Below are positions 1 to 64,000 of a stretch of DNA of 64,000 nucleotides, in pieces; positions within the stretch are counted from its first letter, which is position 1; each line of letters begins with the position of its first letter. The notes under the pieces are model-generated. The model was not told the DNA's origin. It did no database searches and worked only from the letters and a program-made list of their open reading frames with translations. The stretch spans positions 434,001 to 498,000 of the forward strand of contig NZ_WOWO01000001.1 of assembly GCF_009831455.1 (NCBI RefSeq). Direction: 5' to 3'. The translations under genes and the position numbers were made by a program. This stretch comes from Salinirussus salinus (GTDB lineage: Archaea; Halobacteriota; Halobacteria; Halobacteriales; Haloarculaceae).

Positions 1-113
1 CGACGGTTCTCCGTGGGCGCGCGGCCGAGACGGCCAAAGAGACCGTCGCGGCTGGCTATCTCGGGAGCCTGGGAGCCGTCGACCGGGCGATGGCCTACGT
101 TCAGGAACACTGA
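1..113 (+). CDS. 3' end of an unidentified gene (partial)
   Basis: An open frame enters from the left edge and ends at TGA 111-113, giving about 36 C-terminal residues ending in AYVQEH. The Ala/Glu-rich helical tail has haloarchaeal codon use (GAG, GAC, GTC, CTC). It shows no motif and the family cannot be named. It is followed by a separate promoter for the next gene, so it is probably the end of an upstream operon. Reality as coding is inferred only from frame openness and codon use. Confidence 0.5.
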   Translation, partial: TVLRGRAAETAKETVAAGYLGSLGAVDRAMAYVQEH

Positions 114-160
114 CGACGGACACAGCGACGGGGACGGCCGCCGCGCGTCGACCCGGGCCC

Positions 161-170
161 TACACTTATT
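161..170 (+). promoter_or_regulatory. TATA box of the acyl-CoA dehydrogenase gene
   Basis: The AT-rich run tacacttatt stands in GC-rich surroundings about 30 bases before ATG 197. This is the archaeal box A spacing expected for a leaderless transcript. Confidence 0.55.
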
Positions 171-196
171 CCACCCGGCCGTCTCTGTCGTGGGTG

Positions 197-1426
197 ATGA
201 TACCGCACCACGACTCCGACCGTGCGCTCGAGGTCACAGAACAGGTCAGGGAGTTCATCGACGAGGAGGTCCTGCCGGTCGAGCGGGCGCTCCCGCCGGG
301 CGAGGAAGTGCCGGAGGACCTCGTCGAAGACCTCCGTACCGAGGCCCGCGAGCGGGGGATCTACGCCCCCCAGATGCCGGAGGACCTGGGCGGGCTCGGG
401 CTCGACCTGCGGGACGCGCTGCCGGTCTACGAGCAGTCGGGCCGCAGCTACCTCGCCCAGCCCGCGATGCGGGTGGACGCGCCCGACGAGGGGACGATGC
501 ACCTGCTGGAACGGCTCGCCACCGACGCCCAGCGCGAGGAGTGGCTCCGCCCGCTGGTCGACGCCGAGGTCAGCTCCGCCTTCGCGATGACCGAGCCGAT
601 GCAGGGCGGCGGCGCGGACCCGACGATGGTCAAGACCCGCGCCGAGCGCGACGGCGACGGGTGGGTCATCGACGGCCACAAGTGGTGGATCACCAACGGC
701 AGCGAGGCCGCCTTCTTCGTGGTGATGGCCCGGACCGACCCCGACGTCCACCCCTACGAGGGCTCCTCGATGTTCATCGTCCCCGCGGACACGCCGGGGA
801 TCGAGGTGGTCCGCGACCTCCCACATCTCGGCGAGGCCACCCTCGGGACGGTCCACTCGGAGGTCCTCTTCGAGAACGTCCGCGTCCCCGAGGAGAACCT
901 GCTGGGCGAGGAGGGAGAGGGATTCGCCCACGCCCAGAAGCGGATGGTCCCGGCCCGGCTCACCCAGTGTATGCGCCACTCCGGGAAGGCCCGCCGGGCG
1001 CTTGACGTCGCTGAAGCGTTCATGAGCGAGCGGGAGGTCTTTGGCGACACGGTCGCCGAGAAGCAGGCCCCGCGGTTCGACATCGCCGACGCCGAGACGA
1101 AGCTGCGGGCCGCGCGCCTGCTGGCCCGCGACGCCGCTCGCGCCCACGCCGCCGGCAGCGACGCCCGCGTCGAAGCGTCGATGGCCAAGTACTTCACCAC
1201 CAACGTCTCCCAGGAGGTCGTCGACACTGCCCTCCAGGTCTGTGGCGCGAACGGGATCGGGATGGACCTGCCGCTCTCGCAGCTGTTCGCCGACGCGCGG
1301 ATCATCCGCATCGCCGACGGCCCCGACGAGGTCCAGAAGCGAGTGATCGCCCGCGACGCCTTCGAGAACGTCGACGAGCGGGAGGTCGAACACCTCTCGC
1401 GCTTTGGCGACCCCCGTCGCCCCTGA
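197..1426 (+). CDS. Acyl-CoA dehydrogenase family flavoprotein (ACAD10/11-like)
   Basis: Predicted FAD enzyme oxidising an acyl-CoA to the 2-enoyl-CoA, passing electrons to an electron-transfer flavoprotein. It is 409 residues, the usual length. The middle beta domain carries FAMTEP and KWWITNG, and the C-terminal helical domain carries QVCGANGIG. The segment that normally bears the catalytic Glu (IYEGTSE in MCAD-type enzymes) reads IADGPDEVQ, the form seen in ACAD10/11-like members, with Asp instead of Glu. ATG 197 was chosen over GTG 194 on TATA spacing. Substrate chain length cannot be read from sequence. It is apparently monocistronic. Confidence 0.9.
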   Translation: MIPHHDSDRALEVTEQVREFIDEEVLPVERALPPGEEVPEDLVEDLRTEARERGIYAPQMPEDLGGLGLDLRDALPVYEQSGRSYLAQPAMRVDAPDEGTMHLLERLATDAQREEWLRPLVDAEVSSAFAMTEPMQGGGADPTMVKTRAERDGDGWVIDGHKWWITNGSEAAFFVVMARTDPDVHPYEGSSMFIVPADTPGIEVVRDLPHLGEATLGTVHSEVLFENVRVPEENLLGEEGEGFAHAQKRMVPARLTQCMRHSGKARRALDVAEAFMSEREVFGDTVAEKQAPRFDIADAETKLRAARLLARDAARAHAAGSDARVEASMAKYFTTNVSQEVVDTALQVCGANGIGMDLPLSQLFADARIIRIADGPDEVQKRVIARDAFENVDEREVEHLSRFGDPRRP

Positions 1427-1500
1427 CCGCCCGCACACCGGACGGGCCGGCGGGGCGTCGCTGTCGGGGGACCGCTCCGACCCTCGCAGAAACCATAATG

Positions 1501-1508
1501 ATTAATAA
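1501..1508 (+). promoter_or_regulatory. TATA box of the small zinc-ribbon gene
   Basis: The sequence attaataa lies 27 bases before ATG 1531 and supports a leaderless start for the 43-residue gene. Confidence 0.6.
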
Positions 1509-1530
1509 TGCCCGCGATAGAGAGGGTATC

Positions 1531-1662
1531 ATGACACGGTGCCCCCAGTGTGGCACGCGGATGAACTACAACGACGAGACCACGAAGCTGACGGAGTACG
1601 CCTGTCCGCGCTGCCACGCCACCGAGATCGTCAAAAAGCAGTCCTACCACAGCACTGCGTGA
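1531..1662 (+). CDS. 43-residue zinc-ribbon protein
   Basis: A small protein with two Cys pairs, CPQC at residues 4-7 and CPRC at 25-28, spaced as a zinc ribbon that would bind one zinc ion. The start ATG 1531 sits 27 bases after a strong TATA box, which supports a real leaderless gene despite its size. Such mini zinc ribbons are frequent in haloarchaea. Their partners, whether nucleic acid or protein, are mostly unknown and nothing here identifies this one's. It stands alone between the acyl-CoA dehydrogenase and a convergent flavoprotein gene. Confidence 0.75.
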   Translation: MTRCPQCGTRMNYNDETTKLTEYACPRCHATEIVKKQSYHSTA

Positions 1663-1766
1663 GGATGGCCGCCCGCTCCTTTCCCCTCCAGCCAGTACGC
1701 GGGCGCTTGCCCGCCACGCTTCTCGACTGAGTCACACCGTTTTCCGGAGGTTCGCCCGCCGTCGAG

Positions 1767-3587
1767 TCACTCGAGCTGGTGGTAGTCCAGCTCGTGGTCG
1801 GCGTCGAGGGCTTCCTGGACTGCCTCGCTGGGCGTCCCGACCGACTCCGTCGTGAGTCGCATCCCGCCGACGCTGCCGCGCTCGACGACGATGTTTCGCT
1901 TCCAGTCGGGGTCGGTCCCGGGATAATCCGTCCGGGCGTGGGCGCCCCGGGATTCGGTCCGCTCCTGTGCACCCCGGAGGAGTGCCTCGGCGACAACGAG
2001 CCCGAAGCCCAGGTCCAGCGCGTACTCGAAGGACTTGCTTGTGGGCCCGCCGACCGCGAGGTCACTCGCCTTGCGGCGCAGCTCCTGTAGCTCCTCCAGC
2101 CCGGCCGCCAGGCCGGCCTCGGTGCGCAGCAGTCCGGCATGCTCCCAGAGCAGCTCCCGGAGCTCGTCGAGCAGCGCCTCGGGCTCGTGGCTCCCGTCGC
2201 TGCCGGCCAGCCGCCCCAGGTCCGCGAAGTGGTGCCGGGCGCGGTCGTGGAGCCGGTCCGACTCCGGGGCTTCGTCGTCGGACCCGCCCGCGTCGTCGGC
2301 GAGCCGCCGGGCGACCGCTTGCCCGGTCACCTGGCCGAAGGCGATGGTCTCGGCCAGGGAGTTGCCGCCCAGTCTGTTTGCCCCGTGGACGCCGGCCATC
2401 GTCTCGCCGATGGCGTACAGGCCGTCGATGTCGGTCTCGCCCTCGTCGTCGACGCGGACGCCGCCCATCCCGTAGTGGGCCGTCGGTGCGACCTCGACGG
2501 GCTCCTCGGCCATGTCCACCCCCAGGTCCGCGAACCGCTCGTACATCCGCGGGAGCCGCTCCTGGATGAACTCCCGCTCGCGGTGCGAGATGTCGAGGTA
2601 GACGCCGCCGTTCTCAGTTCCGCGGCCCTCCCTGACTTCCCGGGCGATGGCCCGGGCGACCACGTCCCGGGCGTCGAGTTCCATCTGGTCCGGGGAGTAC
2701 CGCTCCATGAACCGCTCGCCCTCGGCGTTGAACAGGCGGCCGCCCTCGCCGCGGACGGCCTCGGTGACCAGGCGCCCGTCCCACTCCTCCCCGTAGCGGT
2801 CGCCGACCATCCCGGTCGGGTGGAACTGGACGAACTCGACGTCCATCAGCCGCGCCCCCGCGAGGTACGCCAGCGCGGGGCCGTCACCGGTGTTCTCGTC
2901 GTCCCGCGAGGAGTGACGGCGGTAGAGGCTCGTGTACCCGCCGGCCGCGAGCACGACCGTCTCCGCGTCGAAGACGACGTACTCTCCGGTGTCCATGTCG
3001 TAGCCAGCCGCGCCCAGCGCTCGCCCGCCCTCGGTCAGCAGCCGGGAGATGAAGACGTTCTCCCGGTACGGGACCGACAGCCCCTGGGCCCGCTCGACGA
3101 GCGTGTTCAGCAGTGACTCGCCCGTGTGGTCGCCCGCGAACGCAGTCCGCCGGAACGACTGCGCACCGAAGTACCGCTGGTCGGGTTCGCCGTCGTCGGT
3201 CCGGCTGAAGGCCATCCCCCAGTCGTCGAGTTCCCGGAGCAGCCCGGGCATCCGCTCGGTTACCGTCTCGACCTTCCCGGGGTCGTTGAGGAAGTGCCCT
3301 TCCTTCAGCGTGTCTGCGGCGTGGACCGTCCAGTCGTCCTCGGGGTCGTGGGTGCCCAGCGCTCCGTTGATCCCGCCGCGGGCCCAGGTCGTGTGGGCGT
3401 CCCCGTGGCCCCGCTTCCCGATGACGAGTATCTCCTCGGGGTCGACACCCTGCTCGACCAACTCGACCGCCGTGCGTGCGCCGGCGGCCCCGGCCCCGAC
3501 GACCAGCACGCCGAGGTCGACGGTCTCATACTCGTCCGGTGCCGCCACGCCCGGCTCACCGTCCGCTGCTCGCGGAGGAATTTCCAT
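1767..3587 (-). CDS. FAD-dependent succinate dehydrogenase/fumarate reductase-like flavoprotein
   Basis: A 606-residue flavoprotein with an N-terminal Rossmann motif VVGAGAAGARTAVE, then AHTTWARGG whose His matches the position that carries covalent FAD in SdhA/FrdA. Further along are FHPTGM, RGEGGRLFN, ARDVVARAI, HYGMGG and the late FAD motif GANRLGGNSLAE. The C-terminal helical domain is of fumarate-reductase type. No iron-sulfur or membrane-anchor subunit lies beside it, so it is not the canonical SDH operon. L-aspartate oxidase (NadB) is the main alternative. ATG 3587 was chosen because tttaac at 3611-3616 lies about 26 bases upstream; ATG 3593 is also possible. Confidence 0.8.
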   Translation of the reverse strand: MEIPPRAADGEPGVAAPDEYETVDLGVLVVGAGAAGARTAVELVEQGVDPEEILVIGKRGHGDAHTTWARGGINGALGTHDPEDDWTVHAADTLKEGHFLNDPGKVETVTERMPGLLRELDDWGMAFSRTDDGEPDQRYFGAQSFRRTAFAGDHTGESLLNTLVERAQGLSVPYRENVFISRLLTEGGRALGAAGYDMDTGEYVVFDAETVVLAAGGYTSLYRRHSSRDDENTGDGPALAYLAGARLMDVEFVQFHPTGMVGDRYGEEWDGRLVTEAVRGEGGRLFNAEGERFMERYSPDQMELDARDVVARAIAREVREGRGTENGGVYLDISHREREFIQERLPRMYERFADLGVDMAEEPVEVAPTAHYGMGGVRVDDEGETDIDGLYAIGETMAGVHGANRLGGNSLAETIAFGQVTGQAVARRLADDAGGSDDEAPESDRLHDRARHHFADLGRLAGSDGSHEPEALLDELRELLWEHAGLLRTEAGLAAGLEELQELRRKASDLAVGGPTSKSFEYALDLGFGLVVAEALLRGAQERTESRGAHARTDYPGTDPDWKRNIVVERGSVGGMRLTTESVGTPSEAVQEALDADHELDYHQLE

Positions 3588-3752
3588 ACCCATTGTTGGG
3601 TCTCTACGCGTTTAACTCCCTCGCCGACGAAGCCGAGAGGAAAGGCGTTTGAGACTCTCTATTGCGAAAATACAGGTAGAAAAACGGTGAAAAATAGGCG
3701 TAGCGGGGCGCTTTCGCGGCCGGTGACTGTCGGCTGCCCGGTTGCCGGTCGG

Positions 3753-4841
3753 TCAGTCGGCGCGCTGGCCGTCCGGTGGCCCCAGGCCGGGGTCGAAGCG
3801 GCGACGCAGCGCCGGGACCAGCCAGGAATCGAGCGAGAAGCGGCCGCTCCCGGTGACCATCAGCGCCGAGGAGAGCCCGAAGAGGGTGATGTGGGCGAGC
3901 ACGGGGTCGTCGGGCAGGCCAAAGAGCGTGGTCGTCAGCAGGACGAAGCCGGCGACGGCGGCCCCGCGGGTGAAGGTGCCGGTGAGGAAGGCCAGCCCGA
4001 CGCCGGCCTCGACGAGCCCAGCGCCGAACACCCACAGCTCCGGAGAGACCGGCACGACCGCGGTGAGGTCGTACTTGGCGACGACCGCGGCGGCCTCGCC
4101 GGGCTGGAGCCACTTCTGTGCGACGCCGAGGTAGACGAAGTTCAGGCCCAGAAACACCCGCAACAGGAGCGGGGTGACCGACCTGTCGACCCCGGCGCGG
4201 GCGAGCAGTTCCCCCGGCGTCGCGACGCCGCGAAAGCGGCTGGCGACGGTGCCGTCGGTGACGACCATCCGCCGGAGCATCATGTCGGCGCTGGGCTGGC
4301 CGGGTCCGACGACGAGGATGGCGAGGAAGCCGGCGACGTACTCGCTGGCAAGCAGCATCTCAGGGAAGTGCGTTCCCAGCCCCCAGAGATAGGCAAGCAG
4401 GCCGAGGGTGGCGACGGCACGGGTCGCCAGCCCGAACAGAAGCAGGAAGCCGACCCCGACCTGGAGCAGGCGGGCGTCGGCGGCGACGCTCGGGGAGAAC
4501 AGATAGCCCGCGAAGCCAGCCCCGACCAGCGGCAGCCCGACCGAGAGCCGGAGCATCCAGGGGAGATACGGCCGGTAGGACTGCAGGGTCCGGCGCGCGA
4601 CCGCGACATCGGGCAGCGAGCCAAAGCGGAGATAGCCCGCCACCAGCGCGAGCACGGCGAGCCCGCCGGCCCCGAGGACAGCGACGTCGGCGGGCGAGGT
4701 GAACACTGTCCGGAACAGCTTCGCCGCCGACCCCTCCGCGCCCGGCTCGACGACGTAGTCGACGTGGGCTGCTGCCGGACCGCTCGCTCCCAACAGCAGC
4801 GCCAGCCCGGATACGACGCCACCGACTGCCCGTCCAGCCAT
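3753..4841 (-). CDS. DoxX-like multi-pass membrane protein
   Basis: A 362-residue protein with an N-terminal signal-like segment ending ASGPAAAH and then about eight hydrophobic helices in two halves. The second half (LNFVYLGVAQKWL, then GAGLVEAGVGLAFLTG) resembles the DoxX/DoxD family, membrane subunits linked in some archaea to quinone-dependent sulfur or thiosulfate oxidation. No DoxA-like partner is visible. A gaataag TATA box (minus strand) 27 bases upstream fixes ATG 4841; longer reading into the upstream gene's promoter is rejected. The exact substrate is unknown. Confidence 0.7.
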   Translation of the reverse strand: MAGRAVGGVVSGLALLLGASGPAAAHVDYVVEPGAEGSAAKLFRTVFTSPADVAVLGAGGLAVLALVAGYLRFGSLPDVAVARRTLQSYRPYLPWMLRLSVGLPLVGAGFAGYLFSPSVAADARLLQVGVGFLLLFGLATRAVATLGLLAYLWGLGTHFPEMLLASEYVAGFLAILVVGPGQPSADMMLRRMVVTDGTVASRFRGVATPGELLARAGVDRSVTPLLLRVFLGLNFVYLGVAQKWLQPGEAAAVVAKYDLTAVVPVSPELWVFGAGLVEAGVGLAFLTGTFTRGAAVAGFVLLTTTLFGLPDDPVLAHITLFGLSSALMVTGSGRFSLDSWLVPALRRRFDPGLGPPDGQRAD

Positions 4842-4937
4842 GCTCTTCCTTTGGGCTGCGGGGCGAATAAGCCTGCCTTCGGGCCGGAAGGCCCGCCATC
4901 GAACCCGCCGGTCCCGCCCACTGCGAGCGGATGGACA

Positions 4938-4946
4938 GCTTATTGG
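4938..4946 (+). promoter_or_regulatory. TATA box of the creatininase-family gene
   Basis: The sequence gcttattgg centres about 27 bases before ATG 4969. It decides this start over the longer in-frame ORF, which would overlap the divergent DoxX-like gene. Confidence 0.6.
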
Positions 4947-4968
4947 GCCGCCGCGTCCACCCGCAGGT

Positions 4969-5772
4969 ATGTACCTGGCCGACCACGCCTGGCCGGACCT
5001 GGGCGCGTACTTCGAGGAGGAGTCGCTCGCGCTGGTGCCGGTCGGGTCGACAGAACAGCACGGCCCCCACCTCCCGGAGAGCACCGACCACCGCATCGCG
5101 CAGGCGCTGGCCCGGGAGGCGGCCGACCGGACGGGCTATCTCTGCACCCCTACTGTCAACGTGGGCGTCAGCCCGCACCACCGCCAGTTCCACGGGACGA
5201 TGTGGGTCGACGCCCCCCAGTTCCGGGACTACATGGAGAGTCTCACCCGCAACCTCACATACCAGGGGATCGACCGCGTCGTCTACGTCAACGCCCACGG
5301 CGGCAACGTCGACCACCTCCGGGAGGTCGGCCGCCGGCTGCACATGGACGAGGTCGCCTACGCCGTCGAGTGGATGTGGGACGAGTCGATCCCCGACCTG
5401 GTCGACGAGGTCTTCGAGCACAACGGCCCCCACGGCGGCCCCAAGGAGACGGCGATGATGATGCACATCGACCGCGATATCGTCCACGAGGACCGCCTGG
5501 AGGCGGCCCGCGACGGCGGGCTCATCCGGACCGAGGAGGGCAGCTACCGGACCCACGGCGCCCGCACGTTCTACGACGCCGCCGACAACACCGGCAACGG
5601 CGTGCTCGGCGACCAGACCGACGCCACCCCCGAGAAGGGCGAGCGCCTGTTCGAGGCCGCGACCGACCAGCTCGTCAAGCTCTGTGAGTGGCTCGACGAC
5701 CAGCCCTTCGAGGACCTGATGCCGGAGCCACACGTCCGCGAGCGCGAACGCGGCCCCGCGGACTTCCTCTGA
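4969..5772 (+). CDS. Creatininase-family metal amidohydrolase
   Basis: A 267-residue member of the creatininase/MftE/FAPy-deformylase superfamily. Metal-binding signatures are visible in order: PVGSTEQHGPHLP, TDHRIA, SPHHRQFHGT, NAHGGN and the downstream GGPKETAMM, which supplies the conserved Glu. Known members hydrolyse creatinine, formamidopyrimidines of deazaflavin or riboflavin synthesis, or act in peptide-cofactor processing. The sequence alone does not distinguish these. It is transcribed alone, divergently from the DoxX-like gene and convergent with the ABC exporter operon. Confidence 0.85.
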   Translation: MYLADHAWPDLGAYFEEESLALVPVGSTEQHGPHLPESTDHRIAQALAREAADRTGYLCTPTVNVGVSPHHRQFHGTMWVDAPQFRDYMESLTRNLTYQGIDRVVYVNAHGGNVDHLREVGRRLHMDEVAYAVEWMWDESIPDLVDEVFEHNGPHGGPKETAMMMHIDRDIVHEDRLEAARDGGLIRTEEGSYRTHGARTFYDAADNTGNGVLGDQTDATPEKGERLFEAATDQLVKLCEWLDDQPFEDLMPEPHVRERERGPADFL

Positions 5773-5796
5773 CGCCCCCGCGACCCCGCCGGCCGC

Positions 5797-6579
5797 TCAC
5801 GCCGCTTCAACGCGCTCGAACAGCGCCGCGCCCGCGGCGACCATCACGGCCGCGCCGACGATGAGGGCCCCGAAGTCGACCGCAAGCGGGTACGTCGAAG
5901 TGCCCACGAGGACCCCCCGGAGCGCGTCGACGCCGTAGGTCAGCGGGTTCAGCAGGCCGAGATACCGGACGGCGGTCGGGAGCTGGTCCAGCGGGTACAG
6001 CGCCCCCGAGAGGAAAAAGAGTGGGAGGATGGCGAACTGGACGAGGATTCCAAAGCCCTGGGAGTCCCGGAACTGCGAGGCCAGGGCGATCCCGAAGCCG
6101 ACGAACGTCACTGCCAGGAGGCCGAGCACCACGAGCGCCAGCGGTGCGAGCAGCGGCCGGCGGATTTCGAACCCGAGGGGGACCGAGAGCACGAGGATGA
6201 GGAGGCTCTGGACGAGCGCGGTCGTCGAGCCGCCGGCGACCCGGCCGAGCACGATGGAGGTCCGGCTGACCGGCGCGACGAGGATCTCCTTGAGGAAGCC
6301 GACGTCCCGGTCCGCGAGGATCGCCAGGCCAGCGAAGGACGCACCGAAAAGCAGCGTGAAGCCGACGATCCCCGGGACGATGTACTGGAGGTAGTCGACC
6401 CCCTCGGGGATGCCGGGAATGGCCGCGCCGCTGAAGCCGGTCCCCAGAAAGACCAGGAAGAGCAGCGGCGTCAGCAGGGCACCGACCACCTGCGAGGGTG
6501 TCCGGACGAAGCGGGTGACGTCCCGCACCCAGAGCGCGTACACCCCCCGCGGGTCGACCGGGAGACGGGACACGGTCAC
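5797..6579 (-). CDS. ABC-2 type transporter permease
   Basis: A 260-residue membrane subunit of a DrrB/ABC-2 family exporter with six hydrophobic segments and the family's cytosolic-edge helix VAPVSRTSIVLGRVAGG. It starts at GTG 6579, overlapping the TGA of the ATPase gene (GTGA), so translation is probably coupled; in-frame codons further upstream lie inside the ATPase gene. It should pair with the upstream ATPase to export an unknown substrate such as a lipid, drug or polysaccharide. It is the last gene of a three-gene operon SDR-ATPase-permease. Confidence 0.85.
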   Translation of the reverse strand: MTVSRLPVDPRGVYALWVRDVTRFVRTPSQVVGALLTPLLFLVFLGTGFSGAAIPGIPEGVDYLQYIVPGIVGFTLLFGASFAGLAILADRDVGFLKEILVAPVSRTSIVLGRVAGGSTTALVQSLLILVLSVPLGFEIRRPLLAPLALVVLGLLAVTFVGFGIALASQFRDSQGFGILVQFAILPLFFLSGALYPLDQLPTAVRYLGLLNPLTYGVDALRGVLVGTSTYPLAVDFGALIVGAAVMVAAGAALFERVEAA

Positions 6580-7604
6580 TTCCCCCCGTCCGGGCTGCTG
6601 GTCCCGGGCGCTCCCCACCCCTCGTCGCCCGGCCCGCCGCCGGCCGCCGGTTCGGCGAGGCCGCTGTCCCCGCCGGTCCGGACCTCCCGCCCGGTCAGGT
6701 CGAGAAAGACGGTCTCCAGGCTGGGTGCCCGGCGGTCGACGGAAGTGATGGTGACGCCGCTCTCGTCGGCCAGCCGGACCACGTCCGCGACCCGGCGGGC
6801 GCCGTCGTCGACGGTGACGCTCAGACCGTCGGTCGTGGCCTCGACGCCGGCCACCCAGTCGACCCCGCGCAGCCGGTCGGCCAGCGCGGCGGTGTCGTCG
6901 GCGGCTCCGACGGCGACCACGTCCCCGCCCAGACTCGCCTTGAGCCGGGCGGGGCTGTCCAGCGCGACCACGCTCCCGTCGTCGACGATGGCCACCCGGT
7001 CACAGAGCGCGTCGGCCTCCTCCATGTAGTGGGTGGTCATGACGACGGTGACGCCGCGGTCGTTGAGCGCGCGGATGTACTCCCAAGTGTCCCGACGGGT
7101 CCCGGCATCCAGACCGAGCGTCGGCTCGTCGAGGAAGAGCACCGCCGGCTCGTGGAGAAAGCCCCGCGCGATCTCCAGGCGGCGTTTCATCCCGCCCGAG
7201 TAGGTGTCGACGGTGTCGTCGGCGACGTCGGCCAGGTCGACCAGCCCGAGCACCTCGGCCACGCGCTCGCGACGGCGGGCCCGCGAGAGCCCGTAGAGGC
7301 GGGCGTGAAAGACGAGGTTCTCGACCCCCGTGAGTTCCTCGTCGAGCGCGGGCTCCTGGAAGACGACCCCGATCGAGCCCCGGACGGCGTCGCGCTCGGT
7401 CCGGATGTCGTGGCCGTTCACCGCCGCGGTCCCGGCTGTCGGCCGGACCAGCGTACAGCACATACCGATCAGCGTCGACTTGCCGGCCCCGTTGGGTCCC
7501 AGCAGGCCGAACAGCTCACCCTCCTCGACGGCAAACGAGAGGTCGTCGACAGCGACGGTGTCACCGAACTCCCGGCGGAGCCCCTCGACGCTGATCGCCG
7601 CCAT
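6576..7604 (-). CDS. DrrA-type ABC transporter ATP-binding protein
   Basis: A 342-residue ATPase. It has Walker A GPNGAGKST, Q-loop FQEPALDEELT, signature YSGGMKRRLEIARG, Walker B AVLFLDEPTLGLD and the switch His in TTHYMEEAD. The C-terminal DUF4162-like regulatory extension (about residues 225-310) is typical of DrrA/CcmA-like exporters. ATG 7604 begins two bases after the stop of the SDR gene, and the 3' end overlaps the permease start. It powers the adjacent ABC-2 permease; the cargo is unknown. Confidence 0.9.
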   Translation of the reverse strand: MAAISVEGLRREFGDTVAVDDLSFAVEEGELFGLLGPNGAGKSTLIGMCCTLVRPTAGTAAVNGHDIRTERDAVRGSIGVVFQEPALDEELTGVENLVFHARLYGLSRARRRERVAEVLGLVDLADVADDTVDTYSGGMKRRLEIARGFLHEPAVLFLDEPTLGLDAGTRRDTWEYIRALNDRGVTVVMTTHYMEEADALCDRVAIVDDGSVVALDSPARLKASLGGDVVAVGAADDTAALADRLRGVDWVAGVEATTDGLSVTVDDGARRVADVVRLADESGVTITSVDRRAPSLETVFLDLTGREVRTGGDSGLAEPAAGGGPGDEGWGAPGTSSPDGGK

Positions 7605-7606
7605 CG

Positions 7607-8563
7607 TCAGGCCGGCCGCGGGGCCAGCGCCTCGAAGTCGTAGCCCACCCCGGTCAGCTCCTCGGAAACCGCCCAGAGCCGTTCGGCGGTACCCTCGTCG
7701 TAGGAGGCGTCGCTCGACTCCTGTTTCTCGGGCGGGCCGCGCATCCCCAGGAGACCGCCGGGGCCGTAGTAGTCCCCGCCCTCGACGCCCTCGGCGGCCG
7801 CGGCGTACAGCATCGGGAGCGCTCCCTTCGCTGCTGACTGGGCGAACACGGTGTTGGCGACTTTCATCAGGCCGTAGCGGACTCGCGAGCCCGACGCTTC
7901 CGGGCCCCGGTACTGGAGGTTCGTGTCGGCGTAGCCGGGGTGGCAGGCGACGCTTACGGTTCGCTCGACGCCCGCCTCCTCGAGGCGGCGCTGGAGTTCG
8001 TAGGCGAAGAGGAGGTTGGCGAGCTTGGACTGGCCGTAGGCCTCCCACTTGCCATACGAGCCCTCGCGGTGGAGGTCCTCGAAGTCCACCTCGCCCATCT
8101 CGTGGGCGCCGCTGGACTGGGTGACGACGCGGCTCTCGCCCGCCGTCCCGACCAGCCGGCCGAGCAGGTGCCCCGTCAGCGCGAAGTGGCCCAGGTGGTT
8201 CACGCCGAGCTGGGTCTCGAAGCCGTCTGCGGTCTCCGAGCGGGGGACCGCCATCACGCCGGCGTTGTTACAGAGGACGTGCAGTTCGTCGTAGGTGCCC
8301 CGAACTCCCGCGGCGAAGTCCCGCACGGAGTCCAGGTCCGCCAGGTCACACCGCCGCACGTCCAGCGCCGCCCCGGGAACCGCCTCGCGTATCTCGTCGG
8401 CGGCCCGCTCGCCGCGCTCGGCGCTCCGGCAGGCCATCACGACGGTCGCACCGGCCCCGGCGAAGGCCCTGGTTCCCTCGAAGCCGACCCCGCTGTTTGC
8501 ACCCGTCACGACCACTCGCTTGCCGTCCATCGACGGCATGTCCTCGACGCTCCAGTCCGTCAT
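7607..8563 (-). CDS. Short-chain dehydrogenase/reductase (retinol-dehydrogenase-like)
   Basis: A 318-residue NAD(P)-dependent SDR. It shows the Rossmann motif TGANSGVG, CDLADLDSV, NNAGVM, the catalytic Ser in TQSSGAH, YGQSKLAN with the Tyr/Lys pair, and CHPGYADT. The layout matches the retinol-dehydrogenase/WW-oxidoreductase-like SDRs of haloarchaea. ATG 8563 was chosen because a tacaaag box (minus strand, about 8587-8595) lies 27 bases upstream; GTG 8569 is the alternative. It is the first gene of an operon with an ABC exporter, so the reductase might act on the exported or a related hydrophobic compound, which is inference. Confidence 0.85.
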   Translation of the reverse strand: MTDWSVEDMPSMDGKRVVVTGANSGVGFEGTRAFAGAGATVVMACRSAERGERAADEIREAVPGAALDVRRCDLADLDSVRDFAAGVRGTYDELHVLCNNAGVMAVPRSETADGFETQLGVNHLGHFALTGHLLGRLVGTAGESRVVTQSSGAHEMGEVDFEDLHREGSYGKWEAYGQSKLANLLFAYELQRRLEEAGVERTVSVACHPGYADTNLQYRGPEASGSRVRYGLMKVANTVFAQSAAKGALPMLYAAAAEGVEGGDYYGPGGLLGMRGPPEKQESSDASYDEGTAERLWAVSEELTGVGYDFEALAPRPA

Positions 8564-8611
8564 TACCACATCCAGGGGTCGTACGCGTACAAAGCCGTCG
8601 CCCCGGCACCC

Positions 8612-9595
8612 TCACCCCGGCCGGACGGACGTGACGACCGACGGCAGGCTGTCGACCGCTGCGAGGAACGCACGGGCACCCAGACAGGCTGTGAACGCGA
8701 CCGTGCCGAGCTTGCCGCCGAACCCGCCGAAGTACGGCGTCACGGCAACGAACAGCACGCCACAGAGAACTCCCGTCCCCAGCATGACCCGCTCGTCGGG
8801 GAGCCGGTCCGGGCGCGCCATCCCCGCGAAGGAGGCACAGAAGGCGACGGCGGCGACCGCCTCCCCCGCCCCGAGCAGCGGCGGGGCGACCAGCCCGGCG
8901 GTCAGGCCGACGACCCCCGACCCGACGACCGGGCCGTGCCCGAGCCGGACGCTCGCCACGAAGGTCGCGACCGCTGCGGCGCCGGCGCTCCCGACGAGCA
9001 GGGTCGCTGTCTCCAGCGGCGGGATCGGTGCCGGCGCCGCCGGGGCGGAGCCGGTCGCGAGCACGACGGCCCCGCAGCCGACGAACGCGGTCGTCCCCAG
9101 CTTGCCGCCGAAGCCGTCGAACAGCCCGGCGGCGAGGACGAACACCGCGCCGGCGGCGAACCCGGCGGCCGCGACCGCGGCGTAGGACCCGAGCACCTCC
9201 GTCCCGGCCATCCCGACGAAGGAGCCACAGTAGACCGGCACCCCGTACTCGGGGAGGGCCAGCCCGGCGACGAGCCCGACGAGCGCCGAGGCCACAACGA
9301 CGCCGAGGCCGGCCTCGACCGCGAGCCAGCGGGTCACCGGCGCCCCGGCGGCGACGGCGAGCGCGTTCGCCGCGTCCCCCGCGCCCGGCGCGGTCCGGTC
9401 GCCGGTCACCACCTGCCGGGTCTCCCGGACGGCGAGATACGCCACCGACGAGAGCACGGCGACGGCCGGAATCACCGACGCGACGAGCGGGGACCCGACG
9501 GCCGGCGCTGTCAGTCCGTAGACGCCGGCGACGCCCATCGCGACGGCCGCAGCCGCCAGCAGGCCCGCACCGGCGACCCGAGCGACGGTCCACAC
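8612..9595 (-). CDS. Multi-pass membrane protein with an exact internal duplication
   Basis: A 327-residue, Gly/Ala/Val-rich protein with about eight to ten hydrophobic segments. It contains two copies of a module: C123-GSFVGMA followed 38 residues later by GFGGKLGTTAFVGC (161-174), and C253-ASFAGMA followed again 38 residues later by GFGGKLGTVAFTAC (291-304). The Cys, FxGMA and GFGGKLG positions are retained at a period of exactly 130 residues. I do not recognise a named family. An inverted-topology carrier or channel with paired Gly-rich pore loops is one possibility, by inference only. The start is GTG 9595. The next gene upstream also encodes a membrane protein. Confidence 0.75.
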   Translation of the reverse strand: MWTVARVAGAGLLAAAAVAMGVAGVYGLTAPAVGSPLVASVIPAVAVLSSVAYLAVRETRQVVTGDRTAPGAGDAANALAVAAGAPVTRWLAVEAGLGVVVASALVGLVAGLALPEYGVPVYCGSFVGMAGTEVLGSYAAVAAAGFAAGAVFVLAAGLFDGFGGKLGTTAFVGCGAVVLATGSAPAAPAPIPPLETATLLVGSAGAAAVATFVASVRLGHGPVVGSGVVGLTAGLVAPPLLGAGEAVAAVAFCASFAGMARPDRLPDERVMLGTGVLCGVLFVAVTPYFGGFGGKLGTVAFTACLGARAFLAAVDSLPSVVTSVRPG

Positions 9596-9664
9596 GGGAA
9601 GGGCTGAGGGACCCTCGTCGAACTGGTTCGTGCCGCACTGTTTTGGGGTTTCACGGGCGAGTGG

Positions 9665-10213
9665 TCAGCCGCGGGCCGCCGCCAGCTCCCACCGGACGGC
9701 GTAGAGCCAGGCGGCGACTCCGAGGGCGCCCGGAACGAGGCGGACGCCGCCGTCGACCAGCAGGAACCCGACCGTCCCGGCCACACAGCCCGCGACCGCA
9801 CCCACAGCCGCCCACCGCGAGACCCGCGGGTGCGAGCGCCCCGGCTCGAGCAGGTCCGCGACCTCCACGGCTCCCCAGGCGACCATCGCGACCGCGAGAC
9901 CGGACCCCGCGGTCAACCGGCCGAACGGCCCGCCGGCGCCGGCCGCGCCAGCCACCCAGCCGACGGCGACTGCGGCCGCCAGCCCGCCGGCGACCGCCCC
10001 GAGCAGTTGCTCGCCGCGGGTGTGGTCGACGAGCGACACCGCCGCCCCCGCGAGCACCGCAGCGGCGACGACCGCGTCCGCGTCGACACTCCCGACCGGG
10101 AGCGCGAGAACGACTGGGTCGCCGCCGACCCGGAGGTACGGAAGCGGTATCGAGGCGACCGCGAGCGCCGCGCCGGTGCCGGCGGCCAGCCGCTCGCCGC
10201 CCGGGTACTCCAT
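9665..10213 (-). CDS. Hypothetical multi-pass membrane protein
   Basis: A 182-residue, Ala/Gly/Val-rich protein with about five predicted membrane helices and no recognisable motif. It lies 69 bases upstream of, and in the same direction as, the duplicated membrane protein gene, so the two may be co-expressed. ATG 10213 is the first in-frame start. Codon use is normal for the window. No function can be assigned. Confidence 0.65.
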   Translation of the reverse strand: MEYPGGERLAAGTGAALAVASIPLPYLRVGGDPVVLALPVGSVDADAVVAAAVLAGAAVSLVDHTRGEQLLGAVAGGLAAAVAVGWVAGAAGAGGPFGRLTAGSGLAVAMVAWGAVEVADLLEPGRSHPRVSRWAAVGAVAGCVAGTVGFLLVDGGVRLVPGALGVAAWLYAVRWELAAARG

Positions 10214-10246
10214 CGGCTCAGCTCCTCCCGGCCGCCGGCCGTCCCC

Positions 10247-10792
10247 TCACTCCCCCGACCCGGTCCGGAGTGTCCACTTCGACTCCACGTCGCGGTTGGC
10301 GACGACGACGGTGTCGCCTTCTACCTCGAAGCGGCTCTTGCGGAGCCCGATGCTCGTGACGGTTCCGGTGACCGAGCCGGCGGTGACGGTGTCGCCGGGG
10401 TTGAAATCGGGGTCCCGGAGCAGGTAGATCCCGGCGACGGTGTCGGCGATCATGTTCGAGAGGGCGTAGGAGACCCCGAGCGCGATGAAGCCGGCGGCGG
10501 TGCCGAGGCTGGCGGCGATGTCGCCCAGACCGACGATGTCCAGAAGCGTCAGCGCCGCCCCGAACCACATGAAGAGGCCGACGACGAGCACGCCGAAGTC
10601 GGCGATGAGCTGCTGGTCGCCGGGGTAAGCGCGTTCGAGCGCGGCCCGGACCAGCCGCTGGACGACCCGGACCACCACGTACGCCAGGACCAGAAAGATG
10701 AGTCCGGAGAGAACCTCCGGCAGGGCGTCGACGACGCCGTCGACGAACTCTGTACCGGTCTCGCGGATCAGTGACGCACCGTCGGCTGCCAT
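10247..10792 (-). CDS. Short MscS-type mechanosensitive channel protein
   Basis: A 181-residue MscS-family protein. Membrane segments precede the pore-lining helix (GFIALGVSYALSNMIADTVAG), followed by the beta domain with DFNPGDTVTAG and VANRDVESKW. It ends after the beta domain and lacks the C-terminal alpha/beta vestibule of E. coli MscS (286 residues), which is common in haloarchaeal short homologues. Expected role: tension-gated ion release during hypo-osmotic shock. ATG 10792 gives a natural amphipathic N-terminus. Confidence 0.85.
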   Translation of the reverse strand: MAADGASLIRETGTEFVDGVVDALPEVLSGLIFLVLAYVVVRVVQRLVRAALERAYPGDQQLIADFGVLVVGLFMWFGAALTLLDIVGLGDIAASLGTAAGFIALGVSYALSNMIADTVAGIYLLRDPDFNPGDTVTAGSVTGTVTSIGLRKSRFEVEGDTVVVANRDVESKWTLRTGSGE

Positions 10793-10860
10793 CGTCTCCC
10801 GGGTCGGACGGGACGGATAAAACAGTCGGGGGTCGGGGAACGAGGGGTCGACGCGCCCGC

Positions 10861-11112
10861 TCAGGGGTCGAACCGCCACTCCTCGTCGTCCTCGCCCCAC
10901 TCCCCCTCCGCGCGGTAGTAGATGAAGATGGCTGCCATCGCCAGGGCACAGCCCAGCTCGATGAGGCCGATGACGATGACGAACCCGACTCCCTCGACCC
11001 CGACGGCCTCGCCCACCGACGGCGGGATGAAGAAGGCGAGCATGGCGACGGCGGCCAGCCCGAACAGTGCCGCCCAGGCGTGTGTCGGGAGGAAGTCGCG
11101 CAGTCCGGCCAT
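10861..11112 (-). CDS. Small two-helix membrane protein
   Basis: An 83-residue protein with two hydrophobic helices (about 12-31 and 42-64) and a very acidic C-terminal tail, GEWGEDDEEWRFDP. No family is recognised. ATG 11112 was chosen because the longer reading frame upstream is Arg/Pro-rich and looks like a shadow. It stands in the same direction as the MscS gene, 68 bases away. Confidence 0.6.
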   Translation of the reverse strand: MAGLRDFLPTHAWAALFGLAAVAMLAFFIPPSVGEAVGVEGVGFVIVIGLIELGCALAMAAIFIYYRAEGEWGEDDEEWRFDP

Positions 11113-11246
11113 GGCTCCGGCGTCGGTCAGGCTCCCGCTCCGGGCTCGGCTGCGGGCCCGCTCGGCCCCGCGACGGCCCGCCCGCGCAGCGGTTCCCCGC
11201 CGGTTCCGGTGTCGTTCCCAGCCATGCTGTGTCGTTGGGGTGCGTC

Positions 11247-11879
11247 TCAGGTGGGCTTTTTGGGTCCGCCGGAGCGGCGTGCGACGACGGCGTAGAACGG
11301 GTCGGCGCCAGGCCCGGGCTGCTCGCGGACCACCTCGACGGTTCCGAAGCCGCCCGCCGCATCGACGTACTCGCAGACGAGGTCGGCACGTCCGTCCATC
11401 GAGCGCGTCCGCCAGGCCCTGACCGCCTTCGTGGGGAACATCCGGTCCGAGAAGCTCACCACCAGCACGCCGCCGGGGGCGAGCACGCGCCGGAACTCCG
11501 CGAACACCGCCGCCGGGTACTGGAGATACTGGACGGAGACTGCACAGAGCACGGCGTCGAAGGCTCCGTCGGAAAGCGGCAGGGACTGGTCGGCGTTGAG
11601 GTCCTGGAGGAACCACTCGTCGAGGGCGGGGTTGGCCGCCAGTTCTGTCCGGTTGAGGCCGTGTCCGACGACCCGCTCGAACTCGGCGTCGGGGAGGTGG
11701 GAGACGTGACTGCTCATGGCGTCGAAGACCCGGTCGCCCGGCGAGAGCAGGTCCGCGTACAGCGCGGTCAGCCGCTCCAGGAAGGCGTCGTCGACGTGGG
11801 TGACGAAGCGGGGCCGGTCGTAGAAGGCCGGGTCCGGGCTGGTGTCGACCTTCTCGCGGTCGGTCTCTGAGAGGACCAT
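11247..11879 (-). CDS. Class I SAM-dependent methyltransferase
   Basis: A 210-residue methyltransferase. Its SAM fold shows motif I as DRVFDAMSSHVSHLP (a diverged GxGxG), then LNADQSLPLSDGAFDAVLC around motif IV and RVLAPGGVLVVSFS as motif VI. It resembles small SAM methyltransferases found in bacteria and haloarchaea; the substrate is unknown. ATG 11879 starts the conserved part; more upstream codons run into shadow sequence. It is followed downstream on the same strand by small membrane proteins. Confidence 0.8.
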   Translation of the reverse strand: MVLSETDREKVDTSPDPAFYDRPRFVTHVDDAFLERLTALYADLLSPGDRVFDAMSSHVSHLPDAEFERVVGHGLNRTELAANPALDEWFLQDLNADQSLPLSDGAFDAVLCAVSVQYLQYPAAVFAEFRRVLAPGGVLVVSFSDRMFPTKAVRAWRTRSMDGRADLVCEYVDAAGGFGTVEVVREQPGPGADPFYAVVARRSGGPKKPT

Positions 11880-11959
11880 ACCCACCCCAGGGTCCGAAGC
11901 CGATTGAAGCCTGCGCCGGGCAGGCACGACGGCGCTCGGGCCTCGCTGGGCCGGGCGGC

Positions 11960-13597
11960 TCAGGAGTGCCCGGGCGGGTCGACCAGCACGCCGGGGTTCA
12001 TCACGTCCGCCGGGTCGAGCACCCCCTTGACCGCCTGCAGGGTCTCCCCGTAGTTGTCGGGGATCTGCTGGGCGTACCACTCCTTGTGGTCACGGCCGAC
12101 GGCGTGGTGGTGGGTCGGGGTGAGGTCGTACTCCATCACCGTATCGAGGCCGGCGCGCTTGACCGCCCGCCACTGCTCGATACGGCGGTCGGGGTCGCGG
12201 TCGGCCGGCGCCATGAAGGTGTAGTATGGGGCGGGCCCGTCCGGGTAGACGTGGGTGAAGCGGGTGGAGACGTGGCCCATCCCGCACTCCTCCTCGACGG
12301 CCGCGGTCATCGACTCCAGCATCGCGTCGTGGAAGTCGGGGAAGGCGTCCCAGGTGACCGCCGTTTCGACGGTCCCGCGGACGACAGCAAGCGGGATGTT
12401 CGCGCTCGGGGCGCCGCTCATCTGGAAGGCCGCACCCCACCGCGCCACGTCAGAATCCTCCGGGCGTTCGCTGCCGAAGCCGGGGCCGTAGTGGTCCGGT
12501 CCGTCCGGACACTCCCCGCCGACCTCCGCACAGAGCTCCAGGGCACGGTCGAGGTCGCCGTCGGTCGGGTGGTCGGCGGACTCGAAGCCCAGCACCACGA
12601 GCTCGCGCTCGATGTCCGAGAGGCCGTACATGCTCGTCTCGACGCGGTCGTGCAGCCGGCAGTTGGCCGGCGCCAGCCCCGCCTGGACGACCCGGCGGAT
12701 CCCCTCCGCCGCTTCGGGGACGCCGTCGAAGTAGACCGCGGCGTCCGAACGGTAGGTGGGGCGGGGCTGGACCTGCATCCAGGCCTCCGTCACCACGCCC
12801 AGGGTCCCCTCCGAGCCACAGACGAGCCGGTCGGCGTCCGGGCCGGCGCCGTGGGCGGGCAGGCGCTGGGTCTCGAAGACGCCCGCCGGCGCGACCATCC
12901 GCACGCTCTCGACGAGTTCGTCGATGTGGGTGTAGCGGGTGGCGTAGTGCCCCCCCGAGCGGGTGGCGATCCACCCGCCCAGTCCCGACAGCGGGTACGA
13001 CTGGGGGTAGTGACGGAGGTGGAGGTCGTGCTCGGAGAGCTGGTCGTTCAGGTCCGGCCCGAGCGCACCCCCCTGGATGCGGGCGGCCCGCGAGTCCTCG
13101 TCGACCTCCAGCACCCGGTCGAGTTCCCGGAGGTTCAGCGCGAGCGTCCCGTCGTAGGCCGCGCGCAGCTCGCCCTCCGGGGGGCCGCTCCCGCCGACGA
13201 CGCCGGTGCCGCCGGTGACGGGCGTGACTGCGACGTTCGCCTCTGACGCCCACGCCAGCGTCTCGGCGACCTCGTCTTCGGTCCGCGGGCGCGCGACGAG
13301 GTCCGGCGCCGGCGAGAAGTCGCCGTGGAACGCGCGGATGTTCTCCGGCTCGGCCATCCCGTAGGTGTGGCGCATCCGCGGGCCCCGGTCGGCGGTACAG
13401 AAGTCGGCCAGGCGGTCGGGGACGCCGACTGTCGGCTCCGGAACCGTCGCCTCCTCCACGGGGACCGGCTCCAGCACCGGCAGCTCCGGGAAACCGAGTT
13501 CCTCCTCCATGAACGCCTTCTGCTCGCGGAGGGTCTCTCCGGCTGGCATCTCGCCCTCGAACCCCCACCCCCACCGGCTGCGGGCTTTCGCGCTCAT
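11960..13597 (-). CDS. FAD-binding oxidase, alkyl-DHAP synthase-like
   Basis: A 545-residue PCMH/VAO-fold flavoenzyme. The FAD domain has VTPVTGGTGVVGGSG and YPLSGLGGWIATRSGGHYAT. The C-terminal substrate domain carries the HHH motif (residues 496-498, THHHAVGRDH), diagnostic of alkyldihydroxyacetonephosphate synthase (AGPS) and close relatives, and ends with DPADVMNPG. AGPS swaps an acyl for an alkyl chain to form a glycerol ether. Archaeal lipids are made differently, so the role here may be oxidation of a lactate- or glycolate-like substrate. ATG 13597 starts a short polar leader and matches typical length. Confidence 0.85.
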   Translation of the reverse strand: MSAKARSRWGWGFEGEMPAGETLREQKAFMEEELGFPELPVLEPVPVEEATVPEPTVGVPDRLADFCTADRGPRMRHTYGMAEPENIRAFHGDFSPAPDLVARPRTEDEVAETLAWASEANVAVTPVTGGTGVVGGSGPPEGELRAAYDGTLALNLRELDRVLEVDEDSRAARIQGGALGPDLNDQLSEHDLHLRHYPQSYPLSGLGGWIATRSGGHYATRYTHIDELVESVRMVAPAGVFETQRLPAHGAGPDADRLVCGSEGTLGVVTEAWMQVQPRPTYRSDAAVYFDGVPEAAEGIRRVVQAGLAPANCRLHDRVETSMYGLSDIERELVVLGFESADHPTDGDLDRALELCAEVGGECPDGPDHYGPGFGSERPEDSDVARWGAAFQMSGAPSANIPLAVVRGTVETAVTWDAFPDFHDAMLESMTAAVEEECGMGHVSTRFTHVYPDGPAPYYTFMAPADRDPDRRIEQWRAVKRAGLDTVMEYDLTPTHHHAVGRDHKEWYAQQIPDNYGETLQAVKGVLDPADVMNPGVLVDPPGHS

Positions 13598-13725
13598 GGT
13601 TCGCTCGCTCCTGTCGACCGGGTCGTGTGGCGATTCTGTGTCGTGGTAGCACTCTCCATACCTCGGCTGTCGACGGCGGCCGGAATAAAGGTATGCGGAG
13701 CCGGCGGTGTCTCCGGCCCTGCGGG

Positions 13726-14958
13726 TCACTCCCGTCTGAGCGCGTCGATGGGGTCGACCCGGGCGGCCCGCCAGGCGGGGTACAGCCCCGAGAGCGCCCC
13801 GACCAGCAGGCCGACGGCGATGGCGACGGCGACCCATCCCAGGGGGACGGTCAGCCCGATGTCGGCGTACCCGGTGGCCACCCAGGCGCCCGCGAGCCCG
13901 ACCGGGACGGCGACGAGCGCGCCGACGGCGCCAAGCAGCGTCGCCTCGGTCAGAAAGAGCACGAGCACGTCGCGGTTGCGCCCGCCGACGGCCTTCATGA
14001 TCCCGATCTCCCGGGTGCGCTCGGTGACGCTGACCAGCATGATGTTGGCGATGCCGATGGCGCCGACCAGCAGCGAGAGCACCGCGAGCCCGGTCACGAA
14101 GCGGGTCAGCCGGTTCACGAGGTCCTCGAGGCTGTCGGCGATGTCGCCGCTGGTCCGCGCCGAGAGGTCGTAGCCCGAGGGCTGGAGGGCCGCGGCGTCG
14201 GACCCCTCCAGGTACTCGCGGACCGCCGCCTGCGTGGCAGTCAGGCCGCCGGGGTCGGCGACGACGGTCACCTGGAGGTAGACCCGCTGGTTCACACCCA
14301 GTGCGGGGCTCTCGACGACGGTGTCGTAGAACGGCTCCGTCGGGAAGTAAAAGCGGGACTGCGAGACGAAGGACTGGAAGGGGAGTTCGGTCCCCGTGCT
14401 GTTGACGACACCGACGACGGTCACGTTGGTCGCGTCGCCGTCCCGGCGGGTCACCCGGAGCTCGTCGCCGACCGAGAGGTTCCGGTCGAAGGCCGTCCGG
14501 GCGCGCTCGTTGACGACCACCTCCCGGGCCCCGGACTCGAAGGCCCGGCCCGCGAGGAAGGTCGCTCCCTCGAAGGCCGCCGGCGTGGTGGCGGTCACCT
14601 GCTGGCGGCCGACGGTGTCGTTGCCGTAGGTCAGCGCACTGACCGGGAGGCTCCCCTGCGGGACCACCCTGACCGCGCCGTCGACCTCGCGGAGCTGGGA
14701 GACGTCGTGTTCGGTGAACACGGGACGGGGAGCATCGGGCGGCCCCCCGTCGTCGGCCGGTGTCGAGAGCAGGTAGATGTTGTTGGCACTCGACCCCTCG
14801 ACCTCCCCGACGATGTCGGCTCTCAGGCTGGCGCCGACGGTCACGAAGGTGACCACCGCAGCGATGCCGACCACGACCCCCAGGACGGTCAGCGCCGAGC
14901 GGAGCCTGTGCGAGCGCAGCGACCGGACCGCGATGCTGAGTGTCTCCCGGAAGTCCAT
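13726..14958 (-). CDS. MacB/FtsX-type ABC transporter permease
   Basis: A 410-residue permease of the MacB/LolC family. It has one N-terminal helix (LTVLGVVVGIAAVVTFVTVG), a large extracytoplasmic MacB_PCD-type domain (about 50-270), and three C-terminal helices with the FtsX signature region ERTREIGIMKAVGGRNRDVL. Its start lies one base after the stop of the partner ATPase gene, forming an operon. Predicted role: mechanotransmission-type transport or lipoprotein/peptide handling at the outer face of the membrane; the substrate is unknown. Confidence 0.9.
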   Translation of the reverse strand: MDFRETLSIAVRSLRSHRLRSALTVLGVVVGIAAVVTFVTVGASLRADIVGEVEGSSANNIYLLSTPADDGGPPDAPRPVFTEHDVSQLREVDGAVRVVPQGSLPVSALTYGNDTVGRQQVTATTPAAFEGATFLAGRAFESGAREVVVNERARTAFDRNLSVGDELRVTRRDGDATNVTVVGVVNSTGTELPFQSFVSQSRFYFPTEPFYDTVVESPALGVNQRVYLQVTVVADPGGLTATQAAVREYLEGSDAAALQPSGYDLSARTSGDIADSLEDLVNRLTRFVTGLAVLSLLVGAIGIANIMLVSVTERTREIGIMKAVGGRNRDVLVLFLTEATLLGAVGALVAVPVGLAGAWVATGYADIGLTVPLGWVAVAIAVGLLVGALSGLYPAWRAARVDPIDALRRE

Positions 14959-14959
14959 C

Positions 14960-15697
14960 TCAGCCCTCCCCGGGGGGAGTCGGGTCGCCGTCCTCGAGGT
15001 CCTCGATGCGTTCGACGACGCCGTCCCGGACGTGGACGACCCGGTCGGCGTGCTCGGCGATGCGGCGTTCGTGGGTCACCAGCAGGATGGTGTTCCCCGC
15101 GGCGTGGAGGTCGTCGAGCAGCCCCATCACCCGCGCGCCGGTGTCGGTGTCGACGTTGCCGGTCGGCTCGTCGGCCAGGAGGACGGCGGGGCCCGGCGCG
15201 AGTGCGCGGGCGATGGCCACCCGCTGGCGCTGGCCGCCGCTGAGTTCGGTCGGCCGGTGGTTCAGCCGGTCGTCCAGCCCGACGTCGGCCAGCAGCTTCT
15301 CGGCGCGGGCGGTGCGCTCGTCTCTGTCCCACCCCTGGAAGACCAGCGGCAGCGCGACGTTCTCGACGGCGGTCAGCCGGGGCATGAGGTTGAACGTCTG
15401 GAAGACGAACCCGACCTCGCCGCCGCGGACCGCAGCCCGCTCGCGCTCGGAGAGCGACCCGAGTTCGCGCCCGCCGACGGTCACCGTCCCCTCGCCGGGG
15501 GTGTCGAGCCCGCCGACGAGGTTCAGGAGCGTCGACTTGCCCGAGCCGCTGGGTCCCATGACCGCAGTGTAAGACCCCGCCGGGAGCGACAGCGAGACGT
15601 CGGCCAGCGCCTCGACGGTCTCGCCGCCGAGCTCGTAGGTCTTCGAGACGCCCTCGAGCGCGACGACTGGCTCCGGTGTGTGTACCGTCTCTGCCAC
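14960..15697 (-). CDS. MacB/LolD-type ABC transporter ATP-binding protein
   Basis: A 245-residue ATPase. It has Walker A GPSGSGKST, Q-loop FQTFNLMPRLT, signature LSGGQRQRVAIARAL, Walker B VLLADEPTGNVD and switch VTHERRIAEHADR, a typical LolD/MacB-class protein. The start is GTG 15697, because gatatac at 15721-15727 centres 27 bases upstream; GTG 15703 is an equally close alternative and no ATG is available. It energises the FtsX-type permease one base downstream. Confidence 0.9.
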   Translation of the reverse strand: MAETVHTPEPVVALEGVSKTYELGGETVEALADVSLSLPAGSYTAVMGPSGSGKSTLLNLVGGLDTPGEGTVTVGGRELGSLSERERAAVRGGEVGFVFQTFNLMPRLTAVENVALPLVFQGWDRDERTARAEKLLADVGLDDRLNHRPTELSGGQRQRVAIARALAPGPAVLLADEPTGNVDTDTGARVMGLLDDLHAAGNTILLVTHERRIAEHADRVVHVRDGVVERIEDLEDGDPTPPGEG

Positions 15698-15810
15698 ACC
15701 CACAGTAGGTGCCGTGGGCGGATATACCTGTATGCCGGCGTCGCTCCCGCCGCATGTCCGCCGGGGCCACGGCCCCACCACAGCCTCCCGCGACTGGCGC
15801 CGACAAAGGG

Positions 15811-15818
15811 TCTATACT
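15811..15818 (+). promoter_or_regulatory. TATA box of the LolA-like gene
   Basis: The sequence tctatact lies 27 bases before ATG 15841 and is distinct from the divergent box at 15721-15727 that serves the ABC operon. Confidence 0.55.
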
Positions 15819-15840
15819 CCTGGCGCCCTACCTTGAACTA

Positions 15841-16899
15841 ATGAAGGACGTCCGGGGTTCGGTCAGACGGTACTTCCCGCTCCTGCTCGCGGCGGTGCTG
15901 GTCGTGGCGACCGGCGTGGTGGGCGCGAGCCTGTTCGGGTCCGCCGGGGAGCAACTCTCCGGGGAGGACGTTCTGGAGAACGTCGAGCAGCGTTACGACG
16001 GCGCGGAGACCGTCGTCGGGACCGCGGAGGTGCTCGCGACCAACGGCTCCGACCGGTACGCCGCGACCGTCGAGTACGCCGTCGCCGAGGGGAACAACAG
16101 CCGGGTGACCGTCCACGCCGACGGCAGTACGGTCGTCGCGGGGACCAACGGCACCCACGCCTGGGTGTACGACCCGGCGACCGGGCTGGCACGCGTCTAC
16201 GACGAGGGGGAACTCGAGCAGCGCCACGCCGAGTACGAGGCCGAGTACGGCAGTTACGAGCAGTTCCGGGAGCGCTACGGCGACAACGTCACCGCCACCC
16301 GGGTCGGGACGGAGACCGTCGGCGGCCAGGAGGCCCACGTCCTCAGGGTCGTCTCGACCAACGAGAGCATCGACACGGAGGGCAGGCTGTGGGTCGACCG
16401 CGAGGAGTACACGGTGCTGAAGGCCCAGGCGACCGGCGAGAACGGGACGGTCACGGTCCGGTTCAGCGACACGCGCTTCGGCGTGAGCGTCCACGAGAGC
16501 ACCTACCGGCCGCCGACCGACGGCGGCAGGGAGGTCCCGGACGCCGACCGCGAGACCTACGACTCCTTCGGGGCGGCCCAGTCCGCGACCGCCCTCGACC
16601 TGCCGGACCTCCGTGACAGCTACGGCTTCGAGGAGGTGGTCGTCGCGAACTACGACGGCGAGACCACGGCCACGGCGGCCTACGACACCGAGTACGGCAC
16701 CGCCTACGTCGCGGTGACGACGGCCGACCGCGTCCCCGGGGAGGGCGAGACCCGCCGCGTCGCGGACCGGTCGGTGACCGTCGCCAGCGCCCAGGGGGGC
16801 GCGGCGGCCTACTGGACCGACGGCGACGTGACCACGGCAGTGGTCGTCCGCGGTCCCGAATCGTCGGCGCTCGCGGTCGCGGAGACGCTGCTCGAATGA
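15841..16899 (+). CDS. LolA-like secreted/membrane-anchored protein
   Basis: A 352-residue protein with one N-terminal membrane anchor (residues 11-30, YFPLLLAAVLVVATGVVGAS). Its soluble extracellular domain resembles haloarchaeal LolA/sucrase-ferredoxin-like lipoprotein-sorting domains (GTAEVLATNG, HAWVYDPATGL, EGRLWVDREEYTVLKAQ). Many Asn-x-Ser/Thr sites suggest an outward, glycosylatable domain. It reads divergently from the MacB-like ABC operon, so a joint role in surface lipid or lipoprotein handling is plausible but inferred. It overlaps the next gene by four bases (ATGA). Confidence 0.7.
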   Translation: MKDVRGSVRRYFPLLLAAVLVVATGVVGASLFGSAGEQLSGEDVLENVEQRYDGAETVVGTAEVLATNGSDRYAATVEYAVAEGNNSRVTVHADGSTVVAGTNGTHAWVYDPATGLARVYDEGELEQRHAEYEAEYGSYEQFRERYGDNVTATRVGTETVGGQEAHVLRVVSTNESIDTEGRLWVDREEYTVLKAQATGENGTVTVRFSDTRFGVSVHESTYRPPTDGGREVPDADRETYDSFGAAQSATALDLPDLRDSYGFEEVVVANYDGETTATAAYDTEYGTAYVAVTTADRVPGEGETRRVADRSVTVASAQGGAAAYWTDGDVTTAVVVRGPESSALAVAETLLE

Positions 16900-17135
16900 G
16901 GCTCGCGACCCCGATCGAACTCGGCGGCGGCCGGTACCTCGAGGCCGTCTCGGTCGGCCGGGACCCGGACTCGGCGACCGTCCGGGACTGCCCGGGCTGT
17001 TCGGGTCACTGCTACGAGGACGAGTGGCACCTCGAAGCGACGGTACTCGACCGAACGAGCGGGTCCCGGGCACGGTTTCACTGGTGTAGCGGGGCGTGTC
17101 TGCGGGGCTGGCTCCGGCTGTTCCCGGCCACCTGA
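16896..17135 (+). CDS. 79-residue Cys-rich (zinc-binding) protein
   Basis: A small protein with Cys/His clusters DCPGCSGHCYEDEWH and FHWCSGACLRGW that could bind one zinc ion. It starts at ATG 16896 within ATGA, overlapping the stop of the LolA-like gene, so it is likely translationally coupled. Similar short zinc proteins are common in haloarchaea; the function is unknown. Confidence 0.7.
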   Translation: MRLATPIELGGGRYLEAVSVGRDPDSATVRDCPGCSGHCYEDEWHLEATVLDRTSGSRARFHWCSGACLRGWLRLFPAT

Positions 17136-17154
17136 GCCGCCGTCCCGTTCCCCG

Positions 17155-17274
17155 CTACCCAACGAACAGTCCGTGGTCCTCCCGGGCGTGCTCCAGAAGT
17201 TCCTCGGTCGACTCGAAAGTCTCCCCACAGCCACACCTGTGCGAGGCCGGCGACGGGTCCTCCCGTGTCGCCAT
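17155..17274 (-). CDS. 39-residue C2H2-like zinc-finger protein
   Basis: Translation MATREDPSPASHRCGCG... contains C14-x-C16 and two later His (H30, H34), giving the form CGCGETF(x8)H(x3)H, with the H30/H34 pair in LEHAREDH. This is a minimal classical-style finger. The TATA box gattataatt at 17294-17303 (minus strand) lies 27 bases before ATG 17274, strong support for a real leaderless mini-gene. It is convergent with the zinc-ribbon gene at 16896. Confidence 0.7.
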   Translation of the reverse strand: MATREDPSPASHRCGCGETFESTEELLEHAREDHGLFVG

Positions 17275-17293
17275 ACCGCGCGGTAGGACCCGC

Positions 17294-17303
17294 GATTATA
17301 ATT
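17294..17303 (-). promoter_or_regulatory. TATA box of the C2H2 mini-protein gene
   Basis: The sequence gattataatt is one of the few strongly AT-rich runs here. It centres 25-27 bases upstream of ATG 17274 on the minus strand. Confidence 0.6.
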
Positions 17304-17389
17304 GTTTTACGCCCCTTATTTCCGTTGTAGGTTCTGGCAGTCGAGAGGGATGATCGAATGGGCAAAAATGTGGGGCTCGGGGCCACCCT

Positions 17390-17626
17390 TCACGCGTCGG
17401 GGCGGCGCTTCCCGCGGCGGCTGAGCACCGAGGCCACCGCGAGCAACAGCAGCGTGAAGACGGCGGGTGCGAGCAGCTGGGCGGACGGCGCCGGGACTGC
17501 CGGCAGGAGGGTGAGCGCGACGACCAGCAGCGCCAGCCCCACCGCGATGACGATGCCCGCGGCGCCGGCGTACTTGAGGAACTGCTCGCCACGCGTGGGC
17601 GCGTCGGTCTCGTTGTCCCCTGGCAT
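17390..17626 (-). CDS. Small two-helix membrane protein
   Basis: A 78-residue protein with two hydrophobic helices (about residues 17-40 and 45-66), an acidic N-terminus MPGDNETDAP and a basic C-terminus SRRGKRRPDA. It lies 44 bases downstream of the copper ATPase gene in the same direction, so it may be part of that operon. No family is recognised. Confidence 0.6.
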   Translation of the reverse strand: MPGDNETDAPTRGEQFLKYAGAAGIVIAVGLALLVVALTLLPAVPAPSAQLLAPAVFTLLLLAVASVLSRRGKRRPDA

Positions 17627-17670
17627 ACGTGCAGATCCGGTCTCTCCCTTCAAAATTACTGGTCCCGTTC

Positions 17671-20079
17671 TCAGTCGCCGGGAACGACCGCCCGGCTGGA
17701 GTTGAGGACCACGAGCAGGCTGCTCGTTCCCATCGCCAGCGCCGCGAACAGGGGGTTCAGCATGCCCGTCGCCGCCAGCGGCACGGCGACGGCGTTGTAC
17801 CCGAAGGCCCACGCGAGGTTCCCGCGCACCCGCTGGCGGGTCCGGCTGGCGACCTCGAACAGTGTCGGGACGGCTCCGAGCCGCCCGTCGGTCACCACGG
17901 CGTCGGCGGCGTCGGTCGCGAGTTCCGTCCCGCGGGCGAGCGCGACGCCGACGTCCGCGGCCGCCAGCGCGGGCGCGTCGTTGACCCCGTCCCCGACCAT
18001 CGCCACCCGGCCGTCCTCGCGGAGCCGCTGGACGGCGGCCACCTTCCCGTCCGGGGGGACGCCGCTGAACACCTCGTCGACGGCGCCGTGGTCGGCGAAG
18101 CGCTCGGCCGCGGCGCTGTCGTCGCCGGTGAGCACGACCACACGGCGGTCCTCGCCCAGCGTCTCGACCACCGCGTCCCAGTCCGCCCGGGGCCGGTCTG
18201 CGACGACCAGCACGCCCCGACACCGGCCGTCCCACCCGACGAGCACGGGGACGGCACCCGCCTCGCGGGCCTCGGCCGCCCGCTCGCGGTGGCGCTCCGG
18301 GACCGTCCAGCCCCGCTCCTCGAAGAGGTCGGGGTGGCCGACGACCGTCTCGGCGCCCTCCACCGGGCCGGCGACACCCTTGGGCTCGACGTCGACGCTT
18401 GCGCCGTCGGCCGCCGGGGCCGCCATCCCGCCGTCCGCGCTCGCGGCCCCGCCGGGGCCGTCGGCACCGTCGACGGTGGGTCGGCTGGCGTCTCCGCCCT
18501 CTTCGGCCCCTGCCGCCCCGGCGGCGGAGACGACGGCGTCGGCGACCGGGTGGCTGGAGTACCGCTCCAGGGCCGCGGCGCGGGCCAGCACCTCCGGCTC
18601 GCCGACCGTGTCGACGACGGTCATGGCGCCGCTGGTCAGCGTCCCGGTCTTGTCGACGGCGACCGTCTCCACGTCCGGCAGCGTCTCGAAGACGGTCTCC
18701 GAGGCCACGACGACCCCCTCCTCGGCGGCCCGGCGGGTCCCCGCCGCCACCGCCAGCGGCGTCGCGAGCCCGAGCGCACACGGGCAGGAGACCACCAGCA
18801 CCGTCAGTCCGACGAGGACGGCCGCGGTCACGGACCCGCCGAGGACGAGCGTTCCGGCCGCGACGACGACCGCGAGTACCGACACCAGCGGCACGAACAC
18901 CGTCGCCAGCTTGTCCGCCAGCTGCTGGACGCCCGGGCGCGCGCTCTGGATCTCCCACATCAGGCCGACGATCCGGTCGAGCGTGCTCGCCGCCTCCTCG
19001 CCGACCGCGACGACCAGCGGCGCGTCCGTGACGACCGCCCCGCCGACGACCTCGTCGCCGGGCCGTTTTGTGACCGGCAGCGACTCCCCGGTCACCAGCG
19101 CCTCGTCGACGGCCGCCACCCCTTCCGTGACCGTCCCGTCAAGGGGGACGCGCTCGCCCGGTCGCACGAGCAGCTCCGCTCCCGGAGTCACGTCCTCGAT
19201 GTCGAGCGTCTCGCCGTCGGGCGTGCGGGCGGTCTCGACGCGGTCGGCAGTCAGGTCGGCGAGCAGGCCGACCGCCCGCCTTTTGACCCGCTGTTCGTAG
19301 TGGGTGCCCGCCGTCACGACCATCACGACGGCGATAGTGACGTCGAAGTAGACGTCGAGCCCGCCGCCGACTGCGACGGCCGTGCTGTAGAGGTACGCCG
19401 AGGTGGCGGCCAGCGCCACCAGCAGGTCCATGTTCGGCTGCCCGGCCCGCAGGCTGACGTAGGCCCCGCGCAACAGCGGATACCCCGTGTAGAAGAGCAC
19501 GACGCTCGCGAACAGCCACACCTGTCCGAGCAGGTAACCCCGCCCGAAGACACCGAAGTCGACGACGGGGTCGAACCCGAAGTGCTGGGGGTAGATGAAC
19601 AGCGCGTAGGAGACCATCGCCATCATCGCGAAGAAGCCGCCCACGAGCAGCCTGGCGACCCGGGGGTCGCTCTCTTCCTCGCGCTCGACGGCCCGCTCGC
19701 GGGCCTCGTAGCCCGTCCCCGAGACCAGCTCCGGCAGCCGCTCGCCGGCCAGCCGGTCGGGGTCGTAGACCACCTTCATCGTCTCCGTCGCGTAGCTGGC
19801 GGCGGCGGCTTCGACCCCCTCGTGGTCGGTGGCCGTCGACTCCAGAAAGAGCTCGCAGGTCGCACAGTGCATCCCGTCGACAGAGAGGTAGGCCACCTCC
19901 CCCTCCGCGTCGTCCGCGCCGGTCTCGAGCAGGTCCTCCGGCGTCTCGCTCTCGACGTCCCCGACGTCACCCAGCGAGCGGGCGACCTCGAGACAGCCCC
20001 GACAGCAGTACTCGCCGTCGACCTCGGGGTCGGTCACGGGCTCGGCCGGCACGTCCAGGTCACAGAGGGTACAGGACAT
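17671..20079 (-). CDS. Copper-exporting P1B-type ATPase (FixI/CcoI-like CopA)
   Basis: An 802-residue copper pump. Its N-terminus has a CxxC...CCxGC element (residues 3-6 and 25-29) as in FixI/CcoI, then a heavy-metal domain with GMHCATC (69-75). The core has TGES (330-333), the ion-binding CPC (432-434), phosphorylation motif DKTGT (476-480), SSHPV and GDGVNDAP. A Gly/Ala-rich insertion of about 45 residues sits in the nucleotide domain. The FixI-like head and its neighbours (a SafE-like gene and the ba3 oxidase operon) suggest copper supply to cytochrome oxidase and other cuproenzymes. ATG 20079 starts two bases after the upstream stop; GTG 20085 would overlap it. Confidence 0.92.
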   Translation of the reverse strand: MSCTLCDLDVPAEPVTDPEVDGEYCCRGCLEVARSLGDVGDVESETPEDLLETGADDAEGEVAYLSVDGMHCATCELFLESTATDHEGVEAAAASYATETMKVVYDPDRLAGERLPELVSGTGYEARERAVEREEESDPRVARLLVGGFFAMMAMVSYALFIYPQHFGFDPVVDFGVFGRGYLLGQVWLFASVVLFYTGYPLLRGAYVSLRAGQPNMDLLVALAATSAYLYSTAVAVGGGLDVYFDVTIAVVMVVTAGTHYEQRVKRRAVGLLADLTADRVETARTPDGETLDIEDVTPGAELLVRPGERVPLDGTVTEGVAAVDEALVTGESLPVTKRPGDEVVGGAVVTDAPLVVAVGEEAASTLDRIVGLMWEIQSARPGVQQLADKLATVFVPLVSVLAVVVAAGTLVLGGSVTAAVLVGLTVLVVSCPCALGLATPLAVAAGTRRAAEEGVVVASETVFETLPDVETVAVDKTGTLTSGAMTVVDTVGEPEVLARAAALERYSSHPVADAVVSAAGAAGAEEGGDASRPTVDGADGPGGAASADGGMAAPAADGASVDVEPKGVAGPVEGAETVVGHPDLFEERGWTVPERHRERAAEAREAGAVPVLVGWDGRCRGVLVVADRPRADWDAVVETLGEDRRVVVLTGDDSAAAERFADHGAVDEVFSGVPPDGKVAAVQRLREDGRVAMVGDGVNDAPALAAADVGVALARGTELATDAADAVVTDGRLGAVPTLFEVASRTRQRVRGNLAWAFGYNAVAVPLAATGMLNPLFAALAMGTSSLLVVLNSSRAVVPGD

Positions 20080-20081
20080 GG

Positions 20082-20897
20082 TCACAGGGGCTGGTAGAAG
20101 GGGACGTCCGGGTACGGGAGGCCGACGCCGAGCAACATCAGCCCGTGGGCCAGCGGCAGGTAGCCCAAAAGCAGGAAGGCGGCGCCCATCGCGCGGTGCA
20201 GTACCCGCCGGTGGCCGACAGACAGCGACCCGACCGCGAGCCCGTAGGCAAGCAGCGTGGGAATGGTCCCGACCCCGAGTGCTCCGAGCGCGAGCGCCCC
20301 CCGGACCGGGTCACCGACCGCGAAGGCGTAGAGGTACGCGGGATAGAGGATCGGGCAGGGGAGCAGGGCGTGGACGGTCCCGAGGCCGACGATGCCGGCC
20401 GAGCCGGCCAGCCGGTCGACCCGCGCGGTCAGGAAGCCCGACACCCGCCGGAACGCCCCGCCGACCAGGGGGGCGTCGGTGAGCGCGCCAGCGCTGCCGG
20501 TCCCGCGGGCGAGATATCCCACGCCCGCGGCGACGATGAACAGGCCGACGACGACCCCCACGACCCCTCGAACCGTGGCCGCGACAGGGGTCACCGCCGC
20601 GGCCGTCCCGACCACGACGCTCCCGACCAGCCCCAGCAGCGCCCCGACCGCGACGTAGCCGACCGTCCGTCCGAGGTTGAACAGGCCGTGCTGTCGGACG
20701 TCGAACAGGGTGACCCGCTCCCGGGTACCCGCCGGGCGCTGGGCGGTTACCCGGTCGGCGTAGGTCGCCACGAGCGGGCCACACATCCCCAGGCAGTGTG
20801 CACCCCCGAGCGCGCCCACGACCAGAAACAGCAGGAGGTCGACGTTCCCGCTGAGTCCCTCCCCCACGAGGGCGAGCACCCCGGCTGACAGCCCCAT
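20082..20897 (-). CDS. SafE/TauE-type membrane protein (DsbD_2 family)
   Basis: A 271-residue membrane protein with about six or seven helices. It carries the family signature GGAHCLGMCGPLVA in the first helix pair and LLPCPILYPAYLYA in the second half, a Cys-bearing arrangement typical of the family found beside cco/fix copper-ATPase genes in bacteria. It starts upstream of the copper ATPase in one operon, so a role in copper or redox supply for oxidase assembly is likely. 'Sulfite exporter' is only the database label for the family. Confidence 0.85.
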   Translation of the reverse strand: MGLSAGVLALVGEGLSGNVDLLLFLVVGALGGAHCLGMCGPLVATYADRVTAQRPAGTRERVTLFDVRQHGLFNLGRTVGYVAVGALLGLVGSVVVGTAAAVTPVAATVRGVVGVVVGLFIVAAGVGYLARGTGSAGALTDAPLVGGAFRRVSGFLTARVDRLAGSAGIVGLGTVHALLPCPILYPAYLYAFAVGDPVRGALALGALGVGTIPTLLAYGLAVGSLSVGHRRVLHRAMGAAFLLLGYLPLAHGLMLLGVGLPYPDVPFYQPL

Positions 20898-20904
20898 CGT
20901 CCGC

Positions 20905-21096
20905 TTACACCCCGCCCGGGTCCTCCGGGTGGTCCTCGTCGTGGGGGGAGAGCGCGACCGCCAGGCTCCCGGCGATCAGAACGACGTTGACGAGCGTGAC
21001 GGCCGCGAGCCACTCCGCGCGCACGACGACGAAGGCCGCCGCAGGGACCAGCGCGACCAGCGCGAGCAGGCCGACCAGGCGTGGCGTGATTTCCAT
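20905..21096 (-). CDS. Small two-helix membrane protein next to the ba3 operon
   Basis: A 63-residue protein with two hydrophobic helices and an acidic tail, SPHDEDHPEDPGGV. It is the first gene of the minus-strand operon with the SafE-like protein and the copper ATPase (7-base gap). The TATA box ctatattt at 21119-21126 is 26 bases upstream. Its position suggests an oxidase-assembly or copper-related role; sequence alone gives none. Confidence 0.7.
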   Translation of the reverse strand: MEITPRLVGLLALVALVPAAAFVVVRAEWLAAVTLVNVVLIAGSLAVALSPHDEDHPEDPGGV

Positions 21097-21118
21097 ACTG
21101 TGGTCTATGCAGAACCGC

Positions 21119-21126
21119 TCTATATT
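21119..21126 (-). promoter_or_regulatory. TATA box of the copper ATPase operon
   Basis: The sequence ctatattt lies 26 bases before ATG 21096 on the minus strand. It is divergent from the oxidase promoter at 21167-21176, so the two operons share a 101-bp regulatory region. Confidence 0.6.
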
Positions 21127-21166
21127 TCAGTTCCCCCCGTTCCAAGCATCTGGGAATCCGCGGCCG

Positions 21167-21176
21167 TATTAATACA
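21167..21176 (+). promoter_or_regulatory. TATA box of the ba3 oxidase operon
   Basis: The sequence tattaataca lies 27 bases before ATG 21198, consistent with a leaderless cbaD-first transcript. Confidence 0.65.
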
Positions 21177-21197
21177 CCGAACAGGTGAGGCAGGAGT

Positions 21198-21446
21198 ATG
21201 AACGGCGGTTCAGAGACACCAGTCGATACCGTCGACACCACCGACGGGGAGATCGCGCCGGATGCGGAACGGAGCATCTCCGCTCCGGTCACGCAGGAAG
21301 GGAACCAGCGGAGCATCTCCTACGAGGAGTTCGACCCCAAGGGGACGCTCGCGCTCATCCTCGCCTACCTCGTCGTCCTCGGCGTGATGTGGGTGTTCAT
21401 GTACTTCGTCGAGTTTCTCGGCAACGAGCTGGTGGTCGTGGGGTGA
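21198..21446 (+). CDS. cbaD: ba3-type oxidase small subunit CbaD
   Basis: An 82-residue single-helix protein with a polar N-terminus and the hydrophobic segment TLALILAYLVVLGVMWVFMYF. It is the first gene of the oxidase operon, six bases before subunit II. The arrangement small subunit-II-I-small subunit equals the cbaDBAC operon described for Natronomonas pharaonis cytochrome ba3. The single helix is comparable to subunit IIa of Thermus ba3 oxidase, which replaces a missing helix of subunit II. The name rests on position and shape. Confidence 0.8.
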   Translation: MNGGSETPVDTVDTTDGEIAPDAERSISAPVTQEGNQRSISYEEFDPKGTLALILAYLVVLGVMWVFMYFVEFLGNELVVVG

Positions 21447-21452
21447 CCACAC

Positions 21453-22001
21453 ATGCACATCCACACCTACGAGAAACTCTGGCTCGGGCTGTCGCTGCTT
21501 CTGATCACGGGCTTTGTCGCGACCATTACCTACGGTGCCCTGGGGGCGGGTGTCGAGATGGTCGACGACAGCGGGGAGACCGTCGACCCGGACGCGCTCG
21601 GGGAGCACCCCGACTTCGCTGACCCCGGCGTCGAGCAGGTCGGCCCCAACGAGTACGACGTCTACGTCGTCGCCCACCGATTTTACTTCGAACCCGGCTC
21701 CTCGACCCAGGGCTTTGCCCCGATCACGGTGCCGGCAAACAGCACGGTCAACTTCTACATCACCTCCGCCGACGTCGTCCACGGCTTCGGCGTGGCCGGC
21801 ACGAACGCGAACACGATGGTGATCCCGGGAGAGGTGAGCGAGCTGACCGTCGAGGTCGGCGAGCCCGCCGAGTACGGCATCGTCTGCAACGAGTACTGCG
21901 GTAGCGGCCACCACACCATGGAAGGACTGATGCAGGTCGTCCCGCCCGAGGAGTACAACGGCACGGGCAGTCAGACTGAGCGTCTGGGGGGTGACAGCTG
22001 A
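21453..22001 (+). CDS. cbaB: ba3-type cytochrome c oxidase subunit II (CuA)
   Basis: A 182-residue subunit with one N-terminal helix (about 9-31) and an outward cupredoxin domain. All CuA ligands are present: His110, Cys145, Glu147 (backbone), Cys149, His153 and Met156, in VVHGFGVAG and CNEYCGSGHHTM. It receives electrons from a blue-copper carrier such as halocyanin and passes them to subunit I. Its stop overlaps the ATG of subunit I by one base. Confidence 0.95.
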   Translation: MHIHTYEKLWLGLSLLLITGFVATITYGALGAGVEMVDDSGETVDPDALGEHPDFADPGVEQVGPNEYDVYVVAHRFYFEPGSSTQGFAPITVPANSTVNFYITSADVVHGFGVAGTNANTMVIPGEVSELTVEVGEPAEYGIVCNEYCGSGHHTMEGLMQVVPPEEYNGTGSQTERLGGDS

Positions 22002-23770
22002 TGGCGACCGAAGAGGGGACGCCGACGTTCGCGACCAGGTATCCCGAGGAGGCGTCGGTCGTCCGGCGGGCCTTCCTCGTGGCCTTCGTGGCGCTCGGGA
22101 TCGGCGCGCTGGCGGGGATCATCCAGGCGCTTCACCGCACGAACATCCTCCGGCTCATCCCCTCGGCGGACTACTACACGGTGCTGACGCTGCACGGCGT
22201 GTTGCTCGTGATCGTCTTCACGATCTTCTTTCTGGTCGGGGTCTTCCAGTGGGCGATCACCCGCAGTCTCGACCGCTCGCCCCCGAACATCACCTTCACG
22301 AAGACCTGGCTGGCCCTGATGTCGCTGGGGTCGCTTCTGACCGGGGCGGCGATCATCTCCGGCGTGATCAGCGAGGTCGACGCCAGCGCGGACGTGCTCT
22401 TTACCTTCTACGCGCCGCTGCAGGCCCACCCGCTGTTCTACGCGGGGCTCGCGGTGTTCCTCGTCGGGACGTGGCTCGCCGGGGTGGACTGGTTCCGCAC
22501 CTGGCTCGGCTGGCGCCGCGAGCACCCCGACGAGCGGATCCCGCTGCAGGCCTTTATGGTGCTGACGACGATGATCATGTGGTATATCGCCACGATCGGC
22601 GTGGCCGTCTCGGTGCTGTTTTTCCTGTTGCCGTGGTCGCTCGGGTTCATCGACCAGGTCAACCCGCTTCTCACCCGGACGCTGTTCTGGTTTTTCGGCC
22701 ACCCGGTCGTCTACTTCTGGCTGCTGCCGGCCTACCTGCTGTGGTACACGGTGATGCCGAAGATCGCCGGCGGCCGGCTGTTCAGCGACCCGCTCGCGCG
22801 CGTGGTCTTCGTCCTCTTCGTCCTCCTGTCGACGCCGGTGGGGATCCACCACCAGTACATGGACCCCGGGATCGCACAGGGGTTCAAGTTCATCGCGATG
22901 ACCAACACGATGTTCCTGCTGTTGCCCAGCCTGCTGACGGCCTTTACCGTCGTCGCCAGCATCGAGCACGGCGCCCGCCAGCGCGGCGGGACCGGCCTGC
23001 TGGGCTGGCTGCGGGCGCTCCCGTGGCGCGACCCCGCATTCACCGGGATGGCGCTCGCGGGGCTGATGTTCGCCGCCGGCGGCTTCTCCGGGATGGTCAA
23101 CGCCGGCATGAACATCAACTACCTCGTCCACAACACGCTGTGGGTGCCCGGCCACTTCCACCTCACCGTCGGGACCGCCGTCGCGCTCACGTTCATGGCC
23201 GGCACCTACTGGCTGTGGCCACAGCTGACCAACCGCCGGCTCTACTCCCGGCCGATCGCCCTCGCGCAGGTCGTGCTCTGGTTCGGCGGGATGGCGCTGA
23301 TGTCAAACGCCATGCACGTCGCCGGCCTGTTCGGGATCCCCCGGCGGACCGCCGAGCCCCAGTACCAGGGCTTCGAGTTCGCGACGACCTTCGGTGGCGT
23401 CAGCGAGCTGAACATCCAGCTCGCCCTCGGGGGTACGCTGCTGTTCGTCTCGACGCTGCTGTTCCTGTCGAACCTGGCGCTCTCGCTGGCCCAGCCGACC
23501 CGCTCCGGGCTCGGCCAGCGGCTGCCGGCCGCGCTGTCCGGCCCCGAGGACAGCCCCCGGGTGCTCGACAACCTCGCGCTCTGGTCGGGGATCGCGGTCG
23601 TGCTGGTCGTGCTGGCCTACGCGCTCCCGCTCGGGTCGATCATCGCCGACAGCGGCCTGCTCGGCCCCGGCGGGGCGGCGTATCCCGCGGCGCTCACCCC
23701 CGACTCGCTCGCCGGGCTCCAGGCGGCTGTCGCCGACCCCGTGGTGCGCGCACTGGAGGTGGTCGCATGA
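22001..23770 (+). CDS. cbaA: ba3-type heme-copper oxidase subunit I
   Basis: A 589-residue catalytic subunit with about 13 membrane helices. Heme and CuB ligands are recognisable: LHGVLL for low-spin heme, FGHPVVYFWLLPAY with the CuB His, GIHHQYMD for the His-His pair, and VHNTLWVPGHFHL with the high-spin and low-spin heme His. The classic K- and D-channel motifs of A-type oxidases are not evident, as in B-type (ba3) enzymes. It reduces O2 to water with proton pumping. It overlaps both neighbouring genes by one to four bases. Confidence 0.95.
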   Translation: MATEEGTPTFATRYPEEASVVRRAFLVAFVALGIGALAGIIQALHRTNILRLIPSADYYTVLTLHGVLLVIVFTIFFLVGVFQWAITRSLDRSPPNITFTKTWLALMSLGSLLTGAAIISGVISEVDASADVLFTFYAPLQAHPLFYAGLAVFLVGTWLAGVDWFRTWLGWRREHPDERIPLQAFMVLTTMIMWYIATIGVAVSVLFFLLPWSLGFIDQVNPLLTRTLFWFFGHPVVYFWLLPAYLLWYTVMPKIAGGRLFSDPLARVVFVLFVLLSTPVGIHHQYMDPGIAQGFKFIAMTNTMFLLLPSLLTAFTVVASIEHGARQRGGTGLLGWLRALPWRDPAFTGMALAGLMFAAGGFSGMVNAGMNINYLVHNTLWVPGHFHLTVGTAVALTFMAGTYWLWPQLTNRRLYSRPIALAQVVLWFGGMALMSNAMHVAGLFGIPRRTAEPQYQGFEFATTFGGVSELNIQLALGGTLLFVSTLLFLSNLALSLAQPTRSGLGQRLPAALSGPEDSPRVLDNLALWSGIAVVLVVLAYALPLGSIIADSGLLGPGGAAYPAALTPDSLAGLQAAVADPVVRALEVVA

Positions 23771-23982
23771 GCGACCGCCGGCCACCCGTCCGCACCCGCG
23801 GCGGGCTGCTCGTCGCGGTGGTCGTCGGCCTCGTCCTCTGGTTCGAGGCCCGGACCGTCGCCGGGATGTTCTTCGGCGTCACGCTCCCGCCGGTCCCGTA
23901 CATGCTGGCCGGGGTGGTGGTGGTCGGGGCGCTGGCCATCCTCGCCGACGTCACCCGGACGAGCCACAACGCCCGCTCGTAG
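23767..23982 (+). CDS. cbaC: ba3 oxidase small subunit CbaC
   Basis: A 71-residue protein with two hydrophobic helices (about 12-30 and 39-59), starting in ATGA overlap with the end of cbaA. Position and shape match CbaC of the N. pharaonis cbaDBAC operon. No catalytic residue is visible; the likely role is assembly or stabilisation of the oxidase. Confidence 0.75.
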   Translation: MSDRRPPVRTRGGLLVAVVVGLVLWFEARTVAGMFFGVTLPPVPYMLAGVVVVGALAILADVTRTSHNARS

Positions 23983-23986
23983 GACG

Positions 23987-24619
23987 ATGTACGGACACCG
24001 GACTCCCACGCCGCCGCTGCGCTGGGTCGGCGTCGCGGTCGTCGCCGGCCTCGCGCTCGGCTACACCCTCGCCGTCGAGCCGACGGTCGCCTCCGCCGAG
24101 CAGGTCGTCTACCCCGTCGTCTGGCTGCTCGCCAGCGCGCTCGCGCTCTGGCGGGTCCGCGACCGCCTCCCCGGCCTCGGCCGCCGGGCGCTCGCTGCCG
24201 GCGCCGCGTACACGCTCGTGCTCCTGTTTTCGGCCGGACTCGTCGGCTCCCCCACCGCGAGCCCCGGGGTGGAGGTGTATCTCGCTGCGCCCGGCTGGGG
24301 TCCCGCGCTCGTCTACGGCGGCCCGCTTGTGCGGGTGGTCCTGGTCCCCTTCCTCGTCGTCGGCTACGTGACGCTGGGGGTGCTGGGGGCGCTGGCGGTC
24401 CAGCGAACCCTCCGGGCGACGGCGCCGGGCGTGCTCGGCCTCTTCGCCTGCGTGAGCTGTACGGCCCCGCTCCTGGCCGGCCTGTTCGGCTCGCTGGGCT
24501 CTGGCTCGGTCGCTGCGACGCTGATGCGCGCGCAGTACCCGGTCGCGACGGCGGTCTTTCTCCTCTCAGTGGGGCTCTTCCTGACTGTCCTCCGGCGGCC
24601 GCGCCCAGCGGACGGGTAG
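23987..24619 (+). CDS. Oxidase-linked multi-pass membrane protein
   Basis: A 210-residue protein with about six helices, four bases downstream of cbaC and so probably the last gene of the oxidase operon. A Cys pair in FACVSCTAPLLAG lies in the penultimate helices and could bind metal or take part in redox chemistry. I do not know its function; assembly or copper insertion for the ba3 oxidase is inferred from position. It is convergent with the molybdopterin oxidoreductase gene, with stops 10 bases apart. Confidence 0.75.
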   Translation: MYGHRTPTPPLRWVGVAVVAGLALGYTLAVEPTVASAEQVVYPVVWLLASALALWRVRDRLPGLGRRALAAGAAYTLVLLFSAGLVGSPTASPGVEVYLAAPGWGPALVYGGPLVRVVLVPFLVVGYVTLGVLGALAVQRTLRATAPGVLGLFACVSCTAPLLAGLFGSLGSGSVAATLMRAQYPVATAVFLLSVGLFLTVLRRPRPADG

Positions 24620-24629
24620 GCTGCCCGAC

Positions 24630-26249
24630 CTACAGGTCGACGGTCTTGCGGTGCCAGCCGGTCGACCCGGCGGGGTGGGGCTGGCTCGGGATCTTGGTCT
24701 GCACCTCGCCGGTCCCGTCGGTCGCGCGGGTCCGGATGGACATCTCGCCGGGGGCGCGCTCGACCACCGCCCGCCAGCGGTGCCAGGCGAACTCCCCCGG
24801 CGGCTCCTCGAGGTCGGCGTCCACCCAGGTGTCGCCGCCGTCGAGACTCACCTCGACCCGGTCGACCCCGCGGAAGCCGGCGTAGGCGACGCCGCCGACG
24901 GCCACCCGACCCCCGCGGCGCTGGACCGCCCGGATGTACGAGAGCGTGTTGACGACCGCCTCCTCGTCCCAGCCCCGCTCCTCCCAGTAGGCCACGTGGT
25001 CGGCCGTGCTGAGTTCGATGTCGGTGAGCCACTTCGTCGAGCGCATCCCGTACCGCCCGGGGACCAGCAACCGCGCGGGGGCGCCGTGTTCCGTCGAGAG
25101 GGTCCGGCCGTTCAGCCCGTAGGCGACCAGCACCTCCGGGTGGTCGCGGACGTACGACCAGGGGAGCGCCTCGGTGTAGCCGTCCGCGGATTTGGTGACG
25201 ACGTCCACGACCTCGCCGTCGGGCACGGCCTGTTCGACCAGCGCCCGCAGCGGGACCCCTCGCCACCGACCCGTGCTGATGAGGTCGCCGCCCACCTGGT
25301 TCGAGATGCAGACCATCGTCACCACCTGGCTGGTGCTCTCGGGGTGGTCGAGCAGGTCCTCGAAGGTCAGCTCGTAGGTGTCGCCGGCTGCCCCGCCGAC
25401 CGACAGCGACCAGTTCTCGTCGTCGATCTCCGGGTCGTCGATGGTCTTGTCGACCACGTAGTGCGAGCCAAGCGGCGTCACCGGCCTGGGCATCCCCTCG
25501 AAGCCGAACCCGAACTCCGCGTCGGTCTCGGCCGTCGAGAGCGTCACCTGGCCGTCCCGCTCGGAACGGCTCACCTCCGGCGTCGCGGTCACCGTCGCCC
25601 CGGCTCCGGCCCCGTCGGTCGTTCCGGCCTCCTTGGCCGCCTGTGCGTCCTCGCCGTCGAGCGCGGGCAGCGGCTCGGTCTCCCCATCCTCTCCCCCGCT
25701 CGCGCCCGGGAACAGCACCGTCCGGGCGCCGGAGACGGCCCCGACGCCCACCAGCCCGAGCACCGCCGCTCCCAGGCTCCCGAGGAAGGGCCGCCGGTCG
25801 TCGTCGGCACCCGGCGCGCCGGGAGACACCGCCCCGCCGAGGGCAAGCCCGTAGACCACGAGCGGGAGCGCCCCGAACAGCGTCGCCGCGAGGAGTCCCG
25901 GCAGGGGGCCAGCGACCGTCGCGACCGCGGCCGCCGTCCCGGCGAGTGCGACCGGCACCAGCACCGCCGGCCGCCGGAGGCTCCCCGGGACCCGCGACCA
26001 GTACGCGCCGAGGGCGGCACCGGCTGCGAGGGCGCCGATGCCCAGGCCCGCGACCAGCGCCGGCTGTGCGCCCTCGCCGAGTGCCTCTATCGCCGTCGTC
26101 GAGACGGCCCCCGGACTGGCCTCGATGACGAACTGCGCCACCCCTACCAGCGGGACGCCGCCGGCGAGCGGCGCCACGAGCGCCGTCCCGGCGACCCACA
26201 GCAGCGCGCCCACCGCTCCCCGGAACGCGCCACGGAAGTCTGCAGCCAT
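24630..26249 (-). CDS. Membrane-anchored molybdopterin oxidoreductase (sulfite-oxidase family)
   Basis: A 539-residue protein. Residues 1-180 are hydrophobic with about five helices and no clear heme His; then an acidic Gly/Ala linker. Residues 255-450 form a sulfite-oxidase-type Mo-cofactor domain with the Mo-binding Cys314 in VTMVCISNQVGG and LSTEHGAPARLLVPG. The C-terminal 100 residues form an Ig-like dimerisation domain (RVEVSLDGGDTW). The active site would face outside the cell. The substrate (sulfite, nitrate, methionine sulfoxide) cannot be told. It is beside the oxidase operon, so its electrons may enter the same chain. Confidence 0.88.
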   Translation of the reverse strand: MAADFRGAFRGAVGALLWVAGTALVAPLAGGVPLVGVAQFVIEASPGAVSTTAIEALGEGAQPALVAGLGIGALAAGAALGAYWSRVPGSLRRPAVLVPVALAGTAAAVATVAGPLPGLLAATLFGALPLVVYGLALGGAVSPGAPGADDDRRPFLGSLGAAVLGLVGVGAVSGARTVLFPGASGGEDGETEPLPALDGEDAQAAKEAGTTDGAGAGATVTATPEVSRSERDGQVTLSTAETDAEFGFGFEGMPRPVTPLGSHYVVDKTIDDPEIDDENWSLSVGGAAGDTYELTFEDLLDHPESTSQVVTMVCISNQVGGDLISTGRWRGVPLRALVEQAVPDGEVVDVVTKSADGYTEALPWSYVRDHPEVLVAYGLNGRTLSTEHGAPARLLVPGRYGMRSTKWLTDIELSTADHVAYWEERGWDEEAVVNTLSYIRAVQRRGGRVAVGGVAYAGFRGVDRVEVSLDGGDTWVDADLEEPPGEFAWHRWRAVVERAPGEMSIRTRATDGTGEVQTKIPSQPHPAGSTGWHRKTVDL

Positions 26250-26324
26250 ACCTCCTCCATCGGTCTGTTAGCATATAACGGATCCGTCGGAATCCCGGCA
26301 CCCTCGCACGACCCACCGGGGTTC

Positions 26325-26395
26325 GAGGCGGATCTGAACTCGATTGCGAGACTCACTCCGTTCGTCTCGCGCGGTTCAAATCCGCCAGCCGCCTC
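26325..26395. repeat. Imperfect inverted repeat with tRNA T-arm-like arms
   Basis: The arm gaggcggatctgaactcg at 26325-26342 is mirrored by cgcggttcaaatccgcc at 26370-26386, and gcgagac (26346-26352) faces gtctcgc (26364-26370). The arms match the T-arm sequence of the adjacent tRNA-Val (26443-26460), in direct orientation for the first arm. It lies between the tRNA 3' end and the molybdopterin gene. Confidence 0.6.
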
Positions 26396-26400
26396 GCACA

Positions 26401-26426
26401 CGCGCCGCTCGAAGGCGAGCGGCGCG
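26401..26426 (-). terminator. Perfect 11-bp hairpin downstream of tRNA-Val
   Basis: The arm cgcgccgctcg, loop aagg and arm cgagcggcgcg form a perfect 11-bp stem 10 bases beyond the tRNA 3' end on the minus strand. A T-run is not obvious, so it may be a processing or termination structure, or part of the neighbouring repeat. Confidence 0.45.
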
Positions 26427-26435
26427 AGAACTCAG

Positions 26436-26510
26436 TGGGCCGGGGCGGATTTGAACCGCCGGCTTCCTCCGTGTGAAGGAGGTATCATAACCGAACTAGA
26501 TCACCGGCCC
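26436..26510 (-). tRNA. tRNA-Val (anticodon CAC)
   Basis: A 75-nt cloverleaf on the minus strand. Acceptor GGGCCGG (26510-26504) pairs with CCGGCCC, with discriminator A at 26436. The anticodon stem CCTCC/GGAGG encloses loop TTCACAC with anticodon CAC (reads GTG, Val). The T-arm is GGCGG-TTCAAAT-CCGCC. CCA is not encoded and there is no intron. A TATA-like acttaagaatt at about 26530-26540 lies 27 bases upstream and overlaps the end of the next gene. Confidence 0.95.
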
Positions 26511-26539
26511 TGCCGGTTTCCGATACCGTGGGGCCGGAC

Positions 26540-26803
26540 TTAAGAATTATCTTCGCCTTCGCCCCGCCCGAGTCGCTCGCGGGCCTTGCCGATGGCCTTC
26601 TCCGCCTCGCCCTCGGCGCGACCCTGAAGCTCCTTCAGGTCCGCTCTGACCTCCTCGAGCCGGCTCGGCTCCGGCTCCTCCTCGCCGCCGGTCAGCTCCG
26701 CGACCCGCTCCTGAAGGGGCTCGAGCTCTTCGCTGATGCCCCGCTTTGCCGTCTCGCCCGCGCGCTTGAGGTAGTACCGGGTGTCCTCGAAGTGTTTGTT
26801 CAT
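26540..26803 (-). CDS. Small acidic helical haloarchaeal protein
   Basis: An 87-residue, charged, largely helical protein (MNKHFEDTRYYLKRAGETAK...) with heptad-like Leu/Glu patterning that suggests a coiled coil. It has no membrane segment. It resembles a small conserved haloarchaeal family of unknown function. gatatatc at about 26828-26835 provides a TATA box 27 bases upstream. It ends 29 bases before the tRNA-Val gene on the same strand. Confidence 0.75.
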   Translation of the reverse strand: MNKHFEDTRYYLKRAGETAKRGISEELEPLQERVAELTGGEEEPEPSRLEEVRADLKELQGRAEGEAEKAIGKARERLGRGEGEDNS

Positions 26804-26887
26804 ATCTGTCCGTACGCGAAGGACAGATATATCCCTTGTGGGCGGGAGGCTGCCGCGTCGTACGGCAGTTCGCGGGGCGGGACGCGC

Positions 26888-27424
26888 TCAGTACTCGGGG
26901 TTCTCCTCCCGGACACCCTCGCGCTTGTTGACCACGCGGGCGAGGGTAAACAGCGCATCGGAGAGGCGGTTGAGGTAGACGATGGCGGTCTCGTTGACGG
27001 CGGCCTCCTCGGAGGCGAAGGCGACCGCGCGGCGCTCGGCGCGGCGACAGACCGCGCGGGCGTGGTGCAGCCGCGACCCGGGGCCCGAGCCGCTGGGGAG
27101 GATGAAGGACTCGAGGGGGTCGAGTTCGTCGTCGTAGCCGTCGATCCACCCCTCGACCTGGTCGACGTGCTCCTCGCGGACGGCGGGGTCGTCCTCGTCG
27201 GGCTCGGGGTTGGCGAAGTCAGCCTGGACGATGTGGAGGTGATTCTGGGCCTCCCGGAGCTGGGCGTCGACGTCGTCGTGGCCGGTCGGCCGGACCGTCC
27301 CCACTAGGGCGTTGAGTTCGTCGACGGTGCCGTAGGCCTCGATGCGTCCGCTGGCCTTCGAGACGCGGTCCATGTTCCGCAGGTCGGTCATCCCCTCGTC
27401 GCCGCGGCCGGTGTAGACCTTCAT
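26888..27424 (-). CDS. pduO: Cob(I)alamin adenosyltransferase, PduO type
   Basis: A 178-residue enzyme attaching the 5'-deoxyadenosyl group of ATP to cob(I)alamin/cobinamide. It has the N-terminal ATP loop YTGRGDEGMTDL, SGRIEAYGTVDELNAL, then HHARAVCRRAERRAV and the C-terminal YLNRLSDALFTLAR, a full-length PduO set. A Shine-Dalgarno-like GGAGG lies four bases before ATG 27424, unlike the leaderless genes around it. It fits B12 salvage, general in haloarchaea. Confidence 0.95.
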   Translation of the reverse strand: MKVYTGRGDEGMTDLRNMDRVSKASGRIEAYGTVDELNALVGTVRPTGHDDVDAQLREAQNHLHIVQADFANPEPDEDDPAVREEHVDQVEGWIDGYDDELDPLESFILPSGSGPGSRLHHARAVCRRAERRAVAFASEEAAVNETAIVYLNRLSDALFTLARVVNKREGVREENPEY

Positions 27425-27456
27425 ATACCCTCCTCGGGCGGCACGGACTTAGGCGT

Positions 27457-27795
27457 TCAGTCGCCGGCCGCGCCGCCGGCTTCCTCGCGGTCGCGGGAGC
27501 TGTCGCGGCCGGCGCCCTCGGCGTACAGCGAGTAGGTCATCACGCCGAGGCCGAGGGCGGTGAACACGCTCTGTGCGGTGACGCTGGCGTCCAGCGAGAG
27601 CCCGAGATACTGGTGTCCGAGTCCGCCGGCCAGCGCTCCGGCGGTGAGCAGGCCGATCCCGAGCGCAAGCGCGCGCAGGGCGGGCGAGTCAGTCCGTCGT
27701 GCGGCCCGGGCGGCGAGCAACGTGAGCGCACCGCCACAGACCAGCGTGACGGTCTTGGCCGCTACGAGGAGGACGCTGACCTCGCCGGCTACCAT
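27457..27795 (-). CDS. Small three-helix membrane protein, paralogue 2
   Basis: A 112-residue protein with three hydrophobic helices sharing the plan of the upstream paralogue: AAKTVTLVCGGALTLLAARAARRT, PALRALALGIGLLTAG and LGLGVMTYSLYAEG. A basic/polar C-terminal tail follows. Its own TATA box (agtataagtac, minus strand, about 27829-27839) suggests separate expression. It belongs to a haloarchaeal family commonly adjacent to a helix-turn-helix regulator; the function is unknown. Confidence 0.75.
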   Translation of the reverse strand: MVAGEVSVLLVAAKTVTLVCGGALTLLAARAARRTDSPALRALALGIGLLTAGALAGGLGHQYLGLSLDASVTAQSVFTALGLGVMTYSLYAEGAGRDSSRDREEAGGAAGD

Positions 27796-27873
27796 GACTG
27801 CCCCTCCATGCCAGGCTGTCTCCCGGGCTCGTACTTATACTCCGGCGCGCGTTCCTGCGGCCTGAAAATCTGC

Positions 27874-28161
27874 CTACTCGGTGTACAGCGAGTAGACGAT
27901 GACCGCGAAGCCGACGGTGACGAGGGCGCTCTCGACCAGCAGACCGACCTGGATCCGGAACTGGAGGACCTGGTCGAGCACCCCCGCAAGCAACGTGCCG
28001 AGGGTCACCACCCCGAACCCGATCGACAGCGCCCGCAGGGCGGGGGCGCCGGTCCGCCGGTAGGCCTTGTAGGAGAGGTAGGTGATGAGTGCGCCCAGCA
28101 GCAACGTCAGCGTCTTCAGCGCGACGATGGCGACCGGCGTGGTGATCTGGTGTGGACTCAT
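27874..28161 (-). CDS. Small three-helix membrane protein, paralogue 1
   Basis: A 95-residue protein with three helices: VALKTLTLLLGALITYLSYKAYRRTG, PALRALSIGFGVVTLG and a last helix ending VIVYSLYTE. It is a clear paralogue of the next gene downstream (PALRAL, YSLY motifs). It starts in ATGA overlap with the upstream helix-turn-helix gene, so it is translationally coupled to its likely regulator. Sensing or transport is possible; nothing identifies a ligand. Confidence 0.75.
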   Translation of the reverse strand: MSPHQITTPVAIVALKTLTLLLGALITYLSYKAYRRTGAPALRALSIGFGVVTLGTLLAGVLDQVLQFRIQVGLLVESALVTVGFAVIVYSLYTE

Positions 28162-28535
28162 GTTTCCTTGCGCACCTCCGACCAGAGGTCAGCGAGCCGT
28201 TCGTCGGCCGACCGGGGCCGGCGCGCGATGTCGGCCTCGAACTCCCGGCTCTCCGAGAGCCCGATGACCACCTCCTCGAACGCGACGGCGTACCGGCTGG
28301 CGTGCTGGCCGTCCGGCCGGACCGCGACCCCCTCGTCGAGCAGCGACGCCTCCGTCAGCAGGTCGAGCTTCCGGTAGGTCGTCGAGAGGGGGACGTCCGC
28401 GGCCTCGGCGATCTCGTCCGCGGTCATCGGTTCCTCCAGTGCCCGCACGATGGCCCGACAGTCCGGGTCGTCCAGCGCGTCCAGCACCGCTTGCAGGTCC
28501 GGCGTATCGTCGTCCGCGAACGGGTCACGGACCAT
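28158..28535 (-). CDS. Winged-helix (ArsR-like) transcriptional regulator
   Basis: A 125-residue DNA-binding protein. The winged helix spans about residues 12-80 (LDDPDCRAIVRALEEPMTADEIAEAADV, then recognition helix PLSTTYRKLDLLTEASLL), with a short C-terminal dimer region. It overlaps the start of the three-helix membrane protein gene by four bases, a frequent haloarchaeal pairing. It probably autoregulates or controls these membrane genes; the effector is unknown. Confidence 0.85.
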   Translation of the reverse strand: MVRDPFADDDTPDLQAVLDALDDPDCRAIVRALEEPMTADEIAEAADVPLSTTYRKLDLLTEASLLDEGVAVRPDGQHASRYAVAFEEVVIGLSESREFEADIARRPRSADERLADLWSEVRKET

Positions 28536-28657
28536 CCTACCCCGCACTCCCCGCGCCACGGATAAAACCGCTCCGACATCGGGGCGGGGCGGAACGGCGA
28601 CGGGACGCGCGGACGGCGCGGTCGGCCGTCTGTCTCGACCCGCGGTGGTCCACGGTG

Positions 28658-29377
28658 TCACCGCGTGTAGCGTCTCCGCCGGTCGGACTGCTCGCGCTGC
28701 CGGCGGCGCAGGAGGACGAGAAACAGCAGCGGCGAAAGTAACCCGAGCACGATCATCGCAGCCAGGGTCTGGAGCGCGGTGTCGTTCGCGGAGTTGGGCG
28801 GGCCGGAATCGCCGCCACCACCCTCGCCGCCGTTACCGCCGCCGCCCTCGCCACCGCTACCGCCACCGTCGCCGCCGCCCTCGCCACTGCCACCGCCGCC
28901 GTCCTCGCCGCCGGTGTCGGGCAGGTCGCCGACGACGACGACCCCTTTCATCCCGAGTCCGCGGTGGGGTCGACAGAAGTACTTCACCACGCCCGCGGAG
29001 TCGAAGGTTCGCTCGTAGGTGAACCCCTCCTCCGAGGTGAGGTCGCTCTCGAAGTTCCCGGCCTCGTCGACGACGTTGTGCTGCTGGCCCTCGCCGGTCC
29101 ACTCCCAGCGGACCGTCGTCCCGGGGTCGACCTGGACGGCGGCGGGACCGAAGCCGTAGGCGCCGCCGTTGGCCTCGACGCCGACCTCAACGGTCGCCTC
29201 CTCCTGTCCGGTCGCGTCGACGACCGTCCCGTCGTAGTTGCCCACGTCCGAGAGCCAGCCGTCGAAGTCGGTCTGTGCGGCGGCCGGTCCGGCCGCCGAG
29301 GCGACGGCGACCGCCGCTGTCGCCCCGCCGGCGGCTCTCAGCAACCCCCGCCGCGTGTACGCGCTCTCTCCGTCCAT
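28658..29377 (-). CDS. Halocyanin (blue copper protein) with C-terminal membrane anchor
   Basis: A 239-residue type-1 copper protein. It has a Tat signal TRRGLLRAAGG (from residue 8) ending near AAAQ, then a cupredoxin domain (36-150) with ligands His100, Cys135, His138 and Met143 in FCRPHRGLGM. A roughly 45-residue Gly-rich spacer and a C-terminal helix (204-223) followed by Arg-rich residues anchor it. Likely electron carrier to the ba3 oxidase or NirK. ATG 29377 was chosen from the TATA-like tttatg at about 29401-29407; ATG 29401 lies within that box. It reads divergently from nirK. Confidence 0.92.
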   Translation of the reverse strand: MDGESAYTRRGLLRAAGGATAAVAVASAAGPAAAQTDFDGWLSDVGNYDGTVVDATGQEEATVEVGVEANGGAYGFGPAAVQVDPGTTVRWEWTGEGQQHNVVDEAGNFESDLTSEEGFTYERTFDSAGVVKYFCRPHRGLGMKGVVVVGDLPDTGGEDGGGGSGEGGGDGGGSGGEGGGGNGGEGGGGDSGPPNSANDTALQTLAAMIVLGLLSPLLFLVLLRRRQREQSDRRRRYTR

Positions 29378-29476
29378 ACCTGTGTCTGCCACGGTCGCCA
29401 CTCATAAAACCGATTATTCGTCACGGGCTCGCAGACCCGCCCCGCCCCCAGTGTTGCTCCGGGGGTCCTTCGACGC

Positions 29477-29490
29477 GCGAACATGTTCAC
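29477..29490. promoter_or_regulatory. Palindromic operator candidate upstream of nirK
   Basis: The sequence gcgaacatgttcac contains the perfect 10-bp palindrome gaacatgttc. It centres about 26 bp upstream of the nirK TATA box (cttatact, 29506-29513), a typical activator position. The half-site cgaac resembles the half-site reported for haloarchaeal denitrification regulators (NarO/DmsR-type), though spacing differs. Confidence 0.5.
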
Positions 29491-29505
29491 GCCCGTTCTC
29501 GACGC

Positions 29506-29562
29506 CTTATACTCCTGATTCTCCTTAAGATGTTCCTCCGCACACGTCCACACGCAAGGTGA
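29506..29562 (+). promoter_or_regulatory. nirK TATA box and leader with Shine-Dalgarno site
   Basis: The TATA box cttatact is at 29506-29513 and the predicted start of transcription is near 29536. That leaves a leader of about 33 nt with AGGTGA at 29557-29562, six bases before ATG 29569. This is a leadered mRNA among mostly leaderless neighbours. Confidence 0.55.
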
Positions 29563-29568
29563 CCACCA

Positions 29569-30687
29569 ATGTTCGATACTTCGCGGCGGCGGATGCTCCA
29601 GGCGCTCGGGATCGGGGGCGTGGCGTCGGTCGCCGGCTGTGCCGGCGCCCCGCAGACTGAGAGTGACCCGCCGTCGACTGGCTCCGCCCCGGTCCAGACG
29701 GACACGGGCACGCCTGCGCCCAAACAGACCGACGTGGACTCGGTCGCGGCGGACCCCGCGGACCTGCCAGACCCGGTCGACCGGGACAGCACGGCGACGG
29801 TCGAGGTCGACCTCGAGGTCCGGGAGGTGACCGCCGAGGTCGAGCCCGGCGTCACGTTCGACTACATGACCTTCAACGGGACCGTGCCCGGCCCGATGGT
29901 CCGCGTGCGGCGCGGTGACACCGTCGAACTCACCATCCGCAACCCCGAGGGCAACGGGATGCCCCACAACGTCGACTTCCACGCCGCCTACGGGACCGGC
30001 GGGGGTGCGGAGGCGACCGGCGTCAACCCCGGCGAGCAGAACAAGCTGAAGTTCCAGGCCCGCTACCCCGGCGCGTTCATCTACCACTGTGCGGTCCCGA
30101 ACCTCGACTACCACATCTCCGCAGGGATGTTCGGGATGATCCTCGTCGAGCCCGAGGACGGGATGCCCGAGGTCGACCGGGAGTTCTACCTCGGCCAGCA
30201 CGAGCTCTACACGGACAAGGCGACCGGCGAGGAGGGCCACCACGGCTTCGACTTCCAGGCGATGGCCGCCGAGGAGCCGACCTACGTCCTCCTGAACGGC
30301 GAAAAGTACGCCTACGCCGCGGCCCGGTACGGCCCGCTCGAGGCCGAAGTCGGCGAGACCGTCCGGGTGTTCCTGGTCGACGGGGGGCCGAACGTCACCT
30401 CGAATTTCCACCCGATCGGAAACGTCTGGACGAAGGCCTGGCCGAACGGCGCGGTCGCGGGCGACCCCGACCGGTTCGCCCAGACGATGAAGGTCGCGCC
30501 CGGTAGCTGTTTCGTCGGCGACATGGAGCTTCCGGTGACCGAGCGGATCAAGCTGGTCGACCACGCGCTCAGCCGCGTGGCCAGGAAGGGACTGCTCGCC
30601 GAGATCGACGTCGCCGGGCCGGAAAACGAAGAGATCTACGACCCCGACTTCGGCGGCTCGCGCCACGACGACCCGATGTACAGCTAA
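29569..30687 (+). CDS. nirK: Copper-containing nitrite reductase (NO-forming)
   Basis: A 372-residue two-domain cupredoxin enzyme reducing nitrite to nitric oxide. Tat motif SRRRML and lipobox VAGC (Cys24) make it an exported, lipid-anchored protein. Type-1 copper ligands are His133, Cys174, His182 and Met187; type-2 ligands are His138, His173 and His332; the catalytic pair is Asp136 and His281. All are present, so it should be active. The electron donor is probably the halocyanin read divergently 191 bp away. No NO or N2O reductase gene lies in the window. Confidence 0.95.
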   Translation: MFDTSRRRMLQALGIGGVASVAGCAGAPQTESDPPSTGSAPVQTDTGTPAPKQTDVDSVAADPADLPDPVDRDSTATVEVDLEVREVTAEVEPGVTFDYMTFNGTVPGPMVRVRRGDTVELTIRNPEGNGMPHNVDFHAAYGTGGGAEATGVNPGEQNKLKFQARYPGAFIYHCAVPNLDYHISAGMFGMILVEPEDGMPEVDREFYLGQHELYTDKATGEEGHHGFDFQAMAAEEPTYVLLNGEKYAYAAARYGPLEAEVGETVRVFLVDGGPNVTSNFHPIGNVWTKAWPNGAVAGDPDRFAQTMKVAPGSCFVGDMELPVTERIKLVDHALSRVARKGLLAEIDVAGPENEEIYDPDFGGSRHDDPMYS

Positions 30688-30749
30688 GAACGGACGGTTT
30701 CCCCCCGGTGACCCGGGAACCTTTTTTAACTCCCTGCACAAGAGCCGGT

Positions 30750-31436
30750 GTGCTCTCGGTCGAACTGCACGCCCACTCCGAGGCCTCGTACGACGGCCGT
30801 GACCCCGTCGAGCGGCTGCTCGAGCGGGCCCAAACTGTCGGCCTCGACGGCCTCGCGGTCACCGACCACGACGCCATCCAGGCCAGCCTGGAAGCCGCCG
30901 ACCTGGCCCCGGAGTACGACCTCGTCGGGATCCCGGGGATGGAGGTCACCAGCGCCGCCGGCCACGTGCTCGCGCTGGGCGTGCGCGAACTGGTCCCCGA
31001 GGGGCTGTCCTTCGCGGAGACGCTCGACCGGATCCACGACCTCGGCGGCGTGGCGGTGGTCCCCCATCCCTTCCAGACCTCCCGCAGCGGCGTCCTCGCC
31101 AACATCTCGGAGGACGAACTAGCGGAGGCTGACGCCATCGAGATCTACAACTCCCGGCTGCTGACCGGGCGAGCCAACCGCCGGGCCGAGCGCTTCGCCC
31201 GCCGACGTGGGCTCCCGATGACGGCCGGCAGCGACGCCCACATCGCCGAGATGGTCGGCCAGGCGGTCACCCACGTCGACACCGACGAACGGAGCGCCGC
31301 GGCCATCCTTGAGGCGGTCCGCGAGGGCCGGACGACCGTCGAGGGCCGGCGCACTCCCTTCTACATCAGCTTCCGGCAGGCCGCCGGCGGCGTCAAACGC
31401 CGGGCGGTCAGCCGCGTCCAGCGCCTGCTCGACTGA
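30750..31436 (+). CDS. PHP-domain metal phosphoesterase
   Basis: A 228-residue PHP-family protein with metal ligands in order: ELHAHSEASYDG, VTDHDA, GMEVTS, VPHPFQ, and the late GSDAHIAEMVG. Such proteins hydrolyse phosphoesters (RNase AM/nucleotidase-like or histidinol phosphatase-like). GTG 30750 was chosen since ttttttaac at 30722-30730 is about 25 bases upstream, giving a leaderless start. It overlaps the next gene by one base. Confidence 0.88.
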   Translation: MLSVELHAHSEASYDGRDPVERLLERAQTVGLDGLAVTDHDAIQASLEAADLAPEYDLVGIPGMEVTSAAGHVLALGVRELVPEGLSFAETLDRIHDLGGVAVVPHPFQTSRSGVLANISEDELAEADAIEIYNSRLLTGRANRRAERFARRRGLPMTAGSDAHIAEMVGQAVTHVDTDERSAAAILEAVREGRTTVEGRRTPFYISFRQAAGGVKRRAVSRVQRLLD

Positions 31437-32518
31437 TGCGCGGCGCCGACCCCGACCTCGTCCGCCGGGCGCTCGCCGACCGCGACCCCCTACCCGGCAC
31501 GACCGGCTTCGCCGGCGCTCTCGACGGCCGGCTCGTCCGCGACGTGCTCGGCCGGGAACCGCTGTACACCGACCCGGGGAACGGGGACTGGAGTCACGAC
31601 CCCGCCGACCTCGACGAGCCGGTCCCGGTCCCGGCCGGGCACGTCCGCGAAGGGGTGGAGACCGAGCGCGTCTGGCGCCTTCCCGACCCGGATCCGGTCG
31701 GGGACCGGGGAGCGGTCGAGGCGGTCCGGCGGGCGCTCGGTGCGGCACTGGACGGGGTTGCCGCCCGCGGGACCGACGGGCTCGCCGTCGCCTTTTCGGG
31801 GGGTGTTGACTCGGCGCTGCTGGCCGCCCGGCTGGACGCGCCGCTGTACGTCGCGGGCTTTTCGGACAGCGCGGACGTGGCCGCCGCCCGCGAGGGGGCG
31901 CGCCTGCTCGGGCGCGAGGCGGACCTGCGGGTCGTGAAACTCGACCACGACCGGCTGGTGGCGGCGGTGCCCGAGGTGGTGGCGGCGACGGGCCGGACGG
32001 ACCCGATGGACGTCGGGATCGCTCTCCCGCTGTTTCTGGTCGCCCGCCGGGCGGCCGCCGACGGCCACGACCGGCTGGCGCTCGGCCAGGGTGCCGACGA
32101 GCTGTTCGGCGGCTACGACAAAGTCGCCGGCGCGCCCACCGATTCCCGGGTGGAGGCCACGACCGTCCGTGGGGCGCGCCGCGAGGTGCTGGGGTCGCTG
32201 CCCGGGCAGCTCCCGCGGGACGTGCTCGCCTTGCGGGCTGCGGGTGTCGAACCCGTCACGCCGCTGTTGCACGACCGCGTGGTTCGGGCGGCGCTGGCGC
32301 TCGACGGCGAGGCGCTCGCGGGCGGCAGCGAGCGCAAGCGCGCGCTCCGGCTTGCGGCCCGTGCGTGGCTCCCCGACCGGCTGGCCTTCCGGAAAAAGCG
32401 GGCTGTCCAGTACGGCAGCCACGTCGACCGCGAACTCGCCCGGCTGGCCCGACGGAACGGCTTCAAGCCCCGGATGGAGGACAACGTCCAGCGGTACGTC
32501 GAATCGCTGGTGGTATAG
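31436..32518 (+). CDS. Asparagine-synthase-like protein lacking the glutaminase Cys
   Basis: A 360-residue protein. The C-terminal ATP-pyrophosphatase domain has the PP-loop AFSGGVDSALLA, LGQGADELFGGY and KRAVQYGSH as in asparagine synthetase B. The N-terminal 90 residues keep only scraps of a class II glutaminase (RDVLGREPLY, PVPAGHV) and there is no N-terminal Cys2, so ammonia from glutamine is not expected. It probably forms an adenylated intermediate and an amide or other bond on an unknown acceptor. The TGATG overlap with the PHP gene indicates a two-gene operon. Confidence 0.85.
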   Translation: MRGADPDLVRRALADRDPLPGTTGFAGALDGRLVRDVLGREPLYTDPGNGDWSHDPADLDEPVPVPAGHVREGVETERVWRLPDPDPVGDRGAVEAVRRALGAALDGVAARGTDGLAVAFSGGVDSALLAARLDAPLYVAGFSDSADVAAAREGARLLGREADLRVVKLDHDRLVAAVPEVVAATGRTDPMDVGIALPLFLVARRAAADGHDRLALGQGADELFGGYDKVAGAPTDSRVEATTVRGARREVLGSLPGQLPRDVLALRAAGVEPVTPLLHDRVVRAALALDGEALAGGSERKRALRLAARAWLPDRLAFRKKRAVQYGSHVDRELARLARRNGFKPRMEDNVQRYVESLVV

Positions 32519-33155
32519 TCGCCTCGTTCGTGATACAATCGCCTCATCTCCGTTTCGGCGCGCGCTGTCGCGGCTCCTGCCGCGACAACACTGTGCGAGG
32601 GGCGAGTAGCGCAGGAGCGAACGGAGTGAGCGACGAGCAACGCAGTCGGCTGGGGAGGTGTGTGGCGTCGGGCGGGGTCGAGAGGGGCGAGCCGCTGGAC
32701 GAGCGAGACGACGTAAGCACCGCAACGAGCGACGCGAGTGAGGAGCGCAGCGAGTCGCAGCCGTCCAGCGGCTCGGGGCTCTCTCCGTCAGTAGGCGGAG
32801 ACCAGAGAAAGCCCCCGCGTTCTCGACTCGCGCGGCTCGCTGCGCTCCTCGTCGTTCCCTCCGGTCACTCCTGTGGTGCTTGCGTCACCGGGAGAGCGAA
32901 GCTCTCCCGAGCTCACGGCGGCTCCGCCGCCGTGAACGCCGTGCTTCGTCGAGAACGCGGCCCCTTTCAGTCCCACCCATGCTCGCGGTTACACCGCTCG
33001 CACTCGTTGCGCTCACTTCGTTCGCGCAACGCACGCCACACACCTCCCCAGCCGATTCGCTCGTTCGGTCGCATAGCTCCCTCACTCGCTCACCCCTCGC
33101 GCGGCATCGTCGCAGCACGAGGCTGCGACAGCGCGCGCCGAAGTGCAATCGCAGT
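32519..33155. other. 637-bp gene-free region between convergent genes
   Basis: No credible coding frame: frames here are shadows across repeated gcgagcgaacgga-type words. The stretch contains the 589-bp palindromic element described separately. Flanking genes end toward it, so it may serve as a termination region or carry a non-autonomous insertion. Confidence 0.7.
32554..33142. repeat. 589-bp palindromic non-coding element with nested inverted repeats
   Basis: Perfect inverted repeats occur in nested order. An 18-bp pair is at 32554-32571/33125-33142, a 23-bp pair at 32646-32668/33033-33055, and a 13-bp pair at 32815-32827/32948-32960. Each outer arm carries its own 8-bp hairpin (32567-32586 and 33109-33129). 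Central hairpins are at 32890-32908 and 32913-32935. There is no ORF and no target duplication that I can verify. Confidence 0.75.
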
Positions 33156-33629
33156 CTACACCGACTCCACGGCCTCGATAGCCCGTTGCCCGACCTCGAC
33201 CACGTCCGCCTCGAGTTCGTCGGCCCGGTCACGCAGGTCCCCCGGCGTGAGCCACTCCCAGTCGGCGGCGGGCTGCTCGCCCGGTCCGGGGGTGATGTCG
33301 CGGCTTTCGACCTGCCCGTAGAAGACGAAGTCGATATGCTGGTGGCCGACCTCGCCGCCGCAGGTGTTGATGTCCTCCAGCAGGAAGTGCTGGGGCTTGG
33401 GGATGCTCTCGGCGGTCGGCGAGTCGACCCCGTCCTGCGGCGCGACCAGCTCGACATCCATCCCGAGCTCCTCCCGCACCTCCCGCCGGGCGGCCCCGTG
33501 GGGGGTCTCGTCGCGGTCGATGTGGCCACCGGGCGGAAGCCACATGTCGAGCTTGTCGTGGCGGTGCAGCGCGGTCGCGCCGTCGTTGACGACGTAGACC
33601 GTCGCGACGAAGTGACGCGTCGTCTCCAT
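33156..33629 (-). CDS. NUDIX hydrolase
   Basis: A 157-residue pyrophosphohydrolase. The complete Nudix box begins at GGHIDRDETPHG and continues AARREVREELG, giving the Mg-binding REVREEL core. It acts on nucleoside-diphosphate-linked compounds; the substrate is not predictable. It ends 14 bases from the palindromic element and is convergent with the asparagine-synthase-like gene. Confidence 0.9.
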   Translation of the reverse strand: METTRHFVATVYVVNDGATALHRHDKLDMWLPPGGHIDRDETPHGAARREVREELGMDVELVAPQDGVDSPTAESIPKPQHFLLEDINTCGGEVGHQHIDFVFYGQVESRDITPGPGEQPAADWEWLTPGDLRDRADELEADVVEVGQRAIEAVESV

Positions 33630-33673
33630 GCCTTCCCCTCGGCTGCCGGCGGTTTCAGCGTTGGCCTTGCCAC

Positions 33674-33904
33674 TCAGCGCCGGCCTTGTCCCCCGACCCG
33701 TGGCGGCGGCAGGACCGCCGCCCAGGCGCGCTCGTGGGCGTAGTAGACGCCCATCTTCACGAGGCTCGCACCGAGCCCGATGCCCAGCGCCGCCCCGCCG
33801 TCACCCACCACGAGGTAGGCGACCGTCACCGTCACCGCCAGGCTCGTCAGCCGGTAGGTGAGGGTCTTGGCAAGAAACCGCCGGCGTGCGACGAATGACA
33901 ACAT
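33674..33904 (-). CDS. DUF2061 membrane protein
   Basis: A 76-residue member of the DUF2061 family. FLAKTLTYRLTSLAVTVTVAYL is followed by a second helix, ASLVKMGVYYAHERAWAAV, with the family's conserved K(x)n YYxHERxW signature. The function is unknown. The AT-rich block tatatatcctatatatttaac (about 33919-33939) supplies a strong TATA box 25-30 bases upstream of ATG 33904. Confidence 0.88.
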   Translation of the reverse strand: MLSFVARRRFLAKTLTYRLTSLAVTVTVAYLVVGDGGAALGIGLGASLVKMGVYYAHERAWAAVLPPPRVGGQGRR

Positions 33905-34050
33905 AGAACAACATAGAGGTATATATCCTATATATTTAACGGAGCCGCGGACCGCGCGGGCGGTCGCTGCTCCGGCGGGGCCGGTGCCGCCTGGTCCCGG
34001 GTGCGCGGGCGGAAAGGCAGATTCTTACCCCCGACGGCCGTGGGTCGGGT

Positions 34051-35298
34051 ATGAGCTACGACAGGGTCAGGGAGACCGACCCCGCGGTCGCGGACGCACT
34101 CGCGAGCGAGCGCGAGCGCCAGAACGACACGCTGGCGATGATCGCCAGCGAGAACCACGCCAGCGAGGCCGTCATGGAGGCCCAGGGCTCGGAACTCACC
34201 AACAAGTACGCCGAGGGCTACCCCGGCGAGCGCTACTACGCGGGCTGCGAGCACGCCGACACCGTCGAGGAACTCGCCCGCGAGCGCGCGAAGGAACTGT
34301 GGGGGGCCGACCACGTCAACGTCCAGCCACACTCCGGTACCCAGGCCAACATGGGCGTCTACCTCGCGATGCTCGAGCCCGGGGACAAGATCCTCTCGAT
34401 GGAACTCGAGCACGGCGGCCACCTCTCGCACGGCCACCCCGCCAACTTCACCGGCAAGACCTACGAGGTCGAACAGTACGGCGTCGACCCCGAGACGGGC
34501 TACATCGACTACGAGGACCTCGCAGCGACCGCCGCCGAGTTCGAGCCCGACATCGTCGTCTCGGGCTACTCCGCGTACCCCCGCGACATCGACTTCGAGC
34601 GCATCCAGGGCGTCGCCGACGACGTGGGCGCCTACCACCTCGCCGACATCGCCCACACCACGGGCCTGGTCGCCGCGGGCGTCCACTCCTCGCCGGTCGG
34701 CGTCGCCGACTTCGTCACCGGCTCGACACACAAGACGATCCGCTCGGGCCGCGGTGGCATCATCATGTGTGAGGAGGAGTACGCCGACGACGTCGACGCG
34801 GCGGTGTTCCCGGGCGCGCAGGGCGGCCCGCTGATGCACAACATCGCGGGCAAGGCAGTCGGGTTCAAGGAAGCGCTGGAACCGGAGTTCGAGGAGTACG
34901 CCCAGCAGGTCGTCGACAACGCCCGCGCGCTCGGCGAGCGACTCCAGGAACACGGCTTCTCGCTGGTGTCGGGCGGGACCGACACCCACCTCGTGCTGGT
35001 CGACTTGCGCGAGTCCCACCCCGAGACGACCGGCAAGGACGCCGAGACGGCCCTGGAGGAAGTCGGCATCGTCCTCAACGCCAACACCGTCCCCGGCGAG
35101 ACCCGCTCGGCCTTTAACCCCTCGGGGATCCGCGCCGGCACGCCCGCGCTCACCACCCGCGGCTTCGGCGAGGAGGCCTGCCGCGAGGTCGCCGACCTCA
35201 TCTCCCGCGTCGTCGACGACTACGACGACGAGAGCGTGAAAGCCGAGGTCGCCGACCGCGTCGACGAGCTCACCGACGAGTACACGCTGTACGACTGA
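34051..35298 (+). CDS. glyA: Serine hydroxymethyltransferase
   Basis: A 415-residue PLP enzyme interconverting serine and glycine with transfer of a one-carbon unit to the folate/pterin carrier. It shows SENHASEAVMEAQGS, the PLP Lys228 in GSTHKTIRSGRGG, and HLADIAHTTGLVAAG. Length and order are canonical. The TATA-like gattcttac at about 34020-34028 is 27 bases before ATG 34051. It works with FolD (40552-41445) in one-carbon metabolism. Confidence 0.97.
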   Translation: MSYDRVRETDPAVADALASERERQNDTLAMIASENHASEAVMEAQGSELTNKYAEGYPGERYYAGCEHADTVEELARERAKELWGADHVNVQPHSGTQANMGVYLAMLEPGDKILSMELEHGGHLSHGHPANFTGKTYEVEQYGVDPETGYIDYEDLAATAAEFEPDIVVSGYSAYPRDIDFERIQGVADDVGAYHLADIAHTTGLVAAGVHSSPVGVADFVTGSTHKTIRSGRGGIIMCEEEYADDVDAAVFPGAQGGPLMHNIAGKAVGFKEALEPEFEEYAQQVVDNARALGERLQEHGFSLVSGGTDTHLVLVDLRESHPETTGKDAETALEEVGIVLNANTVPGETRSAFNPSGIRAGTPALTTRGFGEEACREVADLISRVVDDYDDESVKAEVADRVDELTDEYTLYD

Positions 35299-35348
35299 CG
35301 GCACGAGGAAGTGACAAAATTAAAGACGGCGCTCTCGGTTGGCGTGCC

Positions 35349-36947
35349 ATGGACAGGCGCCGCCGTCGCCTCATTAGCGGTCTCGCAGGGAGTGTCGGGC
35401 TATTCGCCGGTTGTTCGAGCGCCTCCGACCTCGTTGGACCGGATGCTACGGGGGGGACCACGACACGAGGTTCTGCCGACGCCCCCGTGGCTATCGACTG
35501 GCTTCCTGCTCCCGACTCGGTAACGACGGCGACCGACCCGCCAGCCTTCACCGTCGCCCCACGACGCGTTGCCGCCGTCGATGACGAACTCGAGAATCAG
35601 GTGTACCGTTTCTTCGAAACGCTGGTCAGGTACAAACTCCCTGACATCGACTTCCGCCGGCTTGATGCTGTAGCCAGCGGTCCGCAAACGACTGCTGTGG
35701 TCGGGCCATACGACAGAGACAACGCTGTCGACGACGACGACCCGGCCCCGGACCCGCCAGGCGGGGCCGACTGGTTCATCAGCGGCGACCCGACGAACAG
35801 CCGGACAGAGCTGACCGGCCTCCGCGACTCGACCGTCGTCGTCGCCGAACCGAGCCTTTCGGCGGACCGGGCGACTGTCGGCGAACGCTCCATAGCCGCT
35901 GGCACCAGTGAGGCCAACGGCTACCGCGACCAGCCCGGGATGGACGAGGTCCTCACCGGGCTCGCGGACGCCGACTTCCGGCGGCTCCAGCCGGTCGGGT
36001 CGACGGTGGACCGGCGGCCGGAGCGGGGCCTGTTTCCCGACGAACTGGCGTACGGCCTCGGTCTCCGGTTCGACGGGGAATCGACTACCGTGACGGTCGT
36101 CAGGGTGTTCGACTCGACGCCCCCCGAACAGGACCTGGAGGCGTGGCTGGCGGCCAACGATTCGCCAGGCCTCGACGGCCCGGAGTTACTGGACCAACGC
36201 GCGGTGTTCAGCAGAGAACTACCGACCGACGAGGTGACGTTGCGAACGCTTGCCACGCCGGTCAGGCGTATCGAGACGGCTGACCCCGCCGTTGTCCCGT
36301 CAGACTCGAAAACGACGGTCTACACGACCGCTAGCCAGTTCTTTTACAAGCCGTTCTACCAGGACGGTCTGACGGTCCCGTCCGACCGCCCGGTGGAGTT
36401 CGTCCTCCGGTCGGAGGATGTCGTCCATGGATTCGAGATAACCGGGACGCCAGTTGACCGGACACTCGTTCCCGGCGAGCGCGCACGCGTGTCGCTCTCC
36501 CTGGATGCAGGGGAGTACACCGTCCTGACGAGCCGCTACAACGGCGAAGGCACGGACGCGACGAGGGCTCGGTTGACCGTCGAGGGGGTCGGACAGCGGG
36601 GTCGTCTCGAGGAGTGGCTGGCGGAGACAAACAACTTCGACGGCAGCGTCACCGACGCAACCGATCGAGACGAAGTCACCGTTCGTGTCGGTGCGGAGGG
36701 TAATGGCGGTCCGTTCGCGTTCGACCCGCCCGCGGTCCGCGTCGAGTCCGGCACGACCGTGCGCTGGGAGTGGTCGAGTGAGGGAGCCCAGCACAGTGTC
36801 ACTCACACCGACGAGGCGTTCGGGACTGGCGTCAAGGAAGCCCCTTTCAGCTACGAGCACGTCTTCGACGAAGCCGGGATGTACCGGTACTACTGTCTAC
36901 CACACAGGGGGCTGGGGATGAAAGGCGCTATCCTCGTCGGCGGATAG
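35349..36947 (+). CDS. Lipoprotein fusing a ligand-less CoxII-like domain to halocyanin
   Basis: A 532-residue exported protein. It has a Tat-like MDRRRRRLISGL start and lipobox Cys22. Residues 45-310 are an unrecognised domain (VYRFFETLVRYKLPDIDFR...). Residues 320-412 resemble subunit II of heme-copper oxidases (SEDVVHGFEITG, LVPGE) but the CuA Cys/Cys/His/Met are replaced by Thr394, Asn398, Thr402 and nearby residues. Residues 418-532 are a full halocyanin domain with His482, Cys516, His519 and Met524. GAA/CGA-type codons are more frequent and GC lower than in glyA, hinting at transfer. The TATA-like aaaattaaag lies about 27 bases before ATG 35349. Confidence 0.8.
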   Translation: MDRRRRRLISGLAGSVGLFAGCSSASDLVGPDATGGTTTRGSADAPVAIDWLPAPDSVTTATDPPAFTVAPRRVAAVDDELENQVYRFFETLVRYKLPDIDFRRLDAVASGPQTTAVVGPYDRDNAVDDDDPAPDPPGGADWFISGDPTNSRTELTGLRDSTVVVAEPSLSADRATVGERSIAAGTSEANGYRDQPGMDEVLTGLADADFRRLQPVGSTVDRRPERGLFPDELAYGLGLRFDGESTTVTVVRVFDSTPPEQDLEAWLAANDSPGLDGPELLDQRAVFSRELPTDEVTLRTLATPVRRIETADPAVVPSDSKTTVYTTASQFFYKPFYQDGLTVPSDRPVEFVLRSEDVVHGFEITGTPVDRTLVPGERARVSLSLDAGEYTVLTSRYNGEGTDATRARLTVEGVGQRGRLEEWLAETNNFDGSVTDATDRDEVTVRVGAEGNGGPFAFDPPAVRVESGTTVRWEWSSEGAQHSVTHTDEAFGTGVKEAPFSYEHVFDEAGMYRYYCLPHRGLGMKGAILVGG

Positions 36948-36989
36948 GTCCAGCAACGCCTTTGTGACCCCGTAACCCGTGTCCCTGGT

Positions 36990-37547
36990 ATGGCAAGTAC
37001 CGGTGACGGATCGCCTGTACTCCGGAGTCGACGGAGGTACCTCGTCGCGGGTGCGACTGTAGTCCTCGCTCTGGCCGGCTGTACCACCTCGGGGTCGGAG
37101 ACGGACACTCCCCCCGGCGGTGCGACCGACGACGGGGATGCAGACGCGACAGACACCGACCCCGGGACAGGGGACCTCGACCTCCGAGAGGCCAACGTCG
37201 TCGGCGTCGACGTCACGACCGACGGCGGTCGCTACACCTTCGACGTGACGCTGCACCACGACGACGAGGGCGAGGAGGGCTACGCGAACTGGTGGCAGGT
37301 CGAACGACTCGACGGTACCCGGCTCGGCCGGCGCGAGCTACTCCACCCCCATGCACAGCAGCCCTTCACCCGCTCGGACAGCTACGACCTGCCCGCGGAC
37401 GTCTCCTGTGTCGTCGTTCGGGGCCACGACGAGACCCACGGTTACGGCGGACGGGCGATGCTCGTCGACCTGGAGTCGGGAGCGGTCCGGGAGATCGACC
37501 AGGGGCGTGACCGGCAGCCGATATCGGCGTCGGCCTGCCCGTCCTGA
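36990..37547 (+). CDS. Exported lipoprotein of unknown function
   Basis: A 185-residue protein with a Tat-like start (SRRRYLVAG) and lipobox LAGC (Cys31), then a Thr/Asp-rich linker. The compact C-terminal domain contains YANWWQVERLDG, RRELLHPHAQQPFTRS and VRGHDETHGYGG. Several conserved-looking His suggest metal binding, but no family is identified. It follows the CoxII-halocyanin fusion gene by 42 bases on the same strand, so a shared redox or metal role is possible. Confidence 0.75.
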   Translation: MASTGDGSPVLRSRRRYLVAGATVVLALAGCTTSGSETDTPPGGATDDGDADATDTDPGTGDLDLREANVVGVDVTTDGGRYTFDVTLHHDDEGEEGYANWWQVERLDGTRLGRRELLHPHAQQPFTRSDSYDLPADVSCVVVRGHDETHGYGGRAMLVDLESGAVREIDQGRDRQPISASACPS

Positions 37548-37893
37548 CGCCGGACTCGACGGCCCGCCACAGACGGGGTGTCTCACTGCGGGACGGGCGC
37601 TGTCTGTGGCACGGAAAGCGAGGACGGCGGTGGTGGCGGGACAACCAGTTGCGATGCCAGACCGTTCCTGTCGCCCAGTCTTCCGCCGTCCAGGGTGGGT
37701 GTGGGGTGGTAAGACGGCGACAGCCGGACCGTCCGACGTGCCTCTGACATTCGACCGGTCGTCGTCCTTCTGTCGCCACTCTCCCGTCGGGGCCGGTCGG
37801 GTATGGATTCGTTCGCTAGCATTCCAACGGCCGCCCGCGACGGGGGGCTAATTACTGAAACGCCGGCCGCGACGGCCGGAGCCCGTGACCCTC
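37548..37893. other. 346-bp gene-free region between convergent genes
   Basis: No supported gene. Apparent frames are short, Arg/Pro-rich and lack promoters. The right end holds the hairpin terminator candidate of the Bat-type regulator gene. Confidence 0.6.
37850..37879 (-). terminator. Terminator candidate of the GAF-Bat regulator gene
   Basis: On the minus strand, 14 bases after the stop at 37894, the 7-bp stem ccggccg-cga-cggccgg (37879-37863) is followed by the T-rich run tttcagtaattag. Confidence 0.5.
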
Positions 37894-40134
37894 TCAGCGC
37901 GCCGTCCCGGCCGGGTCGTCGAACAGGAGCGCGAACACGCGGCGCTGGCCCTCCCGGAGGTGTCGGGTGACCGTCGGCTGCGAGACCCCGAGCAGCTCGG
38001 CCAGCTCCGAACCCGTCGTCTCGCGGGGCGACTCGAAGAAGCCACTCTCGTATGCGGTTCTCAGGACCTCGAGCTGGCGGTCGGTCAGCGCGGCGTCGAC
38101 GTCGGTCCCGAAGCTACGGCGCGTCCGGGCCGGGCCGTCGACCTCCTGGCGCGCGAGTAGCTCCGTCCCGGGGTAGTGGTCGCTCACCCGGGCGACAAAC
38201 TCCCGGATATCCCGCTCCTGTGGGAGTCTGACGGTCGCCGTGGTCTCCCCGGGGTGAGCGACCACGTCCTCGGGGATGGCGCCACAGGAGAGGAGTGTCG
38301 CCGCCACGCTCCCCTCGGCGACGGTCACCCGGAACACGTACTCCGCCCCACTGTTCACCTCGGTCAGTGACTCGACGGCGACGGAGCCGGCCTCGAGGGC
38401 GTGAAGCTCCTCGACCGGCGGGTCGGTCAGCGCGAAGACGAGCCGGGTCGACCCAGTCGCATCCGGCGTCAGCTCGTAGTAGCTCACCGGCTCGCCGGCC
38501 GTCGCCGCCACGAGATTCATGAACCCCTCCCCGCCCGGGATCCGCAACTCCAGCTCCGTGCTCCGGTCGGCGAGGACACCCTGCCGGGCCTCGGCGACGT
38601 TGATCCCGTAGCCGACGGTCTCGCCGAGGTTCACGAGCGTCTCCCCCATCTCGGCGAAGGCGCCGGGGTCGGTCGCGTAGACAGCCAACGCGCCGTACTG
38701 GACCCCGCGGTCGGTCAGCGGGACCGCACACGCCGACTGGAACCCCCGCTCGGCCGCCGCCCGCGCCCACTCGCTGCGCTGGAGGTGGTCGGTCACGTCG
38801 ACGCAGGTCGCTTCCCCGCCTGCCGCCCGCGCGGCCGGTTCACCGACCCCCCCGTTCAGCTCAAGCGGAGCGTCGTCGAGGTAGCCGGCGCCGTCACCGG
38901 CCCAGGCCCGGGGTTCGACCCGGTCGCCGTCGGGCGGGACCGAGCCGATCCAGGCGAACGCGAAGGCCTCGTCGGTCAGCCGCCGGCAGACCATCTCCTC
39001 CAGTTCGGCGCGCGAGCGGGCGCGGACGAGAACCCGGTTCACCTCCCGGACGAGCCGGCCGGCCACCTCGACCCGCTCCAGACGGCTCGCCTGCCGGGAG
39101 AGTGTCGCCTCCCGCTCGCGCGCGGCCCGCTCGTGTGCCACCCGCTCCAGCGCACTCGTCGCGGTCGAGGCGAGCAGGTCCACCAGCGTCCGCTCGCGGG
39201 TGTTGAAGGTACCAGGGGTCCGCGAGGCAGCGACGAGGACGCCGTGCTCGTTGAGCGGCACGAAGACGGCGCTCCGGGCGTCGGTGTCGGGGTTCGCGAG
39301 CCGGTCGGCCTCCGCGAGGTAGTCGAACGTCCGGGTCTCGCCGGTCGCGTAGGCCTGCCAGACCTGAGCGTCGCCGTTCCCCGGACCGAACGTCAGCGTG
39401 TCGCCGTAAAACTCCCTGAGGAGGGCGGTGACGGTCGCCGGTTCGAGGACGTTCTTTTCGGGGTCGAACCGGAAGACGCCGACGGCCTCGACGTCCAGCA
39501 CGTCCGTCGCGACTTCGACCGCCGTCTCGTAGACTGTCCCGGCGGTCTCCGCACTTTCGAGCCGCTCGGCGGCCGCCTGCAGGAACTCGAGCGTTCGCTC
39601 GCGTTTGCGGTGCTGGAGCGAGCCGATGGTCCGTCCGACCGCCGCCCCGAGCCCGTCGAGCGCGTCCCGCTCGTGGACTCCGTAGGCGTCCCGGCGGGCG
39701 TCGCCGACGACCAGGAGGCGGTAGACTTCGCCCCGGTGGGCGACGGGGACGAACGCGAGGGTTCCGACCCCGCGTTCCTCGGCGAGACTCCGCCAGGCTG
39801 TGGGGGAGTTCTCCCCGCGGGGGTCGGCGACCTGCGTGCGCTCGCGCCCGACCGCGAGCAGGCCGGGGCTGGGACCCTCGGTGGGCACGAGGCTCGTGGC
39901 AGTCTCCTCGTCGACCCCCGCCGCCGTCCGGAACGTGAACTCGCGGTCGTCGTAGCAGAAGACGGCCACGAATTCGACGGGTCCGGCGCTTCCGACGGTG
40001 TCACGGACCGTCCGGTCGACTCCTGCCCGACTCGTCGCGTCCACGAGCCGTTCCTCGACCCGCTCTGCGAGCAACTCCAGGCGCTCGACCGACGAGACCG
40101 TCCGGTCGCCGGCGTCGCCTACGTCTGCTGGCAT
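37894..40134 (-). CDS. GAF-domain Bat-type (bacterio-opsin activator) transcription regulator
   Basis: A 746-residue cytosolic regulator. About three GAF-like sensor domains (roughly 15-175, 190-340, 350-505) are followed by a BAT domain (about 510-670, ELRIPGGEGFMN and VSYYELTPD) and a C-terminal HTH_10 (LTDRQLEVLRTAYESGFFE, LGVSQPTVTRHLREG). Some Cys/His in the GAF regions could bind a cofactor. Bat proteins activate genes under low oxygen or light in haloarchaea. The target is unknown; nearby nirK, oxidase and cupredoxin genes are candidates. No PAS or histidine-kinase domain is present. Confidence 0.9.
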   Translation of the reverse strand: MPADVGDAGDRTVSSVERLELLAERVEERLVDATSRAGVDRTVRDTVGSAGPVEFVAVFCYDDREFTFRTAAGVDEETATSLVPTEGPSPGLLAVGRERTQVADPRGENSPTAWRSLAEERGVGTLAFVPVAHRGEVYRLLVVGDARRDAYGVHERDALDGLGAAVGRTIGSLQHRKRERTLEFLQAAAERLESAETAGTVYETAVEVATDVLDVEAVGVFRFDPEKNVLEPATVTALLREFYGDTLTFGPGNGDAQVWQAYATGETRTFDYLAEADRLANPDTDARSAVFVPLNEHGVLVAASRTPGTFNTRERTLVDLLASTATSALERVAHERAAREREATLSRQASRLERVEVAGRLVREVNRVLVRARSRAELEEMVCRRLTDEAFAFAWIGSVPPDGDRVEPRAWAGDGAGYLDDAPLELNGGVGEPAARAAGGEATCVDVTDHLQRSEWARAAAERGFQSACAVPLTDRGVQYGALAVYATDPGAFAEMGETLVNLGETVGYGINVAEARQGVLADRSTELELRIPGGEGFMNLVAATAGEPVSYYELTPDATGSTRLVFALTDPPVEELHALEAGSVAVESLTEVNSGAEYVFRVTVAEGSVAATLLSCGAIPEDVVAHPGETTATVRLPQERDIREFVARVSDHYPGTELLARQEVDGPARTRRSFGTDVDAALTDRQLEVLRTAYESGFFESPRETTGSELAELLGVSQPTVTRHLREGQRRVFALLFDDPAGTAR

Positions 40135-40260
40135 CGGCCCCCCCGTCGCGCTGCGGTGCGCGCCTCTCTGGAGTGCATGCTACGTGTGACGGCATTGTCG
40201 TTATAGAGGGATGATAGTTTGCCATGAGAGCCAAACGTCGCCGGCCGGGTGGGTGCTCTC

Positions 40261-40410
40261 TCAGCGCTCGACCGGGACCGTCAGCGAGGACTGGACCCAG
40301 GCGTACTCGTTGTGCGGATCCGAGACCATCGCCACCGTCGTGTCCCGGAGTTCGAACTCCTCGTACGTCTCGCGGACCGCGGCCCCGCCCGTCGTGTCGA
40401 CTTCGCTCAT
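40261..40410 (-). CDS. 49-residue conserved haloarchaeal protein
   Basis: Translation MSEVDTTGGAAVRETYEEF... ends EYAWVQSSLTVPVER. The pattern ETYEEFELRDTTVAM...DPHNEYAWVQSS matches a small family seen widely in haloarchaea, of unknown role. It lies between the Bat-type regulator and folD, on the minus strand. It is short, but codon use and the clean start and stop support it. Confidence 0.75.
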   Translation of the reverse strand: MSEVDTTGGAAVRETYEEFELRDTTVAMVSDPHNEYAWVQSSLTVPVER

Positions 40411-40551
40411 ACCCTCAGGTGGCGTCACACCGGCATAGCCGTACTTTCAAACATGTGACGCGGCCCGTTCGGCCGACGCTAACTATTGAACCCGGCGGCG
40501 ACAGACGGGGATTCCGGGACGTTCAAGAGCGGCCGTCCCCCTCCCCCTGAC

Positions 40552-41445
40552 ATGACGGAGATACTTGACGGCGAGGCGCTCGCCGCGGAGGTCAGGGAGG
40601 GGCTCGTGGCGGCCATCGAGCGCCTGGCCGACGCCGGGGCCCGGCCGACGCTTGCGACGGTGCTGATGAGCGAGGACCCCGCCAGCGAGACCTACGTCTC
40701 GATGAAACAGGACGACTGCGCGGAGGTGGGGATCGAGGCCCGCGACATCGGGATCGACCCCGACGCGCCCGCCGCGGAGCTATACGATACCATCGACGAC
40801 CTGAACGCAGACCCCGAAGTGAACGGGATTCTCGTCCAGATGCCCGTCCCCGACCACGTCGACAAGCGCCGCGTCCTCCGTCGGATCGACCCCGCGAAGG
40901 ACGTCGACGGCTTCCACCCCGAGAACGTCGGCCGGCTGGTCGCGGGCGACGCCCGGTTCAAGCCCTGTACGCCCCACGGCATCCAGAAGCTGCTGGCAGC
41001 GGCCGGCGTCGACCCCGAGGGGAAAGACGCCGTCGTCGTCGGGCGCTCTGACATCGTCGGCAAGCCGATGGCGAACCTCCTGATGCAGAAGACCGCCGGC
41101 GGCAACGCCACGGTGACCGTCTGTCACTCCCGGACCGACGACCTGGCCGCGAAGACCCGCGGTGCGGACATCCTCGTCGCTGCCGCCGGCGCCCCGGAGA
41201 TGATAGACGGCGACATGCTCAGCGAAGGGGTCGTGGTGGTCGACGTCGGCGTCAACCGCGTCGATGCCGACACCGAGAAGGGGTACGAACTCGTCGGGGA
41301 CGTCGACTTCGAGAGCGCACGTGAGAAAGCGCGCGCCATCACGCCCGTCCCGGGCGGCGTGGGGCCGATGACCCGCGCGATGCTGCTGTACAACACGGTG
41401 AAGGCGACCGCCCAGGACGCGGGCGTCGAGGTCGACCTGCCCTGA
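40552..41445 (+). CDS. folD: Methylenetetrahydrofolate dehydrogenase/cyclohydrolase
   Basis: A 297-residue bifunctional enzyme interconverting methylene-, methenyl- and formyl-tetrahydrofolate with NADP. It has the active-site Tyr48 and Lys52 (ETYVSMK), GILVQMPVPDHV, KDVDGFHPENVG, the NADP motif VGRSDIVGKPMANLL, and PVPGGVGPMTRAMLL. Full length. ATG 40552 was chosen over longer in-frame codons because homologues begin near the TEILDG motif. It is functionally linked to glyA and purM in one-carbon and purine metabolism. Confidence 0.96.
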   Translation: MTEILDGEALAAEVREGLVAAIERLADAGARPTLATVLMSEDPASETYVSMKQDDCAEVGIEARDIGIDPDAPAAELYDTIDDLNADPEVNGILVQMPVPDHVDKRRVLRRIDPAKDVDGFHPENVGRLVAGDARFKPCTPHGIQKLLAAAGVDPEGKDAVVVGRSDIVGKPMANLLMQKTAGGNATVTVCHSRTDDLAAKTRGADILVAAAGAPEMIDGDMLSEGVVVVDVGVNRVDADTEKGYELVGDVDFESAREKARAITPVPGGVGPMTRAMLLYNTVKATAQDAGVEVDLP

Positions 41446-41482
41446 CCTGCCGGCCAACCACTCCGCTGTCGGCCTGTTCGAC

Positions 41483-42178
41483 TCAGACCCGTTCCTGCGC
41501 CCGCGCGAGGGCCGTCTCGTCGTCCGCCTCGAGGTAAGCGTGCAGGTCACGGAGCGCACGGACGACCCGCTCCGCACGCTCGGGCTCGACGTCGCCGTCG
41601 AGCGCCTCGACACGCTTGCGCTCGGCGCGGACTCCCGAGAGCACCCGGCTCACCTCGCGGTCCGGGTCGTCGTACACCCGCCGGAGGTCGCTCACGTAGG
41701 CGTCCGCCGCGGCCGCGACCGCCAGCCCGCGCCCGGCGCGCAGCCCCGCGGGCACCTCCTCCGGGTCGGGGCGCTCGCCGCTGTCGGCGGTCCGCAGCAG
41801 CTCCAGCAGGTACAGCTCCGCCGCGTCGTCGACCCGCATCCGGCGCGCGAGTTCGGCCCCGACCCGCCGCAGCTCCGCCGCCGCCAGATACGTGTCGTCG
41901 AGCGGCTCCAGCCGGCCGGCGTGGACGAACCCCGCCCGACGGACGTACTCGGCAGACGCCTCGCCGGCTCGCCGTGCCAGCTCGTCGGTCGAGGCGGTGT
42001 CGACCGCGTTTCGCACCTCACTCAGGTCGAGTTCGACCGCGCCGCCGGTGTGCTCGGCGCGCTCGCCGACGCCGACGCTTCTGACCGAGCCACACGCCGG
42101 ACACTGTATCTCCCCGGTCTCGTAGTACGACCAGCGCTCGCCACAGTCGGTACACTCGCGCTCGCCGCGTATCTCCAT
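41483..42178 (-). CDS. Zinc-ribbon protein with helical C-terminal domain
   Basis: A 231-residue protein. The N-terminal zinc ribbon has CTDCG (residues 7-11) and CPACG (24-28); the rest is charged, Arg/Asp/Glu-rich and helical. It resembles a conserved haloarchaeal family of unknown function. ATG 42178 is supported by the TATA-like ttatgcc (minus strand) about 27 bases upstream. It is convergent with folD, with stops 37 bases apart. Confidence 0.75.
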   Translation of the reverse strand: MEIRGERECTDCGERWSYYETGEIQCPACGSVRSVGVGERAEHTGGAVELDLSEVRNAVDTASTDELARRAGEASAEYVRRAGFVHAGRLEPLDDTYLAAAELRRVGAELARRMRVDDAAELYLLELLRTADSGERPDPEEVPAGLRAGRGLAVAAAADAYVSDLRRVYDDPDREVSRVLSGVRAERKRVEALDGDVEPERAERVVRALRDLHAYLEADDETALARAQERV

Positions 42179-42334
42179 ACGCCACCTACGCGCCAGCCGG
42201 GCATAAGCGCCGGCCATCGCTGCCGGCGGCGCCGGGGCTCCCGTCGGCCCGGTCGACACGGCAGACTCCCGGGGGCCCGGTTCGTGTCAACCGAGCGGCC
42301 GACATGTTTAAGTTCATCAACCCGGTTGTATCAG

Positions 42335-42440
42335 GTGACGCTTCGCTTGGAGGGCCGAAGCGTCAGCGGGGACCAATTCAGGGCGGCAAGCGTTCACGCG
42401 GGCCTTTTTCCGCCCGCGTGACTTGCTTTCCTTTCGCTGC
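42335..42440 (+). ncRNA. Candidate structured non-coding RNA
   Basis: A TATA-like gtttaagttc (42305-42314) lies 27 bases before a predicted start near 42335-42340. Two hairpins follow: gacgcttcg...cgaagcgtc (about 42338-42367) and a long stem gcaag/ttcacgcgggc...gcccgcgtga/cttgc (about 42388-42428) with a ctttttcc loop. A pyrimidine-rich tail, tttccttt, comes next. It matches no RNA that I recognise (not SRP, RNase P or tRNA). Confidence 0.4.
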
Positions 42441-42767
42441 ACGCTCGCGAGCCACAGCCGCGTCTGTCTGCCGACAGCTGCCAGGACAGCTCCGCCACCC
42501 GGCCGCCGCGCGCCGCTCCGTCGTCTAGTATTCTGACCCGTCCGTCCGGCTACGCTTGCCCTCTCGTATAATATCGTGTACATGACTGGGTCGGTCGGCC
42601 GCCGCAGCTGGCGTCTCCCGTAGATATTCAGTTACCGTGTCACGTCGGTGTATTTACCCCGCTCAGAACTCCTCGGCCGTACTCTCGATATCCAGTCACG
42701 CCGGACGACTCCTGGCTTCCTTGCTCGACCCGAGTGACGGCCTGGTTACGTATTTGAAACGCCATAT

Positions 42768-42777
42768 TTAAGATAAT
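42768..42777 (+). promoter_or_regulatory. TATA box of the PadR-type gene
   Basis: The sequence atatttaaga lies about 35 bases before ATG 42808, giving a short leader of about 8 nt. Confidence 0.55.
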
Positions 42778-42807
42778 CAGACACGTACGGATCGGCAGAG
42801 CTCACCG

Positions 42808-43083
42808 ATGTACGACCTGACAGGCTTCCAGCGCGACCTGCTGTACGTCATCGCCGGGAAGGAGGAGCCCCACGGGCTGGCGATCAAGGACGAACTCGAG
42901 GAGTACTACGAGAAGGAGATCCACCACGGGCGGCTGTATCCCAACCTCGACACGCTGGTCGACAAGGGGCTCGTGGAGAAGGGCCAGCGCGACCGACGAA
43001 CCAACTTCTACAGCCTGACGCGCCGGGGCACCCGCGAGATCGAGGCCCGCCGCGAGTGGGAAGACCAGTACGTCGAGATGTAG
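42808..43083 (+). CDS. PadR-family winged-helix transcriptional regulator
   Basis: A 91-residue DNA-binding protein. FQRDLLYVIAGKEEPHGLAIKDELEEYY and the recognition element GRLYPNLDTLVDKGLVEKG are typical of small haloarchaeal PadR/PhiH1-like repressors with YSLTRRGTREIEAR as the wing. Effector and targets are unknown; the adjacent small membrane-protein genes downstream are candidates. Confidence 0.9.
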   Translation: MYDLTGFQRDLLYVIAGKEEPHGLAIKDELEEYYEKEIHHGRLYPNLDTLVDKGLVEKGQRDRRTNFYSLTRRGTREIEARREWEDQYVEM

Positions 43084-43141
43084 TCCCGGCGGTGTCGTGG
43101 ACTCCCTGTGGCTCCCGTTTCCCTCCACCCGTCCCCCACCG

Positions 43142-43381
43142 ATGGACAGCCGCCTGCTGACCGCTGCCGTCGGCGTCGCCGCGAGCCTGCTCGTCAGCGC
43201 CCTCGCCTGGGTCGCCCTCGACACCCTCTTTCTGTTCTTTTTCGTCCCGTTCGTCCCCTTCCTGTTCCGACGCGGTGCCGACCGCACCGAGCCGACGGTC
43301 CGGCACTGCCCGGTCTGTGACTACCGGACGACCGACGACCGTCACGAGTACTGCCCCCGGGACGGCCACCGCCTGGAGTGA
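43142..43381 (+). CDS. Small membrane protein with C-terminal zinc ribbon
   Basis: A 79-residue protein. A strongly hydrophobic N-terminal segment (two helices, to about residue 41, LFLFFFVPFVPFLF) is followed by a cytosolic zinc ribbon, HCPVCDYRT...YCPRDGH, with CPxC and CPxDGH ligands. ATG 43142 was chosen; GTG 43097 would add a Pro-rich tail and lacks a promoter. The plan is common in haloarchaea; the function is unknown. Confidence 0.75.
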   Translation: MDSRLLTAAVGVAASLLVSALAWVALDTLFLFFFVPFVPFLFRRGADRTEPTVRHCPVCDYRTTDDRHEYCPRDGHRLE

Positions 43382-43450
43382 GGTCCCGGGACCGCTACTC
43401 CGGCCCGGAAACCGGTGGATACATTTTCCAGGCGTCCGCGCCCGGTTTCA

Positions 43451-43687
43451 ATGGGAGTCGAACAGCTACTCATCGACTTTCTGCTCGGACCGCTCTCGCT
43501 GATCGACGTCGTTCTCAATCTCGGGGCTCTCGTCAACGAGATCGAGTTCACGCTGCGCCTGTTCGAGGTCGGACAGGGGGGGAGGTTTTTCGACGCGCTG
43601 ATCAACGGCCGAACCTTCATCGGCAAGGCTATCACGGGTTTCTTCGGGACGATGTTCTGGCTGGGCGTGCTGGGCTCGGCCGCCTGA
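43451..43687 (+). CDS. Small haloarchaeal membrane-associated protein
   Basis: A 78-residue protein with hydrophobic stretches FLLGPLSLIDVVLNLGALVN and FIGKAITGFFGTMFWLGVLG. No known domain. ATG 43451 was chosen from the TATA-like gatacattttcc at about 43411-43422; the upstream in-frame codons lie within that promoter. Confidence 0.6.
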   Translation: MGVEQLLIDFLLGPLSLIDVVLNLGALVNEIEFTLRLFEVGQGGRFFDALINGRTFIGKAITGFFGTMFWLGVLGSAA

Positions 43688-43716
43688 GCGGGTCCGGGTC
43701 GCGCCGACGCCGCCGG

Positions 43717-43760
43717 ATCCGTGCCGCGGGCATCCGTGCCGCGGGAATCCGTGCCGCGGG
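43717..43760. repeat. Three tandem copies of a 14-mer
   Basis: The unit atccgtgccgcggg occurs at 43717-43730, 43732-43745 and 43747-43760, period 15, in the gap between two convergent small genes. It contains the palindrome ccgcgg. Confidence 0.9.
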
Positions 43761-43778
43761 GATTCCCTGGTCGCCGGC

Positions 43779-44102
43779 TCAGAACTGGTAGCGGCGGTCG
43801 TCGTTTTGCCCCTGCTGGGGAAAACTCGCCCCCATCTCGTCGAAGGTCATTCCGGAGAGGTATTCGTCGTAGGTGACGTCGTAGCCGCTCCGGAGGTGGA
43901 AATCGAGCGTGCCGGTCTCGACGGCGGTCTGGAAGAGCATGTGGACCGCCCGCCGAACCAGCTCGTCGGGGTCTTCGGGCTCCATGGCGGCGACGAGCAT
44001 CGCCAGCTCGTTGCGGGTCTCGCGGTCCAGGTCCACCGGTAGCTCCTCGCCCAGGTCGCCGTACGTCGACTCGATATCCCCGGTCAGCTCCTCGAGGCTC
44101 AT
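43779..44102 (-). CDS. Acidic hypothetical protein
   Basis: A 107-residue soluble, acidic protein (MSLEELTGDIESTYGDLGEELPVDL...). It is helical with no cofactor motif or membrane segment and ends in a polar tail, QQGQNDDRRYQF. ATG 44102 was chosen as the start of the conserved-looking part. It stands 68 bases downstream of another acidic hypothetical gene on the same strand. No family is recognised. Confidence 0.65.
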   Translation of the reverse strand: MSLEELTGDIESTYGDLGEELPVDLDRETRNELAMLVAAMEPEDPDELVRRAVHMLFQTAVETGTLDFHLRSGYDVTYDEYLSGMTFDEMGASFPQQGQNDDRRYQF

Positions 44103-44170
44103 ACCCCGGACACGGCGACCCCGCCGGAAACCCCTTTCGGGCTTGACGCACCCTCGGTCCACAGAGTCGC

Positions 44171-44626
44171 TCAGAAGTCCGGCAGGTCGTCGGGGGCCTC
44201 GTAGTCTGTCTCCCAGTCGATGTAGTCGGCCTTGAGCACGTCACACACCACCTGGCCGAGTTCGGTCAGGCCGGCGTTGATCGCCGAGACGGTCCCCCAG
44301 GAGTCGATGTCGGGGTGGATCTCCCGTTCCTTCCAGTCTTCCGGCAGGCCGGGGGCGTGATATCCCACCCGGTCGGCGTGGGAATCCCAGAAGAAATCGA
44401 AGCGCCCGAGCAGGTCCAGGTCGCGCACGACCGCGAAATCCTCCTCGGTCATGCCCGTGTCGGCGGCCCATTCGGCGAACGCTTCCTCCCAGGCCCCCTC
44501 ACGGAGGAAGGACTCGATCTCCTCGCGTCGGTAGTCGGTGTCGCCGACGACCTCCGCGTCCTCGTACTCGTTGGGGTCCATCGCCTCCAGCTCCGGCGGG
44601 TCGGGCACTGCGACGTCGAGGGCCAT
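44171..44626 (-). CDS. Acidic hypothetical protein
   Basis: A 151-residue soluble protein rich in Asp/Glu and Trp (NEYEDAEVVGDTDYRREEIES, FDFFWDSHADRVGYHAPGLP). The Trp-rich middle and conserved-looking HAPGLPEDW suggest a folded domain, but I do not know the family. It is likely co-oriented with, and upstream of, the gene at 43779-44102, and reads divergently from the TraB gene. Confidence 0.7.
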   Translation of the reverse strand: MALDVAVPDPPELEAMDPNEYEDAEVVGDTDYRREEIESFLREGAWEEAFAEWAADTGMTEEDFAVVRDLDLLGRFDFFWDSHADRVGYHAPGLPEDWKEREIHPDIDSWGTVSAINAGLTELGQVVCDVLKADYIDWETDYEAPDDLPDF

Positions 44627-44709
44627 ACCGGAGTCACGGCGGCCACGACTAAGTCCCTTCGGCGGCCGATGCCGTTACGTGTAAACCCGCCGGCCCGCTA
44701 CACCGGGCA

Positions 44710-46362
44710 ATGACAGACAGCGGGCCGGACGGCGACCCGGCCGACGGGTCGTCCGGCGGGCCGGTCGACGACGGGAACGCCGCTGGCGGGCCGCCCGGAA
44801 ACACCGCCGGGACCGGCGACGTCGAGGTCGTCGACCCCGCGTCGCCGATGCGGCCGCCCGGCGACGGGAAGGGGTCGGTGACGGTCGTCGGCACCGCCCA
44901 CGTCTCCGAGGAGAGCGTCCGGGAGGTCGAGGAGACCATCGATCGCGAGCGGCCGGACGTCGTCGCAGTGGAACTCGACGAGTCCCGCTACCGCCGGCTG
45001 AAAGGCGGCGAGCCCGACGACATCGACCCGAAAGACCTCATCCGCGGCCGGACCGTCTTCCAGTTCATCGCCTACTGGCTGCTCTCCTACATCCAGGCGA
45101 AACTCGGCGAGCGCTTCGACGTCGAGCCCGGCGCGGACATGATGGCCGCCGTCGACACCGCCGAGCGGCTGGGGCTGGGGGTCGCGCTCGTCGACCGCGA
45201 CATCCAGCTGACCGTCAGGCGGTTCTGGTCACGACTGCGCTTTCGCGAGAAGGCCGGCCTGTTCGCGACCCTCCTGGTCGGCACTGTCGGCCCCGTCACC
45301 GCCGGGCTGGGTGTCGGGTTCGCGGTCGGGACCTTCCTCGCACTCCCCGCGGAGATCCTGGCCGGGCCGCTGCTCGTTCCGCCGCTGAGTGTCGGCGTTC
45401 CGGTGGTCGGCGGGCTCGTCGGACTGGGCGCGACCGTCGTCGACCTGTTGCTGGTCGCCGGCGTGGTCGCCGCCGTCGTCGGGGTTCCGCTGGTGCTCGT
45501 CTTCTCTGCGCTCGGCGACACGGGCACCGACTACGGCGAACTGGAGATGGAGGAGCTGACCGACACTGATGTGGTGTCGGCGATGATGGAGGAGTTCCGG
45601 CGGCTCTCGCCGGGCGGGGCGGAGGCGCTGATCGACGAACGGGACGCCTACATCGCCCACCGACTGGTGGCGCTCCGGGAGGCCGGCTACCACGTGGTGG
45701 CCGTGGTCGGGGCGGGTCACCGCGAGGGGATCGAGGGGTATCTCGCGAACCCGGAGACGCTGCCGCCGGCGGCGTCGCTGACCGGGGAACCGTCCTCCTC
45801 GCGGTGGAAGAGCGCCCTCTACACCGCCGTCGGCTCGCTGTTCACGCTCGGCTTTCTGGCCTTTTTCGTCCTGCTCGCCATCGCCGGCGTCCGCCAGGGG
45901 TACCTGCTCACCCTCTTTGGCGTGTGGTTTCTGGTCAACGGTATCGTCGCCGCGGGGCTGGCGCTGGCTGCGGGTGCCCACTGGCCGAGCGCGGCCGTGG
46001 GCGGGGCGGTCGCGTGGCTCACGAGCGTCAACCCCCTGCTCGCGCCGGGGTGGTTCGCCGGCTACGTCGAACTCCGATACCTGGACATCAGCGTCGGCGA
46101 CATCGGCCGGCTCAACGACCTGCTGGCCGACGAGGAGAAGCCGCTGGCCGACCTGTTCCGGTCGATGAAGCAGGTCCCCCTCTTCCGGCTCATCCTCGTC
46201 GTCGCGATGACCAACATCGGTAGCTTCGTGGCGAGCATCCTCTTTGCCACCGTCCTCCTCCCCTACCTCTCGGCCGACATCGGCGGGCTCGACGCGCTGG
46301 CCGGGCTGATGATAGAGGGGGCCCAGCGCAGCGCCGAGGCCATCTGGGGGGCGCTGACGTGA
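44710..46362 (+). CDS. TraB/PrgY/GumN-family membrane protein
   Basis: A 550-residue protein. After a Gly/Asp-rich, probably disordered N-terminus (1-55) comes the TraB domain with GTAHVSEESV, VAVELDESRYRRL and the distal VVGAGHREGI, residues thought to form a metal-dependent active site. Helices interrupt the domain (about 180-260) and four to five helices follow in the C-terminal half. Bacterial TraB/PrgY proteins degrade or block pheromone peptides; archaeal roles are unknown. It overlaps the next, protease-like gene by four bases (GTGA). Confidence 0.9.
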   Translation: MTDSGPDGDPADGSSGGPVDDGNAAGGPPGNTAGTGDVEVVDPASPMRPPGDGKGSVTVVGTAHVSEESVREVEETIDRERPDVVAVELDESRYRRLKGGEPDDIDPKDLIRGRTVFQFIAYWLLSYIQAKLGERFDVEPGADMMAAVDTAERLGLGVALVDRDIQLTVRRFWSRLRFREKAGLFATLLVGTVGPVTAGLGVGFAVGTFLALPAEILAGPLLVPPLSVGVPVVGGLVGLGATVVDLLLVAGVVAAVVGVPLVLVFSALGDTGTDYGELEMEELTDTDVVSAMMEEFRRLSPGGAEALIDERDAYIAHRLVALREAGYHVVAVVGAGHREGIEGYLANPETLPPAASLTGEPSSSRWKSALYTAVGSLFTLGFLAFFVLLAIAGVRQGYLLTLFGVWFLVNGIVAAGLALAAGAHWPSAAVGGAVAWLTSVNPLLAPGWFAGYVELRYLDISVGDIGRLNDLLADEEKPLADLFRSMKQVPLFRLILVVAMTNIGSFVASILFATVLLPYLSADIGGLDALAGLMIEGAQRSAEAIWGALT

Positions 46363-47003
46363 CCCGCGACGGCGCGGCCCGCATCCGCTTCTCGCGGCGT
46401 GAACTCCGGGATTTCGCCGCCGCCTGGCTCGCGCTGACCGTCGCCTTCGCGCTCTTTTTCAACCGCGGGCTGCTCCGCGGGCTGCTCGCCGGCTTCGTCC
46501 AGCCGGACGTGCTCCTCCGGATCGCCGCCGAGAGCCTGGTCGTCGTCGGCACCGGCTTCCTGTTGCACGAACTCGCCCACAAGGTGGCCGCGGTCCGCTT
46601 CGGCCAGGCCGCCGAGTTCCGTGCCGACTACAGCATGCTCGGGCTGGCGGTGGTCTCGGCGCTGGCGGGCTTCCTGTTCGCCGCGCCCGGTGCCGTCCAC
46701 CACCGCGGCCGCATCACCCCCCGGGAGAACGGCCTCATCGCACTTGCCGGTCCCGCGGTCAACGCGATTCTCGCCGCCGGGTTCCTGGCGGTCGCCCTCC
46801 TCGCCGACGGGCTCGTCGGTGCCGTCGGGAACCTCGGCTTCGTCGTCAACATCCTGCTCGCGGGGTTCAACATGATCCCCTTCGGCCCCCTGGACGGGCG
46901 GACGGTCCTCGACTGGAGCACGCCGGTCTTCGCAGTCAGTTTCGCGCTCACTGCCGGCGTGGCGGCGGTCGTCCTGTTCGGACCGCTCCTCCCGGCCCTG
47001 TAG
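46359..47003 (+). CDS. Site-2-protease-like (M50) membrane metalloprotease
   Basis: A 214-residue membrane protein with the zinc motif HELAHK (about residues 69-74) in a helix. The second M50-type motif appears as FNMIPFGPLDGRTVL (about 168-182), where Asp supplies the third ligand. It has five to six helices. It is the minimal core of the S2P family that cleaves within membranes. GTG 46359 overlaps the TraB stop, so the pair should be co-translated. Confidence 0.88.
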   Translation: MTRDGAARIRFSRRELRDFAAAWLALTVAFALFFNRGLLRGLLAGFVQPDVLLRIAAESLVVVGTGFLLHELAHKVAAVRFGQAAEFRADYSMLGLAVVSALAGFLFAAPGAVHHRGRITPRENGLIALAGPAVNAILAAGFLAVALLADGLVGAVGNLGFVVNILLAGFNMIPFGPLDGRTVLDWSTPVFAVSFALTAGVAAVVLFGPLLPAL

Positions 47004-47088
47004 CTATCGTAGGTCTTGAAGCATTTACACACCGACCACACTGCAGTCGTGCGGTCGAGTGTGCAATGGCTTTCAAGACCTACGATAG
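47004..47088. repeat. 85-bp near-palindrome
   Basis: A perfect 17-bp outer arm ctatcgtaggtcttgaa (47004-47020) faces ttcaagacctacgatag (47072-47088). The inner 50 bp are an imperfect palindrome centred near ctgcag (47041-47046). It begins directly after the stop codon of the M50-like gene and could act as a terminator, or be a tiny non-autonomous mobile element. Confidence 0.8.
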
Positions 47089-47266
47089 GCCCGGCCGGAC
47101 CTGCCGCTCGAACGACCCGACGCTTCCGGCTGAAGGGAACTCTTACGCGGGCGGCAGCCAGCCGGTAGGGCCGGCGTAATCCGGCCACCCGGAGTGAAAT
47201 GTCTTGTGGCCGTCAGGGTGATCGGCCCTCCGTATGCGGGTTCCGTGGTGGAAAAGAGAGAGAAAG

Positions 47267-47276
47267 TATTTATAAC
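47267..47276 (+). promoter_or_regulatory. TATA box of the lipoprotein gene at 47296
   Basis: The sequence tatttataac centres 25 bases before ATG 47296 and decides that start over the longer in-frame ORF. Confidence 0.65.
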
Positions 47277-47295
47277 TCCCTTTGCAATTAGCTGT

Positions 47296-48375
47296 ATGGA
47301 AACCAACAGACGTGCAGTCCTGAAGGCCAGCGGCATCGCTGCGCTGATGGGTTCGACCGGACTCGCGGGCTGTTCCGGCGGGCTCCTCGGCGGCGGCAAC
47401 GGTTCCGCTGACTCCGGCCCCGCGACCTGGCAGTACGACCCGTCGGTGCTCGGCGAGTCGCCGAACGTCTTCTTCGGGTCGATGGACTACGCCACTATCT
47501 ACGAGAACCGCGAGTTCTTCCCCGAGGACACGCGCAACAGCCTCGAACAGACCGACTCCAGCACGCCGGTCAATCCCGAGGACATCGACTTCCTGTCCGG
47601 CGTCGGCGGCGGGAGCGTCTCGATGATGGACAACTCCGGGAGCGGCGCCGGCTCGGTCGCGGTCGTCGGTTCCTTCGACCGGGACGCGATCGCCGACGAG
47701 ATCGAGAGCCAGCCGGACTCGAGCCAGGTCGGCGAGTACGAGGGGTACACCCTCTACGAGAGCACCACGGTGGGCCAGCAGATGGGTCCGGACGCCTCGG
47801 GGTCGGCCACGGTCGGTGTGGGCGACGGGGCGCTCGTCGCCGGCTTCGCCTTCGCCTCGGGCACGTCGACGAGTTCCTCCGGCCGGGATGCCGTCGAGAC
47901 GGCCATCGACTCCAGCAACGGCAACGCCGACCGCCTGCGCGGGAACAACGAGTACGCCACGACCGTCGCGGACAACGTCGGGGACGCGACCGCCCGCTTC
48001 GGCGGGGTCGGCGACCCCGACCTGATCGACCAGTACTCCGCCATGGCGGACTCCCAGACCCGGACCTACGTCGACGGGATGCGCGCCGGCGGGTTCGGGA
48101 TGGCGCTCGAGGGCGAGACGACCACGTTCACCGTCGTCATCGCCTACGAGAGCTCTCAGGCCGCCGGTGACACCGGGCTGACCGACCTCGTCGAGGGGTT
48201 CGGCCCGCAGTTCGAGCAGGAGGAAGGGATCAACAGCGTCGGCGCGGAGCAAAACGACAGCGCGGTCGTCATCACGGTCGAGGGCGACACCCAGACCCTG
48301 CTCCAGCAGGCCAACCAGACCGGCGGGATGGGTGGCGGGGTCGCGTCGATGTCCGCACCCGCGGGCGGCTACTGA
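47296..48375 (+). CDS. Exported lipoprotein of unknown function
   Basis: A 359-residue protein with a Tat-type start (METNRRAVLKASGIAAL) and lipobox LAGC (Cys27), then a Gly/Ser linker and a long extracellular domain. It is low in Cys and rich in Gly/Ser/Asp/Asn, ending GGMGGGVASM. The repeated-looking pair GSVAVVGSFDRDAIADEIES and FGMALEGETTTFTVVIAYE suggests two similar sub-domains. It resembles abundant haloarchaeal surface lipoproteins; no ligand is evident. Confidence 0.8.
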   Translation: METNRRAVLKASGIAALMGSTGLAGCSGGLLGGGNGSADSGPATWQYDPSVLGESPNVFFGSMDYATIYENREFFPEDTRNSLEQTDSSTPVNPEDIDFLSGVGGGSVSMMDNSGSGAGSVAVVGSFDRDAIADEIESQPDSSQVGEYEGYTLYESTTVGQQMGPDASGSATVGVGDGALVAGFAFASGTSTSSSGRDAVETAIDSSNGNADRLRGNNEYATTVADNVGDATARFGGVGDPDLIDQYSAMADSQTRTYVDGMRAGGFGMALEGETTTFTVVIAYESSQAAGDTGLTDLVEGFGPQFEQEEGINSVGAEQNDSAVVITVEGDTQTLLQQANQTGGMGGGVASMSAPAGGY

Positions 48376-48427
48376 CGGCAGCCGGCGACCCGACGGACTT
48401 TTCACCCGGTGGTCGCTCCCCTGGGCT

Positions 48428-49453
48428 ATGAGTGACGACACCGCCGACGGGGACGTCGACGGAACCGAGGGCGGGGAGCCGGAGGGGCTCACCTACGCCG
48501 AGGCGGGCGTCGACATCGCCGACAGCGAGGCCGCAACCGCGGCGCTGGTCGGCGCTGTCGGGGAGTTCGAGGGCGACTACGCCGGCCTCGTCGACATCGG
48601 CGACCGGTACCTCGCGCTGGCGACCGACGGGGTGGGGACGAAGCTGCTCGTCGCGGAGGCGGTCGGCGACTACTCGACGGTCGGGGTCGACTGCATCGCG
48701 ATGAACGTCAACGACCTGGTCGCACAGGGAGTCCGGCCGGTCGCCTTCGTCGACTACCTCGCCGTCGAGGTGCCCGACGACGAGACCGCCGAACAGCTCG
48801 GCGAGGGGCTGGCCCGCGGGGCCGAGCGTGCCGACGTCGCACTGGTCGGGGGCGAAACCGCCGTTCTCCCCGACATCATCGACGGGCTGGACATCGCCGG
48901 CACCGCCGCCGGGCTGGCGCCGGAGGACGGACTCTTCCCCGGCGAGGCCGAGCCCGGCGACGCGCTCGTGGGGTGGCCCTCCTCGGGGATCCACTCCAAC
49001 GGGCTGACGCTCGCTCGCGAGGCGGTCACCCGCGCCCACGAGTACACCGACCCGTTCCCGCCCGACCCGGACCGGACTATCGCCGAGGTGCTGCTGGAAC
49101 CGACCCGCATCTACACGGACCTGCTCGACCCGCTGCGGGCCCACGACGCACACGCGGCCGCCCACGTCACCGGCGGTGGCTGGACGAACCTGACGCGGAT
49201 GGGTCCCCACCGCTACGAGGTGACCGACCCCTTCGACGCCCAGGCCGTCTTCGAGTTCGTTCAGGCGGAGGGCGGCGTGAGCGACGCGGAGATGCACCGC
49301 ACCTTCAACATGGGCACGGGCTTCGTGGCTTCCCTCCCGCCAGCCGAGGCCGATGCGCTGGTGGATGCCGACGGGGAGGCGCGCGTGGTCGGGACCGTAG
49401 AGGAGGCCGAGGAGGGCGGTGTCGTGGAGGTCCGCGGGCTTTCGTTGCGCTGA
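48428..49453 (+). CDS. purM: Phosphoribosylformylglycinamidine cyclo-ligase
   Basis: A 341-residue AIR synthetase, the fifth step of purine synthesis. It has LTYAEAGVDI, LATDGVGTKL, DCIAMNVNDLVAQG, GGETAVLPD, WPSSGIHSNGLTLAR, HVTGGGWTNL and FNMGTGFV in the canonical order of the PurM fold. An extra 20 acidic residues precede the conserved region. ATG 48428 is the best start; earlier in-frame codons lie in the lipoprotein's tail. It uses ATP to close the imidazole ring. Confidence 0.96.
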   Translation: MSDDTADGDVDGTEGGEPEGLTYAEAGVDIADSEAATAALVGAVGEFEGDYAGLVDIGDRYLALATDGVGTKLLVAEAVGDYSTVGVDCIAMNVNDLVAQGVRPVAFVDYLAVEVPDDETAEQLGEGLARGAERADVALVGGETAVLPDIIDGLDIAGTAAGLAPEDGLFPGEAEPGDALVGWPSSGIHSNGLTLAREAVTRAHEYTDPFPPDPDRTIAEVLLEPTRIYTDLLDPLRAHDAHAAAHVTGGGWTNLTRMGPHRYEVTDPFDAQAVFEFVQAEGGVSDAEMHRTFNMGTGFVASLPPAEADALVDADGEARVVGTVEEAEEGGVVEVRGLSLR

Positions 49454-49561
49454 CGGCCCGGCTCGCGTGGCCGATACGGGGGGTACGCTTTTGTGAGCCC
49501 CTCCCGTCGCTGTGACCGACTGGTGGCGGACCGCCGTCCGTCGCCCGGAGCGTGACCGCGC

Positions 49562-50506
49562 GTGCTGGACGAGACCGAGGGGATCGAGACGGTTGACGGG
49601 CCCGCCCGGGACGCCGTCGGCGGACTCGCGGGGGCGCCGACGGTTGTCAGCATCAGCGACATCCACGGCTATCTGGGGGCGGCCCGCAGCGCGCTGTTGA
49701 CTCTCTCGGACCACCCGGACTACGAGCCGGTCGTCGAGCCCGGACCGGACGGACGTCTCCAGTGGGCCGGTAACGACTACGTGCTGGTGTTCAACGGCGA
49801 CCTCGTCGACCGGGGGGCCGACAGCGACCGCGTCGTGGCGACGGTCGCCCGCCTGCTCGCGCAGGCCGGCCCGGAGCGGGTCCGGGTGACCTTCGGCAAC
49901 CACGAGATGGGGGTTCTCACGCCCGACCGCTTCGGCTGGGGCGGGTGGTACTCGGGGAGTCGCTCGGCCGCCGAGCGCCGGGCCTTCGTCGACCGGGTCC
50001 GGGCGGGTCACGTCGTCGCCGCCTACGGGGGGTACCGCGTCACCTACGCCCACGCCGGCCGGCCCGACCCCTACGACCCGGGGGTGCTGAACGACCAGCT
50101 GGTGGCCGCTGCGGGGGACCTCGGCGCCGCCATCGGGACACCCGAGGACCGCGGGGCACAGCTTGCGGCCATCGAGGCCTATCCCGACGTACTCGGCCTG
50201 GGCGGGCGGACCGGCCGCGGCCCCGGCGCGGGCGTCGCGTGGCTCGACTTCGCCCACCTGCCGGCGGACGCACCCCCGCAAGTCGTCGGCCACACGCGCC
50301 ACGACCAGCCCACCCGGAAGGGGACGGTCGTCTGCCAGAACGTCATCCGGAACAACGTCAACTGGGAGGGCGGCGAGGCGGTGGTGGTCGAGACCCCGGA
50401 GTCGCTGGTCGCGCTCGTCCGCGAGGCGGACGGTGGCGTCGGCGTGCAGGAGCTCTCGCTGCCCGGGAGCGGGTCCGGCTCGGACGGCGACTCCGGCGGG
50501 ACGTAG
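49562..50506 (+). CDS. Calcineurin-like metallophosphoesterase
   Basis: A 314-residue phosphoesterase with all metal motifs: SISDIHG, FNGDLVDRG, TFGNHEMG, then YAHAGRP and VVGHTRHD. It belongs to the PPP/bis(5'-nucleosyl)-tetraphosphatase-like class. The start is GTG 49562; the 108-bp gap after purM holds only weak promoter-like sequence. Substrate options are diadenosine tetraphosphate or phosphoproteins. Confidence 0.88.
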   Translation: MLDETEGIETVDGPARDAVGGLAGAPTVVSISDIHGYLGAARSALLTLSDHPDYEPVVEPGPDGRLQWAGNDYVLVFNGDLVDRGADSDRVVATVARLLAQAGPERVRVTFGNHEMGVLTPDRFGWGGWYSGSRSAAERRAFVDRVRAGHVVAAYGGYRVTYAHAGRPDPYDPGVLNDQLVAAAGDLGAAIGTPEDRGAQLAAIEAYPDVLGLGGRTGRGPGAGVAWLDFAHLPADAPPQVVGHTRHDQPTRKGTVVCQNVIRNNVNWEGGEAVVVETPESLVALVREADGGVGVQELSLPGSGSGSDGDSGGT

Positions 50507-50519
50507 CCCGGCCGCGCAG

Positions 50520-51062
50520 TCAGGAGATGTGGCGAGCGACGTCGGCTTCGGTGATGATCCCGACGGTTTCCCCGTCCTCGACGACCAGGACGGCGTCGTT
50601 GTGGTCGAGGTGGCTGTCGACGGCATCGAGCGTCGCGTCGGGCTCGACCGCCGTCATCGACTCGCCCATCACCTCGGCGACGGGGAGGTCACCGACGTTC
50701 TCCTCCGGACGCTGGCGGATGTCCGAGGTGCCGATAAGCCCCTGAGGGGACCCCTCGCGGACCACCGGAACCTGGGAGTACCCCTTCTCGTTCATCAGCT
50801 CGGTGGTCTCGTGGACGGAGTCGTCCGGGGCGACGCTGACGACCGGGGAGTGCATCAGGTCCTGCGCGCGGAGGACACCGCCCTCGGCCTCCTGGAGGGC
50901 GTCGACGATCCGCCGCAGTGTCGAGAGTCGCGGGTCGACGTCGCCGCCCTCGATGCGGGCGATCAGCGGCTGGGAGACGTCGGCCCGGTCCGCGAGCTCG
51001 CTCTGGGTCAGCTCCAGCTCGGTCCGGCGCTCCCGGAGGTCCTCCGGCGTCGGGAGTTCCAT
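50520..51062 (-). CDS. HTH-XRE regulator with two CBS domains
   Basis: A 180-residue protein. It has an N-terminal helix-turn-helix (LTQSELADRADVSQPLIARIEGG) and then two CBS domains (about 65-120 and 125-180: MHSPVVSVAPDDSVHETTELM, MGESMTAVEPDATLDAV) that bind adenine nucleotides or SAM. It is a conserved archaeal pairing that may sense energy or nucleotide state. It is convergent with the phosphoesterase gene. ATG 51062 lies about 25 bases after a TATA-like tttttatat (minus strand, about 51083-51091). Confidence 0.92.
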   Translation of the reverse strand: MELPTPEDLRERRTELELTQSELADRADVSQPLIARIEGGDVDPRLSTLRRIVDALQEAEGGVLRAQDLMHSPVVSVAPDDSVHETTELMNEKGYSQVPVVREGSPQGLIGTSDIRQRPEENVGDLPVAEVMGESMTAVEPDATLDAVDSHLDHNDAVLVVEDGETVGIITEADVARHIS

Positions 51063-51124
51063 GTCTGCAAATGCGCGACAGTAATATAAAAACCCACCGA
51101 CCGGCTCCCTGGCCGGGGAGCGGG

Positions 51125-51478
51125 TTACTCGTCGCCCTCGCCGGTCTCGATGGTGTCGACGACCTTCAGCGGGACGTCCCGGAGCGCGCCGCCGATGTCG
51201 CTTTTCGCGATCCGCTGGGCGTGTTCCTCGCTCTCGGCGTTGAACACGTCCATCTCCAGCACCAGCCCCACCAGCGCGGTGTCGGCGGCGACGAAGGCGG
51301 AGTCGAACGGTTCCCCGCAGGCCGGACAGTCCGTGAAGCCGACCTCGACCTCCACGTAGTCCATCTCCTCCTCGTTGAGCCGCTTGCCGGCCTCGCTGAC
51401 GGCCACGCCGATAGCGTCGTCGATGTCCGAGACGTCGTGAACCAGCCAGGCGGCCTCCAGCACGACCGTGTAATCCAT
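51125..51478 (-). CDS. UPF0212 (DUF555) protein
   Basis: A 117-residue conserved archaeal protein. [29 protein letters not shown] and the zinc-type [26 protein letters not shown] define UPF0212. The function is unknown; it occurs widely in Euryarchaeota. The next gene on the left (HTH-CBS) lies 62 bases downstream on the same strand. Confidence 0.93.
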
Positions 51479-51787
51479 ACAGGATGTCGCCCGGCCACCT
51501 ACACGTCTCTTTTGGATTCCTGCCGGCGGGGACGGGCGGTGGATTCCCGGCTATCGGCCCCCCGGTCGGTAACGTCTGCCGCCGCGCACGTCACCCCGAT
51601 ACAACGCATAAGTTATGGAGAGGTCGCCGGTTTCCTCCCGCTCGATTACGCCGTTATCGACTCGCGCCGCTCCCGCCCACCCGTCCCGACGCCGGTTCGA
51701 GCAAACCGCAAGACAGCGGCCAGATCATCACGTCCGTTCGCCCGATAGGTTTATATACTACCGGCAGCCGAGGTACGGCTCACACCG
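51479..51787. other. 309-bp divergent promoter region
   Basis: Between divergent UPF0212 and the 55-residue membrane protein gene. It holds cataagttatgg at about 51607-51618 and the TATA box tttatatac at 51750-51758; the apparent 73-residue frame at 51615-51836 is Arg/Pro-rich and rejected. No other feature seen. Confidence 0.6.
51750..51758 (+). promoter_or_regulatory. TATA box upstream of the 55-residue gene
   Basis: The sequence tttatatac lies 34 bases before ATG 51788, implying a leader of about 7 nt. Confidence 0.6.
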
Positions 51788-51955
51788 ATGGCATCCCGCC
51801 TGTACACCGCAGCGCTGTTCGTGCTGTACCAGCTGAGCCTGCTCGCCGGCATCCTCCTGTTCCCGGTGGCGGTCCTGACCCGCCGGGCCGGCCTCCGACT
51901 GCCCGTCCACCGCGTGGTCAGCCGGCTGGGGTCGGCCTACGAGCAGGCCGCCTGA
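51788..51955 (+). CDS. 55-residue membrane protein upstream of psmB
   Basis: Translation MASRLYTAALFVLYQLSLL... has one long hydrophobic segment (about 7-30) and a basic C-terminal half, TRRAGLRLPVHRVVSRLG. A strong TATA box precedes it. It lies 78 bases before the proteasome gene, which has its own promoter. No family is known; short membrane proteins at this position occur in other haloarchaea, by recollection only. Confidence 0.7.
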   Translation: MASRLYTAALFVLYQLSLLAGILLFPVAVLTRRAGLRLPVHRVVSRLGSAYEQAA

Positions 51956-52000
51956 CCGCCCCACCGCCCGGCCGGTCCGGGCTGGCACCCTCTTCCGAAG

Positions 52001-52035
52001 GTTATTACCCGCCGCCACCGCTAGAAGCGGGTAAT
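52001..52035. promoter_or_regulatory. psmB TATA box with 9-bp inverted repeat across the start codon
   Basis: The TATA box gttattac spans 52001-52008. The perfect inverted repeat attacccgc (52004-52012) and gcgggtaat (52027-52035) overlaps the box on the left and the A-T of ATG 52034 on the right, with a 14-bp spacer. Confidence 0.55.
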
Positions 52036-52762
52036 GCAGGACAACGACATCACGCCGCCGCGCCACCCCGCCGCGGCCAAGTTCGACCACGGCCCCTACG
52101 AGCCCGAACTCGGGTCGCTGCCCGAGCAGGGGGGCGACCGCGAGGAGGACGACCGGACGGTCAACAAGACCGGCACGACGACCATCGGTATCGCCGCCGC
52201 CGACGGCGTCGTGGTGGCGACGGACAAGCGCGCCTCGCTGGGCGGCCGCTTCGTCTCCAACAAGAACGTCCAGAAGGTCGAACAGATCCACCCGACGGCC
52301 GCGCTCACGCTCGTGGGCTCGGTGGGCGGTGCCCAGTCCTTCATCCGGACGCTGCGCGCCGAGGCGAACCTCTACGAGGCCCGCCGGGGCAAGGACATGT
52401 CGATCAACGCGCTGGCGACGCTCGCGGGCAACTTCGCCCGCGGCGGCCCCTTTCTCGCGATCAACCCCATCCTCGGCGGCGTCGACGAGGACGGCACCCA
52501 CGTCTACAGCATCGACCCCGCCGGCGGCGTGATGGAGGACGACTACACCGTCACCGGTTCCGGGCTGACGGTCGCCTACGGTACCCTCGAGGACCGCTAC
52601 GAACCGGACATGAGCGTCGAGGAGGCCGTCGACGTGGCCGCCGCCGGCGTCTCCGCGGCCGCCGAACGGGACACCGGCTCCGGCAACGGCATCTTCATCG
52701 CCAAAGTCACTGACGAAGGGGTCGACATCTCCGACCACGACCTCGACGAGTTCGCGGGCTGA
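52034..52762 (+). CDS. psmB: Proteasome beta subunit
   Basis: A 242-residue, N-terminal-nucleophile protease of the 20S proteasome. A 47-residue propeptide ends NKTG, and autocleavage exposes Thr48 (TTTIG). Asp64 (17 in mature numbering, ATDKR) and Lys81 (Lys33-equivalent, one-residue insertion) complete the active site. GSGNGIFIAKVTDEG is in the C-terminal part. It assembles with alpha subunits encoded elsewhere; no ATPase gene is nearby. Its own promoter lies in the short gap after the small membrane-protein gene. Confidence 0.97.
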   Translation: MQDNDITPPRHPAAAKFDHGPYEPELGSLPEQGGDREEDDRTVNKTGTTTIGIAAADGVVVATDKRASLGGRFVSNKNVQKVEQIHPTAALTLVGSVGGAQSFIRTLRAEANLYEARRGKDMSINALATLAGNFARGGPFLAINPILGGVDEDGTHVYSIDPAGGVMEDDYTVTGSGLTVAYGTLEDRYEPDMSVEEAVDVAAAGVSAAAERDTGSGNGIFIAKVTDEGVDISDHDLDEFAG

Positions 52763-52890
52763 CCGCGCCGGCCTCGGCGTTTTCTCCACGCTTCCGCCTC
52801 CCGCGCCGCCAGTCGCCGGTGTCGCTGCCACTCTGGACCCGGCGGTCGGGAACCGCGGTGATATTTGTGGGCCGCTGCTAAAGCGTGGGC

Positions 52891-54234
52891 ATGGAGCTGT
52901 TCGGGACGGCGGGGATCCGTGGACCGGTCACCGAGGTGACGCCGGAGCTTGCTGTCCGTGTCGGGCGTGCGGCCGCGACGGCCGCAGACGGCGGCGAGTT
53001 CGTCCTCGCCCGCGACGGCCGCGAGACCGGCGAGGCGCTGGCCGCCGGCGTCGCGTCCGGCCTGCTCGCCGGCGGGGCCGACGTCCGCCGCGCCGGGATG
53101 CTCCCGACGCCGGCACTCGCCTTCGCCTCCCGCGGGCGCCGCGGTGTGATGGTCACCGCCTCCCACAACCCCCCGGCGGACAACGGGCTGAAGCTGTTCG
53201 TCGACGGCGAGGAGTACGACCGGGACGCAGAGCGGGCCGTCGAGGACTGCGTCGACGCCCGGGTCGCCGACTGGGACCAGTGGGGCGGGGCCGAGCGGGT
53301 CGAGGTCCTCGAGCGGTATCGGCGGACCGTCGTCCAGTACGCCGCCGGTCACGGTGCCGACGCCGACGGGCTGACGGTAGCCGTCGACTGCGGCAACGGG
53401 GTGGCGGGCCTCGCGACCCCGCAGGCCCTGACGAGCGCCGGCGCCGAAGTGCGCGCGCTGAACGCCACCGTCGACGGCCACTTTCCTGCACGGGAGTCCA
53501 AGCCGACCCCCGAGAGCCTCGCGGACCTGCGCGCGTTCGTCGCCGACGGCGCCGACCTCGGCGTCGGCCACGACGGCGACGCCGACCGGGTCGTGGTCGT
53601 CGACGGCGACGGCGAGGTGGTCCACGAGGACACCGTCCTGGCCATCCTCGCGGAGCACTACACCCGGGAAAGCGACGCCGCCGACCCCGTGGTTGTGACG
53701 ACGCCCAACGCCTCGGGGCGGGTCGACGAGCGGGTGCGGGCCGCGGGCGGGCGCGTCGAGCGCGTCCGGCTGGGGGCGCTCCACGAGGGCGTCGCGAGCG
53801 CCCGCGCGGACGGCGACGAGGGGACCGAGGTCACCTTCGCCGCCGAGCCCTGGAAGCACATCCACCCCCGACTCGGCGGGTGGATCGACGGCGTCGCCTC
53901 GGCGGCCGTCTTCGCCCGGCTGGTCGCCGCCGAGGGGCTGGATGCCCTCCGGGCGCCGGTGACCGAGCGGCCCTACCGCAAGGAGTCGGTCCCCTGCCCC
54001 GACGAGCGGAAGGCCGCGGCGATGGCCGACCTGGAGGGGTCCCTCCCCGACGTGTTCCCGGAGGCGACAGTCGACACCGACCACGGCGTCCGGCTCGACC
54101 TGCCCGACGGCTCGTGGACGCTCGTCAGGCCCAGCGGGACCGAACCCTACGTCCGCGTCTACGCCGAGAGCGAGGACGTCGACGCGCTCGTCGCGACGGT
54201 CCGGGAGCACGTCGAGGCCGCCGTCCAGGCGTGA
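52891..54234 (+). CDS. Phosphohexomutase (phosphoglucosamine/phosphomannomutase)
   Basis: A 447-residue alpha-D-phosphohexomutase. It has FGTAGIRG, the catalytic phosphoserine in VTASHNPPADNG, the metal-binding loop HDGDADR, the sugar-binding AEPWKHIHPR, and the phosphate-binding RPSGTEPYVRVY. Sugar preference cannot be told; GlmM-type is the first guess. ATG 52891 is 27 bases after gatattt (52859-52865); GTG 52885 is rejected. Convergent stop with the Mo-enzyme gene three bases away. Confidence 0.92.
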   Translation: MELFGTAGIRGPVTEVTPELAVRVGRAAATAADGGEFVLARDGRETGEALAAGVASGLLAGGADVRRAGMLPTPALAFASRGRRGVMVTASHNPPADNGLKLFVDGEEYDRDAERAVEDCVDARVADWDQWGGAERVEVLERYRRTVVQYAAGHGADADGLTVAVDCGNGVAGLATPQALTSAGAEVRALNATVDGHFPARESKPTPESLADLRAFVADGADLGVGHDGDADRVVVVDGDGEVVHEDTVLAILAEHYTRESDAADPVVVTTPNASGRVDERVRAAGGRVERVRLGALHEGVASARADGDEGTEVTFAAEPWKHIHPRLGGWIDGVASAAVFARLVAAEGLDALRAPVTERPYRKESVPCPDERKAAAMADLEGSLPDVFPEATVDTDHGVRLDLPDGSWTLVRPSGTEPYVRVYAESEDVDALVATVREHVEAAVQA

Positions 54235-54237
54235 GCC

Positions 54238-55290
54238 CTACAGGCCGCTGACGAAGATGGCGACCCACTGCGAGAGGTCCTCCCGCTCCGTTACGTCGAC
54301 GCCCGTGACCCACTTGACCCACTGAAAGCCCCGCCGGCCGGGCGCCACCAATCGGAGCGGAGCGCCGTGGCCGTGGGTGAGCTGGTCGCCGCCGACGTGG
54401 GTCGCGAGCAGGCACTCGCGGGCCTCCTCGATGGGGACCGACCACTTGTAGCCCGTCACGGAGCGAAAGCGGACCCACTCGCCCTCCGCAGCGGGCTCCG
54501 CGCGGTCGAGCAGGTCGCCGACCCGAACCCCCTGCCACTCCCGCTCGGCGTACCAGCCGCTCGTGCAGTCGAGCACCGCGGTCTCCTCCTCGCTCGCCGC
54601 GTCGAGCAACTGGTCGTAGCGGTACTCGGTCGGCGACCCGACCGCGCCGCCCACCGAGAGGCGCCACTCGTCGGTGTCGACGGGCTCGGGGTCGTCGGCG
54701 ACCCAGGAGGTGACGGGGAAGTCGTTGTCCGCACCGCCGGCCTGCTTCGAGCCGGTAAACCGGCGGCCCGCGCCGGCGATGACCTGCTGGAGCCGCCAGA
54801 GGACCGTCCCGCCGGCCAGCAGGGCGCCGAACTGGAGCGCGCTGCGCCGCCCTTCCCTGTCGACCTCGGCCCGGCGGGGCCACCGGAAGCGGTGCCGGAA
54901 GTGCCACAGCATGACGGGAACGACCAGCAGCCCCAGGCCCATGTGGACGGTCAGAAGGGTGAAGGGTCCCACCCACACCAGGCCCGCGAACACCCAGTAG
55001 ACGCCGGTGGCGAGTGCGCCGAGCGCGAGGACGGCGAGGAGTATCGAGACCGGCGTGCCCCGGTCCCAGGCCTCCGACCGGGTCACTCGCGGCCGGACCC
55101 GCCGGAGCTTGAATCCCACGAGCACCGCGAGGACGAGCCCGCCCACGGAGTGGACGACGAAGAGCCACGCGCCCGCCGGCGTGCCGGTCACCAGGCTCAC
55201 CAGGCCGGTCACGACGAGGGCTGCGACCGAGACGAGGATGCCCCAGTCGACGAGGCTCGCGGGCGGTTCGAGGCGGGACCGCTGCGCCAT
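54238..55290 (-). CDS. Cytochrome-b-like membrane domain fused to sulfite-oxidase-type Mo domain
   Basis: A 350-residue fusion. Residues 14-130 form four helices with His47, His116 and His130/133 that could ligate heme b. A linker follows, then a small Mo-cofactor domain with Mo-binding Cys242 (AVLDCTSGWY), GVRVGDLLDRA and THGHGAPLRLVAPGRRG. The order resembles a one-chain version of MsrQ-MsrP (YedZ-YedY). It lacks the Ig-like dimer domain of the other Mo enzyme in the window. The active site would face outside; the substrate is unknown (methionine sulfoxide or sulfite are options). Confidence 0.88.
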   Translation of the reverse strand: MAQRSRLEPPASLVDWGILVSVAALVVTGLVSLVTGTPAGAWLFVVHSVGGLVLAVLVGFKLRRVRPRVTRSEAWDRGTPVSILLAVLALGALATGVYWVFAGLVWVGPFTLLTVHMGLGLLVVPVMLWHFRHRFRWPRRAEVDREGRRSALQFGALLAGGTVLWRLQQVIAGAGRRFTGSKQAGGADNDFPVTSWVADDPEPVDTDEWRLSVGGAVGSPTEYRYDQLLDAASEEETAVLDCTSGWYAEREWQGVRVGDLLDRAEPAAEGEWVRFRSVTGYKWSVPIEEARECLLATHVGGDQLTHGHGAPLRLVAPGRRGFQWVKWVTGVDVTEREDLSQWVAIFVSGL

Positions 55291-55431
55291 ACCCGGCGTA
55301 CGTGCCGGACGCCCTTGACTCGTCGGGCGGCGGGCGTCCCCGGGACGTGGCCGCTCCTCCGCCGCGGCAGCCGGCCGCCGCACGAACCGCAGGGCGGTGG
55401 CTATTTGCCCGGCCGGCCCCAGGACCGGGTC

Positions 55432-55818
55432 ATGCAGGAGCTGCTCGCCGCGGCGCGGGAGGCCCACGAGGCCGCGTACGTCCCCTACTCGGGGTACGCG
55501 GTCGGGGCCGCGCTCCGGGCCGCCGACGGGGCCGTCTACACGGGCTGTAACGTCGAGAACGCCAACTACTCCAACAGCCTCCACGCTGAGGAGGTCGCCG
55601 TGGGGAGCGCGGTCGCCGACGGTCACCGCTCCTTCGAGGCGCTCGCCGTCAGTTCGGCCGCCCGGGACGGCGTCACCCCCTGTGGGATGTGCCGCCAGAC
55701 GCTCGCGGAGTTCTGCGGCGAGGACTTTCCGGTCGTCTGTGACGGCGAGGAGCCGACCACGCATCGCCTGGGTGAGTTGCTGCCGGATACCATCACCCGC
55801 GAGCACCTGGACGCATGA
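55432..55818 (+). CDS. cdd: Cytidine deaminase
   Basis: A 128-residue zinc enzyme deaminating cytidine and deoxycytidine. YVPYSGYAVGAAL, catalytic His51-Ala-Glu53 (LHAEEVA) and zinc ligands Cys84 and Cys87 (PCGMC) give the full tetrameric-type set. It overlaps the downstream phosphorylase gene (ATGA), forming a pyrimidine-salvage pair. ATG 55432 follows ctatttgcc at about 55401-55409, 27 bases upstream. Confidence 0.96.
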   Translation: MQELLAAAREAHEAAYVPYSGYAVGAALRAADGAVYTGCNVENANYSNSLHAEEVAVGSAVADGHRSFEALAVSSAARDGVTPCGMCRQTLAEFCGEDFPVVCDGEEPTTHRLGELLPDTITREHLDA

Positions 55819-56678
55819 GCGGGGACGAAGGCAGCTCGGGCGGCGACGCGGACATCAGCGAGGACGATGAGGTCGGCGAGAGCGAGGCGCAGTACCATCT
55901 GGACGTTCGCGAAGGCGACGTGGCCGACGCCGTCCTCCTGCCCGGCGACCCGGAGCGCGTGGCGAAGGTCACCGAGGAGTGGGACGAGGCGGCAGTCGTC
56001 GCCGACCACCGCGAGTACCGCACCGCGACCGGAACGTACGACGGAACGCCGATTTCGGTCACGTCGACGGGGATCGGCTCCCCCTCGGCGGCCATCGCGG
56101 TCGAGGAGCTGGCTCGGGTGGGCGCGGACACGCTCGTCCGCGTGGGCTCGTGTGGGGGGATCCAGCCCGAGACCGACGTCGGCGACCTCGTGATCACCAG
56201 CGGGGCGGTCCGCCAGGAGGGCACCAGCAGCGAGTACGTCCGCGAGGACTACCCCGCGGTGGCCGACCACGCGGTCGTCGCCGCGCTCGCCGCGGCGGCC
56301 GAGCGGCTGGGCTATGACTACCACGTCGGGCTCACGGCCTCTACGGACTCATTCTACGCCGGCCAGAGCCGCGACGGCTTCGAGGGCTTCCGGGCCCGTG
56401 GCAGCGAGGGCGACATCGAGGAGCTGGTCGAGGCGGGCGTGCTCAACTTCGAGATGGAGGCGAGCGCCATCCTCACCCTCGCGAACATCTACGGGCTCCG
56501 TGCGGGCGCGGTCTGTACGGTCTACGCCGACCGCACCACGGGGGAGTTCCGCGTCGAGGGCGAGCGCCGTGCGGCCCGCACGGCCAGCCTGGCGGTCTCG
56601 CTGCTCGCGAAGATGGACGAGCGGGTCGAGGAATCCGGCGCCGACGCCTGGCACGCGGGGCTGGGCATCGACAGCTGA
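55815..56678 (+). CDS. udp: Uridine phosphorylase-like nucleoside phosphorylase
   Basis: A 287-residue enzyme of the PNP/UDP family I. An acidic N-terminal tail of about 25 residues is followed by LLPGDPERVAKV, ISVTSTGIGSPSAAIAVEEL, VRVGSCGGIQPE and NFEMEASAILTLA, the ribose/phosphate- and base-binding signature. With the cytidine deaminase it would degrade cytidine to uracil and ribose-1-phosphate. The name uridine phosphorylase is supported by the pairing; purine specificity cannot be excluded. Confidence 0.92.
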   Translation: MSGDEGSSGGDADISEDDEVGESEAQYHLDVREGDVADAVLLPGDPERVAKVTEEWDEAAVVADHREYRTATGTYDGTPISVTSTGIGSPSAAIAVEELARVGADTLVRVGSCGGIQPETDVGDLVITSGAVRQEGTSSEYVREDYPAVADHAVVAALAAAAERLGYDYHVGLTASTDSFYAGQSRDGFEGFRARGSEGDIEELVEAGVLNFEMEASAILTLANIYGLRAGAVCTVYADRTTGEFRVEGERRAARTASLAVSLLAKMDERVEESGADAWHAGLGIDS

Positions 56679-56818
56679 GCAGGGTCACAAGCATCCGCGA
56701 GCGAAGCGAGCGCGGTTCACCGTCAGAGCTTGCTCTGACGAGCCCTCGTTCGCGGCGCTCACGAGGACCCCGGACGCGAGGGAGCGCTGCGACCGAGCGT
56801 CCGGCTTTTTTCACTATG

Positions 56819-56870
56819 TTTTTTGCGCCGAGCGGTGGCGAGCGGCGCGAGCCACCCGAGGCGCAAAAAA
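56819..56870. terminator. Bidirectional terminator between convergent genes
   Basis: The arms ttttttgcgcc (56819-56829) and ggcgcaaaaaa (56860-56870) form an 11-bp stem with T/A runs on both sides, and the inner ggtggc/gccacc extends it. It lies seven bases past the stop of the NADH dehydrogenase-like gene and serves both convergent transcripts. Confidence 0.75.
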
Positions 56871-56877
56871 GTAGTCG

Positions 56878-58044
56878 TCACATGTCCGACCAGGCCGACA
56901 GCGCCCGGCCGGTCGAGGAGACGTCGCGGATCCAGCGTGCGGCGATCGCTTTCTTGAGGAACTTCGCGGGGAAGCCGCCGAAGGTGTCGACGAACGGGAC
57001 GATGAACACGTCGTGGGCGACGGCGGACTCGCCGACGGAGATGACCGTCCCCTTGTCCTTGTGGGTCCACTTCGCGAGCGGCTGGCCGCGGATGGCGCGG
57101 GCGATGTTCTTGCCGGCGACCTCGGCGGCCTGCCAGGCGGCCTGGGCGGTCGGCGGAGCCTCCTCGTCGCCGGGCTGGTCGACCAGGGCGGCGTCCCCGA
57201 GCGCGAACACCCGCTCGTTGTCGGTCTGGAAGTCCTGCCGGGCGTGGAGCCGGTGGGAGCGCTCGTCCTGGTCGACCTCGCAGTTCTCCGCGGCCTCTCG
57301 GCCGGTGATCCCGCCGGTCCAGACCAGCACGTCGTAGGGGAGTTCGGTATCTTCGCCGATGTAGACGGTGTCCTCGTCGACCTCGCCGATGAACTCGCCG
57401 GTCATGATCTCGACGTCCCGGGCTTCCAGGCGTCTGCGCAGGGCGTTCTGGACGCTGGGGTCATTGCCGGGGAAGACCTCGTCCAGCCCCTCGACGAGGT
57501 GGACGTCGACCGGGACGCCGTGCTCGTCGCGGTACTCGGCGACCTCGCCGGCAGTCTGGATGCCCGAGAGGCCCGCACCGCCGACGACCACCTGAGCGGG
57601 GTCCTCGGGGGTCGCTTCCTCGGCGGCTCGCTCCAGGTCCTCGTGGATCCCCAGCGCGTCGTCGAGACACTTGAGCGTGTGGGCGTACTCCTTCAGGCCC
57701 TCGATGCCGAAGAAGGCGGTCCGCGAGCCGATCGCCACCAGCACGTAGTCGTAGTCGAGCGTCGTTCCGTCCTCGAGGTGGACGGTCCGCTCGTCGACCT
57801 CGACGTCGACGGCCCGTCCCTGGATGAACTCGGTGGCGGGGGACTTGATCTCCTCGATGGGGATGGCGACTTTCTCCTTGATGCTCGGGTCGCGGATACA
57901 GCGGTGGGACTCGTGGAGGACGAGGTGGTGGTCGACGTCGGACACCCAGGTGACCTCGGCCTCACCGTCGAGTGCGGACTGGAGGCTCTTGACCGCCCCG
58001 GCCCCGCCATACCCCGAACCGAGCACGACGACCTGCTCTGTCAT
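56878..58044 (-). CDS. Type II NADH dehydrogenase-like FAD/NAD oxidoreductase
   Basis: A 388-residue flavoprotein. It has an N-terminal FAD motif VVVLGSGYGGAGAVKSL, an NAD(P)H-binding VVGGAGLSGIQTAGEVAEY, the second FAD motif VFALGDAAL, and a C-terminal amphipathic region typical of NDH-2. It oxidises NADH and passes electrons to menaquinone without proton pumping. Sulfide:quinone reductase is less likely, since its Cys residues are absent. ATG 58044; the TATA-like gtttgtatc (minus strand, about 58067-58075) is 27 bases upstream. Confidence 0.9.
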   Translation of the reverse strand: MTEQVVVLGSGYGGAGAVKSLQSALDGEAEVTWVSDVDHHLVLHESHRCIRDPSIKEKVAIPIEEIKSPATEFIQGRAVDVEVDERTVHLEDGTTLDYDYVLVAIGSRTAFFGIEGLKEYAHTLKCLDDALGIHEDLERAAEEATPEDPAQVVVGGAGLSGIQTAGEVAEYRDEHGVPVDVHLVEGLDEVFPGNDPSVQNALRRRLEARDVEIMTGEFIGEVDEDTVYIGEDTELPYDVLVWTGGITGREAAENCEVDQDERSHRLHARQDFQTDNERVFALGDAALVDQPGDEEAPPTAQAAWQAAEVAGKNIARAIRGQPLAKWTHKDKGTVISVGESAVAHDVFIVPFVDTFGGFPAKFLKKAIAARWIRDVSSTGRALSAWSDM

Positions 58045-58152
58045 ACCGTCGACTTGGGATGTGGCGATACAAACCCTACGGAATCCCGGGCCCGGGGGGC
58101 GTGGTACCGACCCACGCGGGCGGTCGGCGCCGCTCCGCCCGACCGGCCCGGT

Positions 58153-58686
58153 TCAGTGGGCGGGCTCCTCGACGGGCGCCTGCATGTCGTCGATCGTCAG
58201 GATGAGCACGTTGTTGGTGTCGTCTTTCCCCTCGAGGGTGCCGATGATCTGGAGCTTCGAGAGCGGTGTCGGCCCGACGGTCACCTTGTCGCCCTCGTGG
58301 AAGTTCCCGACCGACCCGCGGAGCTTGACCTCCGCGCGGCAGGCTTCGGGGTGGTGGACGCTCGTCAGGTCGATCTCCTCGACGTTGGCCTCCTCGACGA
58401 GTTCGCCGTCGTGAAAGAGGGGGACGTCCGCGGCGTGGTCCAGGTCCTGGATCTGCAACGCGTCGTAGGCTTTCGCTGTCGGCTTGTAGCCACCTTTCGG
58501 CCCGGGTACTCCTTCGACCAGCTGGAGGGCCTTCAGGCTCTGCATCTGGTTGCGGATCGTCCCGGGGTTGCGGTCGACCTGGTCGGCGATGGCCTCACCC
58601 TTCACCGCGGTCTCGTCGTCCTGGTAGAGATTGACCAGCTCCTGGAGGATGTTCTGCTGGCTCGGCGTGAGTTCGATGGATGACAT
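58153..58686 (-). CDS. Winged-helix transcriptional regulator
   Basis: A 177-residue protein. A winged helix (1-70: LTPSQQNILQELVNLYQDDETAVKGEAIADQV, recognition NPGTIRNQMQSLKALQLVEG) is followed by a C-terminal beta domain with LRGSVGNFHEGDKVTVG. Its full plan resembles archaeal TrmB/Rrf2-like regulators with an extra ligand domain; the effector is unknown. It lies upstream of the NADH dehydrogenase gene on the same strand, 108 bases away, and could regulate it. Confidence 0.8.
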   Translation of the reverse strand: MSSIELTPSQQNILQELVNLYQDDETAVKGEAIADQVDRNPGTIRNQMQSLKALQLVEGVPGPKGGYKPTAKAYDALQIQDLDHAADVPLFHDGELVEEANVEEIDLTSVHHPEACRAEVKLRGSVGNFHEGDKVTVGPTPLSKLQIIGTLEGKDDTNNVLILTIDDMQAPVEEPAH

Positions 58687-58905
58687 AACGTACCGTTCGC
58701 TGTTCGATTCCTTAAACCCGGCGGTGAGCCGACCGAGCCCGTCGAGTCCGGCGGTTTCAGGCGGCGCTCATCCACCCGGCTACGCCGGCCCAGCCACACC
58801 CGACCTGCCCGCGACCTCCGCTCCCGATACGGGCGGCCCCGGTCCGTTGCGCTATCCGGAGCCGGGACCCGAACGCTCTTGTCGCGTCCGCCGGTTCCTG
58901 TGACC

Positions 58906-59823
58906 ATGCAGGGTGCTCGCGTGCTCGTCACCGGGGGTGCGGGCTTCATCGGCTCCGCGCTCGCCAACCGCCTCGCCGCCGACAACGACGTCGTCGCCGT
59001 CGACGACCGCTACCTGGGGACGCCGGCAAACCTCGACGACGGCGTCGAGTTCGTCGAGGCGAGCGTCCTCGACGACGACCTCCCGACCGACGTGGACGTG
59101 GTCTTCCACCTCGCCGCGCTCTCCTCCTACGCGATGCACGAGGACGACCCCACCCGGGGTGCCCGGGTGAACGTCGAGGGCTTTGTCAACACCGTCGACC
59201 AGGCCCGCCGGGACGGCTGTGAGCGGGTCGTCTACGCCTCCACCTCCTCCATCTACGGCTCCCGAACCGACCCCTCCCCGGAGGACATGCCCGTCACCGT
59301 GAACACCGGCTACGAGGCCTCGAAGCTGGCCCGCGAGCGCTACGGGGAGTACTTCCGGAACCACTACGGGCTGGACGTCGCCGGCCTCCGCTTCTTCTCG
59401 GTGTACCAGGGCTACGGCGGCAGCGAGGAACACAAAGGCGAGTACGCGAACGTCATCGCACAGTTCGCCGACGACATCGCCCACGGCCGCCCGCCCGAAC
59501 TGTACGGCGACGGCACCCAGACCCGGGATTTCACCCACGTCTCCGATATCGCCCGCGGCGCGGAACGCGTCGCCGACGAGCGGCTCAACGGGGTGTACAA
59601 CCTCGGCACCGGCGAGGCGTACTCCTTCAACACGGTCGTCGACCGGATCAACGAGGAGCTGGGGACCGACGTCGAGCCCGAGTACGTCGAGAACCCGATC
59701 CCCGAGGACGTCTACGTCCACGACACCTGCGCCGACTACTCGAAGGTCAGCGAGGCGACCGGCTGGACCCCCGAGATCGACTTCGAGGAGGGGATCCGGC
59801 GGGTCTGTGCGCAGTACACGTAG
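58906..59823 (+). CDS. NAD-dependent sugar epimerase/dehydratase
   Basis: A 305-residue extended SDR. GGAGFIGSALANRLA binds NAD; FHLAALSSY, YASTSSIYG, the catalytic Tyr/Lys in GYEASKLARE, and NLGTGEAYSFNTVVDRI follow. Probably a nucleotide-sugar 4-epimerase or dehydratase for glycan synthesis; the exact sugar is not readable. ATG 58906 was chosen since homologues start just before the Rossmann motif. No TATA box is obvious. Confidence 0.9.
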   Translation: MQGARVLVTGGAGFIGSALANRLAADNDVVAVDDRYLGTPANLDDGVEFVEASVLDDDLPTDVDVVFHLAALSSYAMHEDDPTRGARVNVEGFVNTVDQARRDGCERVVYASTSSIYGSRTDPSPEDMPVTVNTGYEASKLARERYGEYFRNHYGLDVAGLRFFSVYQGYGGSEEHKGEYANVIAQFADDIAHGRPPELYGDGTQTRDFTHVSDIARGAERVADERLNGVYNLGTGEAYSFNTVVDRINEELGTDVEPEYVENPIPEDVYVHDTCADYSKVSEATGWTPEIDFEEGIRRVCAQYT

Positions 59824-59891
59824 CGGGACACGGCGGCCCGCGGGCCGAGACCGCCGACAGCGTCTTTATCTCCGCCCGAACACGCACGGGT

Positions 59892-60806
59892 ATGGACCGC
59901 AGGGACCGGACCGTCCGCGTCGTCGGCGCTCCCATGGACCTGGGCGCCGACCGCCGCGGGGTGGACATGGGACCCTCGGCGATCCGCTACGCCGGGCTGG
60001 CCGGGGAGCTCGAGGGGCTGGGACTGGCCTGCGCCGACGGCGGCGACATCGCTGTTCCCCGCCCCGAGACCGCCGAAGCCGACCACGACTTCGGCGGCGG
60101 CCGCGCGAAATACCTCCGGGCGACCGCCGGAGTCTGTGAGGACGTTGCCGCAGCCGTCACCGCCACAGTCCAGGACGGGGAACTCCCGCTGGTGCTCGGC
60201 GGGGACCACACCGTCGCCATCGGGACGGCGAACGGCCTGGCCCGGGACGGCGACCCGGGCGTGCTGTGGGTCGACGCCCACGGCGACTTCAACGTCCCCG
60301 CGACGACCCCGAGTGGCAACATCCACGGGATGGCCCTGGCGGCGATCCTCGGGGACGGCCCCTTCGCGAACGAGGCGTGGGCGGACGCCGGCGTCGACCC
60401 AGAGAACGTCGCGATGGTCGGCGTCAGGGATCTGGACGGCCGCGAGCGCGAGCGGCTGCGCGACAGCGGTGTGACCGTCTTCCCCGTCGCCGACATCGAC
60501 GAACGCGGCATCGCGGCGGTGATGCGGCGGGCCATCGACGTCGCGACCGGCGGGGACGCGCTGCAGGTCAGCCTCGACCTGGACGCGCTGGACCCCAACG
60601 AGGCCCCCGGCGTGGGGACGCCCGTCCGCGGCGGCATCACCTACCGCGAGGCTCACACCGCGATGGAGCTGGTCCACGAGCGCGCCGCCGGTGACCTCGG
60701 TGCCGTCGAGCTCGTGGAGGTCAACCCGATCCTCGACCGGCACAACCGGACCGCCGAACTCGCGGTCGAACTCGCGGCCAGCGTCCTGGGTCAGCGGACG
60801 CTGTAA
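59892..60806 (+). CDS. rocF: Arginase
   Basis: A 304-residue ureohydrolase converting arginine to ornithine and urea. Binuclear Mn ligands occur in [13 protein letters not shown] and SLDLDALDP. Specific arginase-type features [21 protein letters not shown] and SGNIHGMAL place it with arginases rather than agmatinases. Ornithine could feed proline or energy metabolism. Single gene with TATA-like ctttatctc at about 59864-59872. Confidence 0.95.
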
Positions 60807-60859
60807 CACTCCGGAAAACACGACACGGGTCGTTCCCCTCGATCCAGCAGCCGGCCGGC

Positions 60860-61603
60860 TCAGGTCGCCGGCTGCTGTCCGTGCTCGTCGTCCGCGGCGG
60901 GGCCGGCCAGCCCCGACGCGAGGTATCCGCCGAGCGCGCTCAGCCCGACCGTGTAGAGGACGGCCACGAACAGCGAGAACACCAGCGCGAGCACGACGAT
61001 CCCGGTGACGGCCCCGAGCGCGAGTTCCGAGGCCACGACGGCGAAGCCGCCGACCAGGAACGCGAAGAGCACGACGACCGGGACCGCGGCGACGAGCCCG
61101 GCGAGGGCGCCCACGCGGAGGGCCGTTTCGCGGTCACCCTTCCGCAGGTAGGCGGCGGCCGCGCCGCCCAGCACCGGCGACAGCGGGACGAACGCGGTCA
61201 GGACGGTGACCACGGCACCGACGACCGCGCTGGTCACGGTGTCGGGACTCCCGTCCCCTCGTGCGGCCCGCGTCCGCCGGCGGACGACCAGGAAGCCGAC
61301 GCCGGCGACGACCATCGCCAGCCCGACGACGACCAGGCCCGCGCCACCCCACCAGAGCAGGGCGTTGGTGACGTCCGTCAGTTCCGCGGCGGTCAGCTCG
61401 GTCGACTGGAGCCGCCCCTCGGCGACCATCCTGGCCACCCAGGAGCCCGAGGCGACCTGCGTGAAGAGGGTACCGGCGAACGCGAACGCCAGTCCGCCGA
61501 GGACGAGCAACAGCGAGACGAGCCAGGTGACGGCGCCGTCGAGGAGGCGGGGTCCTCCCGCCTCGCCGCGCCGGACCGGCTGACTCTCGGTGGATGAACT
61601 CAT
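60860..61603 (-). CDS. DUF5518-like membrane protein
   Basis: A 247-residue protein with about six hydrophobic segments and a soluble-looking loop GRLQSTELTAAELTDVTNAL after the first helix. The Gly/Ala-rich second half (GGAAAAYLRKGDRETALRVGALAGL) resembles haloarchaeal DUF5518-type integral membrane proteins of unknown function. ataataaac (minus strand, about 61630-61638) gives a TATA box about 30 bases upstream of ATG 61603. Convergent with arginase. Confidence 0.75.
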   Translation of the reverse strand: MSSSTESQPVRRGEAGGPRLLDGAVTWLVSLLLVLGGLAFAFAGTLFTQVASGSWVARMVAEGRLQSTELTAAELTDVTNALLWWGGAGLVVVGLAMVVAGVGFLVVRRRTRAARGDGSPDTVTSAVVGAVVTVLTAFVPLSPVLGGAAAAYLRKGDRETALRVGALAGLVAAVPVVVLFAFLVGGFAVVASELALGAVTGIVVLALVFSLFVAVLYTVGLSALGGYLASGLAGPAADDEHGQQPAT

Positions 61604-61691
61604 AGCGGATGGAGCGACGACGTGTAGGATAATAAACTAGTAGTGACGAGCGATAGCACGCGACCGGTGGCGGTCCGGCCGGGCGTCGCCC

Positions 61692-64000
61692 TCACTCCCC
61701 GGAGCCGTCTTCTGTCTCCTCCGACGCGTCCCCGGCTGGCAGGACCGTCACGCTCGCCACGGCGTCGCCCTCCTCGACTTCCATCACCTTCACGCCCTTC
61801 GTGTTGCGCCCGACCGTCGAGATGTCCTCGACGGGACACCGCATCACCTGTCCGCGCTCGCTCATCACGACGATGTGGTCCTCGGCCTCGACGGCCTTGG
61901 CGGTCGTGACGGGGCCGTTTCGCCCGCCGGTCTTGATGTCGACCAGGCCCATGCCGTACCGCGACTGGGGGCGGTACTCGGAGAGCGGCGTGCGCTTGCC
62001 GTAGCCCCGTTCCGTGACCGTCAGCAGCGCCCGCTGGTCGGCGTCGCCCGTGGCGACCATCGCGGCCACGTGGTCACCGTCCCGGAGCTCGATCCCGCGG
62101 ACGCCGCGGGCGTTCCGACCCATCTCCCGGACCTCGCTCTCGTCGAAGCGGATCGTCATGCCGGCCTCGGTGGCGATGACCAGGTCGCGGCTCCCGTCGG
62201 TGACCTCGACGTCGACCAGCTCGTCGCCGTCGTCGAGGCTGGCGGCGATGATCCCCGTCGAGAGGATGTTCTCGAACTCCCCGCAGGAGGTTCGCTTGAC
62301 GTAGCCCTGCCGGGTGACCATCGTGATACACTCCTCGGCGTCGAACTCGTCGGTGCTGACGACCGCCGTCACCTCCTCGCCGTCGTCGAGGTCGATGAGG
62401 TTGACTGCCGACTTGCCGCGCGCGGTGCGGGACATCTCGGGGACCTCGTAGGTCTTCAGCCGGTAGACCTGCCCGCGGTTGGTGAAACACAGCAGGTAGT
62501 CGTGGCTGTTGGCGCGGAAGACCTTCGAGACGCGGTCGCCCTCCTTGGGGTCGCCGCCGATGATCCCCTTGCCGCCACGATTTTGAGGGTCGAAGGTGTC
62601 GGCGGGCATCCGCTTGATGTAGTCCTGCTCGGTGACGACCACCAGACAGTCCTCCTCGGGGATCAGGTCCTCGTGGGTGACCTGGCCCTCCGCCTCCAGG
62701 ATGGCCGTCCGGCGCTCGTCGGCGTACTCTGCCTTGACCTCCCGGAGCTCCTCTTTGATCACGCCGAGCAGTTTCTCCTCGTCGGCCAGGACGGATTCGA
62801 GGTAGTCGATGGTCTCCTGGACCTCCTCGTATTCCTCGGCGATCTCGGCTTCCTCCATCGACGTCAGCGACCCCAGCTGCATCCGGACGATGTGTTCGGC
62901 CTGGGCCTCCGAGAGGTCGTAGTCGGCCCCCAGCGCCTCGATGGCCGCCGAGCGGTCGTCGCTGTTCCGGATGGTCTCGACGACGTCCTCGACCTGCTCT
63001 AAGGCCTGCAGCCGCCCCTCGAGGATGTGGGCACGGTCCTCGGCTTCCGCGAGGTCGTGCTCGGAGCGCCGGCGGACGACCTCTCTGCGGTGGGCGACGT
63101 ACTCCTCGAGGGTCTCCTTCAGGTCGAGTACCTCGGGCTGGCCGTCCACGAGGGCGATGTTCGTCACCCCGAACGTGGATTCGAGGTGGTGTTCGAGCAG
63201 CTGGTTCTCGACGACGTCCGCGTTGGCCCCGCGCTTGAGTTCGATGACCACCCGGACGCCGTTGCGGTCGGACTCGTCGCGCAGGTCCGCCACGCCCTCG
63301 ATGGTGCCGTCGTTGACGTCCTCGGCGATCCGCTCGACGACGCGGGCCTTGTTCTCCTGGTAGGGCAGCTCCGTGACGACGATCCGCCCCTCCTCGGGCT
63401 GGATGTCGTACTCCGCGCGCACCCGCAGGCGGCCCCGTCCCGTGGTGTACGCCGAGTAGATGGCGTCGCTGCCGACGATGTTCCCGCCGGTCGGGAAGTC
63501 GGGTCCCTTGATGTGACCCATCAGGTCCTCTATCCCGCAGTCGGGGTTGTCGATGAGGTGGACCGTTGCGTCGACCACCTCGCCGAGGTTGTGTGGCGGG
63601 ATGTTGGTGGACATGCCGACCGCGATCCCCGAGGAGCCGTTCACGAGCAGGTTCGGGAACCGCGCCGGGAGCACCTCGGGCTCGGTCAGCCGGTCGTCGT
63701 AGTTGGCCTGGAAGTCTACCGTGTCCTTCTCGATGTCGGTCAGGAGCTCCTCCGCGATGGCGGACATCCGGGCCTCCGTGTAGCGCATCGCCGCCGCCGG
63801 GTCGCCGTCCATCGACCCGAAGTTGCCCTGCCCGTCGATCAGCGGATACCGCATCGAGAAGTCCTGGGCCATCCGCACCAGCGTGTCGTAGATCGCGGAG
63901 TCGCCGTGGGGGTGGTAATCCCCCATCGTCTCGCCGACGACCGAGGAGGACTTGCGGTGGGCAGAGCCCGACGTCACTCCCATCTCGGACATCGCGTACA
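61692..64000 (-). CDS. gyrA: DNA gyrase subunit A (partial, 5' end outside window)
   Basis: 769 residues of the A subunit. The winged-helix tower part begins near its first helix (YAMSEMGV). The conserved [19 protein letters not shown], with Ser and Asp at the quinolone-determining positions, is followed by the catalytic Tyr of [10 protein letters not shown] and the beta-pinwheel C-terminal repeats ([39 protein letters not shown]). The GyrA-box-like QNRGGKGI is present, so negative supercoiling is expected. About 50-60 N-terminal residues lie beyond the right edge. Confidence 0.97.

Follow-up and report, generated by a model that had tools for sequence, protein, structure and literature searches.

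A membrane protein gene and its internal repeat

The window (the whole stretch of 64,000 nucleotides of Salinirussus salinus DNA that was analysed) carries the gene for the membrane protein whose parts are listed in Table 1. It is flanked by genes for an SDR oxidoreductase, for a small membrane protein and for a protein of the MscS type, none of them conserved around relatives of the gene. An ARAGORN tRNA call at 9908–9997, with the anticodon cggc and no assigned amino acid, lies within a protein-coding frame and is probably false.

Table 1. Parts of the membrane protein, with window coordinates and the basis of each assignment
Feature	Residues	Position	Strand	Basis
Membrane protein, 327 aa, GTG start		8612..9595	minus	ORF call and HMM relatives
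Two N-terminal helices	2-64	9404..9592	minus	AlphaFold model
Module 1, five helical elements	72-181	9053..9382	minus	Model, conservation and half-profile comparison
YCGSFVGMA motif, module 1	122-130	9206..9232	minus	Repeat and conservation
GFGGKLGTTAFVGC motif, module 1	161-174	9074..9115	minus	Lys165 in 71/71 aligned rows
Linker	182-193	9017..9052	minus	Family-average acidic; predicted outside
Module 2, five helical elements, opposite in orientation to module 1	194-316	8648..9016	minus	Model, charge pattern and half-profile comparison
FCASFAGMA motif, module 2	252-260	8816..8842	minus	Repeat and conservation
GFGGKLGTVAFTAC motif, module 2	291-304	8684..8725	minus	Lys295 in 71/71 aligned rows

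The protein is built from two homologous modules of about 110 residues each. CGSFVGMA starts at residue 123 and CASFAGMA at residue 253, and GFGGKLG starts at residues 161 and 291, giving a period of 130 residues with a Cys-to-GFGG spacing of 38 in both halves, exactly as a preliminary description of this DNA had read it. That description had proposed a self-alignment, and the local BLOSUM62 score of the two halves (162) lies above all of 1000 shuffles (mean 51.9, SD 8.8, maximum 92), while comparison of the profile of one half with that of the other gives 99.9% with an E value of 6.8e-34. An ungapped whole-length offset count gives 42/197 identities at offset 130 and 41/223 at offset 104, a measure that is weak by itself because the motif blocks are separated by gaps. 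The repeat is real and not a product of chance.

Relatives, conserved motifs and split forms

Relatives were found by BLAST in nine of 58 near genomes, the window's own genome included, and by HMM in 107 of the 391 genomes of the class Halobacteria. The bacterial samples take their group names from the loci on which they were centred, and each includes its centre genome, a known relative; they yielded 21/299 (Bacillota), 9/130 (Spirochaetota), 1/101 (Chloroflexota) and 4/148 (the class of Dethiosulfatibacter). A scan of a genome-contig collection returned 421 relatives, and the 80 that were kept come, by record title, from haloarchaea, Spirochaetota, Atribacterota, Acetothermia, Mollicutes, Anaerolineae, Thermosipho, Synergistaceae and others. 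As judged from these sequences, the family is one of haloarchaea and many anaerobic bacteria. No relative was found among viral contigs and no plasmid matched the window protein; the family has one partial plasmid match, a protein of Natrinema zhouii annotated as hypothetical. At one locus (L163, G713:C94:4920-5879 and 6226-7182) two full-length copies lie in tandem.

The preliminary description knew of no named family, and none has come to light. The window protein lacks a Pfam match at E ≤ 1, and Pfam, NCBIfam and PDB sequence searches with the protein, the profile and the half-genes described below gave nothing usable. A literature search, conducted mostly short of full texts, returned no description of the family; HTSR_0446, which PMC5437934 names as a formate transporter of a haloarchaeon, may belong to this family or to another.

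Conservation was counted on relatives found by BLAST and HMM. The scan of the genome-contig collection had matched the motifs as patterns, and a count on that set is therefore partly built in. Each half-profile recovers on average two modules per locus, with 80 rows from 40 haloarchaeal loci, 48 from 23 Bacillota loci and 16–17 from eight Spirochaetota loci, and the profile lines for half 1 and half 2 largely count the same modules twice. FxGM and GxGGKxG are present in nearly every module with few substitutions. Among the haloarchaeal modules F126, G128, M129, G161, G163, G164 and G167 are found in 80/80 and Lys165 in 79/80; among those of Bacillota M129 is found in 48/48 and position 165 is Lys or Arg in 47/48. 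The only charged columns that reach at least 80% in the 71 aligned rows are E58, K165, R264 and K295, and no His column does so. The Gly-rich loops with their Lys, to which attention had been drawn from the start, are thus conserved in both halves of the relatives. The broader suggestion that all of the exactly repeated residues are functional needs correction as regards the Cys: in the 48 Bacillota modules the four commonest letters at this position are C (22), T (19), A (5) and S (1), so the cysteines are replaceable and therefore unlikely to be essential.

Half-length homologues had been sought, and they occur as adjacent gene pairs in one clade of Bacillota. In 14 loci (L151, L152, L153, L156–L160, L166, L167, L217, L218, L219 and L221) module 1 and module 2 are encoded by two neighbouring genes, in that order and 0–93 bp apart, although at L160 the match of the first half-gene to module 1 is partial. 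Twelve of these pairs were included in the tree, where they form a single clade (SH-aLRT 99) that lies among the fused forms and adjoins a Mollicutes clade (SH-aLRT 92); because the tree is unrooted, fission and an ancestral split state are indistinguishable. Most half-length forms lack the two N-terminal helices, as does the form found in Spirochaetota.

Opposed modules and probable kinship to urea and ammonia channels

The mean number of K+R residues per loop and sequence is 0.08/0.66/0.07/0.85 in module 1 and 1.17/0.03/1.66/0.00 in module 2, with 3.32 at the C-terminus. The charge pattern is thus mirrored between the halves, which by the positive-inside rule indicates that the modules, each crossing the membrane five times, are oppositely oriented, an inversion that the preliminary description had left to be checked. 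On this pattern the linker would be external, and both termini and the loop preceding module 1 would be internal. AlphaFold models of the whole protein, calculated on 71 rows (pLDDT 94.1, pTM 0.92), and of the core alone (pLDDT 96.1, pTM 0.92) are confident, and both have five helices per half.

The full-length model found no significant Foldseek match, a search that is uninformative because its pair of long N-terminal helices has matches in many proteins; the core was therefore modelled alone. With this core model, Foldseek ranks 1–4 are all occupied by the Desulfovibrio urea transporter (E 0.09–0.19, not significant; probability 0.75–0.89, TM 0.40–0.41), and 49 of the 50 rows listed by VIA are UT, Amt/Rh/Mep or RnfD/NqrB. 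All of these scores lie below the level trusted by the tool, and the Z values of 4.2–6.5 over 157–195 aligned residues in rows 1–49 (UT: Z 5.6–6.2, rmsd 4.7–6.2, 157–195 aligned; best Amt row: Z 6.5, rmsd 4.1, 165 aligned) are of a kind that can reflect a common arrangement. We nevertheless take the kinship seriously because nearly the whole list consists of the inverted 5+5 fold group. A viral structure library gave no match to the model. Taking charge pattern and model together, we regard a predicted inverted architecture of the UT/Amt kind as well supported, and fold kinship to urea and ammonia channels as probable on the model. The earlier likening to pseudo-symmetric carriers was apt as regards a pseudo-symmetric, transporter-like protein, although the structural kin are urea and ammonia channels rather than carriers in general.

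The family nonetheless differs from each of the known systems that it resembles. It has the 5+5 inverted repeat of the urea transporters (SLC14; dvUT, 3k3g/3me1), the top-ranked fold for the core model, but differs from them in lacking a Pfam match, in having halves that are alike in sequence, in the existence of split half-length genes and in its own conserved Lys and Cys/Thr motifs. The same 5+5 architecture is found in Amt/Rh/Mep (Z 5.2–6.5), from which the present family is set apart by the lack of a conserved His and of an AmtB sequence match, and RnfD/NqrB provide further related fold rows (Z 4.2–5.1), whereas there is no RsxD sequence match (hhalign 0.2%) and the gene contexts are not Rnf/Nqr operons. 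To the FNT channels (FocA, FdhC) the likeness would be one of role, together with an FDH gene context; there is neither a PF01226 match nor a FocA profile match, and 5+5 segments stand against about 3+3, given as 3.5 segments per unit in PMC3962082. PF01226 was found in none of 10 relatives searched against Pfam. When the family profile was compared with AmtB, RsxD and FocA of E. coli, each represented by a single sequence, all three gave less than 1%, like unrelated controls.

Gene neighbourhoods and the candidate substrate

The neighbourhoods of relatives provide further insight into the possible role of the family. FdhA, FdhD or FTHFS is encoded in the flank of 22 of the 80 genome-contig loci, co-directionally in 17 of the 22, where an FdhA neighbour means at least 300 aligned residues; the remaining 58 have none of the three within the available flank, which is often shortened by contig ends. 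In Bacillota one or more of these genes accompany 16/23 loci as compared with 0/20 control regions, the latter being 16 kb regions at arbitrary positions in 12 of these genomes, with some seeds taken from test loci. The 23 are drawn from 26 known loci (counted once per genome, except for two in G480) in related and hence not independent genomes, and the three outside the count have no such neighbour (L105), a hydrogenase (L050) or FTHFS (L120, Dethiosulfatibacter, with FTHFS and cyclohydrolase genes directly upstream). Among the further haloarchaeal loci two of 40, both of one genus, have FdhA. With at least 16 changes of the formate label on the 116-row tree, the link is a recurrent one, and it extends across Bacillota, Spirochaetota, Atribacterota, Acetothermia and haloarchaea.

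The half-genes lie in the order selA-selB-selD-fdhD-half1-half2-moeA at L151 and half1-half2-fdhA-fdhD at L218, and at L161 and L162 the family gene directly follows an fdhA with a TGA inside it. All five FDH-alpha frames checked (L161, at 9884-9886, L162, L218, L220 and L114) are broken by TGA, which fits selenocysteine. L050 was rejected as an FDH locus, its neighbour at 2805-4643 being an NADH-dependent [FeFe] hydrogenase, as were L074, L077, L090, L094 and L106, where the hit length revealed only short, hydrogenase-like matches. In seven Mollicutes loci, which form one clade in the tree, the family gene comes right after the genes for threonine dehydrogenase and KBL (tdh-kbl). The order at these loci (L085, L089, L096, L098, L099, L102 and L118) is operon-like, and genes for an alpha/beta hydrolase and HTH-TPR regulators lie nearby.

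The window gene itself lacks informative neighbours, and its role is read from its kin. In the tree it lies closest to the gene of Haloglomus irregulare (L043; 57% identity, SH-aLRT 84), about 100 bp after which a co-directional fdhA begins, and the best FDH-alpha match of the window's own genome (C1:92147-94186) lies about 350 kb from the family gene. The haloarchaeal FdhA proteins tested score 667.5–674, narrowly above the NCBIfam cut-off of 666.25, and one ended by a contig edge scores below it. As TIGR01591 exceeds its cut-off in 289/391 Halobacteria genomes and FdhD (PF02634) is found in 0/391, co-occurrence with FDH in this class was dropped as evidence; judging from their sequences, these FDH-like proteins may have a different maturation or may be other enzymes.

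FNT (PF01226) is present in six of 30 family-bearing genomes. In Bacillota it is found in one (G582) of 14 genomes that have the family gene near FdhA or FdhD, as compared with six of the eight that have FdhD among 20 genomes without the family, a difference with a Fisher p of 0.0023 in a small sample of unmatched lineages uncorrected for kinship. Where Bacillota genomes have the family, it thus tends to take the place of FNT; in the Atribacteria loci L047 and L048 an FNT gene lies in the same cluster as the family gene.

With these gene contexts as the guide to the substrate, we propose that the family comprises channels of UT/Amt architecture for formate (or formic acid) or another carboxylate of similarly small size, a proposal to which we give about an even chance. 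Formate is what the FDH, FdhD and FTHFS neighbours most simply have in common, while the Mollicutes and hydrogenase contexts leave room for wider or other substrates. The same architecture might instead serve glycine, threonine or acetate, with formate as one of several substrates; tdh-kbl converts threonine to glycine and acetyl-CoA, and the position of the gene after tdh-kbl together with the many loci that lack formate genes would be accounted for in this way. We consider this alternative unlikely, however, as the formate link recurs across five groups whereas the seven tdh-kbl rows amount to a single clade. A channel for CO2, NH3 or another gas or neutral molecule, serving an FDH that consumes or produces CO2, would agree with the fold kin UT, Amt and Rh. 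Amt channels have a twin-His pore, to which the present family has no conserved counterpart; the two invariant Lys are better suited to an anion and the FTHFS neighbours use formate rather than CO2, so that we find a gas channel improbable.

There are two further alternatives. That the protein takes up molybdate, tungstate or a selenium oxyanion, to be used in the FDH cofactor or in selenocysteine, is suggested by fdhD, moeA and selA/selB/selD around the half-gene pairs (L151, L167 and relatives) and by the in-frame TGA codons, but none of these genes lies near the FTHFS loci L049, L120 and L216 or the tdh-kbl loci in the stretch examined, and we attach to it the same low probability as to a gas channel. 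Slightly less probable again is a role within NADH-linked redox complexes (FDH, hydrogenase), as their membrane subunit or anchor in the manner of RnfD/NqrB, notwithstanding the presence of these proteins among the structure rows and of NuoF, FdhA or HydA among the neighbours, since the FTHFS, tdh-kbl and fdhD/selABD/moeA contexts contain no partner complex and there is neither a profile match to RsxD nor a Pfam match.

The mechanism that we propose for a formate channel is that the two five-segment modules, in their opposite orientations, would form one pseudo-symmetric pathway. On each side of it the Gly-rich loop of one half, with its one invariant Lys (or Arg), would attract the anion, and a narrow hydrophobic middle would be provided by the FxGM helices. 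Flow would then follow the gradient and could serve the adjacent FDH or formate-THF ligase in many relatives. The pair of Lys as attractor and the FxGM constriction are a hypothesis modelled on what is generally known of FNT channels.

Formate transport is understood via FNT, yet most FDH-linked Bacillota genomes with the family gene have no FNT; a second channel family, if the proposal is correct, would explain formate movement there and offer parts for formate-based biotechnology. A more tentative suggestion, which we hold to be rather less than evenly poised, is that this is a formate channel family independent of FNT and built on the urea/ammonia fold, whose sequence-alike halves, split in one clade, would preserve in present-day proteins the duplication and fusion from which the UT/Amt/RnfD fold arose. 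Internal repeats of the inverted kind are described in PMC3962082 as evident in structure and not in sequence, and for this reason the split halves would allow a direct test of the origin of inverted-repeat channels.

The form found in eight Spirochaetota genomes (L208–L215) is about 510–530 aa long (one is ended by a contig edge), the core being followed by about 200 soluble residues. This extension has no Pfam assignment in the one member tested; by eye it looks GAF-like, a likeness that would point to a form that is gated or acts as a sensor.

Follow-up and report, generated by a model that had tools for sequence, protein, structure and literature searches.

The gene at 35349-36947 of the 64,000-nucleotide stretch of Salinirussus salinus DNA analysed in this study (the window) encodes a protein in which an N-terminal domain from a haloarchaeal lipoprotein family, a cupredoxin domain of the oxidase-subunit-II (CoxII) type lacking its CuA site, and a complete halocyanin domain follow one another. 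The product is most probably (probability roughly 0.55) a lipid-anchored, one-electron halocyanin carrier on a metal-free stalk of two domains. An earlier sequence-only reading had proposed an exported fusion of a CuA-less oxidase-subunit-II domain with a complete halocyanin, and the open reading frame, the predicted signals and the three assigned domains all bear out that description.

The G+C contents at the three codon positions of the open reading frame (0.69/0.52/0.78) follow the coding order expected in this genome, and the frame of 532 codons is intact, including the signal, the lipobox and all four copper ligands of the last domain. The twin-arginine signal and lipobox predict that the protein is exported by the Tat pathway as a lipoprotein. 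The TATA-like element AAAATTAAAG is possibly the gene's own promoter, in which case the transcript would be leaderless. Coordinates of all features of the gene are collected in Table 1.

Table 1. Features of the three-domain gene and its surroundings, in window coordinates
Feature	Position	Strand	Basis or remark
TATA-like box AAAATTAAAG, candidate promoter	35316..35325	+	sequence; centre ~28 nt before ATG
Three-domain gene, predicted Tat-lipoprotein, 532 aa	35349..36947	+	ORF and codon-position G+C pattern
Predicted twin-Arg signal and lipobox ending at Cys22 (RRRRRLISGLAGSVGLFAGC)	35349..35414	+	sequence
N-terminal domain, residues 45-304, haloarchaeal lipoprotein family, TP0453-like predicted fold	35481..36260	+	
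CuA-less CoxII-type cupredoxin, residues 310-412	36276..36584	+	sequence and predicted fold
H360, sole retained CuA ligand position	36426..36428	+	
Degenerate CuA loop TSRYNGEGTDAT, residues 394-405	36528..36563	+	
Halocyanin domain, residues 417-532	36597..36944	+	TIGR03102, 133 bits
Type-1 Cu ligand H482	36792..36794	+	
Type-1 Cu ligands C516, H519, M524	36894..36920	+	
Stretch absent from sister species	35299..36989	+	G145: glyA, then 45 bp, then small lipoprotein gene

The score of the halocyanin domain with TIGR03102 (133 bits) exceeds the curated cut-off of 93.8 bits, and the four blue-copper ligands that the sequence-only reading had placed in the last domain were found at H482, C516, H519 and M524. 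The C-terminal domain, its ligands and the Tat and lipid-anchoring signals are those of halocyanins such as that of N. pharaonis, from which the S. salinus product differs by two metal-free domains added between the anchor and the copper domain. No near copy of this halocyanin domain was found among the other halocyanins of the same genome.

Both sequence comparison and fold prediction related the middle domain to oxidase subunit II. In a phmmer comparison of the whole protein with PDB chains, the CuA domain of the T. thermophilus ba3 oxidase matched residues 310-402 (E 3.6e-9 to 1.2e-8), and a profile built from 23 subunit IIs of haloarchaea, with the query left out, gave 67.2 bits on the query, whereas none of 400 shuffled domain sequences exceeded 8 bits; the score with the curated CoxB model (26.5 bits) is below its cut-off of 147.7. 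The likeness to subunit II that had been seen by eye in residues 320-412 is therefore upheld by phmmer and the leave-one-out profile independently of any such motif. Structure prediction and superposition agreed, the AlphaFold2 model being a beta-sandwich of the cupredoxin fold with a mean pLDDT of 83.7, although its input was an alignment with true subunit IIs, which partly imposes the fold and leaves the sequence tests independent. Foldseek ranked the ba3 CuA domain first (E 7e-8 to 2e-6, rmsd ~2.1), and in VIA-align the CuA domains of ba3 oxidase and nitrous oxide reductase tied, with Z scores of 12-14. All models were built domain by domain and carry no relative domain positions. Judged by the phmmer and profile results, residues 310-412 share ancestry with the CuA domain found in subunit II of ba3 oxidases.

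The CbaB loop CNEYCGSGHHTM aligns with TSRYNGEGTDAT, such that C-N-E-Y-C-G-S-G-H-H-T-M has become T-S-R-Y-N-G-E-G-T-D-A-T, and H360 is the only histidine, cysteine or methionine in residues 305-412. Neither a CuA nor a type-1 site can form in this domain, because H360 alone is left; the claims that the CuA motif had been replaced and that one histidine at a ligand position had been kept were thus both correct. Nineteen of the 40 strongly conserved subunit-II columns are retained, the losses being the TNxNTM loop beside the CuA ligands, which reads PVDRT here, and all ligands but H360, while the hydrophobic ligand loop of subunit II has been replaced by polar and charged residues. Since both of these loops have changed, the end at which electrons enter a CuA domain has not been kept. 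The conserved core comprises F331, P335, P344, F351, S355, D357, V358, G361, F362, T367, P375, G376 and Y390, and its retention alongside altered ligand-end loops fits preservation of the beta-sandwich after loss of the metal function.

The middle domain thus shares its sequence family, predicted fold and H360 with subunit II of ba3-type oxidases (CbaB; the T. thermophilus CuA domain), but it has none of the other CuA ligands, has no transmembrane helix of its own and is encoded outside an oxidase operon. CyoA and other quinol-oxidase subunit IIs likewise have the CoxII fold minus CuA; they are oxidase subunits, whereas the S. salinus product is a free lipoprotein with a halocyanin.

The CoxII-type domain was searched for in 146 Haloarculaceae genomes and the order-wide searches covered ~390 sampled genomes. 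Many subunit IIs were matched in the Haloarculaceae, and C-x3-C was kept by all other 35 subunit-II-like sequences examined, being missing only in the S. salinus product. The sequence-only reading had looked to a cysteine loss common to all homologues, and no such pattern emerged, because the collections searched hold no homologue with the three-domain architecture in which the loss could be shared. An order-wide search (~390 genomes, CoxII plus halocyanin query) yielded no second open reading frame with both domains, and those read among the frames that seemingly spanned the two (query 53-232) were halocyanins with a signal and linker. Searches of the genome collection and of viral contigs gave no orthologue of the whole protein or of its first 419 residues, and a tblastn search of plasmids returned subunit IIs, where annotated, and no full-length relative. 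A Rhizobium match with 65% coverage was an ordinary CuA-bearing subunit II (CQEFC), and a match in L088 that lacked the CuA motif looked like a chance reading-frame match and was set aside. Among the genomes searched, the three-domain architecture is a single instance.

The gene has glyA on one side and a small lipoprotein gene on the other and is not part of an oxidase or nir operon. The sister species G145, with a 92% identical glyA, lacks the 1.65-kb gene: there, 45 bp separate glyA from the small lipoprotein gene, and folD comes next; the order glyA-small lipoprotein-folD also occurs in many Haloarculaceae. Because the site is empty in G145, a recent, species-specific event is indicated, and the gene may most simply be regarded as a gain in S. 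salinus; its insertion point is not flanked by obvious target-site repeats. A gene for a Bat-like regulator (37894-40134, - strand) separates the small lipoprotein gene from folD and is missing there in G145. In Haloarchaeobius, divergent tandem halocyanin genes are found a few kb from glyA (L208 9081-9980, L215 8472-9887). The third-position G+C of the three-domain gene (0.78) is the lowest among 14 window genes measured (0.82-0.96 in the others), and the gene could be foreign or weakly constrained. Its CoxII-type domain is 34% identical to the CbaB of the window, compared with up to 42% to other subunit IIs, and sits on a very long tree branch; duplication of the window's CbaB is not supported as its origin, given this low identity, the lack of a close placement and a branch too long to place.

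A rather unlikely explanation of these observations is that the protein is a partly decaying chimaera, recently assembled or acquired, that has yet to settle into a function, with the CoxII part as passive debris between two functional modules. The empty site in G145 within a gene order conserved elsewhere, the failure to find a full-length relative, the single instance, the lowest third-position G+C and the very long CoxII-domain branch would all be consistent with such an origin, whereas the intact frame with signal, lipobox and four copper ligands, and a preserved CoxII core with change confined to the metal end, argue against decay.

The sequence-only reading had further proposed a docking module that places an electron carrier next to an oxidase or NirK. 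In such a scheme the CuA-less CoxII domain would bind the surface of oxidase subunit I or NirK and park the halocyanin beside it. The window does contain the ba3 genes (21198-23770, with cbaD at 21198-21446, cbaB from 21453 and cbaA from 22001), another halocyanin gene (28658-29401, - strand) and nirK (29569-30687), all 5-15 kb upstream of the three-domain gene and not adjoining it. This proximity and the real CoxII ancestry of residues 310-412 favour docking, as does the likely role of halocyanin as donor of ba3 oxidase, the two being linked by known fusions (PMC8305020, PMC3128077). The halocyanins known to be linked to ba3 oxidase use fusion to the CbaD helix (PMC8305020, PMC3128077). Such halocyanin-CbaD fusions (OE_4073R of Hbt. 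salinarum; double-halocyanin forms such as L019) resemble the S. salinus product in joining a halocyanin to a part derived from ba3 oxidase, but their partner is a C-terminal CbaD/IIa helix, whereas here it is a soluble CoxII domain N-terminal of the halocyanin. The S. salinus protein ends with the halocyanin domain and carries no C-terminal CbaD helix, cbaD being a separate gene. Double-halocyanin proteins encoded directly upstream of subunit II were also observed (L013, L015, L019, L024, L026, L027, L034, L037, L112, L136), and most of them have a C-terminal CbaD-like helix.

A docking role at an oxidase or NirK is conceivable, but we consider it unlikely, because the ligand end is the part of the CoxII domain that changed most and because halocyanin and ba3 oxidase are tied elsewhere through the CbaD fusion. 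Neither the CuA loop nor the adjacent TNxNTM loop is conserved, the gene was inserted in the glyA-folD region, which holds no oxidase operon, NirK is not known to have a CoxII partner, the CoxII-type domain is no nearer the window's CbaB than other subunit IIs, and the fusion is a single instance. Of the fused-module proposal, the exported protein in which a CuA-less CoxII cupredoxin is joined with a complete halocyanin therefore stands, and the placement beside an oxidase or NirK is not supported, given the diverged loops, the absence of an oxidase or nir operon, the lack of a homologue sharing the architecture and the CbaD device used elsewhere.

The N-terminal 265 residues had been described as matching nothing. 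No Pfam or NCBIfam model was found for residues 45-304, and a 47-row profile from which the query had been left out gave 90.5 bits on the query, the best of 400 shuffles reaching ~7 bits. A six-row profile matched 152 of the 392 genomes of the order, ~40% of those sampled, and a phylum-wide search added a few genomes outside it; stand-alone distant relatives have ~300 residues and Tat-lipoprotein signals. On the evidence of these profiles residues 45-304 belong to a large, widespread, unnamed haloarchaeal lipoprotein family, contrary to the earlier description. A paralogue of the domain is encoded in the same window (47296-48375, + strand; third-position G+C 0.933). Among the family members examined in the order- and phylum-wide profile searches, no other case of fusion to a CoxII or halocyanin domain was found.

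A fold search, which had been proposed for residues 45-310 and was run on residues 45-304, also produced a match. With the predicted model (mean pLDDT 88.8, pTM 0.87), the top PDB match was TP0453 (Foldseek E 4.6e-7; VIA Z 10.7 over 213/250 residues, the next unrelated chain having Z 5.3). TP0453 is a membrane-inserting, membrane-associated lipoprotein and, by proposal, a lipid carrier (PMC5421087). The N-terminal domain resembles it in predicted fold and lipoprotein nature, but TP0453 is a spirochete outer-membrane protein without a detectable sequence relation to the domain: identity is 7-13%, and a sequence profile search of the PDB set gave no match at E up to 1. For these two reasons, no function was transferred from TP0453.

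It is improbable that the N-terminal domain binds a lipid, quinone or other ligand with which the halocyanin would exchange electrons or which it would sense; the fold match, the membrane insertion of TP0453 and its proposed lipid-carrier role (PMC5421087) point in this direction, but a fold shared at 7-13% identity does not imply a shared function and the profile search of the PDB set detected no sequence relation. Very improbable is the more specific idea that the membrane-proximal N-terminal domain is a lipid- or quinone-binding module and that, with no bc1 complex involved, electrons pass through the fusion from a membrane ligand held there to the copper site, in a geometry fixed by the metal-less CoxII domain.

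In Haloarcula relatives, 15 tandem halocyanin open reading frames were found in which the first domain has no copper cysteine (mostly YVSEPHRDDGM) and the second is intact, and these dead-live tandems form a single clade with 98% bootstrap. Such lipoproteins were seen at L109, L111, L114, L116, L120, L121, L123, L125, L126, L127, L129, L131, L132 and L134; a relative in L118 retains the C-H-M motif. Like the S. salinus product, the Haloarcula-type tandems (L109, L116, L127 and others) are lipoproteins with a metal-less cupredoxin right before a live halocyanin, but their dead domain arose separately and is a halocyanin in which Cys has changed to Ser, whereas that of S. salinus is of the CoxII type. 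An origin of the S. salinus protein from these tandems is not supported, as its halocyanin domain does not group within the live2 clade. A cupredoxin without metal preceding a live halocyanin therefore arose at least two times, from different parents, which makes a non-redox partner domain in front of a halocyanin a recurring design.

In the preferred model, the carrier on a metal-free stalk, the protein would be exported by the Tat system and then lipid-anchored at the membrane, and its C-terminal type-1 copper domain would be loaded with copper and transfer one electron at a time. The N-terminal and CoxII-type domains, both metal-free, would hold the halocyanin away from the membrane, the latter probably acting as a structural spacer or positioning module rather than as a redox centre. 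Counting against this model, there is no orthologue by which selection on the fusion could be seen, and the third-position G+C of the gene is the lowest measured.

In conclusion, the protein provides a clear case of a CuA domain of the subunit-II type that is used outside an oxidase after loss of its copper site. Its existence beside the unrelated tandems of Haloarcula relatives suggests that the acquisition of a metal-less cupredoxin partner by halocyanins is a repeated event. In addition, a widespread, unnamed family of haloarchaeal lipoproteins has been tied by predicted structure to a solved fold, that of TP0453, which gives a structural lead for the family.
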